From positions 62,001 through 126,000 of the forward strand of contig CAMVKH010000004.1 of the NCBI GenBank assembly GCA_947168065.1: 64,000 nucleotides of DNA, written 5' to 3'. The notes under the pieces are model-generated. The model worked only from the letters and a program-made list of their open reading frames with translations, was not told the DNA's origin and made no database searches. The DNA is from an uncultured Bacteroidales bacterium (GTDB taxonomy: Bacteria; Bacteroidota; Bacteroidia; Bacteroidales; UBA932). This document shows, piece by piece, positions 1 through 64,000 of this stretch (positions are counted from its first letter, which is position 1; each line of letters starts with the position of its first letter). The position numbers and the translations under genes were made by a program.

Positions 1-1
1 C

Positions 2-1912
2 GAATTCGACAGCGACGAGATCCAGAAGCAGATCAAGGAGACTTACGCCCGCATGACCGAAGGTCACGGCAAGACCAAGACCTCGAAGCACCGCCGCGAG
101 AAACGCGAAGAGATATCCCAGAAGATGCAGGAAGAGCAGGAGCGCCAGGAACTCACCAGTAACGTGCTCAAGGTTACGGAATTCGTGACCGTCAACGAAC
201 TGGCCATCCTGATGAACAACACCCCGGTGACCAAGGTCATCGAGGCCTGTATGAACCTCGGTCTGATGGTGTCCATCAACCAGCGTCTCGACGCCGAAGC
301 CCTCGTGCTGGTGGCCGAAGAGTTCGGCTACAAGATCGAATTCGTCACCGCCGAGATCCAGGGCGCCATCGCCCAGGAGGAAGACAAGGAGGAGGACCTC
401 CTTCCGCGTCCGCCGATCGTCACCGTGATGGGTCACGTCGACCACGGTAAGACCTCGCTGCTCGACTACATCCGCAAGACCAACGTGATCGCCGGCGAGG
501 CCGGTGGTATCACGCAGCACATCGGCGCCTACAACGTCGCCCTCCCCGACGGTCGTCACATCACCTTCCTCGATACCCCGGGTCACGAGGCCTTCACGGC
601 CATGCGTGCCCGCGGCGCCAAGGTCACCGACCTGGCCATCATCATCATCGCGGCCGACGACGCCGTGATGCCGCAGACCGTCGAGGCCATCAACCATGCC
701 CAGGCAGCCGGCGTCCCGATGATCTTCGCCATCAACAAGATCGACAAACCGGGCGCCAACCCTGAGAAGATCAAGGAGCAGCTTGCCAACATGAACATCC
801 TGGTGGAAGACTGGGGCGGTAAGTACCAGTGCCAGGAAATTGCGGCCAAGAAGGGTATCAACGTAGAGGAACTCCTCGAAAAAGTCCTGCTCGAAGCCGA
901 CCTGCTCGAACTCAAGGCCAATCCCAACAAACTGGCCGTGGGCAACATCATCGAATCGTCGCTCGACAAGGGCCGCGGCTATCTGGCCACGGTACTCGTG
1001 CAGAGCGGTACGCTCCACGTGGGCGATCCCATCGTGGCCGGCTGTTTCGCGGGCCGCGTGAAGGCCATGTTCAACGAGCGTGGCCAGCGCCTCAAGGAAG
1101 CAGGCCCTTCCACCCCGGTCTCCGTACTCGGTCTGAATGGCGCGCCGACTGCCGGCGACACCCTCAACGCCATGGAAGACGAGAAGGAAGCCCGCGACGT
1201 GGCCAACAAGCGCGAACAGCTGATCCGCATCCAGGGCATCAAGACGCAGACCCACATCACCCTCGAGGAGATCGGCCGACGTATCGCCCTGGGCAACTTC
1301 CAGGAACTGAACATCATCGTCAAGGCCGACGTGGACGGTTCCATCGAGGCCCTCTCCGATTCGCTCATCAAACTCTCGACCGAAGAGATCCACGTCAATG
1401 TGATCCACAAGGCCGTGGGTGCCATCTCCGAGTCGGACGTCCTGCTGGCCGTGGCCTCCAACGCCATCATCATCGGCTTCCAGGTACGCCCGATGCCCAA
1501 CGCCCGCAAACTGGCCGAAAAAGAGCAGATCGAAATCCGTCTCTACTCGGTCATCTACGACGCCATCGAAGAGGTCAAGAGCGGTATCGAAGGCATGCTC
1601 GCTCCTGAGGAGAAAGAGGAGATCACCGCCAATGCGGAAGTGCTCGAAACCTTCAAGATCTCGAAGGTCGGTACCATCGCCGGCTGTATGGTCCGCGACG
1701 GCAAGCTGACGCGCAGCGCGAAGGTTCGCGTCATCCGCGACGGCATCGTGGTCTACACCGGTACGCTGGGCTCGCTCAAGCGCATGAAGGACGATGTGAA
1801 GGAAGTCGCCGCCGGCTTCGACTGCGGTCTGAGCGTGGACGGCTTCAACGACATCAAGATCGGCGATATGATCGAGGCCTACCAGATTGTCGAAATCAAA
1901 CGCAAACTGTAA
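2..1912 (+). CDS. infB: Translation initiation factor IF-2 (5' end outside window)
   Basis: IF-2 is the GTPase that places initiator tRNA on the 30S subunit and promotes subunit joining. The reading frame is open from base 2 ([17 protein letters not shown]...), upstream of the ATG used by the ORF track, so the gene is cut by the window edge and only the C-terminal two thirds or so is present. The G domain starts at about residue 125 of the tracked ORF, with G1 [17 protein letters not shown]3 DTPGHEAF and G4 NKID, followed by the beta-barrel and C-terminal initiator-tRNA-binding domains ending at KRKL. purB follows after 15 nt on the same strand. Identification is certain; only the start is unknown. 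Confidence 0.97.
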
Positions 1913-1927
1913 CAAACCTTTACCGCA

Positions 1928-3262
1928 ATGGATCCGCTGCTGGCCATATCCCCCGTCGACGGCCGCTACGCCGGCAAGACGGCGGAACTTTCTGCCTTCT
2001 TTTCCGAATGTGCGCTGATGCGCTACCGCGTCCTGGTGGAAGTGGAGTATTTCATCGCCCTTTGCGAAATGCCCCTGCCCCAGCTCGAAGACGTTGACCC
2101 GGAAGTCTTTCCGCAACTGCGGGCCATCTACGGCGACTTTACGGCGGAAGACGCTGCCCGCATCAAGGAGATCGAGCGCCGGACCAACCACGACGTCAAG
2201 GCCGTGGAGTATTTCCTGAAGGAGCGCTTCGCAGACCTCGGTCTCTCCGCCTACGCCGAATTCATCCATTTCGGCCTTACCTCGCAGGACATCAACAATA
2301 CGGCTACTCCGCTCTCGCTCAAGGAAGCGCTGGCTGAGGTTTACATGCCCGCCCTGCGCGAGCTGCTCGACATGCTTTCGCAGCGCGCCGCGCTCTGGGC
2401 CGACGTTCCGATGCTGGCCCATACGCACGGTCAGCCCGCATCCCCGACGCGTCTGGGAAAAGAACTGGAGGTATTCATCGTCCGGTTGAAAGAGCAGCTG
2501 CGCCAGCTGGAAGAGCGGCCCTACCCCGGTAAGTTCGGCGGGGCGACGGGCAACATGAACGCCCATTACGTGGCCTATCCCGACATCGAATGGAACAGCT
2601 TCGCCGAGCAGTTCGTCGCCTCCCTGGGCCTCAAGCGCTCCTACCCCACTACCCAGATCGACCACTACGACAACCTGGCCGCGATCTTCGACGCCCTGCG
2701 CCGGATCAATACGATACTGGTGGACCTGAGCCGCGACTGCTGGCTCTACATCTCGATGGAGTATTTCGGACAGCAGCTGGTGGCCGGTGAAGTAGGCTCC
2801 TCCACGATGCCGCACAAGATCAATCCCATCGACTTCGAAAACGCCGAAGGCAACCTGACCTACGCCAACGCCATCTACGACTACCTCTCCTGCAAGCTGC
2901 CGGTCTCGCGCCTGCAGCGCGACCTGACGGACTCCACGGTCTCGCGCAACATCGGCGTCCCCATCGCCCACTCGCTGATCGCCATCCGCTCCCTCCAGAA
3001 AGGTATCGGGAAACTGATCCTCAACGAAGAGCGCGTGGCCCAGGACCTCGAGCGCAACTGGGCCGTCGTCGCCGAAGGCATCCAGACCGTGCTGCGCCGC
3101 GAAGGCTTCCCCAAGCCTTACGAAGCCCTCAAAGCCTTGACCCGCACCGGCGAACACATCACCAAAGAGGCCATCAGCCACTTCATCGACTCGCTCGACA
3201 TCGACGACGCCGTCAAAGCCGAACTCCACGCCATCACGCCGCATAACTACACGGGCCGCTGA
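1928..3262 (+). CDS. purB: Adenylosuccinate lyase
   Basis: PurB cleaves SAICAR and adenylosuccinate, releasing fumarate, in purine synthesis. The 444-residue protein has the N-terminal SPVDGRY motif of the E. coli-type enzyme, the THGQPASPT segment and the fumarase/aspartase-superfamily signature GSSTMPHKINPIDFENAEGN with the catalytic serine loop. Length is close to E. coli PurB (456 aa). The ATG lies 15 nt after infB, so co-transcription is likely. The 3' end runs into REP-like palindromes that start 21 nt after the stop. Confidence 0.97.
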   Translation: MDPLLAISPVDGRYAGKTAELSAFFSECALMRYRVLVEVEYFIALCEMPLPQLEDVDPEVFPQLRAIYGDFTAEDAARIKEIERRTNHDVKAVEYFLKERFADLGLSAYAEFIHFGLTSQDINNTATPLSLKEALAEVYMPALRELLDMLSQRAALWADVPMLAHTHGQPASPTRLGKELEVFIVRLKEQLRQLEERPYPGKFGGATGNMNAHYVAYPDIEWNSFAEQFVASLGLKRSYPTTQIDHYDNLAAIFDALRRINTILVDLSRDCWLYISMEYFGQQLVAGEVGSSTMPHKINPIDFENAEGNLTYANAIYDYLSCKLPVSRLQRDLTDSTVSRNIGVPIAHSLIAIRSLQKGIGKLILNEERVAQDLERNWAVVAEGIQTVLRREGFPKPYEALKALTRTGEHITKEAISHFIDSLDIDDAVKAELHAITPHNYTGR

Positions 3263-3283
3263 CCCGGACGACCATCTTAGCAT

Positions 3284-3368
3284 CTGTCCAAGATTTCTAT
3301 GGTATTTCTTGGACAGATACTCTTTCCGGCGGCAACTGTCCAAGGTTTTCGTCGTATCCTTTGGACAG
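3284..3368. repeat. REP-like palindrome doublet, purB side of RAYT 1
   Basis: There are two 33-nt imperfect palindromes, 3284-3316 and 3336-3368, separated by 19 nt. Each begins CTGTCCAAG and ends TTGGACAG. The bases just 5' of the arms are GCAT (first) and GCAA (second). The same 33-19-33 geometry recurs at 4424-4508 on the other side of the transposase gene. This layout matches REP doublets mobilised by REP-associated tyrosine transposases, in which a conserved tetranucleotide precedes the hairpin. Confidence 0.8.
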
Positions 3369-3369
3369 T

Positions 3370-4326
3370 TTATTTCTTTTTAAGCGGGAAAAGAGCGACC
3401 AGCACTTCAACGGGCATCCTGAGGAGCCGGGCGATTTTGGCGTTGTCGGCATTGTAATCAAAGTGCAGTACCTTCGCCAGGGACAGTTTTTCATCCTTCC
3501 CTAACAGCGTTGCCTTCTGCCCATTATATTGCTCTTTGCAGATCCGGTAGACAACGTCGTTCAACTCATCGTCGGTGTAGAATATCGCATCACCCACCAT
3601 TGTGGCAATATCACGGTAAGACTCTATCTCCTTGGACAGCTTATGGAAATAGTGACGCGCATCCCGGAAAACCCCTTCCCCAATATCCAGCCGACAATAG
3701 TTCATTGGCGAGAAATACCCATCGACTATCTGGTAGGACAGAGGGTAATCGGCCTGTCTTGAATGGACGAACGCCCGCCTTTTCAATATATTGACGTCCC
3801 CAAACAAAGACGTCTGACGCTCCTTGGCAATGGGATTGAAATAATAGCTGTTCGCACCATATGGATACGTGAAGGGCGTCTGGTCGGGATCGACGACAAA
3901 ATTATTCCGGTTCGTATAACCGATCTGGTTCCGCAGCGATTCGAGTGTCTCTATCGCTATCGGTTCATCGCAGTTGAACCGGCGCAAATCTCTCTGGCCT
4001 CCATTCTTGACCAGATACCAGCGCAGGCGTTTCTTGAATAGTTCAAAAAACGCCAGAACCTCTTCCTTACTCCCACAAATCACGAAGTGTACATGATTGC
4101 TCATGATCTCGAAGGTGATGATCTGCACCTGCGGGCAATCGTATGCACACATCGCCACCAAAGTCATGGCAAACACATAATCTTCCGGATTCCTGAAAAT
4201 GACCGGCTGCTTCTCCCCGGGCGTGCATAAATGCCAGATTCCACCGTATTTCCGCAGCGTCATTTGGAAGACGCGTCGACAGCGTTCTTCCTTCTCATAG
4301 AAAGTGTGTTCCTTAACCATATTCAA
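3370..4326 (-). CDS. REP-associated tyrosine transposase (Y1/HUH family), copy 1
   Basis: This 318-residue protein has the HUH metal-binding motif in the context EIMSNHVHFVICG (about residues 75-87) and a candidate catalytic tyrosine in QIGYTNRNN (about residue 155), typical of the IS200/RAYT Y1 transposase superfamily. These enzymes nick single-stranded DNA and move or process REP palindromes. A C-terminal helical part (about 250-318, ...NAKIARLLRMPVE...) looks like a DNA-binding helix-turn-helix. The stop lies 1 nt from one REP doublet and a second doublet lies upstream of the start, so gene and repeats form one unit. A good promoter (TTTG, 20 nt, TATCTTTG) sits upstream. GC content is lower than the neighbours, suggesting acquisition. 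There are no IS200-type ends, so it is probably domesticated. Confidence 0.85.
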   Translation of the reverse strand: MNMVKEHTFYEKEERCRRVFQMTLRKYGGIWHLCTPGEKQPVIFRNPEDYVFAMTLVAMCAYDCPQVQIITFEIMSNHVHFVICGSKEEVLAFFELFKKRLRWYLVKNGGQRDLRRFNCDEPIAIETLESLRNQIGYTNRNNFVVDPDQTPFTYPYGANSYYFNPIAKERQTSLFGDVNILKRRAFVHSRQADYPLSYQIVDGYFSPMNYCRLDIGEGVFRDARHYFHKLSKEIESYRDIATMVGDAIFYTDDELNDVVYRICKEQYNGQKATLLGKDEKLSLAKVLHFDYNADNAKIARLLRMPVEVLVALFPLKKK

Positions 4327-4369
4327 TCCTCCATCCGTTATCCACCACCAACATGGTTATGGCCAACCA

Positions 4370-4401
4370 CAAAGATACAACGGAGAAGCCCCGATTACAA
4401 A
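4370..4401 (-). promoter_or_regulatory. Promoter of RAYT copy 1
   Basis: Read on the minus strand, TTTG (4398-4401) is followed after 20 nt by TATCTTTG (4370-4377). This fits the Bacteroidota primary-sigma promoter TTTG-N19-21-TANNTTTG. The expected start near 4363 gives a leader of about 35 nt before the ATG at 4326. Confidence 0.65.
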
Positions 4402-4423
4402 TACAATCGAAACAAAAGAGCAA

Positions 4424-4508
4424 CTGTCCAAGAATAGCTCAGGTATTCTTGGACAGAAGGCGTCTCTGCGGGCAACTATCCAAGGAAGCAGCCCGATTCC
4501 TTGGACAG
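4424..4508. repeat. REP-like palindrome doublet upstream of RAYT 1
   Basis: There are two 33-nt palindromes, 4424-4456 (perfect 13-bp stem CTGTCCAAGAATA with a 7-nt loop) and 4476-4508 (12-bp stem with one mismatch), with a 19-nt linker ending GGGCAA. Both are preceded by GCAA. Loop sequences differ from the doublet at 3284-3368 while the stem ends are kept, which indicates selection on structure. The doublet is in direct orientation relative to the other one. Confidence 0.82.
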
Positions 4509-4550
4509 ATTGAAGAATCAGAACGGTTCTTGCCCTGAGTGGCGAAAAAG

Positions 4551-4663
4551 AAAAAGGCGCTTCTCCTTTGCAAAGGGAGAGGCGCCTAGTCCTTTTAACC
4601 TAAAAACTTAACCTATGAAAAAACTATTCGATTGTAGGTTAAGCAAAGGGTGTGCCAAAGTCG
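4551..4663 (-). ncRNA. Candidate sigma-54-driven small RNA, copy A (promoter, RNA, terminator)
   Basis: On the minus strand the element reads TTGGCAC, 5 nt, TTGCT (-24 at 4652-4657, -12 at 4642-4646), matching the sigma-54 consensus with correct spacing. An AT-rich stretch of about 45 nt with two direct TAGGTTAA repeats follows, then a GC-rich hairpin (GGCGC/GCGCC outer stem, 4556-4585) running into TTTTTCTTTTT. The predicted start is near 4631, giving an RNA of roughly 80 nt. Bases 4590-4663 are identical over 74 nt to 9840-9913 on the other strand, while the two terminator hairpins differ in sequence but keep the fold. It begins 9 nt after the rimM stop, same strand. A function is not known from the sequence; a shared 3'-UTR terminator cassette is the alternative. 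Confidence 0.6.
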
Positions 4664-4671
4664 AATTCCGA

Positions 4672-5133
4672 TCAGAGAAGTCCTTCGGGAATATCGAGGG
4701 TGATGACTTCGCCGTGGATATTGACGATGAGTTCTTCGTGCAGGGGGAGCAGGACTTCGCCGCTGTCTTCCGTTTCGACGGTCAGGACGATGTTGCCGCC
4801 GTAGTCGCTGAAATCCACGATTTCGCCGATGATGCGCCGCGTGCGGCTGTCGCGGACCCTGAGGCCGATGAGCGTGTCTTCCTCTTCTTCCTCTTCTGCG
4901 GCGAAGCGGACCTCGCGGCCGACCAGTTCTTCGGCCTGGGCGAGCGTATCGACATCCTCGAACTTTACGATCAGGCGATTGCCCTTTTCCTGCAGGGATT
5001 CAAAATAAAAAGGAACCGGCAGTCCATCGAATTCGATGAATACCGGTTCCTGTACGTTCAAATCCTGCGGACTGTCTGCCGGGCGGCTCAACACCACTTC
5101 TCCGGCTGCGCCCCAGGATTTCAGCACCTTCAT
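4672..5133 (-). CDS. rimM: Ribosome maturation factor RimM
   Basis: RimM helps assemble the 30S head and binds S19. The 153-residue product carries the two RimM parts: an N-terminal beta-barrel beginning KSWGAAGEVVL and ending with VGREVRF, and a C-terminal PRC-barrel-like half with GEIVDFSDYGGNIVLTV...LPLHEELIVNI and the final DIPEGLL, which is characteristic. An acidic linker of consecutive glutamates sits between them (about residues 79-85). It is slightly short at the N-terminus compared with the usual ~170 residues. It follows rpsP by 8 nt on the minus strand, the widespread rpsP-rimM pairing. Confidence 0.93.
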   Translation of the reverse strand: MKVLKSWGAAGEVVLSRPADSPQDLNVQEPVFIEFDGLPVPFYFESLQEKGNRLIVKFEDVDTLAQAEELVGREVRFAAEEEEEEDTLIGLRVRDSRTRRIIGEIVDFSDYGGNIVLTVETEDSGEVLLPLHEELIVNIHGEVITLDIPEGLL

Positions 5134-5141
5134 CCCGAAAA

Positions 5142-5699
5142 CTACGCTTCCGGATTCTCAGCGGGAGCCTCAGCTTCAGCAGCGGCGGCAGCAGCCTCTT
5201 CGGCAGCGGCCTTGGCGGCAGCTTCAGCAGCAGCGGCGAGCTCAGCCTTCTTCTTGGCGATCGCTTCAGCGCGCTCCTCGTTGACCTTGGCCTCAGCCTT
5301 GATGGCAGCCTTGGCGGCAGCTTCGTTGGCGCTGGCGATGGTCTGCTTCTTGGAGGCCAGTTTCGAATCTTTCTGGGTCTTCCAGGCAGCATAGCGGCGC
5401 TCGGCTTCCTCCTCGGAGAAAGCACCCTTCGCTACACCACCCTGGAGGTGTTTCTTCAGCAGGACACCTTCGTAGGAGAGGATGCGACGGGCGGTCGTGG
5501 TCGGCTGGGCACCTTTGTTGAGCCAGTCGAGGGCACGTTCACCATCGAGGACGATGGTCGCGGGGTTTGTGTTCGGGTTGTAGAGGCCGATCTGTTCGAT
5601 CAGACGGCCGTCGCGCGGTGCGCGTGCGTCAGCGACGACAATGTGGAAATACGCGTAATTCTTCTTGCCGTGACGCGAAAGGCGGATTTTAACAGCCAT
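5142..5699 (-). CDS. rpsP: 30S ribosomal protein S16 with Ala/Glu-rich tail
   Basis: S16 is a 30S assembly protein. The N-terminal ~80 residues are canonical ([24 protein letters not shown]...[15 protein letters not shown]...). From about residue 115 to 185 there is a low-complexity Ala/Glu/Lys tail, probably helical, making it about twice the length of E. coli S16; such long S16 tails occur in Bacteroidota. It leads the rpsP-rimM operon, with its own promoter at 5771-5800 inside the gap to murF and a leader of about 65 nt. Confidence 0.97.
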
Positions 5700-5770
5700 T
5701 TTGCTTTTGCTTTAAGTTAGTAATCAGTTCAATAATTGTAACTTCCCTATCTTCTCGAGAAAGGGCTTGC

Positions 5771-5800
5771 AAAGATACGGATAAATTTTGAAATACAAAC
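5771..5800 (-). promoter_or_regulatory. Promoter of rpsP-rimM
   Basis: On the minus strand TTTG (5797-5800) is followed after 18 nt by TATCTTTG (5771-5778). The leader downstream holds a small hairpin (CCCT...AGGG, about 5745-5764) that might serve S16 autoregulation; that part is speculative. Confidence 0.65.
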
Positions 5801-5804
5801 TTTT

Positions 5805-7130
5805 TTAAAGGGCATCGACGACCCGCTCCATGTGTTTGCCGTTGGAGCCCTTGATCAGGATGGTACGTTCCTCAAGCGGGTGCTCCGTCACATAGGCTTT
5901 GAGGTCTTCGATGGTGGGGAACGGCAGGATCCGGGCGTATCCTGCACCCAGTGCTGCCGCTGCGGCCGTGAATTCGTTGCCTACCAGATAAATCTCACCC
6001 GAGACGGAAACGGCGTGGCGAAGAATGGCCATGTGCTCGTCGGCCGAGTCGGGACCGAGTTCCAGCATGTCACCCAGCATCAGCACTTTGCCCGGGAATT
6101 CGGTGGCGGCGAAATTGTCGAGGGCGGCCCGCATGCTCGAAGGGTTGGCGTTGTAGGCGTCGATCACCAGCGTATTGTGGGCGGTCTTCACCAGCTGGCT
6201 GCGGCTGTTGGAAGGGGTATAGGCTTCGATGGCTGCTACCATCTTCTTGAACGGGACTTCGAAGTAGGTACCGACGGCCAGGGCGGCCATCACATTGTCG
6301 GCGTTGTAGTCGCCCACCAGATGCGTGGTGATGGTCACGGGCTTGTCGTCATGCGTGAGTTCGAGTTTCAGGAACGGGCTGTCCGGCGTTGCGGGCAAGA
6401 CCTTCACGTCCTGCTCCCGGACGCCGTACTTGCGGACGCAAAGGCCGGGCCGGTGCGAAACCATCTCGCACAGATGCGGATTGTCGGCATTGTAGAACAC
6501 GACGCCGCCCCGCTGGCGCAGGATATCGTAGAGTTCCCCCTTGGTTTTCTTGACCCCTTCGAAAGAACCGAATCCCTGCAGGTGTGCCTTTCCCACCGTC
6601 GTGATCAGGCCGCAGGTGGGCTGGACGATCTTCGTCAGCTCCGCGATTTCGCCCGGGGCGCTGGCACCCATTTCCACAACGGCCATGTCGGTGCGTTCGT
6701 CGATGCGGAACAGGGTGAGCGGCACGCCGATATGGTTGTTGTAGTTGGCCTGGGTGGCGACCAGATTGTATTTCTTCGACAGGACGGCGGCTACCAGTTC
6801 CTTGGTCGTGGTCTTGCCGTTCGTGCCGGTGATGCCCACGACGGGAATGTCGAATTGTTTGCGGTGATAGGCGGCCATCTGCTGAAGCATGGCCAGGGAA
6901 TTCTCGACTACGATGCATTTGCGGCCGCGATAAGCCGTACCTTCCAACAGGAAACGGTCGACAACCGCATAGCGGGCGCCTGCCTTGAGCGCATCTTCCG
7001 CAAAATCATTACCGTCGAACTTCTCGCCTTTGAGCGCAAAGAACATCATGCCTTCCTTGATGTTGCGGCTGTCTGTCGTAATGCCCGTACACTTCCGGTA
7101 GAGCGCATACAATTCTTCAACTGATATCAT
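5805..7130 (-). CDS. murF: UDP-MurNAc-tripeptide--D-Ala-D-Ala ligase (MurF)
   Basis: MurF adds D-Ala-D-Ala to UDP-MurNAc-tripeptide in the cytoplasm, completing the peptidoglycan pentapeptide. The 441-residue protein has the Mur ligase ATP loop GITGTNGKTTTKEL (about residue 100), the central-domain motif VVEMGASAPGEIAELT and the C-terminal DAYNANPSSMRAAL and MLGDMLELG motifs of MurF. It is a stand-alone gene; in many Bacteroidota an alanine racemase is fused behind a MurF-like domain, whereas here alr is separate at 46.6 kb. It is the last gene of a minus-strand flippase-dut-murF run (9-nt gap from dut). Confidence 0.96.
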   Translation of the reverse strand: MISVEELYALYRKCTGITTDSRNIKEGMMFFALKGEKFDGNDFAEDALKAGARYAVVDRFLLEGTAYRGRKCIVVENSLAMLQQMAAYHRKQFDIPVVGITGTNGKTTTKELVAAVLSKKYNLVATQANYNNHIGVPLTLFRIDERTDMAVVEMGASAPGEIAELTKIVQPTCGLITTVGKAHLQGFGSFEGVKKTKGELYDILRQRGGVVFYNADNPHLCEMVSHRPGLCVRKYGVREQDVKVLPATPDSPFLKLELTHDDKPVTITTHLVGDYNADNVMAALAVGTYFEVPFKKMVAAIEAYTPSNSRSQLVKTAHNTLVIDAYNANPSSMRAALDNFAATEFPGKVLMLGDMLELGPDSADEHMAILRHAVSVSGEIYLVGNEFTAAAAALGAGYARILPFPTIEDLKAYVTEHPLEERTILIKGSNGKHMERVVDAL

Positions 7131-7139
7131 GGTCTTGTC

Positions 7140-7571
7140 TTATTTTCCTGTTGAACCGAATCCGCCGCTTCCGCGACCGCTTTCCTCCAGCGCTTCCACG
7201 GGCTCCCACTGCACCGTCTCGTGGCGGGCGACGACCATCTGCGCGATCCGCTCGCCGGGATTGACCGTGAAGGGTTCGTTCGAGAGATTGACCAGCACCA
7301 CTTTGATCTCCCCGCGATAGTCGGCGTCGATGGTGCCGGGGGCGTTGACGATCGAGATGCCGTGTTTGGCCGCCAGGCCGCTGCGCGGACGGATCTGCGC
7401 CTCAAAGCCTGCGGGCAGTTCGATGTGAAGGCCGGTGGGTACCATCGCCCGCTCCAGCGTCCGAAGCACCAGGGGTTCCTGCAGGTCGGCACGGAGATCC
7501 ATGCCGGCAGACAGCTCGGTGGCATAGGCGGGCAGCGGGTAAGGTGAGTGATTGACGATCTTCACTTTCAT
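7140..7571 (-). CDS. dut: Deoxyuridine 5'-triphosphate nucleotidohydrolase
   Basis: dUTPase hydrolyses dUTP to dUMP and PPi, keeping uracil out of DNA and feeding thymidylate synthesis. At 143 residues it is a standard trimeric dUTPase, with all five motifs: [41 protein letters not shown] and the C-terminal [11 protein letters not shown] that closes the active site. Its ATG overlaps the flippase stop (ATGA), implying translational coupling. Confidence 0.97.
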
Positions 7572-9043
7572 ACGGCAGCTCTTCTTTTCTGAACTACAAA
7601 TATAACAAATGCAATGGCAATATAGAGCAGCACGAAGGCAGAATGTACGAGGATTTTTGCCCAGACACCCATCTCAGGGAGCAGCATGCTCAGGCCCCAT
7701 ACGCCCAGACCAGCCGCTACCAGCAGAATCACCACGCCCCAATTATAGGGGATAGGATAATGCTTGCGGCCCAGCAGGGCGGTCAGCAGCAGCATCGTCA
7801 CATAGCTGGCGATGTGGCCCCAGGCCGCCGCGTGGTATGAATAGCGCGGCATGAAGATGAGATTGACCACGATGGTGACGACCAGGCCCGCCAGCGTGAT
7901 CCACACGGCGTAACCGGTCTTTTCGGAGAGTTTGTACCAGATATTGACGTTGAACAGGATGCCCGTAATCACATAGGCCATCAGCATGATGGGCGTGATG
8001 TCGAGACCTACGCGGAAGTCCTTGCCCAGCAGCAGGCCGATCTCATCCATAAAGAGCATCAGCACCACGAAGCCGAACATGCAGAAGGCCGTGAAATAGT
8101 TCAGGACCTTGGCATACGTCTGCTTGCTGTCTTTCTCGCGCTCGCGCTGGAAGAAGAAAGGCTCCGCCGCATAGCGGAACATCTGCACGAACAGCTGCAT
8201 GATGACGGCCAGCTTCACCGCGGCCTGATAGACGCCCAGGTCGGCGCGCCAGTTCACCGGATCGGCATTGACGAAGCGCATCAGAACGCGATCGAGCACG
8301 TCGTTCATGATGCCCGGGAGGCCGGCGATCATCAGCGGGAGCGAATAGACCAGCAGCCGGCCGATCAGCTTGCGGTCGAGCTGGAAAGAAAGCTTCAGCA
8401 GCTCGGGCGCAATCAGCACGAGGCAGACGATGCAGCTGACCAGGATGGCGAAAATCGGATAGGTGAAGTCGGGGGTCGAACTGACGAAACGCGTGAGCCA
8501 GAGGCTGGAACCTGCCGCGAAGCGTTTGGCCATCACCAGGTAGAGCCACAGGTTCACCGCCACTTCGGTAAGGATCTTGACGGTCTTGATGACGGCAAAC
8601 TTGAGGGCCTTGTGCTCGTGACGCAGCTTGGCGAAAAGGATGGCCGTCGTACAGTCGATGGCCAGGATCAGGCCGCAGTACACGATCATGTTCCGGAATC
8701 CCGGATAACCCATCGCCGTGGAGATGTCGCCCGAGAAGGCGATCATGCAGGCCAGGAAAAGGGCACAGATGCCGAATACCGTGACGAATGCGTTGGAGAA
8801 TACTTTCCTGGCGTCTGCACCTTCTTTGCTGGCGTAGCGGAAACAGCCCGTTTCCAGCCCCAGCGTCAGCACCACCTGGAGCATGGCGATGTAGGCCATG
8901 AATTCAGATACTACACCATATTGCGCCTGTGTGAGGACGCGTGTATAAAGCGGGACGAGGGCAAAGTTGATGACCCGGGCCAGGATGGTACTCAGTCCAT
9001 AGATGGCGGTTTCGCCGGCGAGTTGTTTGAGGGGATTTGCCAC
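7568..9043 (-). CDS. Polysaccharide flippase (MATE/Wzx-like, MviN superfamily)
   Basis: This 491-residue integral membrane protein has about 12-14 predicted transmembrane segments. The N-terminal [46 protein letters not shown] is typical of lipopolysaccharide/O-antigen flippases (Wzx-like, polysaccharide biosynthesis family). It probably moves an undecaprenyl-linked glycan across the inner membrane. The substrate cannot be told from the sequence, and no glycosyltransferase lies beside it. It is first in the flippase-dut-murF run; a minus-strand TATTTTTG box (9063-9070) lies 20 nt upstream of the ATG. Confidence 0.88.
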
Positions 9044-9062
9044 GAGTGTCGTGTTTGTCTTA

Positions 9063-9090
9063 CAAAAATAAGAAATATTCGTTAAATTTG
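9063..9090. promoter_or_regulatory. Divergent promoter boxes for flippase (-) and PPIase (+)
   Basis: CAAAAATA at 9063-9070 reads TATTTTTG on the minus strand before the flippase gene. TAAATTTG at 9083-9090 is the plus-strand -7 box before the peptidyl-prolyl isomerase gene. Neither has a perfect TTTG partner. Confidence 0.5.
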
Positions 9091-9106
9091 GGCTGCGAAA
9101 AACAGA

Positions 9107-9120
9107 TATAAACGTTTATA
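9107..9120. promoter_or_regulatory. Perfect 14-bp palindrome in the PPIase leader
   Basis: TATAAACGTTTATA reads the same on both strands and lies between the TAAATTTG box and the ATG at 9127, where a repressor or an RNA hairpin could act. A related palindrome (ACGTTTATAAACGT) occurs at 43969-43982 upstream of the M6 protease. Confidence 0.4.
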
Positions 9121-9126
9121 CACGTC

Positions 9127-9825
9127 ATGAAACGCCTATGCATCTATATCCTTGCGGCCCTGGTCCTGTTTGCGGCCTGCAAGAAGCCCGACAACCCGCA
9201 ACCTGCTGAAGGCACGGAGGAAACAACCACGGAACAAACCCCTGAAACGAACAATCCGACAACCACCACTATGAACGAACAACCTGCTGCCCCCGCCGAC
9301 AAATGGGCGGAACTCGGCGAAGAGCCGATGCTCAAGATCAAGACCACCGACGGCACGATGACCGTCAAACTGTATGCGGAGACCCCGCTGCACCGCGACA
9401 ACTTCGTGAAACTGGCCCGCAGCGGCTTCTACAACGGCCTGCTGTTCCACCGGATCATCAAGGGCTTCATGATCCAGGGCGGTGACCCCTTCACCAAGGA
9501 CTCCACCAAGATCGCACAGTTCGGCACCGGCGGCCCCGGCTACACCATCCCGGCCGAAATCGTAGCAGGCAAGACGCACAAGAAAGGCGCCCTGGCGGCC
9601 GCCCGTCGCGGCGACCAGGTCAATCCGGCCAAGGAATCGTCCGGCTCGCAGTTCTACATCGTCCAGGATGAAGAAGGCTGCAAGCATCTCGACGGCGAAT
9701 ACACCATCTTCGGCGAAGTGGTCGACGGCTTGACCGTCATCGACAAGATCGCCTCCGAACGCACCGACATGCGCGACCGCCCGATCCGCAAAGTGGAAAT
9801 CATTTCGATAACACCTGCCGAATAA
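9127..9825 (+). CDS. Lipoprotein peptidyl-prolyl cis-trans isomerase (cyclophilin)
   Basis: A cyclophilin-type PPIase catalyses proline isomerisation during protein folding, here in the periplasm. MKRLCIYILAALVLFAAC is a lipoprotein signal with lipobox LFAAC. A low-complexity Thr/Glu/Pro linker (about 20-60) follows, then the cyclophilin domain from about residue 70: GTMTVKLYAETPLHRDNFVKLAR, FHRIIKGFMIQGGDP, SGSQFYIV and FGEVVDGLTVIDKI. It is a single gene; the small-RNA-like element B starts about 15 nt after the stop. Confidence 0.93.
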   Translation: MKRLCIYILAALVLFAACKKPDNPQPAEGTEETTTEQTPETNNPTTTTMNEQPAAPADKWAELGEEPMLKIKTTDGTMTVKLYAETPLHRDNFVKLARSGFYNGLLFHRIIKGFMIQGGDPFTKDSTKIAQFGTGGPGYTIPAEIVAGKTHKKGALAAARRGDQVNPAKESSGSQFYIVQDEEGCKHLDGEYTIFGEVVDGLTVIDKIASERTDMRDRPIRKVEIISITPAE

Positions 9826-9839
9826 TTTTTACTGCTGCC

Positions 9840-9950
9840 CGACTTTGGCACACCCTTTGCTTAACCTACAATCGAATAGTTTTTTCATAGGTTAAGTTTT
9901 TAGGTTAAAAGGAACAGGCGCCCCCCTTGGAAAAGGAGAGCGCCTTTTTC
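9840..9950 (+). ncRNA. Candidate sigma-54-driven small RNA, copy B (promoter, RNA, terminator)
   Basis: TGGCAC (9846-9851), 5 nt, TTGCT (9857-9861) is a textbook sigma-54 -24/-12 promoter. Start is expected near 9872. The RNA would carry two direct TAGGTTAA repeats (9888-9895, 9901-9908); an inverted copy (TTAACCTA, 9861-9868) overlaps the -12 region. It would end at a hairpin with GGCGC/GCGCC stem (9917-9943) followed by TTTTT. Bases 9840-9913 match copy A exactly (inverted orientation), yet the terminators differ in sequence. As with copy A, it directly follows a protein gene on the same strand. Confidence 0.6.
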
Positions 9951-9972
9951 TATGCTATCTTCTGCCAGGAAG

Positions 9973-10560
9973 TTACTTCTTCCAGACGTGGAGGATCTCG
10001 CCGATATACATATAGTGGATGCCCAGGCCGGACCGTTCGTACCACTCGCGTTGTTCCTGCGGGAGAAGGTCCGCGTCGAATTGCTGCGCATAGATCTTCT
10101 TGCACTCGATGGCAAGATCCGCTTCGGCATAGATCGGATTGCCCAGTTCCGTGAATTCCACCGTCAGGCCGGCACCGGCTACCTTGTCTTCATTCCGGCC
10201 GGAGGCTCTGCCCAGATAACTCAGCTGAGGCCGCATCGATTCCGGGAAGTGCGTTACCGTGAAATAGTCGTTCTCCTCCATAAACTGGTGCGTGTACCGG
10301 CTGGTCGAGACATAGACGATGAAAACGGGTTTGTTCCACAGTTCCCCGATCGTACCCCAGGAGATGGTCATCAGATTCATCTTCCCTTCCTTGCCCGCTG
10401 AAACCTCCAGCCAGTCCCGGTCGATCATCTGGAGCGGATTCAACGTGATTTCGGTCGGTGCAATTTCCTGCCAGGACTTCGCCTGGACGTCATTCCGGAC
10501 TTCTTTACCGCAACTCATAAGCAATGCCATTGAAAGGATAAAAAGGATAATCTTGTTCAT
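9973..10560 (-). CDS. Flavin-reductase-like (FMN-binding split barrel) lipoprotein
   Basis: The 195-residue product begins MNKIILFILSMALLMSCG, a lipoprotein signal (lipobox LLMSC). The rest resembles the flavin reductase-like/FMN-binding split-barrel family: MNLMTISWGTIGELWNKPVFIVYVSTSRYTHQFMEENDYFTV is the segment that binds flavin in relatives, and YLGRASGRNEDKVAGAGL follows. An exported lipoprotein member is unusual, since relatives are mostly cytoplasmic; the lipobox could equally be a processed signal in this lineage. The partner and substrate are unknown. It is transcribed alone, converging on element B. Confidence 0.75.
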   Translation of the reverse strand: MNKIILFILSMALLMSCGKEVRNDVQAKSWQEIAPTEITLNPLQMIDRDWLEVSAGKEGKMNLMTISWGTIGELWNKPVFIVYVSTSRYTHQFMEENDYFTVTHFPESMRPQLSYLGRASGRNEDKVAGAGLTVEFTELGNPIYAEADLAIECKKIYAQQFDADLLPQEQREWYERSGLGIHYMYIGEILHVWKK

Positions 10561-10606
10561 ATTGAATGGGTTAATCAGCTGCTAATATAGCTATTTTTCT
10601 TGAAAA

Positions 10607-11470
10607 CTAAGGGATAGCCGTGCCGTGGAATTCGGGGGCGGCGGTGGCGGCGGCCAGGGCGGCGAGATTTTCGGGACGGACGCCACGGCCGGGCATGATG
10701 ATCAGGCGGTCGCCGGCATGACGGACCAGGCGGGCGATCAGTTCCCTTCCCTCCCAGGCGGTGGGAGCCATCCCTGAAGTCAGCAGGCGGGTGCAAAGGA
10801 GCGAGATGATTTTATCGACAGCTTTGAATGGATCTTCGCTGCAGACATCGAAGGCGCGGTGGAAAGTCACGGAGAGCGGGCCGGCGGCGGAGACCAGCCG
10901 CCGCATGGCCGGCAGGTCGATGGCGCCGTCGGGCGTCAGCGCCCCGACGACCACGCCGGCGACACCAGCCGACCGGCAGAAGGCGATGTCCGACTCCATC
11001 TGGCTCACAGCCTCTTCGTCGTAGACGAAATCCAGGGCGGAAAAACCACCCAGGGAGAGGTGAGATGCCCGGTCAGGCCGAGCATGACGGTCGGGGTCAA
11101 GCCTGGCATGACGGGCGGAGGCTGGCCGGGAAGGATGTCCGGAGGCTGGCCGGGAGCCGGAGGCAGGGCGTATGAGGACATTTACGGGGATCGAGAGTCG
11201 GGCGACGGTTTCGCGGATTAAGTCGCGGGGCGGGGTGAGACCTCCGACGGAGAGGTCGGTGCAGAGTTCGATGCGGCCGGCACCGCGCGCCTCGGCGGCA
11301 AGAGCTTCGTCGAGGGTCGTGCAGCACGACTCGATGAGGAAAGATTCCCGGTCAAGCCGGGAATGACGGGCGGAGGCTGGCTGGGCTTGGCGTTCGAAGT
11401 CGCGCCAGAAGGCTTCATCATCGTCGATCCTGGGGTAACGCTGGGCAAAGCCGGGAACGAGCGAACTCAT
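10607..11470 (-). CDS. cutC: CutC family protein with repeat-derived peptide insertions
   Basis: CutC is a TIM-barrel protein once linked to copper homeostasis; its true role is unclear. The core is plain: FLIESCCTTLDEALAAEARGAGRIELC, GGLTPPRDLI, VNVLIRP, FVYDEEAVSQM, GVVVGALTPDGAID, VTFHRAFDV and IIMPGRGVRPEN. Start choice: ATG at 11470 overlaps the upstream stop (ATGA); the ORF track start at 11605 lies inside that gene. Two parts are foreign: a roughly 43-residue N-terminal extension that includes PASARHSRLDRES, and an insertion of about 37 residues between LIRP and DFVYDEE containing PASARHARLD. Both come from the dispersed CCCGG-N-CCGGG DNA repeat read in the same frame. Whether the enlarged protein folds is unknown. 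Confidence 0.85.
   Translation of the reverse strand: MSSLVPGFAQRYPRIDDDEAFWRDFERQAQPASARHSRLDRESFLIESCCTTLDEALAAEARGAGRIELCTDLSVGGLTPPRDLIRETVARLSIPVNVLIRPASGSRPASGHPSRPASARHARLDPDRHARPDRASHLSLGGFSALDFVYDEEAVSQMESDIAFCRSAGVAGVVVGALTPDGAIDLPAMRRLVSAAGPLSVTFHRAFDVCSEDPFKAVDKIISLLCTRLLTSGMAPTAWEGRELIARLVRHAGDRLIIMPGRGVRPENLAALAAATAAPEFHGTAIP
11062..11125 (-). repeat. Dispersed palindromic repeat inserted in cutC (two units)
   Basis: Two adjacent copies of the family GATGCCCGGTCAGGCC.../GGTCAAGCCTGGCATGACGG lie inside the cutC barrel coding region, in frame. They correspond to protein PASARHARLDPDRHARPDRAS. Confidence 0.7.
11342..11380 (-). repeat. Dispersed palindromic repeat at the cutC N-terminus
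   Basis: AGATTCCCGGTCAAGCCGGG followed by AATGACGGGCGGAGGCTGG; in the cutC frame this encodes PASARHSRLDRES just before the natural family start LIESCC. It is the best-preserved copy of the family and forms a palindrome (ATTCCCGG/CCGGGAAT). Confidence 0.75.
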
Positions 11471-13824
11471 AGCTGCGAAAGGACGCGTTTGAGATCTTCG
11501 GCCAGGGAGGTGTTGTACCCCTGCGAGAAATAGACGATACGGCCGAAGCTGTCGCAAACGGTGATTACCGGTTTCTGGCGGGATTCGCTCTTGCACCCGG
11601 CGCACAACATCTCGAGGATCGAGCCGTCAGCATCGTCGACCGGAACCAGTTTCGACAGCCGCCCCAGGGAATCGTCCTTAGAAGAGGCCATCGCACGGCC
11701 GACAGCAGGGCCTGCCATCAGCAGGGGCCTTCCCCATTGCTCCAGCACGGGAACCAACGTCTCCAACTGACGGACGGCATGGCTTGTCGGTTCATCGCGG
11801 TCGCCCAGCACAGCCAGCAGATAGTAGCCGCGGCCGGTCTGCGGCAGGAAACGGTCGGCATCCATCGTGCCCAGTACCGAAATCCGGTCGTCGGCGCTGC
11901 GCATCACCAGCGGAACCTGTGTGACGGCATTGGGACTGACCGTGAAGAATTCCGTGTGCGAGAGCACGCTGCCGTCAGCCAGGCGCGTGCCGCTTGTAAG
12001 CATGTAACACCCGACTTCCACTTCCAGCGGGAAAACCGTATCCCAGGGATTATGGTCGGAATCTTCGCCGACGGTGCACAGTTCCGTCTTGCGATACGAC
12101 TCGCCGGACAGACCTCCAGGGACAAGGGAAGACAGCGTAAAATGATAGTAATACTCCGGTGTTCCCGACCCCACATACTGGACGTCCACCTTTCCTTTCG
12201 CGATCCTTTCGTCTTCAATCAAAGTCGGCGTTTCTCCAGATTCAAGGGCAGCTTTTTCATACAAATCTGCCTCGGCCTGACCTGTCAGCGGATCGAGACG
12301 GGCCTCCAACCCATTGGCACGGCAGAGCGCGACAAAGAAGATATCCCGGTTCATTCGGTCGGCCTTGCGGCTGAGCATGACGTCTGCCGGCGCCATCCGC
12401 AGCCCTTGCGGGTTGCGCTGCGCATCGACTTCGATGTTCTTTCCGATCCATTCGGCCACTTCCTTGCGGGATTTCAAATCGAGACTGGCCAGCACGCTGA
12501 AATAGGGCTTGAGCGGTTCCAGATCCACACGCGGGCAGTCACGCAGCGGGTTGAAAGTACCGTCGATATGCGCGTAGGCATCTTCCAGCACGTCAAGCGT
12601 CACGTCACCGCGGTCCTTTTCAGAGAGCGAGGCGAGGAGCGCGTGTGCATTCGCATCGTCGTGCGCCGCCAGGAAGGCATCGATAACGGCCGCGTTGCCT
12701 TTGGGCCGCGCCTCACGCAACGAATCTTCGTAGCGCAGACGCTCTGCATTGCGGGCCACTTCCTCGTCGGTAGCGCCCGAAGGCAGCGGGTTCTCGGCCG
12801 GCGGTACGATATCCAGATCGATGGCACAACGCTCTCCGACGGTATGGTCAAGCGTCACCGTCACCGCTTCCCCATCGATCACGGCCAGACCGAAGCGGTC
12901 GGCTTTTGAAGCCCAGACCACCATATCTCCCAGCCCCATATCGAGCGCAGCCTGTCCTTTCCGGTCGGTCTGATAACTGGCCACCGTGTAATACTCGGCG
13001 TAATTATAGATCTTGAACTCCACGTGGGCTCCGGCGACGGGCTTGCCTTTCTCATCCACCACCGTCACCACACTCCGACGGGCAGGAACATACCCCCGGA
13101 TCACATTGATTTCCGTGTAACAAGGTGTCCGCCGGATCACATCCTCGTCGCCGTGATAATCTCCGAAAACCTTGGTATGAAGGATCATAGCACGGGAAAC
13201 AGGCCCCGTGAACCAGGCCATGTTGAGCCGCGGCTCCGGCTCGCAGGCGCCCATAAACTGCCATTTGCCGTCTACATAGACCTCCACCCAGGCGTGATTG
13301 TCGTCGGTATGGGCCCAGCGCGGCGTATAGACCTGCCGGGCGGGAATCCCGGCGGCGCGCAACGCCGCCACCGCCAGCACGGATTCCTCGCCGCAGCGCC
13401 CCACGCCGCGCTGGATGGTTTGCAACGGCGAAGACGTCCGACCGTCTGAGGGCTGATACGTGGCCATCTCGTGGCACCAGTGATTGATCTCCAGCGCCGC
13501 CTCCCCGATCGTCATCCCCTGCACACGGGCACAGAGCGTATCGGCATACAGCGTCCGGAAGTCGTCGAGCGGCTCGTTGTTGACACGCAGCGGCAGGACG
13601 AAATGCCGGAACTCCCGCTCGGGAATGTCCCAGCCCATCCGTTCGCGAACCTCGAGCGTCTTGTCGACATTGGCTTCCCAATAGGTGTAGGGATGGGCCG
13701 CCAGGTCGGGATGCGGCATATAGGCATACAGGAAATCGATGTACCCGTCCGCTTCGCCTTTCGGCTCGCTCCCGCAGGCTGCCAGCACCAGGACGAAGAC
13801 CCCCAGCGCCTGCAACGGAAGCAT
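11467..13824 (-). CDS. Transglutaminase-like lipoprotein
   Basis: This large exported protein (785 residues from the chosen start) has MLPLQALGVFVLVLAACG, a lipoprotein signal; the ORF track start at 13911 would place 29 extra residues before the signal, so ATG 13824 is preferred. About 150 residues in is a transglutaminase-like domain: GRCGEESVLAVAALRAAGIPAR (catalytic Cys), DDNHAWVEVYVDGKWQ (His) and a downstream Asp. Beta-rich regions follow (VTVVDEKGKPVAGAHVEFKI, a carboxypeptidase-regulatory-like domain) and a long C-terminal part with a thioredoxin-like look (ILEMLCAGCKSE...). It probably acts as a cysteine peptidase or amidase on the cell surface or in the periplasm; the substrate is unknown. 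The GH92 gene precedes it and cutC follows with an ATGA overlap. Confidence 0.8.
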   Translation of the reverse strand: MLPLQALGVFVLVLAACGSEPKGEADGYIDFLYAYMPHPDLAAHPYTYWEANVDKTLEVRERMGWDIPEREFRHFVLPLRVNNEPLDDFRTLYADTLCARVQGMTIGEAALEINHWCHEMATYQPSDGRTSSPLQTIQRGVGRCGEESVLAVAALRAAGIPARQVYTPRWAHTDDNHAWVEVYVDGKWQFMGACEPEPRLNMAWFTGPVSRAMILHTKVFGDYHGDEDVIRRTPCYTEINVIRGYVPARRSVVTVVDEKGKPVAGAHVEFKIYNYAEYYTVASYQTDRKGQAALDMGLGDMVVWASKADRFGLAVIDGEAVTVTLDHTVGERCAIDLDIVPPAENPLPSGATDEEVARNAERLRYEDSLREARPKGNAAVIDAFLAAHDDANAHALLASLSEKDRGDVTLDVLEDAYAHIDGTFNPLRDCPRVDLEPLKPYFSVLASLDLKSRKEVAEWIGKNIEVDAQRNPQGLRMAPADVMLSRKADRMNRDIFFVALCRANGLEARLDPLTGQAEADLYEKAALESGETPTLIEDERIAKGKVDVQYVGSGTPEYYYHFTLSSLVPGGLSGESYRKTELCTVGEDSDHNPWDTVFPLEVEVGCYMLTSGTRLADGSVLSHTEFFTVSPNAVTQVPLVMRSADDRISVLGTMDADRFLPQTGRGYYLLAVLGDRDEPTSHAVRQLETLVPVLEQWGRPLLMAGPAVGRAMASSKDDSLGRLSKLVPVDDADGSILEMLCAGCKSESRQKPVITVCDSFGRIVYFSQGYNTSLAEDLKRVLSQL

Positions 13825-13844
13825 CAGTGAATGAAGGAGTTGCC

Positions 13845-13895
13845 GAAACCGATCCCCCCGCTTTTGAGGGGGATCAGTTTCTGTAATAAACTGAT
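13845..13895 (-). promoter_or_regulatory. Two mutually exclusive hairpins in the leader of the transglutaminase-like gene
   Basis: On the minus strand, ATCAGTTT/AAACTGAT forms one stem (13873-13895). GAAACTGATCCCCC pairs with GGGGGATCGGTTTC to form a 13-bp stem with one mismatch (13845-13881). They share the AAACTGAT arm, so only one can form. No U-run follows. It may be an attenuator-like leader or a terminator relic of the upstream GH92 gene. Confidence 0.4.
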
Positions 13896-13958
13896 TGACA
13901 AGTGTGTACATTGCAGCGGAAAGAGGGGGAAAAGAGGGTATGGACTGTCGGGACTGTG

Positions 13959-16910
13959 TTATTGGATGGTGACTTCATCGACGAAGATGTGGGCCTGGCC
14001 GCCGGCGCCCAGGTGCCATTCGGGCAGAGTGCCGAAATTCCGCGCTACCACTTTGACATAGCGGGCGTTCACGTTGACTGGAAGCGTGAATTCGTGGATC
14101 TGGCAGTTGTAATCCTGCGGATCGACATCATGCTCCAGGCGGCGCTGCCGTACGAAGTCCTTTCCGTTGAGCGAAGTGTAGAATTCCACCCAGACGGGCA
14201 ACACGATCCACGAACGGGTATCCTGCAGGAATCCGGCGCTCAGCCGGGAGAGATGCTTCTCGGCTCCCAAGTCGATCACAGCCTCGAAGTCGCTGTTCTG
14301 GTAGCCCTGCCAACCGCCCAGGCGGAAGTTGGTACCGCCGCGCACTCCGTCGACGATCGCCTGGTCGCCGCCGGCGCTGTAGAGCCGGCTGTACGGATGG
14401 GCGATCTGGACCTTATAACTGTTCTCGACACGCCGCAGCGTGGTCTGCGTCGTAAAGCTGCGATTGCCGTCCGCGTCGGTGCAATAGGCATAGATCGTGC
14501 AGTTGCGGCTTACGGTAAAGGGACGCTGATAGAGGTCGAAGTCACCGCCGGCCACGCTGCCTTCCGGCACCATCTGGTACCAGATGCGGTTGCCCTTGGC
14601 CGGGGACTCGATCTCCACTTTGGTAAAAGCGTTGAACACCGGGGAGGGCACGACGAAGACAGGATTTTCCACGATGGTCTTCTCCACGGCCGAGTAAGGC
14701 CGGTCGTCCTCCCGGGCGCCGAAGCGCAGATTGGGCTCTGCATCCATACCGAAAATGAAGGTCGTTCCCTGCGCGATATCGGCATAGGTCACATAGGACT
14801 TCCTGTAGGGCAGACCGTCGCGCATCACGTGGTTGATGTAGCGGTTCGTGCTGCTGGTCCGCGGCGCGCGCAGGGTGAAATCCCGTCCGTTTTCGAGATG
14901 GATCACGGCATTGCGGAACATCGGCGAACCGAATACGTACTGGTCGCTGCCCGGGGTGACGGGATAGAAGCCCAGCGCGCTCATCACGTACCAGGCCGAC
15001 ATCTGGCCGCAGTCCTCGTTGCCGCAAAGGCCGTCCGGCGCGTCGGTGAAGAGTTCTTCCATGATCTTGCGGACAATCCGCTGCGTCTTCCAGGGCACGC
15101 CGACATAATTATACAGGTAGGCGATATGGTGGCTGGGCTCATTGCCCTGGGCGTATTGCCCCACCATACCGGTCATATCGGCGACCTTCAGGCCGCCGGT
15201 ATCGCTCGAGGTCGAGAAGAGCTCGTCGAGCCACTGTTCCATGGAACTGTCTCCGCCGCTGGCTTCGATCAGGCCGCTGATATCGTGCTGCACGTGGAAG
15301 GAATACTGCCAGGCATTGGCCTCCGTGTAATGGATGTTGGCCTCTGCGGGATCGAAGGGATCGAGCCAGATGCCGTTGAGACGGGCCCGCATGAATCCGG
15401 TGGAGGGATCGTAAATGTTGCGCCAATACTGCGAACGGCGGAGGAATGTCGAAGCGGTACCGCGCTCGCCCATCCGCTGCGCCACCTGCGCGATGCACCA
15501 GTCGTCGAAGGCGTATTCCAGGGTCTTGGAGACGGATTCATGCTCTTTGTCGGCCAGGACCAGTCCGTTGTCACGATACACGTCGATGCCGAATTCCGGC
15601 CGGTTGGCGGTCTCCACCATGGCCTTGAGGGCTTCTTTCCGGTCGAAGTCGGTGATGCCTTTGGCCAGGGCGTCGGCAATCACCGGCGCCGCACTGTAGC
15701 CGATCATGCAGTCGGTTTCGTTGGCACTCAACTCCCAGCGGGGCAGTTTGCCCTGTTCTTCATAGATCGAGAGCATCGATTTGATGAAATCGACCGTCCG
15801 CTTCCGCTCGATCAGATTGAACAGCGGATGCAGTGTCCGGTACGTATCCCAAAGCGAGAAGATATGGTAGCGGTCCCAGCCGTCCGTGCGGTGGATCTTG
15901 CGGTCCATGCCGCGGTATTCCCCGTTTGCGTCGGAGTAGAGGCTGGGGGCGATGGCCGTGTGATAGAGCGCCGTATAAAAGATGCGCTTCGTCGTGTAGT
16001 CGCCTTCCACCTCGATTTTCGAGAGGAATTCGTCCCAGGCCTTGCGGGCTGACTCTTTCGCAATATCGAACGCATAGATGCCGCCTTTCTGCAAGGCTCC
16101 CTCCGATTCGAGATTGGCACGGGCGTTCGTCTCGGAAACCGAGGAGATGCCCACGCGGACAAGCAGCTCCCGCGCGCGGGAACGGCCGGATGATTTATCG
16201 AACATAATCAGGGCACGCGGCTGGTCATCACCTTCTATCGGCTCTTCGATCACCATTTCGGCAATCGGGCGGGAGAATTCCATATAGAAATAGACGATCT
16301 GGTCGTCGGCCCAGGAGTGGGAACGACGGTAACCCTGGACGGCATAATCGCCTACCTTCGTGATCCGTGCACCCAGCATCTTGTCGCGCGGGACCAGGTC
16401 GAGTACCAGCTGCGGCGTGACGCCGGCAGGGTAAGTATAGCGATGGAAGCCGCTGCGACGGCCCACCGTCAATTCTGCTTCAACGCCCCACCGGTCGAGG
16501 AACACTTTGTAGTACCCTGCCTGGGCGGATTCCTTGCTGTGGGAGAAACCGGATTGGTAGTCCTCTTCCCTGTAGGGAAATTCCTTGAAGGGATCGAGAC
16601 CCGCCACGGGCATCACACGGATGTCGCACAGGTCTGCGCAGCCGGTGCCGCTCAGGTGGGTGTGGCTGAAACCCTTGATGAGCGAATCGCTGTAATGGTA
16701 GCCTGAACAGCCGTCCCAGTTGTCCTCGCGTGTATCGGGGCTCAGCTGGACCATACCGAAAGGATAGGCTGCACCCGGAAAAGTATGACCGTGGAAATCG
16801 GTTCCGACCATCGGGTTCACCAGGTCGGCATATTTTGTGCGCAGCACGCCGGCGGACAACAGGAAAGGCAGGCCAGCCGCCAGGACGAAGAGAATCAGAA
16901 GCTTTTTCAT
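13959..16910 (-). CDS. GH92 family alpha-mannosidase with C-terminal carbohydrate-binding-like domain
   Basis: GH92 enzymes are exo-acting, calcium-dependent alpha-mannosidases that trim host or yeast N-glycans, usually in the periplasm. The start is ATG 16910 (MKKLLILFVLAAGLPFLLSA signal peptide); the ORF track extends 70 codons further with no family similarity. GH92 hallmarks: YADLVNPMVGTDFHGHTFPGAAYPFGMVQLSPD near the N-terminus, HTHLSGTGC, DGWDRYHIFSLWDTYRTLHPL, and GLCGNEDCGQMSAWYVMSALGFYPVTPG near residues 640-670. Residues from about 850 to the end look like an F5/8 type C (discoidin-like) domain (GGTNFRLGGWQGYQNSDFEAVIDLG...RYVKVVARNFGTLPEWH). No susC/susD pair is nearby, so it is not part of a visible utilisation locus here. 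Confidence 0.95.
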   Translation of the reverse strand: MKKLLILFVLAAGLPFLLSAGVLRTKYADLVNPMVGTDFHGHTFPGAAYPFGMVQLSPDTREDNWDGCSGYHYSDSLIKGFSHTHLSGTGCADLCDIRVMPVAGLDPFKEFPYREEDYQSGFSHSKESAQAGYYKVFLDRWGVEAELTVGRRSGFHRYTYPAGVTPQLVLDLVPRDKMLGARITKVGDYAVQGYRRSHSWADDQIVYFYMEFSRPIAEMVIEEPIEGDDQPRALIMFDKSSGRSRARELLVRVGISSVSETNARANLESEGALQKGGIYAFDIAKESARKAWDEFLSKIEVEGDYTTKRIFYTALYHTAIAPSLYSDANGEYRGMDRKIHRTDGWDRYHIFSLWDTYRTLHPLFNLIERKRTVDFIKSMLSIYEEQGKLPRWELSANETDCMIGYSAAPVIADALAKGITDFDRKEALKAMVETANRPEFGIDVYRDNGLVLADKEHESVSKTLEYAFDDWCIAQVAQRMGERGTASTFLRRSQYWRNIYDPSTGFMRARLNGIWLDPFDPAEANIHYTEANAWQYSFHVQHDISGLIEASGGDSSMEQWLDELFSTSSDTGGLKVADMTGMVGQYAQGNEPSHHIAYLYNYVGVPWKTQRIVRKIMEELFTDAPDGLCGNEDCGQMSAWYVMSALGFYPVTPGSDQYVFGSPMFRNAVIHLENGRDFTLRAPRTSSTNRYINHVMRDGLPYRKSYVTYADIAQGTTFIFGMDAEPNLRFGAREDDRPYSAVEKTIVENPVFVVPSPVFNAFTKVEIESPAKGNRIWYQMVPEGSVAGGDFDLYQRPFTVSRNCTIYAYCTDADGNRSFTTQTTLRRVENSYKVQIAHPYSRLYSAGGDQAIVDGVRGGTNFRLGGWQGYQNSDFEAVIDLGAEKHLSRLSAGFLQDTRSWIVLPVWVEFYTSLNGKDFVRQRRLEHDVDPQDYNCQIHEFTLPVNVNARYVKVVARNFGTLPEWHLGAGGQAHIFVDEVTIQ

Positions 16911-16964
16911 AATATGTAAAAATAGGCATTTTTTTATTATTTTTACCGAATAATTGTTCTCAAG

Positions 16965-17996
16965 ATGAAAAGAATCCTGTTCGCGCTGGTCCTGACGCTG
17001 TTTTTCTTCCAGGACGTTATGGCCCAGTCGGGGCCCGTCGTCTACAGTCTTCCCAGGACTACCGTCAGCCTCCGCGTCAACGCCCGCCGTGAAGCCTTCA
17101 CCGCCGGACCGTACGCCCAATATGCCCAGAAATACTTCGGAGTGGCCGCTCCCACGCAGAACCGCACCACCTATACGTTACAAGCCATCACCCTGACTCC
17201 CTATGTGGAAGCCGATCCCGCTTCCCGTTATACGGTGTCGATTCCCGAGCGCGCCTCGGCCGGTTTCCTGCAGATGTGCACCCAGGGCCTGGTTGCGATG
17301 TCCGACAATTACACGGGCCAGCCCGCCGCCTGGCGCTTTGCGCCGGTCGCGGGCGCAGCCTCCTTTGAAGGTATCGACCCGACGGGCAACCTCGGCAGTG
17401 AAACCACCGTCCTCTACCAGGCCGTCCTGACCGACGAAGGCTACGAACGTGTCCCCGTGACCCAGGACAACGTGGTTGAAAAATCGGCCGACCGGAAGGC
17501 CGCCGATGCTGCAGCCACGATTTTCTACCTTCGTGAAAAACGTCAGCAGATCGCCACGGGCGATACCGACGCCACCTTCAGCGACGATGCCCTCCGGGAT
17601 GCCATCCATGAGATTACCCGTCTCGAACAACGCTATATGAGCCTCTTCTACGGCATCCGCGAAGTCTCCGACCTCGAGAAGACCTTCGACGTGACGCCCG
17701 ATCCCGAAGCCAAAAACCAGCGTTACACGGCCTTCCACATCTCCGAAAAGAACGGGCTGCTGCCCGCCTCGGTCAATGAAGGCGAAGCGGTGACCGTGGA
17801 GTTCATCGTCGAGCCGCTGGCCTCGCCCGAAGCCTCGTCCGACCGTTCGAAGGAGCCACTGGTCCACTATCGCATCCCCGCCATCACCCGCTGCCGCGTG
17901 GTGCAGGGCGGTGCAATCCTGCTTGAGAACCGCGTGCCCGTCTACCAGCTCGGGGAAGAGAGCACCCTTCCGCTGAATATCCTGTTATCGAAATAA
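16965..17996 (+). CDS. DUF4831 family exported protein
   Basis: The 343-residue protein starts with a signal peptide (MKRILFALVLTLFFFQDVMAQ). The body (VVYSLPRTTVSLRVNARREAFTAGPYAQYAQKYFG...) matches the DUF4831 family of Bacteroidota, whose function is not known. It is probably periplasmic. It stands divergent from GH92, with a 54-nt AT-rich gap that must hold both promoters (only weak TATTTTTA boxes seen), and is followed by pepD after 21 nt. Confidence 0.85.
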   Translation: MKRILFALVLTLFFFQDVMAQSGPVVYSLPRTTVSLRVNARREAFTAGPYAQYAQKYFGVAAPTQNRTTYTLQAITLTPYVEADPASRYTVSIPERASAGFLQMCTQGLVAMSDNYTGQPAAWRFAPVAGAASFEGIDPTGNLGSETTVLYQAVLTDEGYERVPVTQDNVVEKSADRKAADAAATIFYLREKRQQIATGDTDATFSDDALRDAIHEITRLEQRYMSLFYGIREVSDLEKTFDVTPDPEAKNQRYTAFHISEKNGLLPASVNEGEAVTVEFIVEPLASPEASSDRSKEPLVHYRIPAITRCRVVQGGAILLENRVPVYQLGEESTLPLNILLSK

Positions 17997-18017
17997 TCTC
18001 TCAAAAACACTTTCATC

Positions 18018-19481
18018 ATGCCTATCCGCAAATTAGAACCCAAGTGCGTTTGGAACAACTTCTATTCGCTTACCCAGATCCCCCGTCCCTCGGGACATAC
18101 GCAGAAAGTCGCCAAATTCCTCGTCCAGTGGGCGAAGGACCGCGGCATGGAAGCCTTCCAGGATGAATGCGGCAACGTGATTATCCGCAAACCCGCCACG
18201 CCCGGCATGGAAGACCGCAAGGGAATCATCCTGCAGGCCCACATGGACATGGTCCCGCAGAAGAACAACGACAAGAAGCACGACTTCACCAAAGACCCGA
18301 TCGAGACCCGCATCGTCCACCAGGACGACGGTGACTGGGTGTATGCCTGCGGCACCACCCTCGGCGCTGACGACGGCCTCGGCGTAGCCGCCGCCATGTC
18401 GGTGCTCGAATCCGAGACGATCAAGCACGGTCCCCTCGAGGCGCTCTTCACCGTGGACGAAGAAACCCGCATGGTCGGTGCCAAGGCCCTCAAGCCCGGC
18501 ATCCTCAAGGGTGACATCCTGCTCAACCTCGACTCCGAGACGGAAGGCGAACTCTACGTGGGCTGCGCCGGCGGCATCGACGCCAACATCAGCTTCAAAT
18601 ACAAGGAAGAACCCATGCCCAAGGGCTTCAAGGCCCTGAAGATCGTGGTGACCGGCCTTCGCGGCGGCCACTCCGGCATGGAGATCAATGAGGGCCGCGG
18701 CAACGCCAACAAGGTGATGGCCCGCCTGCTGCTCCCCATCCTGCGGGACAACAAGGGCAAACTCGCCAGCTTCAACGGCGGCAACATGCGCAACGCCATC
18801 CCGCGTGAAGCGGAGGCTGTCGTCGCCGTCCCGGCCGAGAAGGTCGAGGCCGTGAAAGCGGGCGTTGAAAAGACCGCCGCCACCGTAAAGGCCGAACTCG
18901 CCCCCATCGATCCGGGCCTGGTCATCACTGTCGAAGGCATCCGCTGCGGCAAGGTCATCGCCGGCAACACCGGCCTGAAGCTCGTCAAAGCCCTCTACGC
19001 CTGCCCCAACGCGGTCGACCGCATGAGCCTTGAGGTCGAAGGTCTGGTGGAGACCTCCAACAACCTGGCCATCGTCCACACCGACAAGGGCGTGATCAAC
19101 GTCAATACGCTGCTGCGCGGCTCTACCGACACGCTCAAGATGGACCTGGCCGAATCGGTCCGCGCCGCTTTCGAGCTGGCCGGCGCCAAGGTCTGGTTCG
19201 ACGGAGCCTATTCCGGCTGGAGCCCGAACATGGCCTCCCCCATCCTCCACACCATGAAGGACCAGTACAAGAAACTCTTCGGCAAGGAGCCGGCCGTGAT
19301 GGCCATCCACGCCGGACTTGAATGCGGCATCCTGGCCGGCGCCTATCCCAACTGGGACATGATCTCCTGTGGTCCGACCCTCAAGTCGCCTCACTCCCCG
19401 GACGAGCGCTGCTATGTTCCTTCGGTCGCCAAGTGGTGGCAGTTCATCCAGGCGGTCATCGAGGATGCGCCGAAGAAATAA
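18018..19481 (+). CDS. pepD: Aminoacyl-histidine dipeptidase (PepD, M20 family)
   Basis: PepD is a cytosolic zinc dipeptidase cleaving Xaa-His dipeptides and other small peptides. The 487-residue protein has the M20 metal sites: [10 protein letters not shown] (first His/Asp), [15 protein letters not shown] (bridging Asp), [13 protein letters not shown] (catalytic Glu and metal Glu), LLNLDSE, and IHAGLECGI (last His/Glu). The lid domain with [16 protein letters not shown] lies in the middle. It is likely co-transcribed with the DUF4831 gene. Confidence 0.96.
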
Positions 19482-19512
19482 TTTGTCAAATAAAAAATTA
19501 TCTCTATCTTTG
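19482..19512 (+). promoter_or_regulatory. Promoter of rpsF-rpsR-rplI
   Basis: TTTG (19482-19485), 19 nt, TATCTTTG (19505-19512) is a near-ideal Bacteroidota promoter. The -33 box begins right after the pepD stop. Confidence 0.75.
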
Positions 19513-19513
19513 C

Positions 19514-19540
19514 AGCCCTTTGGGAAAATCCCGAAGGGCT
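19514..19540 (+). promoter_or_regulatory. Leader hairpin of rpsF, possible S6:S18 autoregulatory site
   Basis: AGCCCTTTGGGA pairs with TCCCGAAGGGCT (12 bp with one U-G) around an AAA loop at the very 5' end of the expected transcript. A CCG triplet lies in the 3' arm. S6:S18-binding leaders with a conserved CCG are known for rpsF operons in many phyla; whether this hairpin is one cannot be decided by eye. Confidence 0.4.
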
Positions 19541-19563
19541 TGTTTATTAATTATTACCTACTT

Positions 19564-19944
19564 ATGTTAAAACAGTACGAAACCGTTTTCATTGCAACTC
19601 CCGTTTTGTCTGATGTCCAGATGAAGGAAGCGGTTGCCAAGTACACCGGTCTGATCACCGAAAACGGTGGCAAGATCGTGTGCCAGGAGGACTGGGGCCT
19701 GAAGAAACTGGCTTACCCCATCCAGAAGAAAACTACCGGCTTCTACACCCTGATCGAGTTCCAGGCCGAACCGGAGTTCATTGCCAGATTTGAAACACAG
19801 TTCAAGCGTGATGAGCGCATCCTCCGCTTCCAGACTGTATCCATGGACAAACACGCCATCGCTTATGCCGAGCGCCGTCGCGCCAAGATGAGCGGTGCCG
19901 CCGCACCGGCCGAAGCTCCCGCCGAGGCTCCCGCTAACGAATAA
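19564..19944 (+). CDS. rpsF: 30S ribosomal protein S6
   Basis: S6 pairs with S18 on the 30S platform. The true start is ATG 19564 ([19 protein letters not shown]); the ORF track start at 19369 reads through the promoter and leader. 126 residues: the ferredoxin-like fold with [22 protein letters not shown] and ERILRFQTV, then an Ala/Pro/Glu tail ([13 protein letters not shown]). First gene of the rpsF-rpsR-rplI operon. Confidence 0.97.
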
Positions 19945-19956
19945 GGAGATACAACT

Positions 19957-20223
19957 ATGGCACAGAACGATGACATCCGCTATCTGAACCCCGTCAATGT
20001 CGAGGTCAAGAAGAAGAAATACTGCCGTTTCAAGAAAGCAGGCATCAAATACGTTGACTACAAGGATGCTGAATTCCTGAAGAAGTTCCTCAACGAGCAG
20101 GGCAAGATCCTTCCCCGCCGTATCACCGGCACTTCCCTGAAGTTCCAGAAGAAAGTCTCGCAAGCCGTCAAGAGAGCACGCCACCTGGCGCTTCTCCCGT
20201 ATGTAACCGACCTGATGAAATAA
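19957..20223 (+). CDS. rpsR: 30S ribosomal protein S18
   Basis: 88 residues. [75 protein letters not shown] is canonical S18 with a short N-terminal extension. A good ribosome-binding site (AAGGAGAT) sits 8 nt before the ATG, 12 nt after rpsF. Confidence 0.98.
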
Positions 20224-20235
20224 GGAGGAAACACC

Positions 20236-20691
20236 ATGGAAGTCATTCTCAAACAAGACATTCAGAACCTTGGTAACAAGGACGACATCGTGACCGTACG
20301 CAACGGTTACGGCGCCAACTGGCTGATTCCCCAGGGCCTGGCCATCATGGCCACCCCGACCGCCAAGAAAATCCACGCCGAGAACATGCGTCAGCGCGCC
20401 CACAAGGAGCAGGCGCTCCGCGACGCCGCCGAGAAACTCGCCGCCCAGCTCGCAGAGGTGACCGTCAAGGTCCCCGCCAAGGTGAGCGAGACCGGCAAGG
20501 TATTCGGTTCCGTGAGCAACATCCAGGTTGCCGAAGCCCTCGAGGCCGCCGGTTTCAACGTGGATCGCAAGAACATCACCCTCGTGGGCGAAAACCTGAT
20601 CAAGCAGGTGGGCGACTACGAAGCCGTGGTCAAGTGCTACAAGGACATCAAAGCTACCGTCAAACTGCAGGTAGTCGGCGAAGAAGCCTAA
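20236..20691 (+). CDS. rplI: 50S ribosomal protein L9
   Basis: 151 residues with the L9 N-terminal signature VILKQDIQNLGNKDDIVTVRNGYGANWLIPQGLA, the long connecting helix, and the C-terminal domain (GKVFGSVSNIQVAEALEAAGFNVDRKNI). AAGGAGG lies 8 nt before the ATG. Last gene of the operon, closed by a strong terminator. Confidence 0.98.
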   Translation: MEVILKQDIQNLGNKDDIVTVRNGYGANWLIPQGLAIMATPTAKKIHAENMRQRAHKEQALRDAAEKLAAQLAEVTVKVPAKVSETGKVFGSVSNIQVAEALEAAGFNVDRKNITLVGENLIKQVGDYEAVVKCYKDIKATVKLQVVGEEA

Positions 20692-20705
20692 ACGAATACG
20701 GACAG

Positions 20706-20744
20706 AAAAACAGGACATGCCTATGGACATGTCCTGTTTTTTTT
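20706..20744 (+). terminator. Terminator of the rpsF operon
   Basis: A perfect 11-bp stem AACAGGACATG/CATGTCCTGTT with an 8-nt loop is followed by a run of eight T. The next promoter box starts directly behind it. Confidence 0.92.
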
Positions 20745-20745
20745 A

Positions 20746-20753
20746 TATCTTTG
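20746..20753 (+). promoter_or_regulatory. -7 box of the small lipoprotein gene
   Basis: TATCTTTG sits directly after the terminator T-run and 27 nt before the ATG at 20781. No clear TTTG partner is visible because the upstream part is the terminator. Confidence 0.55.
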
Positions 20754-20780
20754 TCCCAAACACTCAAACACTTATCTGTC

Positions 20781-21182
20781 ATGAAAAGAATCCTCTCGAC
20801 CCTGGTTATCGCGCTGATGGCGATTACTCTGACCTGTTCTTGCGACATCTTGTTTGGCGAAGAGGGCAGCGGCAGCAACGAACTTGCCGGCACTTCCTGG
20901 AAACTGGACAACCAAAGCGACCCGGTGTATTACGGCGCCCATGTCGTCTATCTGGTGACGATCGGCAAGACGAATGAATTCACTTTCACCCGCACGGTGG
21001 ACGGCACCGAATACACGATGAAAGGCACCTACGATTACGATGGCGGAAAGGGCAAGGCCTATCTGTACAATACTTATGGTGACGACCAGACTTCGGAGTA
21101 CTGGCTCACCTTTACGGTCAGCGGCGATACAATGGTCCTCACCTACAGCCTTCGCGACGTTACGCTGACCAAGGTCAAATAA
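20781..21182 (+). CDS. Small lipoprotein, lipocalin-like, unknown function
   Basis: 133 residues from ATG 20781 (the ORF track starts inside rplI). MKRILSTLVIALMAITLTCSC is a lipoprotein signal with lipobox LTCSC. The mature part, ELAGTSWKLDNQSD...TFTRTVDGTEYTMKGTYDYDGGKGKAYL...LTFTVSGDTMVLTY, is beta-rich and alternates like the small lipocalin/META-type single-domain lipoproteins of Bacteroidota. No catalytic residues are recognisable. It stands alone between a terminator and a REP-like doublet. Confidence 0.7.
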   Translation: MKRILSTLVIALMAITLTCSCDILFGEEGSGSNELAGTSWKLDNQSDPVYYGAHVVYLVTIGKTNEFTFTRTVDGTEYTMKGTYDYDGGKGKAYLYNTYGDDQTSEYWLTFTVSGDTMVLTYSLRDVTLTKVK

Positions 21183-21254
21183 TCAAAGATGTGTTCTGAT
21201 AATAGACGCGCCCATGGCCTGGAGCGTTCTTCATACTGGCGCACGATGTATGAC

Positions 21255-21348
21255 AAGTGCTCCCAATAGCGTCAAATAGCCGCCATTGGGAGCATTATTG
21301 GCTTTATTTGCTCCCAATGGAAGAAAAAAACCGCCATTGGGAGCACTT
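21255..21348. repeat. Orphan REP-like palindrome doublet
   Basis: There are two 37-nt palindromes, 21258-21294 and 21309-21345, 14 nt apart. Both have arms TGCTCCCAAT/ATTGGGAGCA and share CCGCCATTGGGAGCA on the 3' side; the outermost bases extend to AAGTGCTCCC/GGGAGCACTT. The sequence differs from the CTGTCCAAG family at RAYT 1. No transposase gene is adjacent, so it would be a non-autonomous copy. It fills most of the gap between the lipoprotein gene and the glycosyltransferase and could terminate both converging transcripts. Confidence 0.75.
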
Positions 21349-21362
21349 ATGCGTCTAACACG

Positions 21363-22376
21363 TCAGAGATTCCGCTCGATATCACTCCAGCGGAGTTTCT
21401 TTCCGGAGAGGAAGAAGCGCAGGACGATACTGCCGTCATAGAGGCCGATGTTGTTGCACTCTTCTTCGAAGGGAGACGGATCTTCGTCGCGGCGCATGCG
21501 GCGATAGTCGCGATGTGCCCGCCAGACGGATTTGAAGAAACTCCAGCGGCCCGTTACCAGATAGACGGCAGCGGAAGCACCGTCGAGGAGCATCCTGACA
21601 AAGATACGGCGTCTGCGGATGCGCTCCGGAAGGTTCTTGTAGAGCATCAGCAGGTTGTTGCGGTAGTTGAAATAGAGTTTCTGCGGTGAATTGTTGGGCA
21701 GGGTGCCGCCCCCTACGTGCCAGACCGTCGAAGCGGGCACGCACCAGACCTGATAGCCCAAGAGCTTGGCCCGCCAGCAGAAATCAATCTCCTCCATATG
21801 GGCGAAGAAACTGTCGTCCAGACCGCCGAGATGGTGGTACAGTGCGCTGCGCACCATCATGCAGGCGCCCGTCGCCCAGAAGCACTCTTCCGGCGTGTCG
21901 TACTGTCCCTGGTCTTTCTCCAGGTTCGAGAGGATGCGGCCGCGGCAGAAGGGATAGCCGTAGCGGTCGATGAATCCGCCGGCCGCACCTGCGTATTCAA
22001 AGCGGTCCCGCTCGGCCATGGAGAGGACCTTCGGCTGGCAGATGCCCACATCGGGGTGCTCTTCCATGAAGGAGACCAGCGGCTCGAGCCAGCCTTCGCC
22101 TACCTCGATGTCGGAGTTGAGCAGGATATAGTAGTCGGCGTCGATTTCGCGCAGGGCGCGGTTGTAGCCGCCCGTGAAGCCGTAGTTCCGGTCGAAGCAA
22201 AGCGTGCGGATTTCGGGATAAGCCTCCTTCAGCCAGTCCACGGAACCGTCGGTTGAACCATTGTCGGCCACCACGATGAAGGAGCCGCAGCAGGAGGTGC
22301 GTTCCACCAGCGCAGGCAGGTAGGTTTGAAGCATCTTCAGCCCGTTCCAGTTGAGAATGACGACGGCGATATCCAT
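21363..22376 (-). CDS. Family 2 glycosyltransferase (rhamnosyltransferase-like)
   Basis: About 337 residues from ATG 22376 (MDIAVVILNWNGLKML). A GT-A fold is indicated by VVILNWNG, VADNGSTDGSVDWL, NYGFTGGYNRAL, the DXD-like LNSDIEVGEGWL, GACMMVRSALYHHLGGLDDSFFAHMEEIDFCWRAKLLGY and a final membrane-proximal helix region. Such enzymes transfer sugars to cell-surface glycans. The ORF track's ATG at 22406 overlaps the previous gene by 28 bp; the later ATG leaves a 2-nt gap and fits the family start. Last gene of a tmk-DoxX-GT2 run. Confidence 0.9.
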   Translation of the reverse strand: MDIAVVILNWNGLKMLQTYLPALVERTSCCGSFIVVADNGSTDGSVDWLKEAYPEIRTLCFDRNYGFTGGYNRALREIDADYYILLNSDIEVGEGWLEPLVSFMEEHPDVGICQPKVLSMAERDRFEYAGAAGGFIDRYGYPFCRGRILSNLEKDQGQYDTPEECFWATGACMMVRSALYHHLGGLDDSFFAHMEEIDFCWRAKLLGYQVWCVPASTVWHVGGGTLPNNSPQKLYFNYRNNLLMLYKNLPERIRRRRIFVRMLLDGASAAVYLVTGRWSFFKSVWRAHRDYRRMRRDEDPSPFEEECNNIGLYDGSIVLRFFLSGKKLRWSDIERNL

Positions 22377-22378
22377 GG

Positions 22379-23521
22379 TCAGCGGAGTTTGATGAACGAT
22401 TTGCACAGGATCCGCATCAGGGCCATCAGGACGAGCGCTCCGGCAATCAGGATGCTGGCATAGAGTTGTTCACGGATACGGTGGCGCAAGATTACCACGT
22501 CGGGATCTTCTTCCAGCACTTCGGCCAGGTTCACGTCGTCCAGCTCGACATTGGCCCATTTCGAAACGATGGTCCCGTCGTAGAAATACACGGCGCCGCC
22601 GTTGCTGCGGTTGAGGGTCATGAGCGACTTGCGGTCGGCCGGTTCGTAATCACCCGAGGGACCGTACATAATCACCTCGTGTCCCTGCATGAGCGCCGCG
22701 TTGCGGAAACGGTCGATGCGGTCCAGATGTTCTTTGTCGAGCGATTCGGGGCTGTAAACCGTTACGGCCAGCACCGGGCCATCCTTCCGCTCGAGCGTGA
22801 AATCGACCTGAGCCATCTTGGTCGAGCCGCCCACCTGGACGGTCTTGCTGTCAAGGTAGGTCCAGCTGTCGTCGGGCAGATTGTCGAGCGTGAATTCTTC
22901 CGTATGGCCGTCCTTGGTATAGAGGAAGGTCGTCTCGAAACGCGCCTGATTCTCCTGCGCGAGTTCATCGAGGCTGTTGCCTACACGGTAGGCCGTGAAA
23001 TCAACCTGGGGGATGGTGGCCAGCGCGCGGACAGAAACGGCCAGCGCCAGCAGGGCGAAGATGCCCACGAACAGCCATTCCATCCACGCCGGGGCCAGCC
23101 GGGTTGCCCGTTTACGACCGAGGAAGATCAGGAAGGCAAGCACCAGCAGGATCACGTTCTTGATGAAAGTCTGGGTATTGGTCAGATGGATGGCCTCGCC
23201 GAAACAGCCGCAGTCGCTGATGGGATTGTAGAGCATCAGGTAGAGCGTCAAGGCCGTGAAAAATGCCATCATCAGGAGGGCGACCCAGGCGATGATGCGG
23301 ATGCGCAGGCCGCTGAGCACGCAGATACCCGTCGTGAATTCAACCGTAGCCAGGCCCATGCCCAGCAGCACGGCGGAGGATTGCAGGAAATCCAGGTGCA
23401 TGAAGTCGAGGTACTCCTTGACGATGAGCCCGGTCCCGACCGGATCGAGCAGTTTGAGTGCCCCCGACACGATAAAGGTCAGGGCGAAAATCACCCGGCA
23501 AAGGCCACGCAGGAATCTCAT
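22379..23521 (-). CDS. DoxX/MauE-like membrane protein (BT_3928-type)
   Basis: 380 residues. The first half is a four-helix DoxX/MauE-type membrane domain (FIVSGALKLLDPVGTGLIVKEYLDFM...TGICVLSGLRIRIIAWVALLMMAFFTALTLYLML...DCGCFGEAIHLTNTQTFIKNVILL). The CGCFG cysteines are typical of the MauE-like redox subgroup. A further TM helix is followed by a soluble domain with a thioredoxin-like flavour and a C-terminal TM helix. It may handle electrons or thiols across the inner membrane; the role is not known. It overlaps tmk by 4 nt. Confidence 0.8.
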   Translation of the reverse strand: MRFLRGLCRVIFALTFIVSGALKLLDPVGTGLIVKEYLDFMHLDFLQSSAVLLGMGLATVEFTTGICVLSGLRIRIIAWVALLMMAFFTALTLYLMLYNPISDCGCFGEAIHLTNTQTFIKNVILLVLAFLIFLGRKRATRLAPAWMEWLFVGIFALLALAVSVRALATIPQVDFTAYRVGNSLDELAQENQARFETTFLYTKDGHTEEFTLDNLPDDSWTYLDSKTVQVGGSTKMAQVDFTLERKDGPVLAVTVYSPESLDKEHLDRIDRFRNAALMQGHEVIMYGPSGDYEPADRKSLMTLNRSNGGAVYFYDGTIVSKWANVELDDVNLAEVLEEDPDVVILRHRIREQLYASILIAGALVLMALMRILCKSFIKLR

Positions 23522-24195
23522 AAGGCGGCGTCGATTTGGTCGCGGATGCGGCGGAAGATGTCGGCGGCGGGGAGCATGTGCCCCTCGCAGTCGCTGCAGT
23601 CGATGCGGATGAACGACGCGTCAAGTGCGCACTGCTCCTCATAGAGGGCCCGCACTTTCTCCTGGAAGTGGATGTCTGCTTCGTGGATGTCAGTCTTGCC
23701 TTCCAGATAGGAGCGGTCGCCGCCCTTGCGGCTCGCGCGGAGTTTGGCGTCCACGAATCCGATGGGCACATCGAGGAAGAGGTTGAGGGTCGGGCGAGGG
23801 ATGTCGAAATGCTTGTATTCGAGATCAAAGATCCAGTCGCGGAGCGCGTCGGATTCCGCCCGGGTGGGGAGCTTGGCGCACTGGAAGGCGATGTTGGAAT
23901 AGACATAGCGGTCAAGCACGACCACGCGGCCCTGGTCCATCCAACTGCGGATCTGGGCGGCTGCATCCCGCCGGTCTTCGGCGAAGAGCAGGGCGACGAG
24001 CTGGGGATGGACCTGGTCGATCGAACCGAAGTCTCCCCGCAGGAACTTCGCGATGAGTTCGCCGTAGACCGGCGCGCTGTAGCGGGGGAAGTGCAGGTAT
24101 TCCACTTTCCGGCCCAGGGAGGAGAAGTAGGAAGTAACCATCTTGAGCTGCGTCGATTTACCGGCGCCGTCCAAACCTTCGATTACGATCAGCAT
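23518..24195 (-). CDS. tmk: Thymidylate kinase
   Basis: Tmk phosphorylates dTMP to dTDP. 225 residues: P-loop IEGLDGAGKSTQL at the N-terminus, the DRY motif in VVVLDRYVYSNIAFQ, and LNLFLDVPIGF. First gene of a three-gene minus-strand run; the gap to the divergent folP holds the folP promoter. Confidence 0.95.
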   Translation of the reverse strand: MLIVIEGLDGAGKSTQLKMVTSYFSSLGRKVEYLHFPRYSAPVYGELIAKFLRGDFGSIDQVHPQLVALLFAEDRRDAAAQIRSWMDQGRVVVLDRYVYSNIAFQCAKLPTRAESDALRDWIFDLEYKHFDIPRPTLNLFLDVPIGFVDAKLRASRKGGDRSYLEGKTDIHEADIHFQEKVRALYEEQCALDASFIRIDCSDCEGHMLPAADIFRRIRDQIDAAL

Positions 24196-24211
24196 ATCGT
24201 TTTTTTTCTTA

Positions 24212-24219
24212 TATCTTTG
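24212..24219 (+). promoter_or_regulatory. -7 box of folP
   Basis: TATCTTTG, 36 nt before the ATG at 24256 and 16 nt upstream of the tmk start on the other strand. Confidence 0.55.
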
Positions 24220-24255
24220 TATTCAACTTGTAAAGGTACAAAAAGAAACGACATC

Positions 24256-25005
24256 ATGGAAAGCGGTCCGACGAAAATCATGGGGATCATCAACCTGAAT
24301 CCCGACTCGTTCTACGAGCCTTCCCGCGCCGCGACGGAAAGTGCTTTCCGTCGCCGGGCAGACAGCCTGCTGGCACAGGGAGCCGACATCCTGGATCTGG
24401 GCGCCGTGTCCTCCCGGCCGGGGGCGACGGATGTCGGTGCAGATGAGGAGTGGGCGCGCCTCGAGCCTGCCCTCGAGACGCTCCGGCGCTATTACCCCGG
24501 CGTCACGGTCTCGATCGACACCTTCCGTTCCTCCATCGTGGTAATGGCCTACCAGGCCATCGGCCGCTTCTGGGTCAACGACATTTCCGCCGGAGAATGG
24601 GACGACGCCATGCTGCCGGTCGTCGGCAGGCTGGGGCTCCGCTACGTGGCCATGCACCACCAGGGAACGTTTGAGACGATGCATGACGACTATCACTACG
24701 ACAACGTGGTAGAGAGCGTCAAACAGTATTTCCGCGACTTCGCCGTCCGTGCCAAGGAAGCCGGCGTAGCCGACTGGATCCTCGACCCGGGCTTCGGCTT
24801 TTCCAAGAGCGACCAGGACAACCAGACGCTGTTCGACCATCTCGACGAACTGAAGTCCTTCCGCCGTCCCATCCTGGTCGGCGTCTCCCGCAAACGCTTC
24901 ATCTGGCGTCCCCGCCTGCTGACCCCGCATACCTGCGACGCCGTCGTGCGCGAATACGAAGAACGCGCCCAGGCCATGGGCGCGTCCATCATCCGTCGGC
25001 ACTGA
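24256..25005 (+). CDS. folP: Dihydropteroate synthase, short C-terminus
   Basis: FolP joins pABA to dihydropterin pyrophosphate in folate synthesis; it is the sulfonamide target. 249 residues from ATG 24256 (the ORF track begins on the antisense of tmk). Motifs: MGIINLNPDSFYEPS, GADILDLGAVSSRPGA, VSIDTFRS, VNDISAG, DPGFGFSKSDQDN and GVSRKRFI. The protein stops at ASIIRRH, just where relatives continue with HDV and a final helix, so it retains the R-x-H substrate residues but lacks about 20 residues. The stop lies 14 nt before a direct repeat that also appears at 25.8 kb (see findings). Confidence 0.92.
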   Translation: MESGPTKIMGIINLNPDSFYEPSRAATESAFRRRADSLLAQGADILDLGAVSSRPGATDVGADEEWARLEPALETLRRYYPGVTVSIDTFRSSIVVMAYQAIGRFWVNDISAGEWDDAMLPVVGRLGLRYVAMHHQGTFETMHDDYHYDNVVESVKQYFRDFAVRAKEAGVADWILDPGFGFSKSDQDNQTLFDHLDELKSFRRPILVGVSRKRFIWRPRLLTPHTCDAVVREYEERAQAMGASIIRRH

Positions 25006-25021
25006 TCCGATCCTGGCTGAT

Positions 25022-25060
25022 AAATATCTAATAAACAGATGATTCCAAAAAATAGCCCCC
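25022..25060. repeat. Left direct repeat of the 25-25.8 kb segment
   Basis: AAATATC (25022-25028) and ATTCCAAAAAATAGCCCCC (25042-25060) recur at 25780-25811 (18 of 19 identical in the longer block). The left copy holds only one half of the terminator present in the right copy. Confidence 0.6.
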
Positions 25061-25063
25061 ATA

Positions 25064-25513
25064 CTAAGGCTTCTGCACAACGACAATTCGCGCAAAACCA
25101 TAGTGATTGGGCGCAAAACCGGTAGTATCAAGCAAATCTATTCCCAAAGCCTGTTTCTCACCGGTTGTGTTTTTCAATGCTGAAATGGTATAGCGAGTTT
25201 CCATCGACGATATCTTTTCCCGTGTTACAGAAAAATGCCCCTCTGGCGCAGTACTGCCGATCCGTGCCCAGTCATCCAGTTGTTTCTTCTCTGGATTATC
25301 AAGATAATATGCTATGAGTTTGAGGCTCCCGCCGTCTGGGCTTATCTCATATTCGCTTTGGTTGTTCAGTTTATTTCCGTCAATGGAGACGAATATCTTG
25401 AGATAGCCGTCTTGATGAAGTTCGTCCGCGCCTGTCTCTTCTTGAATAGCTGCGCATCCTGCAATCATTGAAACGACTGCCAGTAAATCCAATAAATAAA
25501 GAATTCTTTTCAT
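25064..25513 (-). CDS. Lipoprotein of unknown function, lower GC
   Basis: 149 residues. MKRILYLLDLLAVVSMIAGC is a lipoprotein signal (lipobox MIAGC). The mature part (LKIFVSIDGNKLNNQSEYEISPDGGSLKLIAYYLDNPEK...) resembles the beginning of a BACON/Ig-like beta domain. No enzyme motif is seen. Its base composition is clearly more AT-rich than the surrounding genes, and it sits between short direct repeats, which suggests a recent arrival. No good promoter was found upstream. Confidence 0.6.
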   Translation of the reverse strand: MKRILYLLDLLAVVSMIAGCAAIQEETGADELHQDGYLKIFVSIDGNKLNNQSEYEISPDGGSLKLIAYYLDNPEKKQLDDWARIGSTAPEGHFSVTREKISSMETRYTISALKNTTGEKQALGIDLLDTTGFAPNHYGFARIVVVQKP

Positions 25514-25799
25514 AGTTTATCCTTTTTAATAATTGATGCAGATTGAAGGGAAAATGTTGCGTGCTACTTACATTAATTTTGGCTCCATCCAATAAACGTA
25601 ATCGTGAATTCTACTTAGAAGTGCAACACACTTCAAAAGTCTGAGTATCCGCAAAAAAATAGAAGCTGAAGGGTTGACTCAATTAAAAGAGATTCGATCA
25701 CTAGAGATAATGAGTCCTGGAAAAAGGAGCGAAGACTCGAATAATCGTTTGTAAACGCCGTCCCTGGAGGGCAAATGTCAAATATCCAGTTAATTCCGA
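25514..25799. other. AT-rich intergenic stretch without recognisable gene
   Basis: No ORF with family resemblance on either strand. It holds a small hairpin (GAAGTG...CACTTC, about 25616-25637) and ends with the right direct repeat. Composition is similar to the lipoprotein gene beside it. Confidence 0.5.
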
Positions 25800-25834
25800 A
25801 AAATAGCCCCCGCTCGGCGAGCGGGGGCTATTTT
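25800..25834. terminator. Terminator of the dipeptidyl peptidase III gene
   Basis: A perfect 16-bp stem AAAATAGCCCCCGCTC/GAGCGGGGGCTATTTT with a 3-nt loop and A/T runs on both sides, so it can act on either strand. It lies downstream of the minus-strand peptidase gene. Confidence 0.9.
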
Positions 25835-25876
25835 CAGCTATAAACTGTAAATCAGGCAGATAGCCTCCATGCGCGT

Positions 25877-27877
25877 CTAGAGCGTGCGGTACTTCTTGCC
25901 GTACTGGAGCTGCTGTTCGAGGAAGTCGGTGCCGTAAACGATCTTGTAGTCGACGGTTTCGCCATCCTTGACGACCGGGACGATCTCGGGGTTGATGAAA
26001 CCGCGGTAGGGTTTCAAGCCGAGGCTGGCGTAACGTGTGAGCACTTCCTTGTGGAGTTCGGGGTCGATGTCCACGGCGTAGTTCAGGACCAGGGCTTTGC
26101 CGGCTTCATAGTCGCCTTCCGACTTGATGCGCTGGATTTCGGCGAGCAGCTCGCCAAACAGGCCGCGGAGTTTCTCGAAGTCGTTGATCACGAAGTAGGT
26201 CTTGCCGTCGCGCACTTTCTTCTCGATGACGTTGTCGGCGCGGCCGTGCTCATAGCACCAGTCGGCGATCAGCTTGCGGTTCTGCATGTGGGCTTCGGTG
26301 TTCTTCTTACCCAGTTCGACCCGGCTGAACTGCGTCATGATGCCGTTGCGGATGTAACTCATATAGGCTGCCTTATACGCTTCGGGGCTGTCAAGCAGGC
26401 CCAGTTCCACCAGCTTGGGATCGGCCACGTAGTAGAGGCCGAACAGGTCGGCGCGCGCCTCTTCGAGCGTAGAGGTGAATTCCTTCAGGGCATTGGCAGG
26501 AGTGGTCTCGAGCAGCTGGCCGGAGCCGTGGCCGAGGCATTCATGAAGGTCGGTGTGGAGATTGTCGGTGATGCTGCCGTATTTCTTGCACAGGTCGATT
26601 TCGGCCTGGTCCCAGGCGAACTCGCTCAGGACGCTCTTGGGACGCTGTTCCGAAGCGAAGGTATAGGCGTCGGTGATGTTGGCGATGGTCACCGACTTGG
26701 AGCCGTGCTCCTTGCGGATCCAGTCGGCGTTGGGCAGGTTGATGCCGATGGCCGTGGCCGGATAGTTGTCGCCGGCGATGACGGCCACGTTGATGACCTT
26801 GGCCGAGACACCCTTGACCTCTTTCTTCTTGAAACGGGGATCCACCGGGGAATGGTCTTCGAACCACTGGGCGTTGCCGCTGATGATCTCGGTGCGGCGC
26901 GAAGCCTCGCGGTCGCGGTAGTTCACGATGCCCTCCCAGGATGCCTTGCGGCCGAGCGGGTCGTCATAATCCTCGATGAAACCGTTCACGAAGTCCACGT
27001 CGCTCTGCGTATCGCCTACCCAGGTAATATTGTACTGGTCCCACATCCGGAGGTCGCCGGTGCGGTAGTATTCCACCAGTTCGTCGATGTATTGTTTCTG
27101 CGTATCGTTCTCGGCGAAGGGACGGGCCGCCTCGAGATGGCCGATGATGACCTGGATGGCAGGTCCGTAGAGGCCGTCGGCCTTCCACGTCTTCTCGACG
27201 ATCTTTCCGCCTTCCTTGACGACCTTGCTGTTGAGTCCGTAGCTGATGGGGTGCGGATCGGACGGATCTTCCATCTTCGTATAGAAGTCGTTGACCTCGT
27301 CGGCCGTTACTCCGTCATAGAAGTTGACGGCGGAAGCTTCGACCAGGTCTTTCTCCGTGCCCTGATACTGCAGCGTGGGATAGAGGTCGGGATCGTAGAT
27401 CACCTGCAGCAGGAAATCCCGGCGGACGGGATCTTCGCCCACGGCGTCCATCAGCGTGGCGAAATAATCCTGCGCGCAAGCAGGCAGGATCTTGTCGTTG
27501 GCGTAGTGATGGTGGATGCCGTTGCTGAAGAACACGCGCTTGGCATAGACCAGGAAGTCGTTCCACTGGGCGCCCTTGCGTTCGCCCTTGTAGTTCTCGA
27601 GGATATCCTCCAGCAGATGCCGGATCTCGAGGTTGTAGCGGAAATTCTGGTCCCAGGTGATGTCGCGGCCGGCCTTGGCGGCTTCGCTCAGATGGTAGAT
27701 GTACGATTTCTGCTGGAAGGATAGTTCGTCCCAGCCCGGCACCTGGTAACGAAGCACCTCGATGTCAGCGAATTCGTCGATGGAGTATTGGAAATCGGGG
27801 TCGCCGGTCTTCGAACCGCATGCGGTCAGGACCAGGCCCAGTCCGGTGGTGATGATCATGGCTTTGAAAAGTCGCAT
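25877..27877 (-). CDS. Dipeptidyl peptidase III (M49) lipoprotein
   Basis: M49 peptidases remove dipeptides from the N-terminus of short peptides using zinc. The HEXXGH signature is seen as DLHECLGHGSGQLLE (about residue 450) with the downstream glutamate in EEARADLFGLYYV. The chosen start, ATG 27877 (MRLFKAMIITTGLGLVLTACG), gives a lipoprotein signal; the ORF track adds 14 residues upstream. Length (666) fits bacterial DPP III. It probably works in the periplasm on peptides from the gut. A TATCTTTG box lies 40 nt upstream. Confidence 0.94.
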   Translation of the reverse strand: MRLFKAMIITTGLGLVLTACGSKTGDPDFQYSIDEFADIEVLRYQVPGWDELSFQQKSYIYHLSEAAKAGRDITWDQNFRYNLEIRHLLEDILENYKGERKGAQWNDFLVYAKRVFFSNGIHHHYANDKILPACAQDYFATLMDAVGEDPVRRDFLLQVIYDPDLYPTLQYQGTEKDLVEASAVNFYDGVTADEVNDFYTKMEDPSDPHPISYGLNSKVVKEGGKIVEKTWKADGLYGPAIQVIIGHLEAARPFAENDTQKQYIDELVEYYRTGDLRMWDQYNITWVGDTQSDVDFVNGFIEDYDDPLGRKASWEGIVNYRDREASRRTEIISGNAQWFEDHSPVDPRFKKKEVKGVSAKVINVAVIAGDNYPATAIGINLPNADWIRKEHGSKSVTIANITDAYTFASEQRPKSVLSEFAWDQAEIDLCKKYGSITDNLHTDLHECLGHGSGQLLETTPANALKEFTSTLEEARADLFGLYYVADPKLVELGLLDSPEAYKAAYMSYIRNGIMTQFSRVELGKKNTEAHMQNRKLIADWCYEHGRADNVIEKKVRDGKTYFVINDFEKLRGLFGELLAEIQRIKSEGDYEAGKALVLNYAVDIDPELHKEVLTRYASLGLKPYRGFINPEIVPVVKDGETVDYKIVYGTDFLEQQLQYGKKYRTL

Positions 27878-27916
27878 ATACACTGAAAATAAAGGATTGG
27901 CACATTTTTTCCTTGA

Positions 27917-27924
27917 CAAAGATA
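27917..27924 (-). promoter_or_regulatory. -7 box of the DPP III gene
   Basis: CAAAGATA on the plus strand is TATCTTTG on the minus strand, 40 nt before the chosen ATG; it lies upstream of the ORF track start too by only a few bases, which supports the shorter start. Confidence 0.5.
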
Positions 27925-27947
27925 CGGAATTTTCCTATCATTGCCTT

Positions 27948-29147
27948 ATGAAACGGATTTTGGGATTTCTGCTGGCACTGCTCTGCGTGACTTCCTGCCA
28001 CTGGTTCGATCCGGTGCAGAAAGACCGCCACGCCCTGCTCGTGTTCTTCTCAGGCAACAACAGTCTCTCCGGCTATGGCACGGAAGACCTGCAGAACTTC
28101 ATGGACGCCTACCTGCCGACCGCCCGCGACAAGGAGAACTACGTCATGGTCTATTACCACTTTACCGACCAGACCCCTACCCTGAGCCGGCTCTACAAGG
28201 ACCGCCAGGGCCAGACGGTGGAAGAGACCATCAAGACCTATCCTTTCTCGACCAATTCCGCCACCGCTACAACGCTGGAAACCGTCATCCGGGATGCCGA
28301 GCAGGCCTATCCCGCCGAACACCACGGCATGATCCTGTGGTCACACGCTACCGGCTTCCTGCCTGCCGGCTACTACAGCAATCCCCGCGAATCCACCAAG
28401 GGAGAGTCGATGATGAGCGTCGAGGCCGACCCGTACGCCTTCATGGTCAAGTCGTCCGAACCCGATTCCAAGAGTTTCGCGGAAGACCACGGCAGCGAGA
28501 TGGAACTCCTCGACCTGCAGAGGGCCCTGTCCAACTTCCACTACGATTACCTGATCTTCGACTGCTGCCTGATGGCCAACATCGAAGTCGCCTACCAGCT
28601 GCGCGACTGCTGCGACTATCTGCTCATGTCTCCTACCGAAATCCTGGCCGACGGCCTCCCCTACGACCAGATTACCCAGCCGCTGCTGACCCTGCCCCCG
28701 GAAGAGGCGCTCCGCCTCATCGGCGAGAAGTATATGAGCTACTACCGCGGTTTCTCGGGCGCCTACCGCTCGGCCACGATCACGCTCGTCAAAACCCAGG
28801 AGATGCAACGGCTCGCCACGGCCTGCCGGCAGATCTTCAAGGACCGCAGCGATGCGATCATGACGCTCGACCGCTCCAAAGTCCAGCCCTACTTCCGCAA
28901 CGGATGGCACTGGTACTACGACCTGGACGACTTCGTGAGCCAGCTGGCCGATGGCGACGAGTATGTGGAATTCGTCCGTGCGCTCTCGGACGTAGTCGTG
29001 TACAAAGACGCCACCGAGCACTTTATCGACGTGGACATCAAAAAGAATTCGGGTCTGAGCATTTACATCCCCAGACCCGGATACACTGTCTTGAACAATT
29101 ACTACAAGACCCTGGCCTGGAACAAGGCGACAGGGCTGATTCCGTAA
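27948..29147 (+). CDS. Clostripain-like cysteine peptidase (C11 family) lipoprotein
   Basis: 399 residues from ATG 27948; MKRILGFLLALLCVTSC is a lipoprotein signal. C11 features: LLVFFSGNNSLSGYGTEDLQNF, the catalytic His in GMILWSHATG, and the catalytic Cys in YLIFDCCLMANIEVAYQLRD, followed by YLLMSPTEILADGLPY. C11 peptidases cut after Arg/Lys and often self-activate. It is divergent from DPP III, so two exported peptidases sit head to head. It ends 1 nt before the rubrerythrin stop. Confidence 0.92.
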   Translation: MKRILGFLLALLCVTSCHWFDPVQKDRHALLVFFSGNNSLSGYGTEDLQNFMDAYLPTARDKENYVMVYYHFTDQTPTLSRLYKDRQGQTVEETIKTYPFSTNSATATTLETVIRDAEQAYPAEHHGMILWSHATGFLPAGYYSNPRESTKGESMMSVEADPYAFMVKSSEPDSKSFAEDHGSEMELLDLQRALSNFHYDYLIFDCCLMANIEVAYQLRDCCDYLLMSPTEILADGLPYDQITQPLLTLPPEEALRLIGEKYMSYYRGFSGAYRSATITLVKTQEMQRLATACRQIFKDRSDAIMTLDRSKVQPYFRNGWHWYYDLDDFVSQLADGDEYVEFVRALSDVVVYKDATEHFIDVDIKKNSGLSIYIPRPGYTVLNNYYKTLAWNKATGLIP

Positions 29148-29708
29148 TTATTTCTTGTTCTTGAAATAGCGGTTGTAAAGGCCCTCGAAGCCTTTGCCGT
29201 GGCGTGCTTCATCCTTGGCCATCTCGTGGACGGAGTCGTGGATGGCGTCGTAGCCCAGCTGTTTGGCGCGCGTAGCGATGGCCTTCTTGCCTTCGCAGGC
29301 ACCGGCCTCGGCTTCCATGCGTTTCTTGAGGTTGGTTTCGGTATCCCAGACCATTTCGCCCAGCAGTTCGCAGATCTTGGCGGCGTGCTCGGCCTCTTCC
29401 CAGGCGTAGCGCTTGAACGCGTCGGCCACCTCGGGATAACCCTCGCGGTCGGCCTGACGGCTCATGGCCAGGTACATGCCCACCTCGGAGCATTCACCCC
29501 GGAAGTGATCCTGCAGGCCCTGCCAGACTTCGGGGTCGCAACCCTTGGCCACACCGAGCTTGTGCTCGTCGACGAAGGTCAGTCCGCCTTCGCTCTGGAC
29601 CAGTTCGTTGAATTTAGCCTTGGGAGCCTTGCACTGCGGGCACCGCTCGGGCGCCTCAGGTCCTTCGTGAACGTAACCGCAAACGGTACAAATCCATTTC
29701 TTTGCCAT
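29148..29708 (-). CDS. Reverse rubrerythrin (N-terminal rubredoxin plus ferritin-like domain)
   Basis: Rubrerythrins reduce hydrogen peroxide in anaerobes. 186 residues; domain order is reversed from classic rubrerythrin: rubredoxin-like knuckles CTVCGY and CPQC (residues 8-26) come first, then the diiron ferritin-like four-helix domain with [22 protein letters not shown] and DEARHG metal-binding glutamates. It has a strong promoter upstream and indicates an anaerobic, oxygen-exposed lifestyle. Confidence 0.93.
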
Positions 29709-29759
29709 GATTTCTATGATTTTAAGTGTTTTGTAGTTTAGAATCGTTATAAACTATTA

Positions 29760-29808
29760 CAAAGATAGATATTAATTGTGCTTTCACAAAATTATTTTCT
29801 TATCTTTG
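29760..29808. promoter_or_regulatory. Divergent promoters of rubrerythrin (-) and rplY (+)
   Basis: Minus strand: TTTG (29787-29790), 19 nt, TATCTTTG (29760-29767) before rubrerythrin. Plus strand: TATCTTTG (29801-29808) before rplY. The two -33 regions overlap, so the promoters may compete. Confidence 0.7.
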
Positions 29809-29814
29809 CGGCCT

Positions 29815-29877
29815 GCCGAAAAGGGAAACCTTTTGGTGCAATGGGAGCCGGGCCCGATCCCGGCTTGAGTAACACAT
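29815..29877 (+). promoter_or_regulatory. Structured leader of rplY-pth
   Basis: The roughly 80-nt leader holds a hairpin AAAAGG-GAAA-CCTTTT with a GNRA loop and a 7-bp hairpin AGCCGGG/CCCGGCT. There is no U-run, so it is not a terminator. It may be an L25 autoregulatory site or a stability element; this is inference. Confidence 0.4.
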
Positions 29878-29892
29878 TTTAAATTCAAGGCA

Positions 29893-30471
29893 ATGAAGCA
29901 TTTCGAACTGCAAGGTAAGAAGAGAATTACCGGCAAGAAGGCAGACGTCAAGAGCGTCCGCAAAGAAGACAGAGTTCCTTGCGTCATCTACGGCGCTGGT
30001 ATCAAGAACGTTTCTTTCTCCGTTGACGAGAAGGAACTCAAGGGCCTCACCCACACCCCGTACTCCCACATCGTGGACCTGAACATCGAAGGAGAAGCAC
30101 ACCAGGCCATCCTCAAGGCGATCCAGTATCACCCGGTGACCGACCGTGCCCTCCACGTCGATTTCCTCGCCCTCGATCCGGCCAAGCCCGTGACCATTGA
30201 AGTTCCCATCAAGATCACCGGTAACTCCATCGGCGTACGCCAGGGCGGCAAACTCAACGTCCCCACCCGCAAGCTGAAGGTCTGCGGTGCCATCGAGAAC
30301 CTGCCTGACGAACTCCCGGTCGACATCACCGAACTGGGCCTGGGCAAGCAGATCAACGCCGGCGACCTCAAGTACGACGGTATCCAGATCGTCTCGCCGA
30401 AAGGCACGCTGGTATGCGCCGTCCGCGCCACCCGCAACTCCGCAGCCGCCGCTGCCGAGACTGCCGAATAA
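29893..30471 (+). CDS. rplY: 50S ribosomal protein L25/general stress protein Ctc
   Basis: Binds 5S rRNA. 192 residues: N-terminal L25 domain (ELQGKKRITGKKADVKSVRKEDRVPCVIYGAG...YSHIVDLNIEG) and the C-terminal TL5/Ctc beta domain (HVDFLALDPAKPVTIEVPIKITGNSIGVRQGGKLN...), with a short Ala-rich tail. Followed by pth after 9 nt, a common pairing. Confidence 0.96.
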   Translation: MKHFELQGKKRITGKKADVKSVRKEDRVPCVIYGAGIKNVSFSVDEKELKGLTHTPYSHIVDLNIEGEAHQAILKAIQYHPVTDRALHVDFLALDPAKPVTIEVPIKITGNSIGVRQGGKLNVPTRKLKVCGAIENLPDELPVDITELGLGKQINAGDLKYDGIQIVSPKGTLVCAVRATRNSAAAAAETAE

Positions 30472-30480
30472 TCTCTTCCT

Positions 30481-31089
30481 ATGAACTATCTTGTCGTCGG
30501 ACTGGGTAATATCGGCGCCGAATACGCCGCCACCCGACACAATATGGGATTTATGGTATTGGATGCCTGGGCCCAGGCATCCAATGCTGTTTTTACGCCG
30601 GGCCGCTACGGTGCGACCACGGAAATCTCCTTCAAGGGCCGGAAGTTCATCCTGCTGAAGCCTTCCACCTACATGAACCTCAGCGGTAAGGCCGTGCATT
30701 ACTGGCTGCAGAAGACCCGTATCCCGCAGGAAAACCTGCTGGTAGTGGTCGACGACTTCGCCATCCCCTTCGGGACGCTTCGCCTGCGCAAGCGCGGCTC
30801 TGACGGCGGACACAACGGGCTCAAGAGTATCGACTACTCCCTGGCCAGCGACGACTACGCCCGGCTGCGCGTGGGAACGGGCAACGGCGGGTTTGCCGAA
30901 GGCCACCAGGTGGACTTCGTGCTGGGTGAACTGCTGCTGGAAGAGAAAAGGGCGATGCCCGAATTGCTCGAGCGTGCCGTGGCCTGCATCAAATGCTATG
31001 GTACCGAGGGAATCGACCGGGCGATGACCCAGTTCAACCGCGCTCAGTCTTCCGCGTCGCCGGCATCTCCGACAAAAAACGAATCGTAG
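30481..31089 (+). CDS. pth: Peptidyl-tRNA hydrolase
   Basis: Pth releases tRNA from drop-off peptidyl-tRNA. 202 residues: GLGNIGAEYAATRHNMGF (catalytic His), KPSTYMNLSG, VVDDFAIPFGTLRLRKRGSDGGHNGLKSI and the RLRVGTG motif. The last residues (SSASPASPTKNES) exceed the family and are encoded by the 46-nt tail overlap with the opposite-strand S4-domain gene. Confidence 0.96.
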   Translation: MNYLVVGLGNIGAEYAATRHNMGFMVLDAWAQASNAVFTPGRYGATTEISFKGRKFILLKPSTYMNLSGKAVHYWLQKTRIPQENLLVVVDDFAIPFGTLRLRKRGSDGGHNGLKSIDYSLASDDYARLRVGTGNGGFAEGHQVDFVLGELLLEEKRAMPELLERAVACIKCYGTEGIDRAMTQFNRAQSSASPASPTKNES

Positions 31090-31451
31090 AGCGAATCCAT
31101 GTCGCGGCGCTCTTTTTTCGTAGGGCGTCCCGTGCCCCTGTCACGACGGATGAAGAAAGTCTCCACCGGTGCGTGGAGTTTGTCGAGTTCGCTCTGCGGG
31201 GTCAGGTTCTCGGCGTAGCCGGGAACGTCTTTGGCACCGACCCGTTTCTCGAGCGGGGCCAATACCTTAAATGTATAAAGAACGGGGCCTTTGCGGACCT
31301 CGATGCGGTCGCCAGCCTTCACTTCGCGGGAGGGTTTGACGTCGGCACCGTTGACGGTCACCTTACTGCCCTTGCAGGCGTCGGTCGCATCGGTGCGGGT
31401 CTTGTAGACCCGGATGGCCCAAAGATATTTGTCTATACGTACGGAATCCAT
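31044..31451 (-). CDS. S4-domain RNA-binding protein (Hsp15/HslR-like)
   Basis: 135 residues from ATG 31451 (the ORF track start at 31541 runs through a terminator). An S4 domain at the N-terminus, VRIDKYLWAIRVYKTRTDATDACKGSKVTVNGADVKPSREVKAGDRIEV, is followed by a basic region and an acidic end. Hsp15 binds stalled 50S subunits carrying nascent chains. Here it converges on pth, another rescue factor, with overlapping 3' ends. Confidence 0.88.
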   Translation of the reverse strand: MDSVRIDKYLWAIRVYKTRTDATDACKGSKVTVNGADVKPSREVKAGDRIEVRKGPVLYTFKVLAPLEKRVGAKDVPGYAENLTPQSELDKLHAPVETFFIRRDRGTGRPTKKERRDMDSLYDSFFVGDAGDAED

Positions 31452-31469
31452 GATGGCTGGTGGGGATGC

Positions 31470-31496
31470 AAAAAAAGAGCCGCATCGCTGCGACTC
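31470..31496 (-). terminator. Terminator of the histone-like gene
   Basis: On the minus strand GAGTCGCA-GCGA-TGCGGCTC (8-bp stem with one U-G) is followed by seven T. It lies between the histone-like gene and the S4-domain gene. Confidence 0.8.
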
Positions 31497-31524
31497 CTTC
31501 ATTTTTCTCAGAAAACCGAAAAGC

Positions 31525-31698
31525 TTATTTGGCAGCTTCAACAGAGGCTTTTCTGAAGTCCTTCATCAGCTTGCTGATGTTGAGCGCGTTCTTGCGAGCA
31601 CGGGTACCGGCAGCTTTGTTGCCTTTGGTCACCTGAAGATTGGCGTTGGCTTGGAAGAGCGCAATCTCGGCATTGATTTTTTCAACGAGTTCTTTCAT
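31525..31698 (-). CDS. Histone H1-like protein Hc1 (57 aa, absent from ORF track)
   Basis: A short gene below the ORF track cut-off. It encodes MKELVEKINAEIALFQANAN... ending RKASVEAAK, matching the small Hc1-like histone family of Bacteroidota (about 58 residues, with the GNKAAGTRARK motif). Predicted to be helical and basic, binding DNA. A TACCTTCG box (31757-31764, minus strand) could be its -7 element, and a clean terminator follows. Standing alone with promoter and terminator supports it being a real, expressed gene. Confidence 0.88.
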   Translation of the reverse strand: MKELVEKINAEIALFQANANLQVTKGNKAAGTRARKNALNISKLMKDFRKASVEAAK

Positions 31699-31827
31699 GG
31701 GTTTTAGGTTGTTATGAATTGATAATTACGTATAAATTCTTATTACTAAGCGCTTACGAAGGTAGGGAGATTCAGCTAATTCTCCAAATTTTATGCTGAA
31801 AAAAATACAAAAAAACTCACTTTTTTA

Positions 31828-33300
31828 TTAAAAACCTCCTCTGAGGACCTTGTAGAGGCCATACCGGGGGCTATCTTCCTCCCTGTCAATCCGATATCCA
31901 GTTTTCGGGGTAGCTTTGGTCGAAACTGCCTGCGAGGAGCGTGTAATGGCAGGCCAGGTGCCTGAAACCATGTGCGTCAGACAGGCCCGGATGTTCTCTT
32001 CCTCGACGCCGAAATCGTGGAAGACGTCGTCGGGACGGTATTTGTCGGGGATGAAACCGTCGTAGGGAATCGCTTCACCTGCCGAATTCTGGTTGAAGAA
32101 GGCGATGGGCAGGAAAACCCACTGCAGCTTGCTGAAATCTCCATCCAGATAGGCTTCGTAATCATCGTTCGAGCCGGGATACATCAGGACATACATACCG
32201 TTGGGCTTGCCATAGGTCGTATCGCCCACCATCTGCAGCTTGTCGCCCATATAGGGCCGCAGGCCGTTGATGACCATCTCGCTGGCGGAGGCCGATCCAG
32301 GACCGACGATGAAATAGATGCGGTCCGGACGAAGCGCATTCTCGTTGCTCTTGACAATGGAAGTGTTTTCCTCGTCGGAGAAGGACTTGTCGAGGCTGGC
32401 CAGATAGCTGTTGTGCTTGCGGACGACATAGGGTTTCCCGACCGCATCGGCGGGAGCCAGGCAATCCATCAGCAGCTGGCTGGCGCGTGAATCGCCACCG
32501 CCGTTGTAGCGCAGGTCCACGATCAGCTTCTTGACTCCGGCGCTGCGGAAAGTGGTCATCGCCTCGGTGATGTCATCGAGGAAATTGGCCTTGAAGGCCA
32601 TATAGAGGAAATAGCCCACCGGCTCGGTAAGCCCCGGGAAATCGCCAGGCTGGAAAACACGGGTTATCAATGAGGTACGCGTAGAGAGTGACTGCGCCAT
32701 CGAGGCCGTGAAAGTGGTGTCGCGGCCATCCTTGAGCCGGAAGGTCAGATTCTGGGGAGACTTGTAGTAATTCTTCTGGAAATACTGAAGTTTCTCGTTC
32801 GTGAAGCCCGTCTCGTCTTCCTGGACGCTGACACCGTTGATGTGGGTGAGCTGGGCGCCGCGGGTGACGCCGTAGCGCTCGAGCGGGGAGCCGGGCCAGA
32901 CATACCGCACACGCAAATTGTAGTCGTTATAATATTCGTAAGCCTGTCCCAGGCTGATGCCCCAGGTGCCGGAGATGACGCCGGTCTCATCGGAGATGTA
33001 TTCTTCTTTGTCGCACATCCAGCTCCAGCGGTCCTCCCTGTAGAGCATCCTGTCGAAGAAATCGTAGATGTCGTAGTCGTAAGGCTTGAGGGTAGCGTTG
33101 CGGTCCTTCACTTCGTCCCGCCAGAAGTAATAGACGTCCATATACTGCTTGCGGAGGAAGGATTTGGCTGCGTAATCGGGATCGGCGTCGATCTTCTGCT
33201 GCTCCTCGTCCGGAATGGGATCCCCGCAACCCTGGAAGAGGCAGGATGCGGAAAGGAGGGCCATAAAAAGAAGGATTCCGGGTATACGGTTGACTTTCAT
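31828..33300 (-). CDS. S41 family peptidase, lipoprotein
   Basis: 490 residues from ATG 33300; the ORF track start at 33849 lies inside the divergent symporter gene. MKVNRIPGILLFMALLSASCLFQGC has a lipobox. An N-terminal helical domain (YYFWRDEV...) precedes a PDZ-like region (YVWPGSPLERYGVTRGAQLTHINGVSV) and the S41 (C-terminal processing protease/TSP) domain with LIVDLRYNGGGDSRASQLL and the serine in IVGPGSASASEMVINGLRPYMGDKLQMVGDTTYGKP. Such S41 lipoproteins are abundant in gut Bacteroidota; substrates are unknown. Confidence 0.92.
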   Translation of the reverse strand: MKVNRIPGILLFMALLSASCLFQGCGDPIPDEEQQKIDADPDYAAKSFLRKQYMDVYYFWRDEVKDRNATLKPYDYDIYDFFDRMLYREDRWSWMCDKEEYISDETGVISGTWGISLGQAYEYYNDYNLRVRYVWPGSPLERYGVTRGAQLTHINGVSVQEDETGFTNEKLQYFQKNYYKSPQNLTFRLKDGRDTTFTASMAQSLSTRTSLITRVFQPGDFPGLTEPVGYFLYMAFKANFLDDITEAMTTFRSAGVKKLIVDLRYNGGGDSRASQLLMDCLAPADAVGKPYVVRKHNSYLASLDKSFSDEENTSIVKSNENALRPDRIYFIVGPGSASASEMVINGLRPYMGDKLQMVGDTTYGKPNGMYVLMYPGSNDDYEAYLDGDFSKLQWVFLPIAFFNQNSAGEAIPYDGFIPDKYRPDDVFHDFGVEEENIRACLTHMVSGTWPAITRSSQAVSTKATPKTGYRIDREEDSPRYGLYKVLRGGF

Positions 33301-33316
33301 TTTCACGCTCAATTTG

Positions 33317-33334
33317 TTATCTTTGCAAAGATAA
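33317..33334. promoter_or_regulatory. 18-bp palindrome made of two back-to-back -7 boxes
   Basis: TTATCTTTGCAAAGATAA is perfectly self-complementary and contains TATCTTTG on each strand (33318-33325 plus; 33326-33333 minus). The start codons of the symporter and the S41 peptidase lie 13 and 17 nt beyond the palindrome on either side, so only one polymerase could use the site at a time. Confidence 0.6.
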
Positions 33335-33346
33335 AGATTTTTTTCC

Positions 33347-34735
33347 ATGCAATCCATCTCCTCCGTCATCGAAAGCATCTCCACGGCTGTCTGGGGCTGG
33401 CCCATGATCATCCTGCTGCTGGGCACACATATCTTTATGACGATCCGCCTGAGATTCCCGCAGCTGAGCGTCGGCAAGGCGATCCGGCTCTCCATCACCA
33501 AGGACAAGCATTCCCACGGCGACGTGAGCCAGTTCGGCGCACTGGCCACGGCCCTGGCCGCAACCATTGGCACGGGCAACATCGTCGGCGTGGCAACGGC
33601 CGTTGCCCTGGGTGGCCCGGGTGCCGTTCTCTGGTGCTGGATCACCGGTGTCTTCGGCATGGCCACCAAATATTCGGAAGGCCTGCTGGCGGTCAAATAC
33701 CGTGTCAAGACCAAGGACGGAAGGATTCTCGGCGGACCGATGTTCGCCCTGGAAAGAGGTCTCCACGCCAAATGGCTGGCCATCCTGTTCGCCGTCGTCA
33801 CGGCCATCGCCGCCTTCGGCATCGGCAACACGGTGCAGGCCAATTCCATCTCGCTGCTCTTGAATGAGACCTACGGCATCTCGCAGTACCTGATCGGCGT
33901 CATCCTCGCCGTCCTGGTGTTGCTGGTCATCGTCTTCGGTGTGAAAGGCATCGCAAAAGTCTGTTCGACGCTAGTCCCGTTCATGGCCGCCTTCTATGTG
34001 CTGGGATGCCTGGTGATCCTGGGCATGAACTGGCCGTACCTGGGCGAGAGCATCCGGCTCATCTGCCGCTCGGCCTTCACAGCCCGCGCGGCCGGTGGCG
34101 GTTTTGTCGGCTCGACCGTCCTGATCGCCTGCCGCTTCGGTATCGCCCGCGGTCTGTTCTCCAACGAGTCTGGCCTCGGTTCCGCCCCGATCGTGGCGGC
34201 CGCGGCCCAGACCCGCAATCCTGTCCGTCAGGCGCTGGTATCCTCCACCGGAACATTCTGGGATACCGTGGTGGTATGTGCCATTACCGGACTGGTGCTG
34301 GTCAGCAGCATCGTGGCGCATCCCGATATCGACTGTACGCAGGGCGCAGCCCTGACCAAGGCGGCCTTCGACAAGCTTCCGCTCATCGGCCCGATCATCC
34401 TGTCGGTCGGCATCGTCACTTTCGCCTTCTCGACGATTCTAGGCTGGTCGTATTATGGCGAACGCGCCGTCGAATACCTGGCCGGACACAATCCGAAGAC
34501 AGCCCGGATCATTACCGGCATCTACCGCACCCTCTTCGTGGCCGCCGTCTTCTTCGGCTCGGTGATGAGCCTCTCGGTGGTCTGGAACCTGGCCGATATC
34601 GCCAACGCGATGATGGCGATTCCGAACCTGATCGCCATCCTGCTGCTCAGCGGGGTAATCGTACGGGAAACCCGGAAATATCTGTGGGAAAACCGGCTCG
34701 ACGAGGAAAGCGACGAGACGCCGCCTACTTTATGA
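33347..34735 (+). CDS. Sodium:alanine/glycine symporter (AGCS family)
   Basis: 462-residue inner membrane protein with about 10-11 TM helices. AGCS signatures: FGALATALAATIGTGNIVGVATAVALGGPGAVLWCWITGVFGMATKYSEGLLAVKYR and RGLFSNESGLGSAPIVAAAAQT. It imports alanine or glycine with sodium. It ends 11 bp inside the converging DivIC-like gene. Confidence 0.95.
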   Translation: MQSISSVIESISTAVWGWPMIILLLGTHIFMTIRLRFPQLSVGKAIRLSITKDKHSHGDVSQFGALATALAATIGTGNIVGVATAVALGGPGAVLWCWITGVFGMATKYSEGLLAVKYRVKTKDGRILGGPMFALERGLHAKWLAILFAVVTAIAAFGIGNTVQANSISLLLNETYGISQYLIGVILAVLVLLVIVFGVKGIAKVCSTLVPFMAAFYVLGCLVILGMNWPYLGESIRLICRSAFTARAAGGGFVGSTVLIACRFGIARGLFSNESGLGSAPIVAAAAQTRNPVRQALVSSTGTFWDTVVVCAITGLVLVSSIVAHPDIDCTQGAALTKAAFDKLPLIGPIILSVGIVTFAFSTILGWSYYGERAVEYLAGHNPKTARIITGIYRTLFVAAVFFGSVMSLSVVWNLADIANAMMAIPNLIAILLLSGVIVRETRKYLWENRLDEESDETPPTL

Positions 34736-35051
34736 CGTACACGTCTTCTCCGTCCTTGTGATAGAAATACTCTTCGCGGGCGAACTTTTCCAGGGAGTCG
34801 CGCTCTGACTGGAGCTGTTCGAGTTTGCGGTCCATCTTCGTGATTTCCCGTTCATAGAATTCCATCTGCTGCCGCTGGTTGCGGAGCGTGATCCGGGAAC
34901 GGATCATCTGCCCCACGTTGTTGGTGTCGAGGAAGCAGATGTAGACCAGGAAAATGAAGCCGACGATGAAGTACTTGTTGAGCAGTACCTTACCGACGGG
35001 ATGCTGTTTCCACTGGCTGATTTTTTCCTTGACCGGGGTAAAGAAGGACAT
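34725..35051 (-). CDS. Septum formation initiator family protein (FtsB/DivIC-like)
   Basis: 108 residues from ATG 35051; the 381-residue ORF in the track is an antisense extension. A cytoplasmic N-terminus, one TM helix (KYFIVGFIFLVYICFLD) and a periplasmic coiled coil (RITLRNQRQQMEFYEREITKMDRKLEQLQSERDSLEKFAREEYFYHKDGEDVYVIK) with the FAREEYFYHKDGEDVYVI ending typical of FtsB/DivIC. It works in the divisome with FtsL and FtsQ. Confidence 0.92.
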   Translation of the reverse strand: MSFFTPVKEKISQWKQHPVGKVLLNKYFIVGFIFLVYICFLDTNNVGQMIRSRITLRNQRQQMEFYEREITKMDRKLEQLQSERDSLEKFAREEYFYHKDGEDVYVIK

Positions 35052-35093
35052 GGCTGCGGATGTTTTCACAAAAATAATGATTATTTTTGACGA

Positions 35094-35930
35094 ATGATTC
35101 AAGAATTGAAATATTACAAGCCCACGCTCGGCCAATCCTGGTGGCTGGTCCTGCTGATCCTTGTCGGCAGCCTCGTGGGAGGCGGGATTGCTCTTTTCTG
35201 GAGCAGCGTTCCCCAGTCGCTGTCCTATTTCATCATGATGATGGTACCCCTGCTCTGGTGTGTCATGAAAGGCCGTCTGGCTGAGCAGGCCGGGGTCCGT
35301 CCGCTGGCCATCCACGCGCCGCATTATGGAAAACTGCCCGCCTGGGTGTTCTTCGTGCTCGCCGGCATCGCCTTGATTGCCGTTTCTTTCCTGGTCGAAC
35401 CCCTGGCCAACCTCATCCCGATGCCCGACAGCATCAAGGCCATCTTTGAAAAGGCCTTCGTGGAATCCACGCTGTGGGACATGGTCGTCTCGACCTGCAT
35501 CCTGGCGCCGCTGCTCGAAGAACTGCTCTGCCGCGGCATCATGCTGCGCGGGATGCTCCCGCGAATGAAGCCCGGCAAAGCCATCTTTTGGTCCGCCCTG
35601 CTCTTCGCCGTGATGCACATGAATCCCTGGCAGGCAATTCCGGCCTTCCTGATCGGCCTGCTGATGGGCTGGATCTACTGGCGGACCCACAGCCTGTGGG
35701 CCACCATCTTCCTGCACTGCCTCAACAATTCCCTGTCGACGGTCCTTTCCCGCGTGATGCCCGACGTTTCGATCGAAGCCAGCTGGAAAGACATCCTTCC
35801 TGCGAACATCTACTGGCTCTGCTATGCCGGCGCTGCCGTGCTGCTGGCAGTCATCCTCTATATCCTGCATGAAAAAACTCTATCCCCTCAAATTTCGTCC
35901 CCAGTGGATGCCGAAGGCCTGGGGCGGTGA
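35094..35930 (+). CDS. CPBP family intramembrane glutamic protease (Abi/Rce1-like)
   Basis: 278 residues, about 7-8 TM helices. The CPBP motifs are present: APLLEELLCRGIMLRGM (the EExxxR-type motif), FWSALLFAVMHMNPWQ (His) and WATIFLHCLNN (His, Asn). It may process prenylated or membrane peptides, including bacteriocin-like ones; no target is nearby. The last 20 codons overlap manA by 62 nt. Confidence 0.9.
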   Translation: MIQELKYYKPTLGQSWWLVLLILVGSLVGGGIALFWSSVPQSLSYFIMMMVPLLWCVMKGRLAEQAGVRPLAIHAPHYGKLPAWVFFVLAGIALIAVSFLVEPLANLIPMPDSIKAIFEKAFVESTLWDMVVSTCILAPLLEELLCRGIMLRGMLPRMKPGKAIFWSALLFAVMHMNPWQAIPAFLIGLLMGWIYWRTHSLWATIFLHCLNNSLSTVLSRVMPDVSIEASWKDILPANIYWLCYAGAAVLLAVILYILHEKTLSPQISSPVDAEGLGR

Positions 35931-36870
35931 ATACTGGGACCTCTGCGGCTTCGAAGATGCCGCTTCCGTGGTCTCAGAAGGCTATCTGGCTGAAAACGAC
36001 CTTCCCGATATCCTGGAAACCTACCTGGGCGACCTGGTGGGCGACGAGATTTTCGAATGGCACAATCTCTATTTCCCCCTGCTGATCAAACGCCTGGTCG
36101 TGAAAGACCGCCTGTCGGTGCAGGTCCATCCTGACGACACGGTCGCCGCCGAACGGTTTGGAGAATACGGCAAGACCGAGTTCTGGTACGTCCTGGAAGC
36201 GGAGCCGGACGCCCGCATCTGGATGGGCTTCAAGGAAGACACCGACGCCGGTGCACTCTACAAGGCCTGCCAGGAAGGAACCGCCGAGCAGCTGCTCAAC
36301 GCCTATGCTCCCAAACCGGGCGACTGCTTCTTCATCCCGACCGGCACCGTCCACGCAGCGGGCGGCGGGCTGAAGATCGCCGAGATCCAGGAAGCCTCCG
36401 ACATGACCTTCCGCCTCTACGACTGGGGCCGGGAATTCAACCCCGCCACCCGCCGCCAGATGCATCTCGACGAAGCGCTCGACAGCATCAACTACCGCAA
36501 ATACGACGAAGCCGCCTGCAGCTGCCATCTGGAAACCGATCCCAAAGTGGCTTCCGGAACGGACGACCGCGTACGCGTCCTGGTCGAAGACCCTCACTTC
36601 ATCCTCACCAGCCTGTCGCTCACCGCACCCGCCAAGGTTCCGATGGAAGATTTCAAGAGTTGTGTCGTGCTGCAGTGCCTGTCCGGATCGATGAATGTGG
36701 AAACCGACGGCGCGACCTTCCCGCTCGCAGCCGGCGAGACGATGCTCCTCCCCGCTTCGCTTGAAGACGTGATGCTTATCCCCGACGCCTGCGGCGTCCA
36801 CCTCCTGCAGGCCCATCTCCCTCAACCTCCCAAGGACGACGTCTACGACGGCCCCGAACCGGAAGCATAG
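35869..36870 (+). CDS. manA: Mannose-6-phosphate isomerase, class I
   Basis: ManA converts fructose-6-P and mannose-6-P, feeding GDP-mannose synthesis or mannose catabolism. The start is ATG 35869 (MKKLYPLKFRPQWMPKAWGG), the family start; the ORF track's 35824 is too early. 333 residues: the zinc site LSVQVHPDD and KTEFWYVL, FFIPTGTVHAAGGGLKIAEIQEASDMTFRLYDWGR, then the C-terminal cupin part. It overlaps the CPBP gene by 62 nt, a long same-strand overlap. Confidence 0.94.
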   Translation: MKKLYPLKFRPQWMPKAWGGEYWDLCGFEDAASVVSEGYLAENDLPDILETYLGDLVGDEIFEWHNLYFPLLIKRLVVKDRLSVQVHPDDTVAAERFGEYGKTEFWYVLEAEPDARIWMGFKEDTDAGALYKACQEGTAEQLLNAYAPKPGDCFFIPTGTVHAAGGGLKIAEIQEASDMTFRLYDWGREFNPATRRQMHLDEALDSINYRKYDEAACSCHLETDPKVASGTDDRVRVLVEDPHFILTSLSLTAPAKVPMEDFKSCVVLQCLSGSMNVETDGATFPLAAGETMLLPASLEDVMLIPDACGVHLLQAHLPQPPKDDVYDGPEPEA

Positions 36871-36872
36871 CC

Positions 36873-37071
36873 GGAAGGGTTTTAGATGAAAAACCCATGG
36901 CCGCCCGCGCCTTCAGGCGCTAGTGGAGGCCGCAAGGGCCGGCAATTTGGAATAGGAGGCCGTAACGGAGGGGTTTGGGGCAGCGGCCCCAGTAACTCAG
37001 ATATGGGAGGGGCCCAAGCTTGCTTGGGAGGGATGGAGCGAAGCGGAAGGTTTTTCAGCTAAAACCCTTCC
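36873..37071. ncRNA. Palindrome-bounded, highly structured element (candidate ncRNA or mobile palindromic element)
   Basis: Ends are 23-nt inverted repeats (36873-36895 and 37049-37071; 22 of 23 complementary, starting GGAAGGGTTTTAG). Between them are at least five short hairpins: GCGCC-TTCA-GGCGC (36907-36920), GGCC-GCAAG-GGCC (36928-36940), CCG-TAA-CGG, GGGGC-AGCG-GCCCC and CCCAAG-CTTG-CTTGGG. No coding frame is convincing. It fills the gap between manA and the OmpA-like gene. The strand is undetermined. It could be an RNA, a repeat family, or both. Confidence 0.5.
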
Positions 37072-37093
37072 AGCTACGCTGTAGGAAAGACGA

Positions 37094-38425
37094 TTATTTC
37101 TTGACGAATTCGACGCGGCGGTTCTTGGCACGGCCTTCGTCAGTGCTGTTGTCGGCGATGGGTTCGTGGGCGCCTTTGCCGACGGCAGTCAGACGCGAAG
37201 CGTCGATGCCGTTGGCCACGAGGGCGGCCACGATGGCCTCGGCGCGCTTCTGGGAGAGCGGATCGTTGACAGCGTCGGAGCCCGTGTTGTCGCAGTGACC
37301 TTGGACTTCGAAGTGGATCGACGGATCGTCCTTCATGATTTTCGTAATACGGTTGATCTCGCCGGTCGATTCGGGTTTGATCGTAGCCTTGCCGGTATCG
37401 AAGGTAATCGCGTAAGTCACGATCTTGCCGTCGGAAGCCAGACGGTCGTACAACGGCACGGCACCCTTGGCGATGCGGACGTTCTTGATGAAATGCGTGC
37501 GGGGAGCATCGCTGTTGCATTCGATGGTCAGCCATTTGGGAGCATTCATGTTGGGAATGTTGATGACCCGCTGCTCGTCGACATAGACTTTCAGCGCCCG
37601 TTTGTTGAAAGACACGGCGATGTGATGCCATTTTTCAAATTCGATGTTGCGCAGGTCATATTCACCCGACCGCCAGTCTTCACCGACTTTCCACCAATAA
37701 CGAACGACTTTGTCATCCGTCATCTGGTTCCTATCGACATCGGTCTGCGATTCCAGCCTGAACTCGAAAACGTTTTCCCTCCAGTTCTGACTGATATCAT
37801 CGGTACCCTCCAGCCTGAACTTTGCCTCGGACCACCCGTGAAGGTCCGCACCGTTCTCCTCTTCCCAGATTTTCTCGTGGATGAAGTAGGCGTCGAACTC
37901 GAAGGTGAACTGCTCCGTGAGATAGGGCTTGTTCTCATTGAACAGCGGGGTGATGATGGCATCCTGATAATTGAGGCACTTCTCGCCGTTGATCTCGACA
38001 ATCTCCGCATTTCCCTTGAAGATATCCCACCGGGACGGGAACTCACCGAGCTGCTCATTTTCCATCGTATCTTCAAAGATGATCTCATCGCCGGCGACGA
38101 AATCGTAGTTGTTCCATTTCATCTGGGCGCCTTTCTTCACCTCCTTCTGCGGAGCGGCAGCTTCTTCCGGCACAGCCATCTCATCCGGCACGACATCCCG
38201 GGCCTGCTGCTGATTCTGTTGTTGATTCTGCTGCTGGTTGTTTTTCTTGTCTTTTCCCAATTTCCCGTTGAGCAGGTCGTTGACGCCCTTCTCAACTTTG
38301 TTGCCGATGTTCTGTTCGGCAGCGTTTTTCGCCCGGTTCTTGAGCCGGTTGAGCACATCACTCTGGGCATAGGCACCGCTGCAGACCAGCAGCAGCGCGG
38401 TTAACAGCAATACGAGCTTTTTCAT
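37094..38425 (-). CDS. OmpA family outer membrane protein
   Basis: 443 residues from ATG 38425 (MKKLVLLLTALLLVCSGAYA signal peptide). After a short helical/Gln-rich linker (NNQQQNQQQNQQQ), residues 100-300 form a laminin-G/concanavalin-like beta domain (FEDTMENEQLGEFPSRWDIFKGNAEIVEINGEKCL...WHHIAVSFNKRALKVYVDEQRV). The C-terminus is the OmpA peptidoglycan-binding domain (FDTGKATIKPESTGEINRI...FEVQGHCDNTGSDAVNDPLSQKRAEAIVAAL...GKGAHEPIADNSTDEGRAKNRRVEF). It has no beta-barrel, so it is probably a periplasmic or outer-membrane-associated anchor. Confidence 0.9.
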   Translation of the reverse strand: MKKLVLLLTALLLVCSGAYAQSDVLNRLKNRAKNAAEQNIGNKVEKGVNDLLNGKLGKDKKNNQQQNQQQNQQQARDVVPDEMAVPEEAAAPQKEVKKGAQMKWNNYDFVAGDEIIFEDTMENEQLGEFPSRWDIFKGNAEIVEINGEKCLNYQDAIITPLFNENKPYLTEQFTFEFDAYFIHEKIWEEENGADLHGWSEAKFRLEGTDDISQNWRENVFEFRLESQTDVDRNQMTDDKVVRYWWKVGEDWRSGEYDLRNIEFEKWHHIAVSFNKRALKVYVDEQRVINIPNMNAPKWLTIECNSDAPRTHFIKNVRIAKGAVPLYDRLASDGKIVTYAITFDTGKATIKPESTGEINRITKIMKDDPSIHFEVQGHCDNTGSDAVNDPLSQKRAEAIVAALVANGIDASRLTAVGKGAHEPIADNSTDEGRAKNRRVEFVKK

Positions 38426-38501
38426 ATCGGTAAAACTTTGATTTTCGTGGGGTTGCATTCCTACGCAAATCTAACAATAAATATTGAAAATGCAAAAGAC
38501 A

Positions 38502-38549
38502 AGATTCCCGGTCAAGCCGGGAAGGAGGGGAGAGTCAAGCCGGGAAGGA
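38502..38549. repeat. Dispersed CCCGG-N-CCGGG repeat, two units at the 3' end of the CCA-adding-type gene
   Basis: AGATTCCCGGTCAAGCCGGG (38502-38521) and a partial second unit GAGTCAAGCCGGGAAGG (from 38532). The stop codon and last codons of the minus-strand gene (FPA-stop) are read from the second unit. Confidence 0.7.
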
Positions 38550-39944
38550 GACCAGACCGAGTTCGGCGGCCTTTTGTTCCATCAGGGCGTAGGCGGCGTC
38601 GAATTCGTTGGGGATGATGCCGTCGAGGATGGCTTCCTTGACGGCCTCCTTGATGACACCGACCTGGCGGCAGGGCGGGATATGGTATTTCTCCATGATG
38701 AGCTCGCCCGTAATGGGGTTCTTGAAATTGCGGACGGCGTCTTTGGCTTCGACCTCGACGAGTTTTTCCTTTACGTGGTCGTACTGCTTCTTGAAACGCT
38801 CCACCTTCTGCTCGTTGGCCGAGGTGATGTCGGCCTTGCAGAGGATCATCAGGTCGTCGATGTCGTCGCCGGCGTCGAACAGCAGGCGGCGGACCGCCGA
38901 ATCGGTAACCTCGTCGGTGACCAGCGCCACGGGACGCATATGGAGCGAGACCATCTTCTGGACATACTTCATGTCGTCGGTCTGGGACATCTTGAGTTTG
39001 TTGAAGATGCCCTTGACCATTTTCGATCCCACGTACTCGTGGCCGTGGAAAGTCCAGCCCGTACCGGGCTCCCAGTGTTTGGTGGGTGCCTTGCCGATAT
39101 CGTGCAGCAGCGCGGCCCAGCGGAGCCAAAGATTGTCGCTGGCGGCCGCCACGTTGTCGAGCACCTGGAGGGAGTGCCGGAAATTGTCCTTGTGGCCGCG
39201 GCCTTCCACCGTCTCCACACCCTTGAGATTGGCAAGCGCCGGCAGGATGGTAGGCAGCAGCTCACATTCGTCGAGCAGCAGGAAGCCCGTCGAGGGCTTC
39301 GGTGTGCGCATGATCTTGTTCAGCTCGTCGGCGACACGTTCCCAAGAAAGAATCTCCAGCCGGTCTTTGTTGCGCCGGATGGAGGCGATGGATTCCGGTA
39401 CGATGGTGAAGCCCAGCTGCGTGGCGAAACGGATGGCCCGCAGCATGCGGAGCGGGTCGTCGCTGTAGGTTGTGTCCGGATCGAGCGGCGTGCGGATCAG
39501 GCCTTCGTTGAGATCGCGGATGCCGCCGAAGGGATCGACCAGGGCGCCGTAGTCGGCTTCCTGCAGGCTGAAGGCCATGGCATTGATCGTGAAATCGCGG
39601 CGCTGCTGGTCTTCCTCCAGCGTACCGTCTTCCACGATGGGCTTGCGGGAATTGGCGCGGTAAGATTCGCGGCGGGCGCCGACGAACTCGACTTCCATAT
39701 CCTTCCAACGGAGCATCGCCGTGCCGAAATTCCGGAACACGGACACTTTGGTACGCAGCTTTTCGGCCACGGCCTCCGCCAGCGCGATGCCGCTGCCCTC
39801 GACCACAATGTCGATGTCGTTGTTGGGGCGCTGCAGGAAGAAATCGCGCACATAGCCGCCGATGACGAAGGCACGTACGCCCTGTTCGCGCGCAATCTGC
39901 GACACGACATCGAAAACTTTTCCTTTCAGCGCCTGAGCAAACAT
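38535..39944 (-). CDS. CCA-adding tRNA nucleotidyltransferase/poly(A) polymerase family with HD domain
   Basis: 469 residues from ATG 39944; upstream sequence in the ORF track is antisense of holA. The class II nucleotidyltransferase head has VIGGYVRDFFLQRPNNDIDIVVEG (GG and DxD metal site), RRDFTINAMAF and DPLRMLRAIRFATQLGF. The C-terminal HD domain has LRWAALLHDIGKAPTK. It most likely repairs or completes tRNA 3'-CCA ends. The final FPA and stop codon come from the dispersed repeat, so the natural end was replaced. Confidence 0.92.
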   Translation of the reverse strand: MFAQALKGKVFDVVSQIAREQGVRAFVIGGYVRDFFLQRPNNDIDIVVEGSGIALAEAVAEKLRTKVSVFRNFGTAMLRWKDMEVEFVGARRESYRANSRKPIVEDGTLEEDQQRRDFTINAMAFSLQEADYGALVDPFGGIRDLNEGLIRTPLDPDTTYSDDPLRMLRAIRFATQLGFTIVPESIASIRRNKDRLEILSWERVADELNKIMRTPKPSTGFLLLDECELLPTILPALANLKGVETVEGRGHKDNFRHSLQVLDNVAAASDNLWLRWAALLHDIGKAPTKHWEPGTGWTFHGHEYVGSKMVKGIFNKLKMSQTDDMKYVQKMVSLHMRPVALVTDEVTDSAVRRLLFDAGDDIDDLMILCKADITSANEQKVERFKKQYDHVKEKLVEVEAKDAVRNFKNPITGELIMEKYHIPPCRQVGVIKEAVKEAILDGIIPNEFDAAYALMEQKAAELGLVSFPA

Positions 39945-39960
39945 AGTGCAAATATACAAA

Positions 39961-39986
39961 AGATTCCCGGTCACGCCGGGAATGAC
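39961..39986. repeat. Dispersed CCCGG-N-CCGGG repeat between CCA-adding-type gene and holA
   Basis: AGATTCCCGGTCACGCCGGG followed by AATGAC; a clean palindromic copy in the divergent promoter gap, directly before the holA -7 box. Confidence 0.7.
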
Positions 39987-39998
39987 GTTTTTTATTCG

Positions 39999-40006
39999 TA
40001 CATTTG
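39999..40006 (+). promoter_or_regulatory. -7 box of holA
   Basis: TACATTTG, 8 nt before the holA ATG; the transcript would be nearly leaderless. The place of a -33 box is occupied by the dispersed repeat. Confidence 0.45.
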
Positions 40007-40013
40007 TGGAGTT

Positions 40014-41072
40014 ATGGCAAAGGCGACGACAGACACGGTTCAGGAGTACAAGGCGCTGCGGGAAGAAATCCTCCGGGGCGACATCCAGCCTTTCTACCTG
40101 CTCTTCGGCAAGGAGCACTATTACATCGACGAACTGTGCAAGCTGCTTATGAAGCAGGTCGTCCCGCCCGAGGAGCGCGACTTCGGCCAGCTGGTGTACT
40201 TCGGCGCCGACGTGACGGCGAACCAGGTCGTGAGCGCCGCCCGGCAATACCCCATGATGATCGCGCGCCAGATCGTGGTGGTCAAGGAGGCGCAGATGAT
40301 GAAGAAGGTGGAGGACATCGGCGTCTATTTCGAAGGCATCCAGCCCACCACCGTCCTGGTAATCTGCTACAAGACCAACAACGACCCTACCAAGAGCGGC
40401 AAGAACATCGATAAACGCTCGACTTTCTACAAGCAGGCCAAAAAGGCAGGTGTCGTATTCGAATCGAACCCCATCCCCGACTACCGCATCGCCCGCTGGA
40501 TCGACGCCTACGTGGCGGAACAGGGTATGCGCATCGACCCCGACGCAGCCGCTCTGCTTGCCGAATCGGCCGGCACCGATCTCCAGAAGCTCGCCCTGAC
40601 GGTCGACAAGCTCCGCAAACTGCTGCCGGAAGACCGCAACCGCATCGGCATCGCCGACATCGAAGAGAACGTGGGTATGAGCCGCGACTATTCTGCCTTC
40701 GAGCTGACCAAGGCCCTCTCGCTGAAAGATGCACCCAAAGCCTTCCGCATCGTGCAGTTCTTTGCCGATTCACCCAAGCGCTTCCCCATCCAGATGACGA
40801 TGGCCGCCTTGTCCAGCCACTTCATCCGGCTGCTGCGCTACCATGCCCTGCTCCAGAACGGTCTTTCGCGCAATGAGATCCTTGCACAGCTGGGCATCAA
40901 CCCTTATTTCGGCAGCGAATACGACGCTGCCGTCCGCAACTATCCGGTCAGAAAGGCCATGAAGGTCATCTCCCTGCTCAAGGATTACGACCAGCGTTCG
41001 AAATCGAACACGCGCGGCGAGGCCAGCGATGGCGACCTGCTCAAGGAATTGACAGCCAAGATTCTAGCTTAA
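40014..41072 (+). CDS. holA: DNA polymerase III delta subunit
   Basis: HolA opens the sliding clamp within the clamp loader. 352 residues from ATG 40014 (the 862-residue ORF of the track starts on the antisense of the neighbour). Features: FYLLFGKEHYYIDELCKLLM, a degenerate AAA+ fold, ...FESNPIPDYRIARWIDAYVAEQGMRIDPDAAALLAESAGTDLQKLALTVDKL and the ENVGMSRDYSAFELTKALSLKDAPKAFRIV segment of Bacteroidota HolA. It overlaps the converging HsdR-N gene by 9 bp. Confidence 0.93.
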   Translation: MAKATTDTVQEYKALREEILRGDIQPFYLLFGKEHYYIDELCKLLMKQVVPPEERDFGQLVYFGADVTANQVVSAARQYPMMIARQIVVVKEAQMMKKVEDIGVYFEGIQPTTVLVICYKTNNDPTKSGKNIDKRSTFYKQAKKAGVVFESNPIPDYRIARWIDAYVAEQGMRIDPDAAALLAESAGTDLQKLALTVDKLRKLLPEDRNRIGIADIEENVGMSRDYSAFELTKALSLKDAPKAFRIVQFFADSPKRFPIQMTMAALSSHFIRLLRYHALLQNGLSRNEILAQLGINPYFGSEYDAAVRNYPVRKAMKVISLLKDYDQRSKSNTRGEASDGDLLKELTAKILA

Positions 41073-41471
41073 ATCTTCCGGAATATCGGAAAGATACTCG
41101 TAACCGCTCCCGTCGGGGAGACGGCGCAGCAGGTGCACGTTCGTCCCGTTGGTTACCAGCACATATTTGACGGTCAGGACGCGGGTGTAGCGCACCACCT
41201 GCTCCACGACCTTCGCGTCGAGCGTCACGCCGGGCGCCTTGCATTCCACCAGCAGATGCGGCTGCAGCTGACGGTCGAAAACCAGGATGTCGGCCCGGTA
41301 GGTGCGCCGGTTGTAACGGAAAGCATATTCGCTGGCCATCCGTCCGGCCGGGAAGCCCTTTGCCCCGCACAACCACTGGATGACAGCCTGACGGACCTCC
41401 TCTTCCGGAGTCCGCGCCACATACTTGCGCCGCAAGGGATCGTAGATTTCGTTTCCGGAGGCCACGGTCAA
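41064..41471 (-). CDS. Orphan HsdR N-terminal-type nuclease domain protein
   Basis: 135 residues resembling the N-terminal nuclease domain of type I restriction R subunits: EEEVRQAVIQWLCGAKGFPAGRMASEYAF, then the PD-(D/E)xK core ADILVFD...HLLVECKAPG (Asp, Glu-x-Lys present). There is no helicase part and no hsdM/hsdS nearby. Stand-alone proteins of this type occur beside holA in Bacteroidota, so it is probably not a broken restriction system. A DNA repair or recombination role is inference. Confidence 0.85.
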   Translation of the reverse strand: MTVASGNEIYDPLRRKYVARTPEEEVRQAVIQWLCGAKGFPAGRMASEYAFRYNRRTYRADILVFDRQLQPHLLVECKAPGVTLDAKVVEQVVRYTRVLTVKYVLVTNGTNVHLLRRLPDGSGYEYLSDIPEDLS

Positions 41472-41923
41472 GGAAGACGCTGAACGATCATTCCGACCTT
41501 CTGGAATTCGTTCCAGAGCCAGAGATATTCATCCGAAGCCTTGACGACGACCAGCTTGACGATCAACGTGGTCGATTCGCCGGCGGCCAGCCGGTAATGG
41601 ATTTCGCACTCCACTTCGTCATCGACCGTCATCGGGATATCCTCCGTGTAGCGGACATGGAGATAGAGGGTCTGGTCGTCGCTCTGGATGCGATAGGTCC
41701 TGCGCTGAAGGCTGACTGCGCGCTGGAAGGTTGCCAGATCGAACGGAAGGACGCACGAGCCCTTGAGATACAGTCCTTCCACATAGGCGGATTCCAGTTG
41801 CTTGCGCTCCGCAGATTTGGTGTCGACCGGGATGGGCGGCTCAGGCTCCGGCGGCGTGGGCTGGGGACACGAGACGGCCATCGTGGTGGCCACCACGAAA
41901 AGGGCGAGCGCAAAGCGCCACAT
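41468..41923 (-). CDS. Small lipoprotein of unknown function
   Basis: 151 residues from ATG 41923 (MWRFALALFVVATTMAVSC, lipobox MAVSC); an alternative ATG at 41950 adds nine residues and overlaps the upstream gene. A Pro-rich linker (PQPTPPEPEPPIP) precedes a beta-rich domain (SCVLPFDLATFQRAVSLQRRTYRIQSDDQTLYLHVRYTE...). No family is recognised. It is coupled on both sides: the M6 protease is upstream and the HsdR-N gene follows with a 4-nt overlap. Confidence 0.7.
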   Translation of the reverse strand: MWRFALALFVVATTMAVSCPQPTPPEPEPPIPVDTKSAERKQLESAYVEGLYLKGSCVLPFDLATFQRAVSLQRRTYRIQSDDQTLYLHVRYTEDIPMTVDDEVECEIHYRLAAGESTTLIVKLVVVKASDEYLWLWNEFQKVGMIVQRLP

Positions 41924-41939
41924 GAAACCGGCTTTTTGG

Positions 41940-43937
41940 CTAATTCCCATCTTTTACCTCCAGGATTTTGGTCAGCACCTCCTTGCTTCCGTCGGAATAA
42001 GTGATGGTGGCCGAGATTTTATAGGATCCCGCCTTTTCAAAGCGGAACGCTTCGCCCGCGGACGGCTGGCTGTCGATGCTCCACGACACGGACGCGCGGT
42101 CGTCGTTCATGTTGAGCAGGAAAAGGCGGAACAACTCACCTGTATGCCAGACGCGGTCCAGTCCACCGATCAGCGGATAGTCGCTCAAACGGTCGAGTGC
42201 GCGGAATTCGATGCGCTGCGTCCGGCCCTTGACATTCCAGCGGGTGTAATAGATTTCACAGAAATACGATTCACCCGGGACCAGGTCTTCGAACACATAG
42301 CTGGTCTGGCTGCCGGTATTCACCGTCTGGCTGGAAACCCCGTTGAGAATACCCCAGCGAAGTTCCCATTGGCCGGAAGAAGACTTGTCGCTCTGCCATT
42401 CCAGCAATGCGGAGATCTGGGCAGGGACGATCGACCAGCCCGTCACCACCGGAAGGTCCCAGCTGTCGTCGTTGACCACGTTGCACCGGATACCGTCGGC
42501 TTCACGGGTAATGCCGGACAGGCCCAGGCCGATACCCTTCCCATTCCAGCCCGTCAGCGGGAAGTTGCTGGCTGAATGGATATCCCTGACATTGCGATAG
42601 CCCGGATAGAAGGCGTCCTTCACATCGAGGGCTTTGCCGGCATCGGAGCCGACAAAGACCGCACAGGGATGCGCGGCGCAGCCGTTGACCGCATTGGCCG
42701 ACCATCGCAGTCTCGCGTTCATCGAGCCGGCCATGTTGGTACTCTTGTCGATATGGTAGACCACCAGGCCTGTTCCGCCGATATAGGCGTCCCAGCGGTA
42801 ACCGTCACGGAATTCAAGCCAGAAATCCTCACCCGGAATACCGGAAGGCAACACGTACGCCTTCGATGCCTCCTGAACGGGCGGCACGACCAGTTCCTGC
42901 GGACGGCGGACCGTTTCCATCTGGGTCAGGCCGATCTGATGACGCTCGAACACGGTCAGGTACGGCGGTGTCCGGCCCTCGTTGTTGTAGTTGCCGTGGT
43001 CCATGATCGAAAGCGAACCGAAAAGGCCGTCGGAAGGGCCTTCCGTCAAACCATTGACATCATAGAGATCCTGGAGACCGAGGAAATGGCAGTATTCGTG
43101 GCAGATGGTGCCGATACCGGCGAAATGATAGCCGGAAGGGCCTGTGTATTCGGAATAGAGCGAAAAGTTGGAGATCCGCATGCCGTCCAGATAGAAGCCC
43201 ATATCGGAAATGTTCCACGACTGGGGCCACAGGGTGTTGTCGCCGCCGCCTTCGGCCTCGTTGTGGCCGGCGAAAAAGAGGAAGACATTGTCCACCACAC
43301 CGTCTCTGTCGAAGTCGTAGCGGGTGAAATCGACGCCGGCTGCATCGGCCGCTTCACAGGCGTGGACCACCAGTTGACGGATGTTCTTGTCTGTGACGCC
43401 GTCGAGGTTGGCACCATAGAAGGACAGCGTGCCCGGTACGGTCACTACGTCACAGACCTCGAACGAGAAATTGCCGTATCCGTCAAGATTGTCTCTGAAC
43501 CAGTCGAGGACGCTGCCCGTGGCGCCGTTCTCGGCGTAATACTGCTGGTTGAAGAGGTTATAGATGGTGCTGCGCGGAGTCGGGATGGTGAACTTCCGGT
43601 CGCTGAACTGGACGGGGATAACGAGCGTCCGGACGGAGACGGGCGCCTTCGTGGCAAGGAACATCGACAAGGTGCCGCCCTCGGGATTAAGGTGCTTGAT
43701 CGTCGTCCCTACCGCGGGAAGGGAATCCGTCACGTGCCAGAAACCGCGGGCGTCCTGGAACACGGGGCGACCGTCGAGGGTCGTCTTCCAGGAACGGTTC
43801 TCATCGCCGTGGATCCGGATGGTCAGCGTGGTGCCGTCAGGCTGGGTGACCGTGACCGGATACGGGTAGGCCTTCACTGCAAGAAGTTGCAGCGAGAAGG
43901 CCGTCAGGGCCAGCAGGAGCAGGGCAATCCGTTTCAT
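41940..43937 (-). CDS. M6 family metalloprotease (immune inhibitor A-like)
   Basis: 665 residues: signal peptide (MKRIALLLLALTAFSLQLLAVKA), an N-terminal M6 propeptide-like region, then the zinc site HEYCHFLGLQDLYD (HExxH, about residue 285) with the downstream MDHGNYNN Met-turn. The C-terminal part is beta-rich: one Ig/fibronectin-like segment and an end that resembles a PKD domain (SYKISATITYSDGSKEVLTKILEV). Likely a secreted protease acting outside the cell. The leader holds a 10-bp periodic repeat (see findings). Confidence 0.92.
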   Translation of the reverse strand: MKRIALLLLALTAFSLQLLAVKAYPYPVTVTQPDGTTLTIRIHGDENRSWKTTLDGRPVFQDARGFWHVTDSLPAVGTTIKHLNPEGGTLSMFLATKAPVSVRTLVIPVQFSDRKFTIPTPRSTIYNLFNQQYYAENGATGSVLDWFRDNLDGYGNFSFEVCDVVTVPGTLSFYGANLDGVTDKNIRQLVVHACEAADAAGVDFTRYDFDRDGVVDNVFLFFAGHNEAEGGGDNTLWPQSWNISDMGFYLDGMRISNFSLYSEYTGPSGYHFAGIGTICHEYCHFLGLQDLYDVNGLTEGPSDGLFGSLSIMDHGNYNNEGRTPPYLTVFERHQIGLTQMETVRRPQELVVPPVQEASKAYVLPSGIPGEDFWLEFRDGYRWDAYIGGTGLVVYHIDKSTNMAGSMNARLRWSANAVNGCAAHPCAVFVGSDAGKALDVKDAFYPGYRNVRDIHSASNFPLTGWNGKGIGLGLSGITREADGIRCNVVNDDSWDLPVVTGWSIVPAQISALLEWQSDKSSSGQWELRWGILNGVSSQTVNTGSQTSYVFEDLVPGESYFCEIYYTRWNVKGRTQRIEFRALDRLSDYPLIGGLDRVWHTGELFRLFLLNMNDDRASVSWSIDSQPSAGEAFRFEKAGSYKISATITYSDGSKEVLTKILEVKDGN

Positions 43938-43949
43938 TCCGTCGGCAAA

Positions 43950-43996
43950 CGTTTCGACGCGTTTTTACACGTTTATAAACGTTTCTATGTGTTTAT
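43950..43996. repeat. 10-bp phased CGTTT repeats upstream of the M6 protease
   Basis: CGTTT begins at 43950, 43960, 43970 and 43980, and a degenerate TGTTT at 43990: five units exactly one helical turn apart. The perfect palindrome ACGTTTATAAACGT (43969-43982) lies inside. Confidence 0.6.
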
Positions 43997-44054
43997 ACCT
44001 AATTTCAAACTACATAATTACAAAAAAATTTCGACTTCACCAAAAACTGTTTCG

Positions 44055-44062
44055 TAACTTTG
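44055..44062 (+). promoter_or_regulatory. -7 box of the GT2-LAB_N-GT39 operon
   Basis: TAACTTTG, 41 nt before the GT2 ATG; TTTCG about 22 nt upstream may be a weak -33 box. Confidence 0.5.
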
Positions 44063-44103
44063 CACGGTTTTCGCAACAAAAGGCCTGCCAGAACCCCAAT
44101 TGC

Positions 44104-44838
44104 ATGAACCCTACGGCTTCCTTCCAGTTTACCATCATCGTCCCGGTCTACAACGAACGGGAAGGCCTTCTCCGGCTGGAAAACAGCCTTGCCGCTTATC
44201 TGGAAAAAGCCCTGGTCCGGCCCGCCTGCGTCCTGCTGGTGGACGATGGTTCGACCGATGGCGGGAGCGCCCTGATCGAGGAGATCTGCGCCCGCCACGC
44301 CGATTTCTTCTTCCTGCGCTTCGCCCGCAACTGCGGATTGAGCGCCGCGCTGAAAGCAGGGTTCGAGGCCTGTGAATCTCCTTACGCCGGCTATATCGAC
44401 GCCGACCTGCAGACCGATCCGGAAGACTTCAATCTGCTGCTTCCTTACGCAGCCGGATTTCCCCTGGTCATGGGCATCCGCGCCGAGCGCAAAGACAGCT
44501 TCGGAAAGCGTCTGATCTCCAGGATCGCCAACGCATCGCGGCGCCGCATCGTCCACGACACGGCGGCCGACACCGGCTGCCCGCTGAAAGTCCTGCAGAC
44601 AGCTTATGCCCGGCAGCTCCCCAGCCTCAGCGGCATGCACCGCTTCCTTCCGGCCCTGATCGCCATGCAGGGCGGTTCCTATAAGCAAGTGCCGGTGCGG
44701 CACTATCCCCGCCAGGCCGGAAAGAGCAAATTCGGTCTTTCCAACCGCTTCTGGGGACCGATCCGCGACGCTTTCGGCTACCGCTGGTACCAGCGCCGCC
44801 TGTTCCGCTATACCATTGAGCGCAGCAACCTGGACTGA
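44104..44838 (+). CDS. Dolichol-phosphate mannosyltransferase-like GT2 glycosyltransferase
   Basis: 244 residues from ATG 44104. GT-A motifs: IIVPVYNEREGLLRLENSL, LLVDDGSTDGG, FARNCGLSAALKAGF and the DXD-containing YIDADLQTDPEDF, followed by TGCPLKVL. It is of the ArnC/DPM type, transferring a sugar to a polyprenyl phosphate at the cytoplasmic face. No C-terminal TM pair is evident. First gene of a three-gene coupled operon; the donor sugar is unknown. Confidence 0.9.
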   Translation: MNPTASFQFTIIVPVYNEREGLLRLENSLAAYLEKALVRPACVLLVDDGSTDGGSALIEEICARHADFFFLRFARNCGLSAALKAGFEACESPYAGYIDADLQTDPEDFNLLLPYAAGFPLVMGIRAERKDSFGKRLISRIANASRRRIVHDTAADTGCPLKVLQTAYARQLPSLSGMHRFLPALIAMQGGSYKQVPVRHYPRQAGKSKFGLSNRFWGPIRDAFGYRWYQRRLFRYTIERSNLD

Positions 44839-45476
44839 TGGACAATCTCTGGATCTTCGCACTCGGACTTCTGGCGCAGGGACTCTTCTCTGCCCGGATG
44901 CTCGTGCAATGGATCCTTTCAGAGAAAGCGCACAAAGTGGTCAATCCCACCTTGTTCTGGATCCTGAGCCTGGCCGCCTCGCTCCTATTCCTCTACTACG
45001 GCTGGCTTCGCAACGATTTCGCACTGATGCTCGGCCAGGTGATCGGCTATTATGTCTACATCTGGAACCTCGGGAAGAAAGGCGTATGGGGCCGCATCGA
45101 CAAGCCGCTGCGCATCGCTGTCCTGACTGTGCTGGTTTTGATTCCGCTTGCCGCTCTCAGCAGAATGGCCGGTAACTGGCCGGCCGTCTCCGAGGCACTC
45201 TTCCACAACGACGCGATTCCGCGCTGGCTGCTCGTCCTCGGGACGGCCGGCCAGGTCGTCTTCTCGCTGCGCTTCCTCTATCAGGCGCTGTACTCCGCCC
45301 GCCGGGGCGAATCGCTCCTGCCGGCCGGCTTCTGGACCATCAGCCTCATCGGGGCTGTCCTGATCCTGACCTACGGCATCCTGCGTCACGACCCTGTGGT
45401 GATCCTGGCCCAGTCCTGCGGACTGGTCACCTACATCCGCAACCTGATGTTATGGAAACAAGGCACGCGCGCATAA
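44838..45476 (+). CDS. Lipid A biosynthesis N-terminal (LAB_N) domain membrane protein
   Basis: 212 residues, about 6 TM helices, built from two LAB_N repeats: FALGLLAQGLFSARMLVQWILSEKAHKVVNPTLFWILSLAASLLFLYYGWLRNDFALMLGQ and, in the second half, GTAGQVVFSLRFLYQALYSARRGESLLPAGFWTISLIGAVLILTYGILRHDPVVILAQ. This domain occurs in some LpxB proteins and beside ArnC/ArnT-like enzymes. It probably supports flipping or transfer of the polyprenyl-linked sugar. It overlaps GT2 by 1 nt (TGATG) and GT39 by 25 nt. Confidence 0.9.
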   Translation: MDNLWIFALGLLAQGLFSARMLVQWILSEKAHKVVNPTLFWILSLAASLLFLYYGWLRNDFALMLGQVIGYYVYIWNLGKKGVWGRIDKPLRIAVLTVLVLIPLAALSRMAGNWPAVSEALFHNDAIPRWLLVLGTAGQVVFSLRFLYQALYSARRGESLLPAGFWTISLIGAVLILTYGILRHDPVVILAQSCGLVTYIRNLMLWKQGTRA

Positions 45477-46591
45477 TCCGGCTGCTGTCCGACCAGCGGG
45501 TACGGCTGGGACTCTATCTGCTGCTCCTGCTCCCGCTCCTGCTGCGGCGCGACATCACGCCCGAAAACGAACTCAAATACCTGCAGATCGCGGACGAAGC
45601 ACTTCGCGACGGGCATTTCTGGTGCCTGTTTCTCGATGGTGCGGCCTATGCCGACAAACCGCCGCTCTACCTCTGGATCGTAATGGGACTGCGGCGTTTG
45701 CTGGGCTTCCACTGCATTCCGCTGCTGGAACTGTTCTCGCTGTTGCCGGCTTTCGGCATCCTGGTCGTCTTCGACCGCTGGTGCGGCGTTTCGATGCAAT
45801 TGCGCTGGCGGGTCGCGGCGGAAGCCGCCCTGCTGACCACCGCCTATTTCCTGGGCGGGGCCGTCGTGCTCCGGATGGACATGCTGATGGTTTTCTTCAT
45901 CACAGTGGCGATGCGTCTTTTCTGGAAGATCGACCAGGGGGACAACCGGCCCGCGCTGCGATGGGCTTTTGCCTTTTCCGTGTTCATGGCCATCTTTTCA
46001 AAGGGACCGGTAGGCTTCCTCTTCCCGCTAGCCGGCATTTTCGTCTGGCTTGGACGTGAAAAACGTCTGCGTGACTTCGGCAGGGCGTGGGGCTGGCGTA
46101 CCTGGCTCGTCCTGGTCGTGCTCTGCGGCATCTGGTGGGGCGGCGCCTGGCTGGAAGGCGGCGGGGCCTATCTCGACAACCTGCTTATCCACCAGACAGT
46201 TGACCGGGCCGTGAACGCGTTCCACCACAACCGGCCCTGGTACTACTACCTCTATACCATCTGGTACGCAATGGGACCGTGGGCCTTGCTTACAATTCCC
46301 GTATCGACCTGGGGAGCGATCAAAAAGGTAGGAATGGAACCGCTGGTGCGTTTTTTCCTGACCATCTCGGCGACCTTCTTCCTCATGCTGTCGGTCTTCA
46401 GTTCCAAACTTCAGATCTACCTGCTTCCGCTTTTCGGCTTCGTGAATTATGCGGCCTTCCTGATCCTGCAGGCAGCCGACACGCCGCAGCGGCGCTGGCC
46501 GGGAATCCTACGCAAGGTAGTGTACGGCGTGGCGGCGGCGATGCTCCTGCTCTGCGTGGCGGCAGGGTTCTTTTTCCCCGACATTTTTTGA
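45452..46591 (+). CDS. GT39/ArnT-like membrane glycosyltransferase
   Basis: 379 residues, about 8-10 TM helices. The ArnT/PMT-type loop PENELKYLQIADEALRDGHFWCLFLDGAAYADKPPLYLWIVMG near the N-terminus carries the acidic residue and the KPPL motif of this superfamily. It would move the sugar from the polyprenyl carrier to an acceptor, such as lipid A or protein, on the periplasmic side. With GT2 and LAB_N it makes a complete charge-flip-transfer set. It is shorter than E. coli ArnT (550), lacking the C-terminal periplasmic domain. Confidence 0.85.
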   Translation: METRHARIIRLLSDQRVRLGLYLLLLLPLLLRRDITPENELKYLQIADEALRDGHFWCLFLDGAAYADKPPLYLWIVMGLRRLLGFHCIPLLELFSLLPAFGILVVFDRWCGVSMQLRWRVAAEAALLTTAYFLGGAVVLRMDMLMVFFITVAMRLFWKIDQGDNRPALRWAFAFSVFMAIFSKGPVGFLFPLAGIFVWLGREKRLRDFGRAWGWRTWLVLVVLCGIWWGGAWLEGGGAYLDNLLIHQTVDRAVNAFHHNRPWYYYLYTIWYAMGPWALLTIPVSTWGAIKKVGMEPLVRFFLTISATFFLMLSVFSSKLQIYLLPLFGFVNYAAFLILQAADTPQRRWPGILRKVVYGVAAAMLLLCVAAGFFFPDIF

Positions 46592-46623
46592 TTTTTTTCT
46601 GGCCAACGAGGGGTACAAATTGT

Positions 46624-46631
46624 TATTTTTG
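46624..46631 (+). promoter_or_regulatory. -7 box of alr
   Basis: TATTTTTG, 24 nt before the alr ATG at 46655. Confidence 0.5.
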
Positions 46632-46654
46632 TACGATAAATAGCATTGGATACA

Positions 46655-47764
46655 ATGGCACAGAATCCCCCGCTCGCGCGACTTGAACTCAGCCGCAGCG
46701 GTATCAAAAACAACTTCCAGCATTTCCGTTCCCTTCTCAAACCGGAGACCCGGATCCTGATCCTGGTCAAAGCCAACGGCTACGGCCACGGCGCCGTCCC
46801 TTTCGCCCGCGAGATGGAGCAACTGGGCGCCGCCTACCTCGGCGTCGCTCTCCCCGGAGAAGGCGTGGAACTCCGCAAGGCAGGCATCGACCTGCCCATC
46901 CTCGTACTCACGACGGGCACCGACGACTACCCGGAGATGATCCGCTACGGGCTCGAGCCCGGTATCCCCGACCTGTTCGCCCTGACGCGCCTCAGGGAAG
47001 AACTCCGCAAGGCAGGACGAAGAGACTATCCTGTCCACATCAACATCGACACCGGCATGCACCGGCTGGGCTTCATGGAACGGGAAATCCCCGGCCTGAT
47101 CGACTTCATGGCCGAAAGCCCTGAAATCCATATCGAAGGCCTCTATACCCACCTGGCCGCCTCCGACGAGAAGCAGCACGACGAATTCACCCTCGGACAG
47201 ATCGCCCTCTACGAGAAGCTCAGCACGCAGATCATGGCGCACCTGCCCTACAAGCCGCTCCGCCACGTGCTCAATTCCGCCGGCATCGAGCGCTTCACGC
47301 AGTATCAGTACGATATGGTCCGGCTGGGCATCGGCATCTACGGCATCAGCGCCGTTTCCGATCCGGGTCTCAAACCCGCTGCCTTCTACCGCTGCCCGAT
47401 CCTCCAGATCAAGGACCTCCTTCCGGAAGACGGAACCGTCGGCTACGGCCGCCACGGCAAGCTCGGCCCCGGCGTCACCCGTTCAGCCACCCTGTGCGTC
47501 GGCTATGCGGACGGCATCAACCGGCATCTGGGCTGCGGCAACGCCAGCTTCGAGGTCAACGGACACCTGGCGCCCACCCTCGGCAACATCTGCATGGACA
47601 TGTGCATGATCGACGTGACCGGCATCGACTGCAAGGAAGGGGACATGGTCACCATTTTCGGCGACAAGCCGACGGCCGGCGAACTGGCAAAGATCCTCGA
47701 CACGATTCCCTACGAGATCTTCACCTCCGTGCCCCGGCGGGTCAATCGCACGATTGTAGATTAA
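46655..47764 (+). CDS. alr: Alanine racemase
   Basis: Alr makes D-Ala for peptidoglycan with PLP. 369 residues from ATG 46655 (ATG 46646 is possible). PLP lysine in LILVKANGYGHGAV, GIDLPILVLT, INIDTGMHRLGF, GLYTHLAASDEK, the catalytic Tyr region GTVGYGRHGKL and GNICMDMCMIDVTG. It is separate from murF, unlike the MurF-Alr fusions frequent in Bacteroidota. The following membrane protein has its own promoter. Confidence 0.95.
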   Translation: MAQNPPLARLELSRSGIKNNFQHFRSLLKPETRILILVKANGYGHGAVPFAREMEQLGAAYLGVALPGEGVELRKAGIDLPILVLTTGTDDYPEMIRYGLEPGIPDLFALTRLREELRKAGRRDYPVHINIDTGMHRLGFMEREIPGLIDFMAESPEIHIEGLYTHLAASDEKQHDEFTLGQIALYEKLSTQIMAHLPYKPLRHVLNSAGIERFTQYQYDMVRLGIGIYGISAVSDPGLKPAAFYRCPILQIKDLLPEDGTVGYGRHGKLGPGVTRSATLCVGYADGINRHLGCGNASFEVNGHLAPTLGNICMDMCMIDVTGIDCKEGDMVTIFGDKPTAGELAKILDTIPYEIFTSVPRRVNRTIVD

Positions 47765-47801
47765 AATTTTAAAAATTTTATTGTATTTCGATATTTATTT
47801 A

Positions 47802-47809
47802 TATATTTG
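47802..47809 (+). promoter_or_regulatory. -7 box of the acidic-tail membrane protein gene
   Basis: TATATTTG in a very AT-rich gap, 35 nt before the ATG; a TTG 18 nt upstream may be its -33 partner. Confidence 0.5.
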
Positions 47810-47844
47810 CATAAAATTTTGAATCCACTAATACCTGAATCACT

Positions 47845-48585
47845 ATGGCAACTGAGAAACTCGACATCGTGAAGACCATCGGAGACGGCATCCGCTATGG
47901 CCTGAAGAACTTCTTCCCTCTCTTGCTGATGGTCATCCTCTACATCGTGACTGTCTGGATCCCCTACCTCAACGTCGGCACCACCATTGGTCTTTATAAA
48001 GCCGTCATCGGCATCGGACGCGGTGAAACCATCGATCCGACTTCGATCTTCGCCAAGGAGAATTTCCATAACCTGAGCGGGCTCTTCCTGCTGCTGGGTC
48101 TGCTCTACATCGGCACGGTCGTCGCCATGATGTTCATGCTCATTCCGGGCATCGTGATGGGCATCGCCTGGGGCTTCGCCATCTATTTCTTCCTCGACAA
48201 GAAGGTCTCCCCGCTCAAGTCACTCCAGCTGAGCTATGACACCACCTATGGCAACAAGTGGCGCATCTTCTTCGTGGAATTCCTCACCGCACTCGCCATC
48301 GGCCTCGTCTGCGGCCTCCTGGGAGCCATCCCGAAAGCCGGTACCGTCCTGGCCATCCTGGGTGCCTTCCTCTGCAGCGCCATCGCCGTGGCCATCGAAG
48401 GTGTGATGTACGATTTCTTCTCCAAGAAAGCCGACGCCATCCTGGCTGAGAAACGCGAGCGCTTCGGCCACGGCCGCTGCTGCCACGGTGAAGAAGCAGC
48501 CGCTGAAGCTGCTGAAACCGCTGAAGCCGTCGAAACCGTCGAAATCGTCGAAGAAGCCATCGACGACGTCCAGACCGAAGCGTAA
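47845..48585 (+). CDS. Membrane protein with acidic C-terminal tail, unknown function
   Basis: 246 residues, about 5-6 TM helices (for example FFPLLLMVILYIVTVWIPYLNVGTTIGLY and GLFLLLGLLYIGTVVAMMFMLIPGIVMGIAWGFAIYFFLD), similar in layout to DUF975/glycerophosphoryl-type membrane domains without a clear match. The tail from about residue 215 is a run of Ala/Glu/Val (EEAAAEAAETAEAVETVEIVEEA), probably helical and cytoplasmic; CRCCHG-like Cys/His residues (GHGRCCHG) precede it. Own promoter and strong terminator: a single-gene unit. Confidence 0.75.
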   Translation: MATEKLDIVKTIGDGIRYGLKNFFPLLLMVILYIVTVWIPYLNVGTTIGLYKAVIGIGRGETIDPTSIFAKENFHNLSGLFLLLGLLYIGTVVAMMFMLIPGIVMGIAWGFAIYFFLDKKVSPLKSLQLSYDTTYGNKWRIFFVEFLTALAIGLVCGLLGAIPKAGTVLAILGAFLCSAIAVAIEGVMYDFFSKKADAILAEKRERFGHGRCCHGEEAAAEAAETAEAVETVEIVEEAIDDVQTEA

Positions 48586-48627
48586 GCCTGCCTGGAGGAC
48601 AACTATCTGATAAACAGCGATTAGCTT

Positions 48628-48665
48628 AAACCTGCCCCCGTTTCCATAACAGGGGCAGGTTTTTA
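48628..48665 (+). terminator. Terminator after the acidic-tail membrane protein gene
   Basis: AAACCTGCCCC/GGGGCAGGTTT, an 11-bp stem with a loop of about 14 nt, followed by TTTTT. Confidence 0.9.
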
Positions 48666-48689
48666 TTATCGCCAGACTATCACCGCTTT

Positions 48690-48815
48690 AGTCGCCAGAG
48701 CTCAAATACCCCCTCTCAAAAGCCGCCGGGAACTGGAAACGGGATTCCCGGTCCGGGAACTTGACGATCAGGTATTTGTCGTCAAGAGCCATGACTTGAC
48801 CGGGATTTACTTCAA
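48690..48815 (-). pseudogene. Possible C-terminal gene remnant
   Basis: On the minus strand a short frame reads NPGQVMALDDKYLIVKFPDRESRFQFPAAFERGYLSS before a stop. It resembles the end module (…VKF…KKFQFPxAFExGFL) found at the C-terminus of several nuclease- and helicase-like proteins. An in-frame stop lies just upstream, and the codons for PDRESRFQ include a degenerate CCCGGTCCGGG repeat unit. It is too short to be an active gene. Confidence 0.3.
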
Positions 48816-48830
48816 TCAATCATTTTCGGA

Positions 48831-48939
48831 GCTGGAGCCAAAGTGCCTGACATACAGCAAATAACGTAATCTTGCCCTCCTGCCCAACAGGAGGGCAAGA
48901 TTGCACAAAATGCTGTTAATCAGCAGAAAAGGCTCCAGC
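48831..48939. repeat. Nested palindrome upstream of RAYT 2
   Basis: Three concentric inverted repeats: GCTGGAGCC (48831-48839) with GGCTCCAGC (48931-48939); ACAGCA (48854) with TGCTGT (48911); and a perfect 15-bp inner stem AATCTTGCCCTCCTG with CAGGAGGGCAAGATT (48868-48902, 5-nt loop). It could fold as a long cruciform. It lies 99 nt upstream of the transposase ATG. Confidence 0.65.
48840..48850. repeat. Direct repeat AAAGTGCCTGA, left copy
   Basis: The same 11-mer appears at 50136-50146 beyond the other end of RAYT 2; the pair brackets the gene. Confidence 0.45.
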
Positions 48940-48982
48940 GAGAGAAAAGACAAGGCCCGCATCCTCTTTGGCAAAAAAATAA

Positions 48983-49015
48983 TTTGGAGAAGGCTATCAG
49001 CCGACAGTATATTTG
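48983..49015 (+). promoter_or_regulatory. Promoter of RAYT copy 2
   Basis: TTTG (48983-48986), 21 nt, TATATTTG (49008-49015), 22 nt before the ATG. A near-ideal Bacteroidota promoter, suggesting an expressed gene. Confidence 0.7.
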
Positions 49016-49037
49016 TAGAATAAAAATAAGTTGAGAT

Positions 49038-49967
49038 ATGAGGGGAAGGATTTCTTTCAGGCCGGGGGCCATTCAGCACATCTATCAAAACACAGTTGAC
49101 GGTGTCCTGATCTTTTATTCCCGTTGGGATGCCCTGGTCTTCTTTACGACATTATCTGTCGCTGCGCGGCGCTACGATATTCGTATCCTGGGCGTCTGCC
49201 TGATGGCCGACCACATCCACATACTGGCGGAGGCGCCCTGCAAGAAGATACTCGACAGTTTCGTCTGCCTCTATACAAGCTGGTTTGTCCGGCAATACAA
49301 CATGTGGTATGGCCTGACGGGGTCCCTGTTCAATCCCAGATACGGTCTGGCCTCGAAAGTGACGGACAAAGACATCCGCAGTGCCATCGCCTATCTGTAC
49401 AACAATCCTGTTGAACGGCAGCTTTGCAGACGGGCAGAGCAGGCGCATTGGAATTTCCTGGCTTATGCCGATAATCCCTACCCTTTTTCTCAACCCATCC
49501 GGCTGGACAAGGCGCGTGCGCCGATGCGCAGGGCAGTCGAAGAAGTCAGGGCTGCCCGCAAGGAAGACCGTCCCCTGAACCATGCCCAGCTGAAAAGGAT
49601 AACGGCCAAACTGAATCCGCTTGAACAGCAGCAACTTACAGATTTCATCATCACTTCCTACAATTGTGTGGATTATAAGGATCTGTTCTACCGCTTCGGT
49701 GATTACACATCCCTGATCACTGCCATCCATACAACGGCAGGCAGTGAATACGCAATAAGGGAAGATTTTGTCGGGCGATCCGACACGATCTACAGACAGA
49801 TAACGGAATTCCTGCTTCAATCGCACAGGATCGGCAGCATCGAGGAACTGCTCAGACTGCCTATGGAAGAACGACTCGGGATGGTCGCGCCCCTGAACCT
49901 CCGGACAGGAGCGTGGCGACGCCAGATTGAAAAGTATCTCCATCTCCCGCCGGGCAGACAAGGATGA
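49038..49967 (+). CDS. REP-associated tyrosine transposase (Y1/HUH family), copy 2
   Basis: 309 residues. HUH motif in CLMADHIHILAEA (about residues 54-66); the candidate catalytic Tyr is in AIAYLYNNPVERQLC (about residue 118), the usual position in this superfamily. After the roughly 150-residue Y1 domain there is a long C-terminal helical part (DKARAPMRRAVEEVRAARKE...) unlike that of copy 1, so the two RAYTs are distant paralogues, each with its own repeats. It is flanked by a nested palindrome upstream and inverted CAGCAACT/AGTTGCTG downstream. GC content is lower than the neighbours. Confidence 0.82.
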   Translation: MRGRISFRPGAIQHIYQNTVDGVLIFYSRWDALVFFTTLSVAARRYDIRILGVCLMADHIHILAEAPCKKILDSFVCLYTSWFVRQYNMWYGLTGSLFNPRYGLASKVTDKDIRSAIAYLYNNPVERQLCRRAEQAHWNFLAYADNPYPFSQPIRLDKARAPMRRAVEEVRAARKEDRPLNHAQLKRITAKLNPLEQQQLTDFIITSYNCVDYKDLFYRFGDYTSLITAIHTTAGSEYAIREDFVGRSDTIYRQITEFLLQSHRIGSIEELLRLPMEERLGMVAPLNLRTGAWRRQIEKYLHLPPGRQG

Positions 49968-50071
49968 GCCTGGCGCAAGCCATTGAGAAGATGGAGCTCA
50001 ATCTATTGAATTTCAGCATAGTATTCAACATAGCCCACCCTTTGCCACTGGGGGTTGATAACAGCAACTCG

Positions 50072-50159
50072 CTAACAGACAGTTGATTATCCTCCAGCTT
50101 CATGCTCGACGGTGCCATACATCACACTGACAGCAAAAGTGCCTGATTATTAGTTGCTG
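50072..50159. repeat. Palindromic region downstream of RAYT 2
   Basis: CAGCAACT (about 50073) and AGTTGCTG (about 50152) form an inverted pair; the 11-mer AAAGTGCCTGA (50136-50146) inside repeats the one at 48840. No gene is seen in the 49968-50219 gap. Confidence 0.45.
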
Positions 50160-50176
50160 AAATGCTGAATTAGTCT

Positions 50177-50184
50177 TAAATTTG
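50177..50184 (+). promoter_or_regulatory. -7 box of the RND-fakA-fakB-plsX operon
   Basis: TAAATTTG, 36 nt before the chosen ATG at 50220. Confidence 0.5.
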
Positions 50185-50219
50185 CGGGATTTTTGAACTT
50201 TCTTTACAAGGAAAAAAGA

Positions 50220-52712
50220 ATGCACCGGGTTTTTGTTCCGATCTATCGATTTTTTCGCAGCCATAAGGCTTTATTATATGTTTTGCTGGCGCTCAGTACG
50301 CTGGTATTCGTTTTTTTCGGCACGAAGTTGCGCTATGAGGAGGACGTGGCCAAGCTGCTGCCGCGCTCAAGTGTCGAGAGTGAGCTGGCGTTCAGCGACA
50401 TCGGACTGAAAGACAAGATCTTCATCCAGATTACCTCGGCCGACGCCGAAACGCCGCTCGATACCTGGACGCTGAGCGATTATATCGACGAATTCACCGG
50501 TGCGCTGGAGCAGCGCGATTCCACCGGAAAGTACATCCGGAGCATCCTGCGTTCACTCGATGCGGAGACGGCCCTCGGGGCGATGGACTATGGCTTCGAG
50601 CACCTTCCGTCCCTCATCGACACAGGCTTCTACGAGGCCTTCGCTGCAGCACTGGAACCGGCTGCCCTCGATGCGCAGATGGCCCGGAACCTCGAACTGA
50701 TTGAGAGCGACATGACCGGTGAGACGACCCGGCTGGTGTGCACCGATCCGTTCGCCCTGCGCGACATCTTTCTCGCCCGGCTGATGCCCGAAGGTGCGAT
50801 GGACGGCTCGGTCGGCGACTACACGATTGAAAACAGCCACTTCTTCTGCCCCGACCGGACCGTGGCGATGGCCTTCCTCTCTCCCAGTTTCCAGCAGACC
50901 GACTCGGGCACTTCCACCAAGTTCGCCCGCATCCTCAACCAGGAGCGCAAGGCCTTCGAAGCAGCGCATCCCGACGCCCGCATCTATTTCCACGGCGCAC
51001 CGCTGGGTGCCGTGTCGAACGCAGGTACCATCAAGCAGGACCTGGTCTGGACCGTAGGCATCTCGCTGCTGGTCATCCTGACCATCCTGCTGCTGGCCTT
51101 CCATCGCCTGCGCTTCATCGCCCATCTGCTCCTTCCCGTAGTCTATGGCACCTTCTTCGCCCTGGCCTGCGTCTATTGGATCAAAGGGTATATGTCGCTC
51201 ATGGCCCTGGGCATCGGCGCCATCATCCTGGGTGTTGCCCTAAGCTACTGCCTGCACGTGCTGATCCACTACTATTACGTGGAAGATGTGGAACAGATGC
51301 TCCAGGAAGAATCCACGCCCGTGGTTCTGGGCTGCCTGACCACCATCGGCGCCTTCCTGGGCCTGCTCTTTACCGAGAGCGACCTGCTGCGGGACTTCGG
51401 CCTGTTTGCCACCTTCGCCCTGATCGGCAGCACCTTCTACGCACTGGTATTCCTGCCGCACTTCCTAAAAAAAGAAGACGTCAACTACAAGAAATACAAA
51501 GGTTTCCACCTGATAGACCGCATCAACGGCCTGCCGTGGGACCGCAATCCGTGGATCCTGGGCGCATTGGTCGCACTGCTGGCGGTCGGCATCGTCTTCA
51601 GCCCGAAAGTGGGCTTTGACAGCGACCTGCGTAACCTCAACTACGTGGACATCCCGCTCGACGAGAGCCAGCGCCTTTACAGCGAAAAGAACGAAAGCGG
51701 CCATATAAACCTGTATTTCGCCGCTTACGACAACGATTTTGACAACGCGCTCGAATACGACAAACTGCTCGGTGCCCGCCTGGATTCCCTGCAGCGGACC
51801 GGCCTGGTGAAACGCTATTCCTCGATCGTATCACTGCTCTTCCAGACAGAGCAGGAACAGACGCTCCGCATCGATGCCTGGAAGAAGTTCTGGACGCCGC
51901 AGCGGATTGAAAAGGCCCGCCGCGACCTTTCGGCCTCAGCGCGCAGGCAGAAACTCGACCCCGGCCTGTTCGAACCGTTCTTCGCCCTGGTCGAAGCGGA
52001 CTATCTGCCCGGAAACCTCTACGAGGCCGGACTGATCCCCGACGCGCTGCTTTCCTCGTTCATCGAGAAGCAGGACAGCGGCCGCTGGATGATCTTCTCG
52101 ACCGTTGCCTTCGCGCCGGAAGATATGGATACCGTGACCGATGCGCTGGTCAGCGGTCCGCAGACCGTGGTCCTGGAACCGTTCTACTACTGCCGGGACA
52201 TGGTCCAGATTGTCCACGACGACTTCCAGAAGACGCTGCTGATCTCCTCGCTCTTCGTGCTGCTGGTCCTGCTGATCTCGTTCCGGAACCTGTGGGTTTC
52301 GCTGGTAGCCTTCTTCCCGATGTTCCTTTCCTGGTATGCCCTGCAGGGCTTCATGGCCCTCTTTGGCCTGGAATTCAATCTGATCAACATCGTCATCGCC
52401 ACCTTCGTGTTCGGTATCGGCGTGGACTACAGCATCTTTGTAATGGAAGGGCTTCTGCAGGAAGCCCGTACCGGTGAGAAGACGCGGCTGGAATACCACA
52501 AGGTCGCCATCTTCTTCTCCGCCCTGATCCTGATCATCGTGGTGGGCTCGCTGGTCTTCGCCCGTCATCCGGCCATCAGTTCCACCGGCCGGATCACGCT
52601 GATCGGCATGGTCTTCACCATCCTGATGACTTATTCCCTTGAACCTTTCGTGTTCCGGAAACTGCTCAAGACAAAATGGTTCCGGCGCAGTCTTAAACTC
52701 CCTGAAAAATGA
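50220..52712 (+). CDS. RND/MMPL family transporter
   Basis: 830 residues from ATG 50220, which has AAGGAAAAAA just upstream; the ORF track uses a TTG at 50193. Two repeats of a TM helix, a large periplasmic domain and a five-helix bundle (YVLLALSTLVFVFFGTKLRYEEDVAKLLP... then VGISLLVILTILLLAFHRLRFIAHLLLPVVYGTFFALACVYWIKGYMSLMALGIGAIILGVALSYCLHVLIHYY and the second set near 675-810). The GVDYSIFVMEG motif in the second half is typical of MMPL/HpnN-type exporters, which move lipids rather than drugs. No membrane-fusion partner or outer membrane channel is adjacent. Its stop overlaps the fakA start (ATGATG), placing it in the lipid operon. Confidence 0.88.
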   Translation: MHRVFVPIYRFFRSHKALLYVLLALSTLVFVFFGTKLRYEEDVAKLLPRSSVESELAFSDIGLKDKIFIQITSADAETPLDTWTLSDYIDEFTGALEQRDSTGKYIRSILRSLDAETALGAMDYGFEHLPSLIDTGFYEAFAAALEPAALDAQMARNLELIESDMTGETTRLVCTDPFALRDIFLARLMPEGAMDGSVGDYTIENSHFFCPDRTVAMAFLSPSFQQTDSGTSTKFARILNQERKAFEAAHPDARIYFHGAPLGAVSNAGTIKQDLVWTVGISLLVILTILLLAFHRLRFIAHLLLPVVYGTFFALACVYWIKGYMSLMALGIGAIILGVALSYCLHVLIHYYYVEDVEQMLQEESTPVVLGCLTTIGAFLGLLFTESDLLRDFGLFATFALIGSTFYALVFLPHFLKKEDVNYKKYKGFHLIDRINGLPWDRNPWILGALVALLAVGIVFSPKVGFDSDLRNLNYVDIPLDESQRLYSEKNESGHINLYFAAYDNDFDNALEYDKLLGARLDSLQRTGLVKRYSSIVSLLFQTEQEQTLRIDAWKKFWTPQRIEKARRDLSASARRQKLDPGLFEPFFALVEADYLPGNLYEAGLIPDALLSSFIEKQDSGRWMIFSTVAFAPEDMDTVTDALVSGPQTVVLEPFYYCRDMVQIVHDDFQKTLLISSLFVLLVLLISFRNLWVSLVAFFPMFLSWYALQGFMALFGLEFNLINIVIATFVFGIGVDYSIFVMEGLLQEARTGEKTRLEYHKVAIFFSALILIIVVGSLVFARHPAISSTGRITLIGMVFTILMTYSLEPFVFRKLLKTKWFRRSLKLPEK

Positions 52713-54310
52713 TGGATACACTGGATGGAACCCTCTTCTTGTCGATGGTCCGCAGCGGCGGAGCCCGGCTGGATGCCCATCGCAAGACCATCAACGACCT
52801 GAACGTCTTCCCCATCCCCGACGGGGATACGGGCGACAATATGTTCATGACCCTGGAGGCCGGATGCCGCGTGCAAGCCGGCCCGGTCGATGAGACCGCG
52901 GAGGCCGTTTCGCAGGGGATGCTCATGGGCGCCCGCGGAAACTCCGGCGTCATCCTTTCGCGTATCTTTTCCGGCATTGCGCGGGGCCTTTCCGGCATCC
53001 GGGAAGCAGACCTGAAGGCCTTCGAAAAAGCCATGGAATGCGCTGTGGAAGACGCTTACAAGGCCGTCGCCATACCCGTGGAAGGCACCATCCTGACCGT
53101 ACTCCGGGAAGGCGTGGCAGCCGCCGAGGAAAGCCAGGATTTCGAAACCTACTTCGACCGGCTCATCGCCGGAATGGACTGCTCGCTCCAGCATACGCCC
53201 GAACTGCTCGACGTCCTCAAAAAAGCCGGCGTCGTGGACAGCGGCGGCGCCGGGTTGCTCTACGTTGCCGAAGGTATGCGCGCCGCCCTCAGCGGCGAAG
53301 CCGAAATGATGCCCGAGTCCACGGCTGCAGCCCCGGTCCAGACTGTCGACCTGAACGCCTTTACGGAAGACAGCACGCTGGAATTCGGCTACTGCACGGA
53401 GTTCCTCCTGCGGTTGCAGCGGAGCAAGGTCGATCCCGACCACTTTGACGAGAAGGTCATCGCCGACTGGCTTTCCGCCCACGGCGACTCGCTGGTCTTC
53501 TTCCGCCAGGGAACGATCATCAAGGTCCACGTCCACACCTTCCATCCCGGCGAGATCCTCAACCACTGCCAGCAGTACGGCGAATTCCTGACCTTGAAGA
53601 TCGAAAACATGACGCTCCAGCACCACGAAAACCATATGGACGAACGCTTCCACGTGGACGGCAAGGCTCTCGGCGTGGTGGCCGTCGCCGCCGGGACGAA
53701 ACTGCAGCAGGCCTTCCGGGAGATGGGTGCCGACGAAGTGATCGAGGGCGGCCAGACCATGAACCCGCCGGTACAGGCCTTCCTCGAAGCCTTCGACCGC
53801 ATCGGAGCGGAGAATATCCTCGTGCTGCCCGACAACGGCAACATCCTGCTCACAGCCCGGCAGGCTGCTGAAATGTACGACAAGGCCCGCGTCGAGGTGC
53901 TGCCCACCCGCAGCCTCGGCGAAGGCTACTACGCCCTGGCCAGCCTCGACACGTCCGAGACGATCGACCAGATCGTGCCGGAACTGGAAGAGGCGCTGCA
54001 GGCGACCGTCACGGGACTGGTCTCACGCGCCATCCGCGAGAGCGAAGCCGGACACACCGGCGACTACCTGGGCCTGAGCGGCAAAGATATCCTTTGCGGC
54101 TCGCCCGACCGGGAAGAAGCGCTCCTTGAGCTGGCCCGGAAACTGGACGCGGGCAGCCGTGACATCGCCCTGCTCCTGACCGGCGCCGAGGTGCCGTCCG
54201 ACGAGGCCCAAGCCGCCCTCCAGGCACTGACCGAAGCCTTCCCCCGCACCGAAACCACCCTGGTCGAAGGCGGACAACCTGTTTACGATTATATCCTTCT
54301 GTTATGTTGA
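52709..54310 (+). CDS. FakA-like fatty acid kinase (DAK2 domain)
   Basis: 533 residues. The N-terminal DhaL/DAK2 kinase domain has the metal-binding LNVFPIPDGDTGDNMFMTLEAG, QGMLMGARGNSGVILSRIFSG and KAGVVDSGGAGLLYVAEGM. The middle and C-terminal parts match the FakA DAK1-like and DegV-interacting domains (ILVLPDNGNILLTARQAAEMY, VLPTRSLGEGYYAL). FakA uses ATP to phosphorylate a fatty acid bound to FakB. It is found mainly in Firmicutes; the pairing here with a DegV gene (7-nt overlap) and plsX supports the role. Confidence 0.88.
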   Translation: MMDTLDGTLFLSMVRSGGARLDAHRKTINDLNVFPIPDGDTGDNMFMTLEAGCRVQAGPVDETAEAVSQGMLMGARGNSGVILSRIFSGIARGLSGIREADLKAFEKAMECAVEDAYKAVAIPVEGTILTVLREGVAAAEESQDFETYFDRLIAGMDCSLQHTPELLDVLKKAGVVDSGGAGLLYVAEGMRAALSGEAEMMPESTAAAPVQTVDLNAFTEDSTLEFGYCTEFLLRLQRSKVDPDHFDEKVIADWLSAHGDSLVFFRQGTIIKVHVHTFHPGEILNHCQQYGEFLTLKIENMTLQHHENHMDERFHVDGKALGVVAVAAGTKLQQAFREMGADEVIEGGQTMNPPVQAFLEAFDRIGAENILVLPDNGNILLTARQAAEMYDKARVEVLPTRSLGEGYYALASLDTSETIDQIVPELEEALQATVTGLVSRAIRESEAGHTGDYLGLSGKDILCGSPDREEALLELARKLDAGSRDIALLLTGAEVPSDEAQAALQALTEAFPRTETTLVEGGQPVYDYILLLC

Positions 54311-55173
54311 CACTATATACTGACACCGACACCGACATCACGCCCGCCATCGCAGCGGAATACGGCTACAAGCTCATCAGCATGCCCTACAGCGTGGATG
54401 CCAAAACCGTCTATCCTTACGTGGACTTCGACCAGTTCGACGCCCGCAGTTTCTATGATATGCTTCGCCGCGGCACGCTTCCCACGACCAGCGCCATCTC
54501 CAAGGAGCGCTACATCGAGTATTTCGAGCCCGAAATGGCCGCCGGCAACGACATTCTCTACGTCCACTTCTCCCGCGCGATGACCATCACCTTCGATGCG
54601 ATGGACCAGGCCGTGGCCGAACTCCGGGTCAAGTACCCGCAGTGCCGCTTTGAGGAGATCGACACCAAGGGCATCACAACCATCAGCTATGCCGTGGTCC
54701 GCGCCGTAGGCGATCTGATCAAGGCTGGCAAAAGCCTCGACGAAGTGCTCGAATGGGCCAAGACCGAGGTGGACCATTACGCGATGTACTTCTACGCCGA
54801 CGACCTGAAGTTCTTCCGCCGCAGCGGCCGCGTCAGCGGCCTGGCGGCCACGATGGGCACGCTCATCGGCATCCGTCCGATCATCTATATGTCGGCCGAT
54901 GGCAAGATGGTCTCCTGCGGCAAGGAGAAAGGCCGCACCAAGGCCATGGAGCATCTGATCGGCCGCGTGACCGAACTGGGCGACGACATCAAGAACTACC
55001 GTTTCTACGTGGGCCATACCGACGCCCCGGAACTGGCCAAGGACCTGGGAAAGGCTCTGAAAGCACGCTTCGGCCAGGATCTGAATATCGAATATGTGGT
55101 CTGCAATCCCACGGCGGGCAGTCACGCCGGCCCGAACGGCGTAGCCGTCTGCTTCCACGCCAAACACCGCTAG
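54304..55173 (+). CDS. FakB-like DegV family fatty-acid-binding protein
   Basis: 289 residues of the DegV fold: LYTDTDTDITPAIAAEYGYKLISMP at the N-terminus, GTLPTTSAISKERYIEYF (the Thr/Ser-Ser loop that clasps the carboxylate), DDLKFFRRSGRVSGLAATMGTLIGIRPII and a C-terminal NPTAGSHAGPNGVAVCF loop in place of the usual HxGPG. FakB presents the fatty acid to FakA and hands acyl-phosphate to PlsX. Translationally coupled to fakA (7-nt overlap), one base from the next gene. Confidence 0.87.
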   Translation: MLTLYTDTDTDITPAIAAEYGYKLISMPYSVDAKTVYPYVDFDQFDARSFYDMLRRGTLPTTSAISKERYIEYFEPEMAAGNDILYVHFSRAMTITFDAMDQAVAELRVKYPQCRFEEIDTKGITTISYAVVRAVGDLIKAGKSLDEVLEWAKTEVDHYAMYFYADDLKFFRRSGRVSGLAATMGTLIGIRPIIYMSADGKMVSCGKEKGRTKAMEHLIGRVTELGDDIKNYRFYVGHTDAPELAKDLGKALKARFGQDLNIEYVVCNPTAGSHAGPNGVAVCFHAKHR

Positions 55174-55174
55174 G

Positions 55175-56302
55175 ATGATCGAGGTCCGGCAAGTCACCAC
55201 ACGGCGCGAGCAGCGGGAATTCATCGAGTTCCCGCTCGACCTGTACAAAGGCAATCCCTTCTTTGTACCGCCTTTCTACGCCGACGAACGGAAAATGTTC
55301 CGTCCGGGCTACGTCTATACCGACTGCTGCGACTGGATCTGCCTGAACGCCTACAAGGACGGGAAGATGGCCGGCCGTATCCAGGGTATCATCCAGAAGG
55401 CCGCCAACGAGAAAAACGGCGAGCGGCGGGCCCGCTTCACCCGTTTCGACGCCATCGATGACGTCGAAGTGTCGCGCGCCCTGTTCTCGGCTGTTGAAAA
55501 GTGGGCCCTGGACAAGGGCATGGACACGCTCTGCGGCCCGCTCAGCTTCTCCGACCTGGAGCGCGAAGGACTGCTGGTCGAGGGATTCGACCAGCCCCAG
55601 ACCTTTGAGGAGCAGTACAATGCGGAATATTACCAGCACCACATCGAGCAGCTGGGCTTCGTCAAGGAAATAGACTGGACCGAGTCGCGCATCTATGCGC
55701 CGGAGCCGTCGGAAGACGAGGAAGACCTCGACAAGCTCACCGACTTCATCTTCCGCCGCTACAAACTGCATTTCGGCCCGTCGAAGAACGCCAAAGATTT
55801 CCTCCGCCGCTACGCCGACGGCGTCTTCGAACTGATTGACAAGTCGTACGACGGACTCTACGGCACCGTCCCTTTCACCGAGGGCATGAAGCGGCTTATG
55901 ATCGACAATTTCCGCCTGGTCATCAGCCCGAAATACACGGCCGTCATCCTGGACGAGAACGAAAAGATGGTCTGTTTCGGCTTTGCCATTCCCAGCCTGG
56001 CCTCCGCACTGGCCGGAACGAAGGGACGCTACACCCCGAAAGTGCTGTGGCGCCTGCTGCGCAATATCCGCAAGCCGAAAGTCATCGACCTGTGCCTGAT
56101 CGGTGTGGATCCGGAATACCTCAACCGCGGCGTATCGGCCGCCTTCGCATCGGCCATCATGCATATGCTGCGCGACACGCCGGTCCGCTACGCCGAGACC
56201 AACCTCAACCTCGAAGACAACTACGCCATCCAGAACCTGTGGCACCGCTTCAATGCCGTACAGGCCAAGCGCCGCCGCGCCTATGTGAAGAAACTCGCAT
56301 GA
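55175..56302 (+). CDS. GNAT superfamily acyltransferase-like protein
   Basis: 375 residues of the large GNAT-like family of unknown substrate (IEVRQVTTRREQREFIEFPLDLYKGNPFFVPPFYADERKMF... LYGTVPFTEGMKRLMIDNFRLVISPKYTAVILDENEKMVCFGFAIPS ... LIGVDPEYLNRGVSAAFASAIMHML...YAETNLNLEDNYAIQNLWHRFNAVQAKRRRAYVK). The last part is the acyl-CoA/ACP-binding region of GNAT folds. Its place between fakB and plsX, with ATGA coupling to plsX, suggests it uses an acyl donor made by the cluster. That is inference. Confidence 0.7.
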   Translation: MIEVRQVTTRREQREFIEFPLDLYKGNPFFVPPFYADERKMFRPGYVYTDCCDWICLNAYKDGKMAGRIQGIIQKAANEKNGERRARFTRFDAIDDVEVSRALFSAVEKWALDKGMDTLCGPLSFSDLEREGLLVEGFDQPQTFEEQYNAEYYQHHIEQLGFVKEIDWTESRIYAPEPSEDEEDLDKLTDFIFRRYKLHFGPSKNAKDFLRRYADGVFELIDKSYDGLYGTVPFTEGMKRLMIDNFRLVISPKYTAVILDENEKMVCFGFAIPSLASALAGTKGRYTPKVLWRLLRNIRKPKVIDLCLIGVDPEYLNRGVSAAFASAIMHMLRDTPVRYAETNLNLEDNYAIQNLWHRFNAVQAKRRRAYVKKLA

Positions 56303-57318
56303 TCAAGATCCTCGTCGACTGCTTCGGCGGCGACCATTCGCCGCAAGCCCAGGTGGCCGGTTCGCTGGCCGCCCTGGCCAAAAACCCGAACCTGCATCTT
56401 CTTCTGACAGGCGACCAGGCCCTGCTCGAAGCAGAACTGAAAGGGAAGACTTATGATGCCACACGACTGGACATCATCCACGCACCCGAAGTGATCGGCT
56501 GCGACGAAAAGCCTACCGACGTGATCCGTCTCAAGCGGAACAGTTCGATGATGAAGGCCATCATCCTGCTGCGCGACGAAGACGATATCGCGGCTATGGT
56601 CTCCTGCGGCTCCACCGGCGCCCTGGTAACCGGCGCCCTGGTGCGCCTGGGACGGATTCCCGGAGTCATCCGTCCGGCATTCTGCCCGCTGCTTCCCACG
56701 ATGGAAGGGGGGATCGTGGGCATCTGCGACAGCGGAGCCAATCCCGAAGTCACGCCTGCCCACCTGCGTCAGTTCGCCATCATGGCCAGCCTCTATCTGG
56801 AGAACGTTTACGGCGTGGACAAGCCCCGCACCGCCCTGCTCAATGTGGGCAAGGAAGCAGAAAAAGGGGATGATATCCGGCGCGAAGCCTACCAGCTGCT
56901 GCAGCAGACCCCGTCGGTCAACTTCGTCGGCAATATGGAAAGCCGCGACCTGCTGTCCGGCGCCTACGACCTGGTGGTGGCAGACGGATTCTCGGGCAAC
57001 GTGCTGGTCAAGACCACCGAAGGCACGGCTATCGAACTGCTCAAGAAACTCAAGAAGGACATCTATTCCCGGACGCTCTACAAGGTAGGCGCGCTTCTGA
57101 TGAAACGCATGTTCCAGGAAGAGAAGGAATTCATGAACTACCAGAACTATGGTGGCAGCGTCCTGCTGGGAACGGCCAAGGTCGTGGTCAAGGGCCACGG
57201 CAGCAGCAAGGCCGTGGCCGTGGAAAAATGCATCGAGCAGGCCTACCGCATGGAAATCAGCAAGCTTTCATCCAAGATCGAGACGGAAATCGCCCGATAC
57301 GAACATTACGAAGAATAA
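56299..57318 (+). CDS. plsX: Phosphate acyltransferase PlsX
   Basis: PlsX exchanges acyl-ACP and acyl-phosphate, the entry step of the PlsX/PlsY glycerolipid pathway. 339 residues from ATG 56299 (MIKILVDCFGGDHSPQAQVAGS; the ORF track starts inside the previous gene). Motifs: DCFGGDH, CGSTGALVTGALVRLGRI, GICDSGANPEV, LLNVGKEAEKGDD and VVADGFSGNVLVKTTEG. Its ATG overlaps the GNAT gene stop. A dispersed CCCGG repeat lies between it and acpP. Confidence 0.95.
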   Translation: MIKILVDCFGGDHSPQAQVAGSLAALAKNPNLHLLLTGDQALLEAELKGKTYDATRLDIIHAPEVIGCDEKPTDVIRLKRNSSMMKAIILLRDEDDIAAMVSCGSTGALVTGALVRLGRIPGVIRPAFCPLLPTMEGGIVGICDSGANPEVTPAHLRQFAIMASLYLENVYGVDKPRTALLNVGKEAEKGDDIRREAYQLLQQTPSVNFVGNMESRDLLSGAYDLVVADGFSGNVLVKTTEGTAIELLKKLKKDIYSRTLYKVGALLMKRMFQEEKEFMNYQNYGGSVLLGTAKVVVKGHGSSKAVAVEKCIEQAYRMEISKLSSKIETEIARYEHYEE

Positions 57319-57322
57319 TCAA

Positions 57323-57352
57323 CCCGTCATACCCGGCCCGACCGGGCATCTG
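57323..57352. repeat. Dispersed CCCGG-N-CCGGG repeat between plsX and acp
   Basis: CCCGTCATACCCGGCCCGACCGGGCATCTG, in the opposite orientation to most copies, fills the plsX-acp gap and could form a hairpin between two operon genes. Confidence 0.6.
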
Positions 57353-57355
57353 TCC

Positions 57356-57598
57356 ATGAATATGTTTGACAAAGTCAAGGCCATCCTGGCCAAGCAGCTC
57401 CGGAAGGATCCGGCCATCATCACTCCCGAATCGAGAATCAAGCGCGACCTGGGTGCCGACTCCATCGACATCCTGCAGCTGCTGATGCGCATCGAAGACC
57501 AGTACGGTATCGTCATCCCCGACCAGGAACTCGCAACGTTCGAGACCGTAGGTGATGTCGTAGCCTTCCTGGAGAAGCAGGAAGCTGCTAATATTTAA
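57356..57598 (+). CDS. Acyl carrier protein
   Basis: 80 residues from ATG 57356 (MNMFDKVKAILAKQLRKDPAIITPESRIKRDLGADSIDILQLLMRIEDQYGIVIPDQELATFETVGDVVAFLEKQ). The phosphopantetheine Ser is in GADSIDIL; most AcpP have DSLD. Last gene of the fakA-fakB-GNAT-plsX operon, so it is probably a dedicated ACP for this pathway rather than the main one. It overlaps the converging LolA-like gene by 11 bp. Confidence 0.92.
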   Translation: MNMFDKVKAILAKQLRKDPAIITPESRIKRDLGADSIDILQLLMRIEDQYGIVIPDQELATFETVGDVVAFLEKQEAANI

Positions 57599-58106
57599 AG
57601 AGATACTCTGTAGAGATACCGCCGAATTCCTCGAGCACCATACGCACGGGGAGACCTTTTCCGTTGTATTCCATGATGATCTGGGAATAGCCGCGGGGAG
57701 CGGCTTTGCGGGCCTTCATCTGAACCGTCTTGATCCCATTCTTTTCGGATACGGAAAGATCGGCGTCGTTGTCCTTGGCCGCCTGCTCATAGTTGCCGTC
57801 GATGCAGTTGAGCAGCGTATTGCGCAGGACCTTGAAATGCGCGTTCTTGCCGGTGTCCACGGAAATCTTCTGCCCCATCGTGTTGGAACGGAGCATCGGA
57901 CCTGAAATGACCAGGTACTCCCCTGCCGGGTCGGTATAGGTCATCGTCAGCTGGTCGGGAGATTTGTACGACACGACGCCTTCGGAACGGATGACCTTGC
58001 CGGAAGCCTTGATGGTGCGTGCCTGGGTGAATTTGCATTCGGTTGTTTGTGCCTGGACAAGCCACGCAAAAAACACGAAAAAGACTAAAAACAGTGATTT
58101 TTTCAT
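57588..58106 (-). CDS. LolA-like outer membrane lipoprotein carrier protein
   Basis: 172 residues from ATG 58106 (MKKSLFLVFFVFFAWLVQA signal peptide); the ORF track adds eight residues. FTQARTIKASGKVIRSEGVVSYKSPDQLTMTYTDPAGEYLVISG matches the LolA/LolB half-barrel family (FTQ...S.G.......F.R) widely used by Bacteroidota to carry lipids or lipoproteins in the periplasm. Convergent with the ACP and divergent from the AraC gene. Confidence 0.85.
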   Translation of the reverse strand: MKKSLFLVFFVFFAWLVQAQTTECKFTQARTIKASGKVIRSEGVVSYKSPDQLTMTYTDPAGEYLVISGPMLRSNTMGQKISVDTGKNAHFKVLRNTLLNCIDGNYEQAAKDNDADLSVSEKNGIKTVQMKARKAAPRGYSQIIMEYNGKGLPVRMVLEEFGGISTEYLFKY

Positions 58107-58127
58107 TCTCAATCGTAAAAACAGGGA

Positions 58128-58156
58128 CAAAGATAGAATAATTATTCCTAAATTTG
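58128..58156. promoter_or_regulatory. Divergent promoters of LolA-like (-) and AraC (+) genes
   Basis: Minus: TATCTTTG (58128-58135 complement). Plus: TAAATTTG (58149-58156). They are 13 nt apart, so regulation of both from one site is possible. Confidence 0.6.
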
Positions 58157-58173
58157 TGCCAAACGATAGAAAA

Positions 58174-58998
58174 ATGCCAGCAATCGAACCTTATTGGAAT
58201 CCGCAAATTGATTTATCCGGGCACCTGTTCCATATGAGAAAAGTGGAAAGGACGGGTTTTTTCGATGTCTCCGATGTGCCCGAAACGGTTTTGCCCCTGT
58301 TCTCATTCGTCTATCTGCTCCGCGGAGAAGTTCTTCTGGAAGTGGAAGGAAGAGCCTGTCTCTGCAAGCAGAACCAGATACTCCTGGTGCCGCGCAACGT
58401 TCCTTTCAGGGTCCTGTATTTCAAAGAGAATATCGGCTATGAATGCGCATTCTCGCTCCGTTTCCTCAAGGACGTTTCCTACGATTGCCTGCACGTCCCG
58501 CATCCGCTGCTCCAGACCTTTGAGGCCGAAGATGCTGCTTTTACCGCCGCCCTGCTGGAGCAGATCTATCAGTCCTTCCACAATGACGACCTGGCTTTGA
58601 CGGCCAGTGCCCTCGACTTGTTCCTGTGCCGGCTCAGGCAACGGGAGGGGAAACCCGAAAACGCCCTGGTCAGCCGTTTTCTGGAGATGGTCTTCAACCG
58701 CAATGAAAAACCGGGGAAGGTGTCCGATTATGCGGAAACGCTCTTCATCACCCCGAACTACCTCAACCGGCTGGTCCGCGCCAATACCGGCCACTCGGCC
58801 ATGGAGTGGATCGAAATCTCCCGGCTGAACCTGGCCAAGTCGCTGCTCAAGCAGAACCGGCTGCAGGTTTCAGAGATTGCCGCCGCCGTCGGCATCGACG
58901 ATCAGTCCTACTTTACGCGCTTCTTCAAGAAGAACGAAGGCTATACGCCTACCCGGTACCGGGAGATGCTCATATCAGGTATAAAAAATCCTGATTAA
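58174..58998 (+). CDS. AraC family transcriptional regulator
   Basis: 274 residues from ATG 58174. N-terminal cupin-like sensing domain (LLRGEVLLEVEGRACLCKQNQILLVPRNVPF) and a C-terminal double helix-turn-helix (KVSDYAETLFITPNYLNRLVRANTGHSAMEWIEISRLNLAKSLLKQNRLQVSEIAAAVGIDDQSYFTRFFKKNEGYTPTRYRE). A natural candidate regulator of the LolA/lipid genes; the ligand is unknown. Confidence 0.92.
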   Translation: MPAIEPYWNPQIDLSGHLFHMRKVERTGFFDVSDVPETVLPLFSFVYLLRGEVLLEVEGRACLCKQNQILLVPRNVPFRVLYFKENIGYECAFSLRFLKDVSYDCLHVPHPLLQTFEAEDAAFTAALLEQIYQSFHNDDLALTASALDLFLCRLRQREGKPENALVSRFLEMVFNRNEKPGKVSDYAETLFITPNYLNRLVRANTGHSAMEWIEISRLNLAKSLLKQNRLQVSEIAAAVGIDDQSYFTRFFKKNEGYTPTRYREMLISGIKNPD

Positions 58999-59005
58999 GG
59001 GCGTC

Positions 59006-59758
59006 TTACCCGGCCGGAGCCAGCAGGATTTCAGCACAGAAAGAAGAACGGCCGCCGACTCTTCCCTCGACGACCCATCCGTCCTCGACGGACGAACGGA
59101 ACAGCTCGACCACTTCGCCGGGCAGGGCTTCCTTGTTGAAATTGATACGCAAACTCCGGACGCGGCGCGTGGCCAGTGTCTCGTAGTCCAGGCAGTCCAT
59201 AGCCCAGACCACATAACGGGCATTGTTGGTGTGCCCCACGAAATCGATGTCCGAATAGGATACTTTGTGTTCGGCGACCTGCTCGATCTCGCCTTCCGGC
59301 ATCTGAACCTTCCCGCAAGGGGTTTCAATGGCGTTTTCGGGACAGATGGTATCGAGGGGAAGCTGGTCTTCCAGATGCTCGCGCCGCAGGAGCCGGCGCG
59401 TGTTCATATCGATGATCAGCCAGGAAGAAGTGGCCACGACGGCAGGTTGCCCGTCAGCCCCGGTCATCCGGAAGTCACGCACATAGAAGGGGCCTTCGAA
59501 ACCCTTGTGCCAGGTCTGCAGCGTCACGGCATCCTTCCAGCGCGGCATCGCGAGAAAATGTGCCTCGAAGCGTGAGAGCACCCACGCGGTTCCGTAGCGT
59601 TGCAAGGCATCGAAACCGAAGCCCAGCGAATCAGCCGACACATTGGCGATTTCCTGCGCCATATCCATGAAGGCGCCCGGTTTCAGATAATGGGACACGT
59701 CGGTGTCGTAACAGGGCACCGTCAGTCGTTGCGTGGTTATTTTTTCGGTCATTTCCAT
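59006..59758 (-). CDS. Acyl-ACP thioesterase (FatA/FatB family)
   Basis: 250 residues with two hot-dog folds: YDTDVSHYLKPGAFMDMAQEIANVSADSLGFGFDALQRYGTAWVLSRFEAHF, and the second SYSDIDFVGHTNNARYVVWAMDCL with the catalytic Asp/Asn/His triad region. It frees fatty acids from ACP, so together with FakA/FakB it makes a release-and-recapture pair. It follows the kinase-AAA gene by 5 nt on the minus strand. Confidence 0.9.
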   Translation of the reverse strand: MEMTEKITTQRLTVPCYDTDVSHYLKPGAFMDMAQEIANVSADSLGFGFDALQRYGTAWVLSRFEAHFLAMPRWKDAVTLQTWHKGFEGPFYVRDFRMTGADGQPAVVATSSWLIIDMNTRRLLRREHLEDQLPLDTICPENAIETPCGKVQMPEGEIEQVAEHKVSYSDIDFVGHTNNARYVVWAMDCLDYETLATRRVRSLRINFNKEALPGEVVELFRSSVEDGWVVEGRVGGRSSFCAEILLAPAG

Positions 59759-59763
59759 GAGGG

Positions 59764-61551
59764 TCAGGCTTTGTAACGGGTTTCCGCATCCGGAGTTTCC
59801 GTCCTGTAGCCGATGGGATTTCGCCGGTTGGCTTTGGCAAGGGAGGAAGGGTTGCAGCGGATGGATTCTTCCAGGTGACGCTGGGTAATCACTTCGTCGG
59901 CCAGGGCCGCGATCAGGGCGGCATCGTTGGCGATGAAGGCGATGTCGGACGAGGCGTAGCCATCCGTCAGGGAGGCCAGCCGGTCCAGATTGATGTCGTC
60001 GGCCAGCGGACGGCCTTTGAGGTGATGGATGAACATCGCGCGACGGGTCGCGGCGTCCGGAGCGGGCACTTCGATCTGCAGGTCCAGACGGCCCTTGCGC
60101 AGGACAGCCGGGTCGATCATATCCATCCGGTTGGTGGTTCCGATGACGAAGATGCCGCGCTGGGCGCAGTTGTTGAGCTGGGAGAGGAACTCGTTGACTT
60201 CCTCCGGACGATGCCGCGCCGCATCGCTGCCACGCGCGGGGACAAAGGAGTCGAATTCGTCAAAACACAGCACTGTCGGCGCTTTGGCCTGGGCTTCCTG
60301 GAAAAGGGCGGCAATCTTGCCCTGCGTACCGTGGATATAGGTACTGCCCAGGTCCGAACCGTTGACCACCATATAATTGAAGCGGGACTCCTCGGCGAAT
60401 TTTTCGGCGAAATAGGTCTTTCCGCAGCCCGGAGGGCCGTAGAGCAGCATACCGTTGGGCGGCAGCAGACGGTACTTCCGCGCCTTTTCGCGGTCGCGCA
60501 GGACCCAGATCACCCGCTCGGTGAGCATCTTCTTGAGATCTTCCATCCCGGCCACGTCGGCAAAGCCGCCCTGGCGCGTATTGCGCTGCATGGCTTTCTT
60601 GAGTTCCGTGCCGTCGGTCGTCGCCACCAGGCCCGAGGGAGACGAAGGACGGGCGGGGCGCTGGGGAGTGGCCGTGCGATGCCGGTCCTCTCCGGACGCC
60701 GAGACGCCGAGAAGTAGCAGCATCTTGGCGGGAGAGGGCCGCTGCTGCGGATTGATGTGCAAACCGGTGAGCACCAATTTCTGCAACTGGGGATCGGCCG
60801 CGTGCAGGGCCGCAGGCCATACCGGCTCGCGGCGGCGTGCCTCCCGGAGCTGGTCGATCTGCTGCCAGAGCGGCTCCTGTTCATCCAGGGTCAGGTTCCA
60901 CGGCGCCTGTCCGCAAAGCATCGTAAAGACCAGCGCGGCGACGGAGAAGGCGTCGCTCTCCGGCGAGAAATGGCCCTCCAGCGCTTCAGGCGCCGTAAAG
61001 AGCAGGTTCAAATCCTCCAGGGGGAAGGGTGGATTGCCGTCGAAGGGCGCGCAGGCGTGGCCCAAGTCGATGATCTTGGGGACCACCGCGCTGCCGGCCT
61101 GCGTTTCCAGCAGGATGTTGCGCGGAGTGATGTCGTTGTGGTTCAGGCCCAGTGAGTTTTGGAGATAGACCAGCCCCTCGAGCACAGGGATGATCATCGC
61201 CCGCACTTCCGGGCCTGTGAAACGCCTCCCTTCGCCGAGCAGTTCTGAAAGGAGCACACCCCGGAAAAACTGCATGGCCAGCCAGGGGTAACTGAGCCCC
61301 TGGACGGAAAGGACGCTGTCGGTGACATACGAGATGACATTGGGATGGTCGACGCGGCGGCTCGACACGATTTCCGTCACCTCCCCTTCCGTGAACCAGG
61401 TGGCGGGCACCTTGTCCGGATCGAAGAGTTTCAGGAAGAACGTGCCCTTTTCCGGATTTCCTACCACATAGCAGTCGTTGTACAGACCCTCCTTGATGAA
61501 GCGCTGCACCTTGTAGGGGCCGATCGGAGCATTGTCAGGCAGACGGATCAT
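59764..61551 (-). CDS. Ser/Thr protein kinase-AAA+ ATPase fusion protein
   Basis: 595 residues in two domains. Residues about 10-280 form a eukaryotic-like kinase: IKEGLYNDCYVV glycine loop, FFLKLFD lysine, catalytic loop LNHNDITPRNILLE (HND instead of HRD) and IIDLGHA (DLG in place of DFG). A Pro/Ser linker follows, then about 330-570 an AAA+ ATPase of the Cdc48/FtsH type: DVAGMEDLKKMLTERV, Walker A YGPPGCGKTYF, Walker B TVLCFDEFDS, GTTNR sensor and RKGRLDLQIEVPAP. Both active sites look intact. It could phosphorylate and remodel proteins, including its 141-residue partner. Known proteins with this combination are few and their role is not known to me. Confidence 0.88.
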   Translation of the reverse strand: MIRLPDNAPIGPYKVQRFIKEGLYNDCYVVGNPEKGTFFLKLFDPDKVPATWFTEGEVTEIVSSRRVDHPNVISYVTDSVLSVQGLSYPWLAMQFFRGVLLSELLGEGRRFTGPEVRAMIIPVLEGLVYLQNSLGLNHNDITPRNILLETQAGSAVVPKIIDLGHACAPFDGNPPFPLEDLNLLFTAPEALEGHFSPESDAFSVAALVFTMLCGQAPWNLTLDEQEPLWQQIDQLREARRREPVWPAALHAADPQLQKLVLTGLHINPQQRPSPAKMLLLLGVSASGEDRHRTATPQRPARPSSPSGLVATTDGTELKKAMQRNTRQGGFADVAGMEDLKKMLTERVIWVLRDREKARKYRLLPPNGMLLYGPPGCGKTYFAEKFAEESRFNYMVVNGSDLGSTYIHGTQGKIAALFQEAQAKAPTVLCFDEFDSFVPARGSDAARHRPEEVNEFLSQLNNCAQRGIFVIGTTNRMDMIDPAVLRKGRLDLQIEVPAPDAATRRAMFIHHLKGRPLADDINLDRLASLTDGYASSDIAFIANDAALIAALADEVITQRHLEESIRCNPSSLAKANRRNPIGYRTETPDAETRYKA

Positions 61552-61563
61552 AACGACGTAGGA

Positions 61564-61989
61564 TTAAAGCGGGGTGACGTCCAGACTCAGGGACGAACTG
61601 TAGAAAGAAAGGCTGTTGACCTGCACCCGCTCGAGTAAGCGGGCGAGCTGCGGAATGGCCGCCAGATTGAGGACGGCACGACCGCCCGAGAAGCTCTCCA
61701 CGAACCCCTCCGGCAACTTCTGCATAAGTTTCTGCGAAGCCATGTCAAGGGCCATGTTGCCGGCTTTTCCCGCATCGAGCTGCAGGACCGCGCGGCGGCC
61801 GTCGAACTCGACCAGCTGCAAATCGGCCGAGACCGTGTGGGTGATCGGACGGTTGATGACCGGCAGGGAAATCGAGGCCTCGTAGGTGAACGTCAGCGTA
61901 TCCGGGCCTTTGTATTGGATGCCGACAGACTGTCCGCTCCGCTGGCGGACCAGCTGGGAAATCTCGTCGTAAGATGCAGAAATAACCAT
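61564..61989 (-). CDS. Conserved unknown protein upstream of the kinase-AAA gene
   Basis: 141 residues, no signal peptide: MVISASYDEISQLVRQRSGQSVGIQYKGPDTLTFTYEASISLPVINRPITHTVSADLQLVEFDGRRAVLQLDAGKAGNMALDMASQKLMQKLPEGFVESFSGG.... Beta-rich, SRPBCC/lipocalin-like in feel, with the repeated LxLxxxxLD pattern of lipid-binding half-barrels. No family is recognised. Only 12 nt from the kinase-AAA gene and with a promoter box upstream, it probably works with that protein. Confidence 0.65.
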   Translation of the reverse strand: MVISASYDEISQLVRQRSGQSVGIQYKGPDTLTFTYEASISLPVINRPITHTVSADLQLVEFDGRRAVLQLDAGKAGNMALDMASQKLMQKLPEGFVESFSGGRAVLNLAAIPQLARLLERVQVNSLSFYSSSLSLDVTPL

Positions 61990-62007
61990 TCTTCCTCAAT
62001 TTTTTCT

Positions 62008-62015
62008 CAAATTTA
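62008..62015 (-). promoter_or_regulatory. -7 box of the unknown-kinase-thioesterase operon
   Basis: CAAATTTA on the plus strand is TAAATTTG on the minus strand, 18 nt before the start of the 141-residue gene. Confidence 0.5.
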
Positions 62016-62061
62016 ACGATTGTTTCACGATATTTGCAGATAAAGCTGGAAAATTTCCCCC

Positions 62062-62760
62062 ATGAGACGATTTATACCCGTCCTGATTCTTCTGACACTC
62101 TCCTGCGCGCTCCAGGCACAGGCCCTGCCGTTCGGCTCCGAGACCCTCTCCTACTCCGTACGGCACAATCTCTTTCCCGGCGACATCGGCACGATGACCT
62201 TCCGCGGAAAGGATGCCGGCGGCAACTACAAAGTTGAAGCGACCCTGAAAGCCGCTGTCGGAAACATCTATACGCTTGATTGCGATTATACCTCCGTCTT
62301 CCAGAAAGATGCACAACTGACACCGGTTTCTGCCACGCGCAGCCAGACCGAAAAGAAATACTGGGCCAAAGGCAAGTATGACTGGTCCGCACCCGGAAAG
62401 GTCCACCTCGACGTGACCAAGAGCACCCGGGCGCCCCGCAACGAGACCCTCAACTGGTCCGGCACCGTCCGCGACCTGCTGGGCACCATCTGGTGGCTCC
62501 GCAGTCTCGATTACGACAAGGCGATGACTTCCAGCAACGCCCTGCTTCTGGATCACGACGCCCTTCCCGTGACCATCTCTTCCTGCACCCGCAAGACCAT
62601 CAAATCCGGCGGCAAGCAGACCCCTGTCATCGAAGTGGCCATCGCCCAGAACGGCAAGGAAGCCCTCCGCCTGACTCTGACCGACGACAGCCGCCGTATC
62701 CCGCTCAAGTTCTCCCTCTCCCTGCCCTTCGGTACCATCAAGGGCACCCTCAAGTCCTAA
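62062..62760 (+). CDS. DUF3108 domain-containing exported protein
   Basis: 232 residues: signal peptide MRRFIPVLILLTLSCALQAQA, then the DUF3108 beta-sheet domain (GSETLSYSVRHNLFPGDIGTMTFRGKDAGGNYKVEATLKA...DDSRRIPLKFSLSLPFGTIKGTL). The function is unknown; DUF3108 proteins are beta-barrel-like periplasmic proteins. Followed by the GH3 gene after 13 nt. Confidence 0.87.
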   Translation: MRRFIPVLILLTLSCALQAQALPFGSETLSYSVRHNLFPGDIGTMTFRGKDAGGNYKVEATLKAAVGNIYTLDCDYTSVFQKDAQLTPVSATRSQTEKKYWAKGKYDWSAPGKVHLDVTKSTRAPRNETLNWSGTVRDLLGTIWWLRSLDYDKAMTSSNALLLDHDALPVTISSCTRKTIKSGGKQTPVIEVAIAQNGKEALRLTLTDDSRRIPLKFSLSLPFGTIKGTLKS

Positions 62761-62773
62761 CTATCCATCCGAT

Positions 62774-64000
62774 ATGAGTCTGACCCCATTTGCAAGACTG
62801 GTATTCGCGCCGCGGGCGCGGGAGTTGAAACGTCAACGGACAGAAGGGGACGCCGCCCAAAGGGAGGCGCTCTCCTTTTTGATGCGCAGGGCCGCTGGTA
62901 CCGAGTACGGGAAGCAGCACGGCTTCGCTTCGGTCCGCACCTACGAAGATTTCGCGGCATCCTGCCCTGTCAACACTTATGAGGAACTCAAGGGCGGCAT
63001 CGACCGGATGCGGCACGGAGAGCGCGACATCCTCTGGCCCGGGGCCGTGAAGTGGTATGCCAAATCTTCCGGCACAACGGCCGACAAGTCGAAGTTCATC
63101 CCCGTAAGTGCCGAAGGCCTGCAGAATGCCCACTACCAGGGTGGATTCGATTCCCTAGCCTATTACCTTGACAATCACCCGGAAAGCCGCATCTTCGACG
63201 GCAAGGCGCTCATCCTGGGCGGCAGCCACGCCCCAAACTACAACGTGAAAGACTCGCTGGTAGGCGACGTGAGCGCCATCATGCTCGAAAACATCAATCC
63301 CATCGCCAACCTGGTGCGTGTCCCCAAAAAGGAGACGGCGCTGATCGCCGACTTTGAGGTCAAGCGCGACCGCATCGCCCGCGAGACCATGAACCAGAAC
63401 GTCACCAACATCAGCGGCGTTCCGTCCTGGATGATGTCGGTCCTGACGCGTGTGATGGAACTGTCCGGCAAGTCGCATCTGGAAGAGGTCTGGCCCAATC
63501 TCGAAGTCTTTTTCCACGGCGGCGTAGCCTTCACGCCCTATCGCGCCCAGTACCAGCGCCTGATCACCTCGCCCAAGATGCATTATATGGAAACGTACAA
63601 TGCCAGCGAGGGATTCTTCGGCCTCCAGGACGACCCGGCCGATCCGGCCATGCGCCTGACGCTCGACTACGGCATCTTCTACGAATTCATCCCGATGGAA
63701 GACTTCGGGAAGGAGAACCCCGCTGTCGTGCCGATCTGGGGCGTCGAGACCGGAAAGAATTACGCGATGGTCATCTCCACGTGCTGCGGTCTGTGGCGCT
63801 ATCTGATCGGCGACACGGTCCGCTTCACCTCCAGGAATCCGTACAAGTTCGTCATCACCGGCCGGACGAAGCACTTCATCAACGCCTTCGGTGAAGAACT
63901 GATCGTCGACAATGCCGAACAAGGCCTGGCCTTCGCCTGCCGCGAAACCGGCGCCGAAGTGCTGGAATACACCGCCGCTCCCGTGTTCATGGACGACAAT
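62774..64000 (+). CDS. GH3 auxin-responsive promoter family protein (3' end outside window)
   Basis: A frame of 409 codons without stop to the window edge, missing from the ORF track because it is cut. Starts MSLTPFARLVFAPRARELKRQRTEGDAAQREALSFLM. GH3 family features: EYGKQHGF, CPVNTYEELKGGIDRMRHGERDILWPGAVKWYAKSSGTTADKSKFIPVS (the ATP-binding SSGTT), ENINPIANLVRVP, WPNLEVFFHGGVAFTPY and YNASEGFFGLQDDP. Bacterial GH3 proteins adenylate carboxylic acids or act as acyl-acid amido synthetases; the substrate is unknown. It lies close to the lipid genes. Confidence 0.9.
   Translation, partial: MSLTPFARLVFAPRARELKRQRTEGDAAQREALSFLMRRAAGTEYGKQHGFASVRTYEDFAASCPVNTYEELKGGIDRMRHGERDILWPGAVKWYAKSSGTTADKSKFIPVSAEGLQNAHYQGGFDSLAYYLDNHPESRIFDGKALILGGSHAPNYNVKDSLVGDVSAIMLENINPIANLVRVPKKETALIADFEVKRDRIARETMNQNVTNISGVPSWMMSVLTRVMELSGKSHLEEVWPNLEVFFHGGVAFTPYRAQYQRLITSPKMHYMETYNASEGFFGLQDDPADPAMRLTLDYGIFYEFIPMEDFGKENPAVVPIWGVETGKNYAMVISTCCGLWRYLIGDTVRFTSRNPYKFVITGRTKHFINAFGEELIVDNAEQGLAFACRETGAEVLEYTAAPVFMDDN

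Follow-up and report, generated by a model that had tools for sequence, protein, structure and literature searches.

A dispersed element of 3' intergenic regions in Bacteroidales with a pseudoknotted core, private arms and a probable mobile character

The 200-nt stretch between manA and an OmpA-like gene is a composite of two dispersed repeats, not a single-copy RNA. The outer repeat, element B, has a core fold that is conserved by covariation, including a pseudoknot, and is interrupted in this copy by a second repeat, module A. B is probably a structured mobile element, non-autonomous and located in 3' intergenic regions, and we put the probability of this reading at about 0.6. Dispersed palindromic repeats are a known kind of element. 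B is a variant of that kind, and a pseudoknotted core with private, co-changing arms was not found described. The B family, with its phylogenetically supported pseudoknot, is absent from Rfam and reaches tens of copies per genome across many members of one gut-bacterial genus.

The locus lies in the window, which is the whole 64,000-nucleotide stretch that was analysed. The earlier note on this DNA described a non-coding element in the manA gap, closed by 23-nt inverted ends pairing at 22 of 23 positions and carrying hairpins with TTCA and GCAAG tips. All of these descriptions hold. The inverted ends (36873-36895 and 37049-37071) show the 22/23 complementarity and can be lengthened to 32-nt arms (36864-36895 and 37049-37080), in which 29 of 32 positions are paired (91%) around a spacer of 153 nt. 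The gap is convergent, with manA on the forward strand ending at 36870 and the OmpA-like gene on the reverse strand at 37094-38458, and the left arm begins within the last codons of manA (AGCATAG). No plausible open reading frame was found in the 200-nt stretch. Folded as RNA, the stretch has a minimum free energy of -91.5 kcal/mol, while 200 dinucleotide shuffles averaged -73.6 (sd 5.0, z = -3.6) and none of them folded as well. The two hairpins, GCGCC-TTCA-GGCGC and GGCC-GCAAG-GGCC, are both located within the nested module A. The parts of the window copy are as follows.

36864..36895, + strand: left arm, 5' strand of helix P1 of element B (32-nt inverted repeat, 91% complementary); its first 7 nt overlap manA and are the end of that gene including the stop codon
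36896..36906, + strand: 5' part of the B core, P2 5' strand plus loop (CATGGCCGCCC), from alignment to intact copies
36907..36994, + strand: nested module A (GCGCC-TTCA-GGCGC ... TTTGGGGC-AGCG-GCCCCAGTA), from alignment of further A copies; it interrupts P2 and the pseudoknot of B, as seen from intact B copies without A
36995..37012, + strand: B segment with the pseudoknot 3' strand ATGGG (37003-37007, + strand) and the conserved AGGGG (37008-37012, + strand)
37013..37028, + strand: P3 hairpin CCCAAGC-TT-GCTTGGG, a covarying helix in 70 aligned copies
37029..37033, + strand: conserved AGGGA, 3' of P3
37035..37048, + strand: P4 region (GGAGCGAAGCGGAA; GC-GAA-GC tip), from alignment of copies
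37049..37080, + strand: right arm, P1 3' strand (inverted repeat)

The division into two modules came from a search of the own genome (G000) with the 200-nt stretch. The 27 matches split into module A, at query positions of about 35-122 (window 36907-36994), and element B, at about 1-34 and 131-199. Module A has about 20 further copies in this genome, solitary and in tandem (93- and 114-nt spacing), and it sits at the place of B's second hairpin. The family is a caution against reading hairpin-rich intergenic DNA of these genomes as single RNAs; such stretches are mosaics of repeats nested in one another. Module A is itself structured. Its GCGSC-WTCA-GSCGC hairpin covaries, and GGCC/GGCC is found against GACC/GGTC (window, L008, L005). 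Copies of A directly adjoin tRNA genes at L011, L021 and L024.

Element B is present in about 20 copies in the own genome and in up to 50 in congeners. The pattern GGGAGGGGCCCN{5,20}GGGAGGG gave 20 matches in G000 and 15 in G036, and the reversed-pattern control gave none. Of 40 genomes in the genus, 33 carry B according to a covariance-model search, with up to 50 copies; several congeners were without it. Across an order-wide sample B was detected in 4 of 198 genomes, namely G000, a genome from another genus in the same family and genomes from two further families. The spread across the order is patchy. The contigs with B include Candidatus Cryptobacteroides and Bacteroidales MAGs, and many of the genomes compared are metagenome assemblies. 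The plasmid search gave no match to the element. Among viral contigs the pattern matches were alphaproteobacterial-type repeats and Vibrio filamentous phages, with no B.

Intact B is about 120-130 nt long and folds in the order P1, P2, pseudoknot, P3 and P4, with a four-helix pseudoknotted core; P4 is missing from some copies. P2 spans 4 bp or more in 113 copies. In 112 of these, the two loop nucleotides that follow CCC pair with the two that precede GGGAGGGG; shuffled sets averaged 50 such matches and never exceeded 62. Five combinations occur (CCCGT/ACGGG, CCCTC/GAGGG, CCCAT/ATGGG, CCCGC/GCGGG and CCCAC/GTGGG). The variable pseudoknot pairs lay outside the search pattern, whereas the invariance of the G-run and CCC is partly imposed by it; two natural variants of these letters exist (L169, L191). 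In an alignment of 70 sequences, P2, pseudoknot and P3 pairs were formed in 98.6% of cells, a figure inflated for P2, for which the sequences were picked, with the pseudoknot pairs unselected. The covariation score of this alignment was 0.376, compared with 0.117 after shuffling and 0.011-0.100 with the partners slid. The homologue search and covariation check proposed in the earlier note came out positive, with about 20 copies in the own genome and covariation above all shuffles and slid controls. B resembles structured RNAs in its covarying secondary structure. The first P3 pair is A-U in 88 copies, G-U in 39, G-C in 4 and A-C in 1. The 39 G-U against 1 A-C at this single position suggest that one particular strand of B folds. 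Rfam covariance-model scans of the window, of B and A copies and of the pattern relatives gave nothing relevant, and no paper describing element B was found in a search of the open-access literature.

The arms are private to each copy. The mean local score of arm complementarity was 20.2 within copies and 8.3 for arms swapped between copies, the arm tails have a mean identity of 31% between copies, and in 19 of the 112 arm pairs the pairing runs without a mismatch for 15-39 bp. In copy pairs whose cores are at least 85% identical (mean 90%), the arms are only 66% identical, each still complementary. For instance, the arms AGGTATTCCATC/GATGGAATACCT of L222 in G036 correspond to AGGTATGGGCTC/GAGCCCATACCT of its orthologue L270 in G027. 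Arms that stay paired and diverge in orthologous copies imply that they change by matched substitutions or that one arm is rewritten from the other. Whether near-identical cores with diverging, paired stems reflect selection on the fold or template switching of DNA is a testable question. The copies are natural compensatory mutants for dissecting an RNA or ssDNA function. That an elaborate fold is kept while nearly every copy has its own stem sequence suggests that B is mobile and that its folded strand is important.

Comparison of genomic sites favours mobility. The manA-OmpA site carries the same element in G036, whereas in G034 it carries B without A, in the opposite orientation and between recognisably related arms; in G027, G063, G029 and G018 the element is absent. 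The 11 G036 sites looked up in G000, G027 and G034 gave 31 orthologous comparisons, of which 6 showed B and 25 did not. Its orientation differs between G000 and G036 at L200 and L202. At L220 and L224, the junction is filled by one B subfamily or another, or by A copies, depending on the species. Near-identical copies also occur at unrelated sites. Five such copies in G067 (99% complete, another family) agree through the core, the right arm and the first 70 nt or so of right flank; they part within a terminator-like hairpin, and their right flanks beyond it differ. Four of the five extend to the end of a contig, which is normal for repeats this similar. At the L198 site in G036, B stands between two copies of another dispersed repeat (CGCCGCGAAAACACTGTGAGAGGCTTCAGG...GTCGTCGCGG), which is single in G000 (L198/L259, L204/L262).

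Of the two options in the earlier note, the palindromic mobile element is the favoured one. It agrees with the dispersed copies, their presence or absence at orthologous sites, the nesting and the inversion, but the copies have no terminal repeats in common and no target duplications, which the note had named together with many copies as favouring a mobile element. Copies were indeed many, but target-site duplication was at the control level (0.719 observed against 0.720 for shuffled pairs). The other option, a large structured RNA of a new type, has partial support from intact copies, whose strongly covarying pseudoknotted fold has no Rfam match, but the window copy is not itself one RNA, its P2 and pseudoknot being interrupted by A. 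We infer that B is mobile and non-autonomous. Its folded single strand, RNA or ssDNA, would be recognised by a trans-acting mobility factor or by host hairpin recombination. Insertions would be tolerated at, or targeted to, 3' intergenic positions, and the arms would travel together with the core. Arm pairing may be kept through sequence change by selection of the fold or by template switching between the inverted arms; template switching that rewrites one arm from the other would also account for the inversions. Against mobility, no enzyme was found and no movement was directly observed. Ordinary recombination among repeats in mosaic intergenic regions could yield some of the flips and turnover. 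Moreover, complementarity kept in orthologues (L222/L270; manA in G000/G034) could reflect selection acting on resident copies, and so a host function.

The main rival is a structured non-coding RNA or 3'-end element that serves the host (a terminator, an mRNA stabiliser or a protein-binding RNA) and is multi-copy through its many operons. The two readings grade into each other. The strong covariation of the pseudoknot, the near-invariant core letters, the excess of G-U over A-C at the first P3 pair and the compensatory changes at orthologous sites are all in line with a host RNA. So is the position. B is located at stop codons and terminators in 3' intergenic regions, and its arms finish close to stop codons, in some cases covering them. 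Convergent gaps are enriched, with 32 convergent, 55 tandem and 5 divergent contexts against 60/324/49 in a baseline obtained with a simple codon-usage gene finder. In tandem pairs, however, the strand of B is random (25 same, 30 opposite). The absence of a fixed orientation to the neighbouring gene argues against a sense-strand cis element. A host RNA would also have to be present or absent among close relatives, missing from several congeners, flipped at conserved loci, located in some cases beyond a separate terminator hairpin and, in the window, tolerated with its pseudoknot broken by A. This rival is considered somewhat unlikely.

Much less probable is a REP/REPIN-type element moved by a Y1 (RAYT/TnpA-REP) transposase. 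Like BIMEs, B is dispersed, palindromic, located downstream of genes, mosaic and nested; such short palindromes with RAYT are known from many phyla. Certain REPs are located within target palindromes (PMC3733652). The atypical structures that flank TnpA-REP genes of subclass 2.6 in Bacteroidetes (PMC6006769) count for this reading, as do the Y1_Tnp genes of the genome, one of them in the window. On the other hand, none of the three Y1_Tnp genes in G000 is flanked by A or B, and Y1_Tnp does not track B in the genus, since no Y1_Tnp was found in G021, a 96%-complete genome with 24 B copies. The arm feet of 96 copies carry no consistent GT[AG]G or CGTC tag relative to the control (GTAG 4 versus 3, CGTC 9 versus 13), and the excess of GTGG (8 versus 1) is weak. 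B is also much bigger than a REP and differs from REP, BIME and REPIN elements in its four-helix pseudoknotted core and private arms. The Y1_Tnp (RAYT-like) gene of the window lies at 49038-49967, and a long hairpin just upstream of it (about 48834-48935) belongs to another repeat family (TGGAGCC...GGCTCCA), with a similar one in L240.

Among other enzymes, RVT_1 was found in none of the near-complete B-bearing genomes G165, G067 and G217 (99% complete) and G011 (95%), which rules against a retroelement such as a group II intron or retron. DEDD_Tnp_IS110 was found in none of ten B-bearing genomes searched, which rules against an IS110-type element. No recurring neighbour gene that looked linked appeared among 136 copies; the clusters consisted of assorted housekeeping genes or of spurious frames.

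A palindrome at the DNA level only, in which cores drop into pre-existing terminator hairpins and the private arms are old host hairpins, is likewise highly improbable. It would suit arms that differ from copy to copy, the small simple hairpin in G000 where G036 has B (L204/L262), and hairpins that share their base with some B arms (GCGGGTGG...CCAGAGC) and bear another core of 35 nt (GCGAGCATTTTTCTGCGAGCGGGACGA; L018, L050, L067, L135, L226). But the genes abut without any hairpin at the empty L218 sites of G027 and G034, the same arms enclose divergent cores at different loci of one genome (L120/L184/L190), and the covariation of the pseudoknot is left unexplained.

Several other known systems come close to B. 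MITEs are similarly non-autonomous and multi-copy, with inverted-repeat ends and no open reading frame. In contrast to MITEs, B has terminal inverted repeats that are not shared by its copies, shows no target duplications and has no parent transposon that could be found. The structured RNA classes of Rfam also have conserved core letters, covarying helices and a pseudoknot, but B matches no family, is dispersed in tens of copies and is polymorphic for presence and absence. G-rich hairpin repeats of alphaproteobacteria, Microbacterium and Vibrio filamentous phages have a core of GGGAGGGGCCC-hairpin-GGGAGGG like that of B, and the Microbacterium copies have private arms as well. Unlike B, the bacterial G-rich repeats examined have no P2 or pseudoknot. 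Their kinship to B is a tentative lead, because they were selected with B's own pattern, for which some tens of chance matches are estimated across the whole collection. It is unlikely, though conceivable, that B is the Bacteroidales branch of a cross-phylum group of mobile structured single strands with a GGGAGGGG-CCC-hairpin-GGG-AGGGA core. Their first GGG would be paired with a CCC in cis, through a pseudoknot in Bacteroidales and through nested helices in alphaproteobacteria, Microbacterium and Vibrio filamentous phages, and each would have its own stems rewritten while moving. The Vibrio filamentous phages (L312; Villovirus Vf33 and similar records) carry GGGAGGGGCCCGCTTTGCGGGAGGGA in an unannotated intergenic stretch. 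The intergenic hairpins of Microbacterium have their private arms around GAGCATCGGGAGGGGCCC...GGGAGGGAACCCGCTCTGCGAA (L097, L105, L123).
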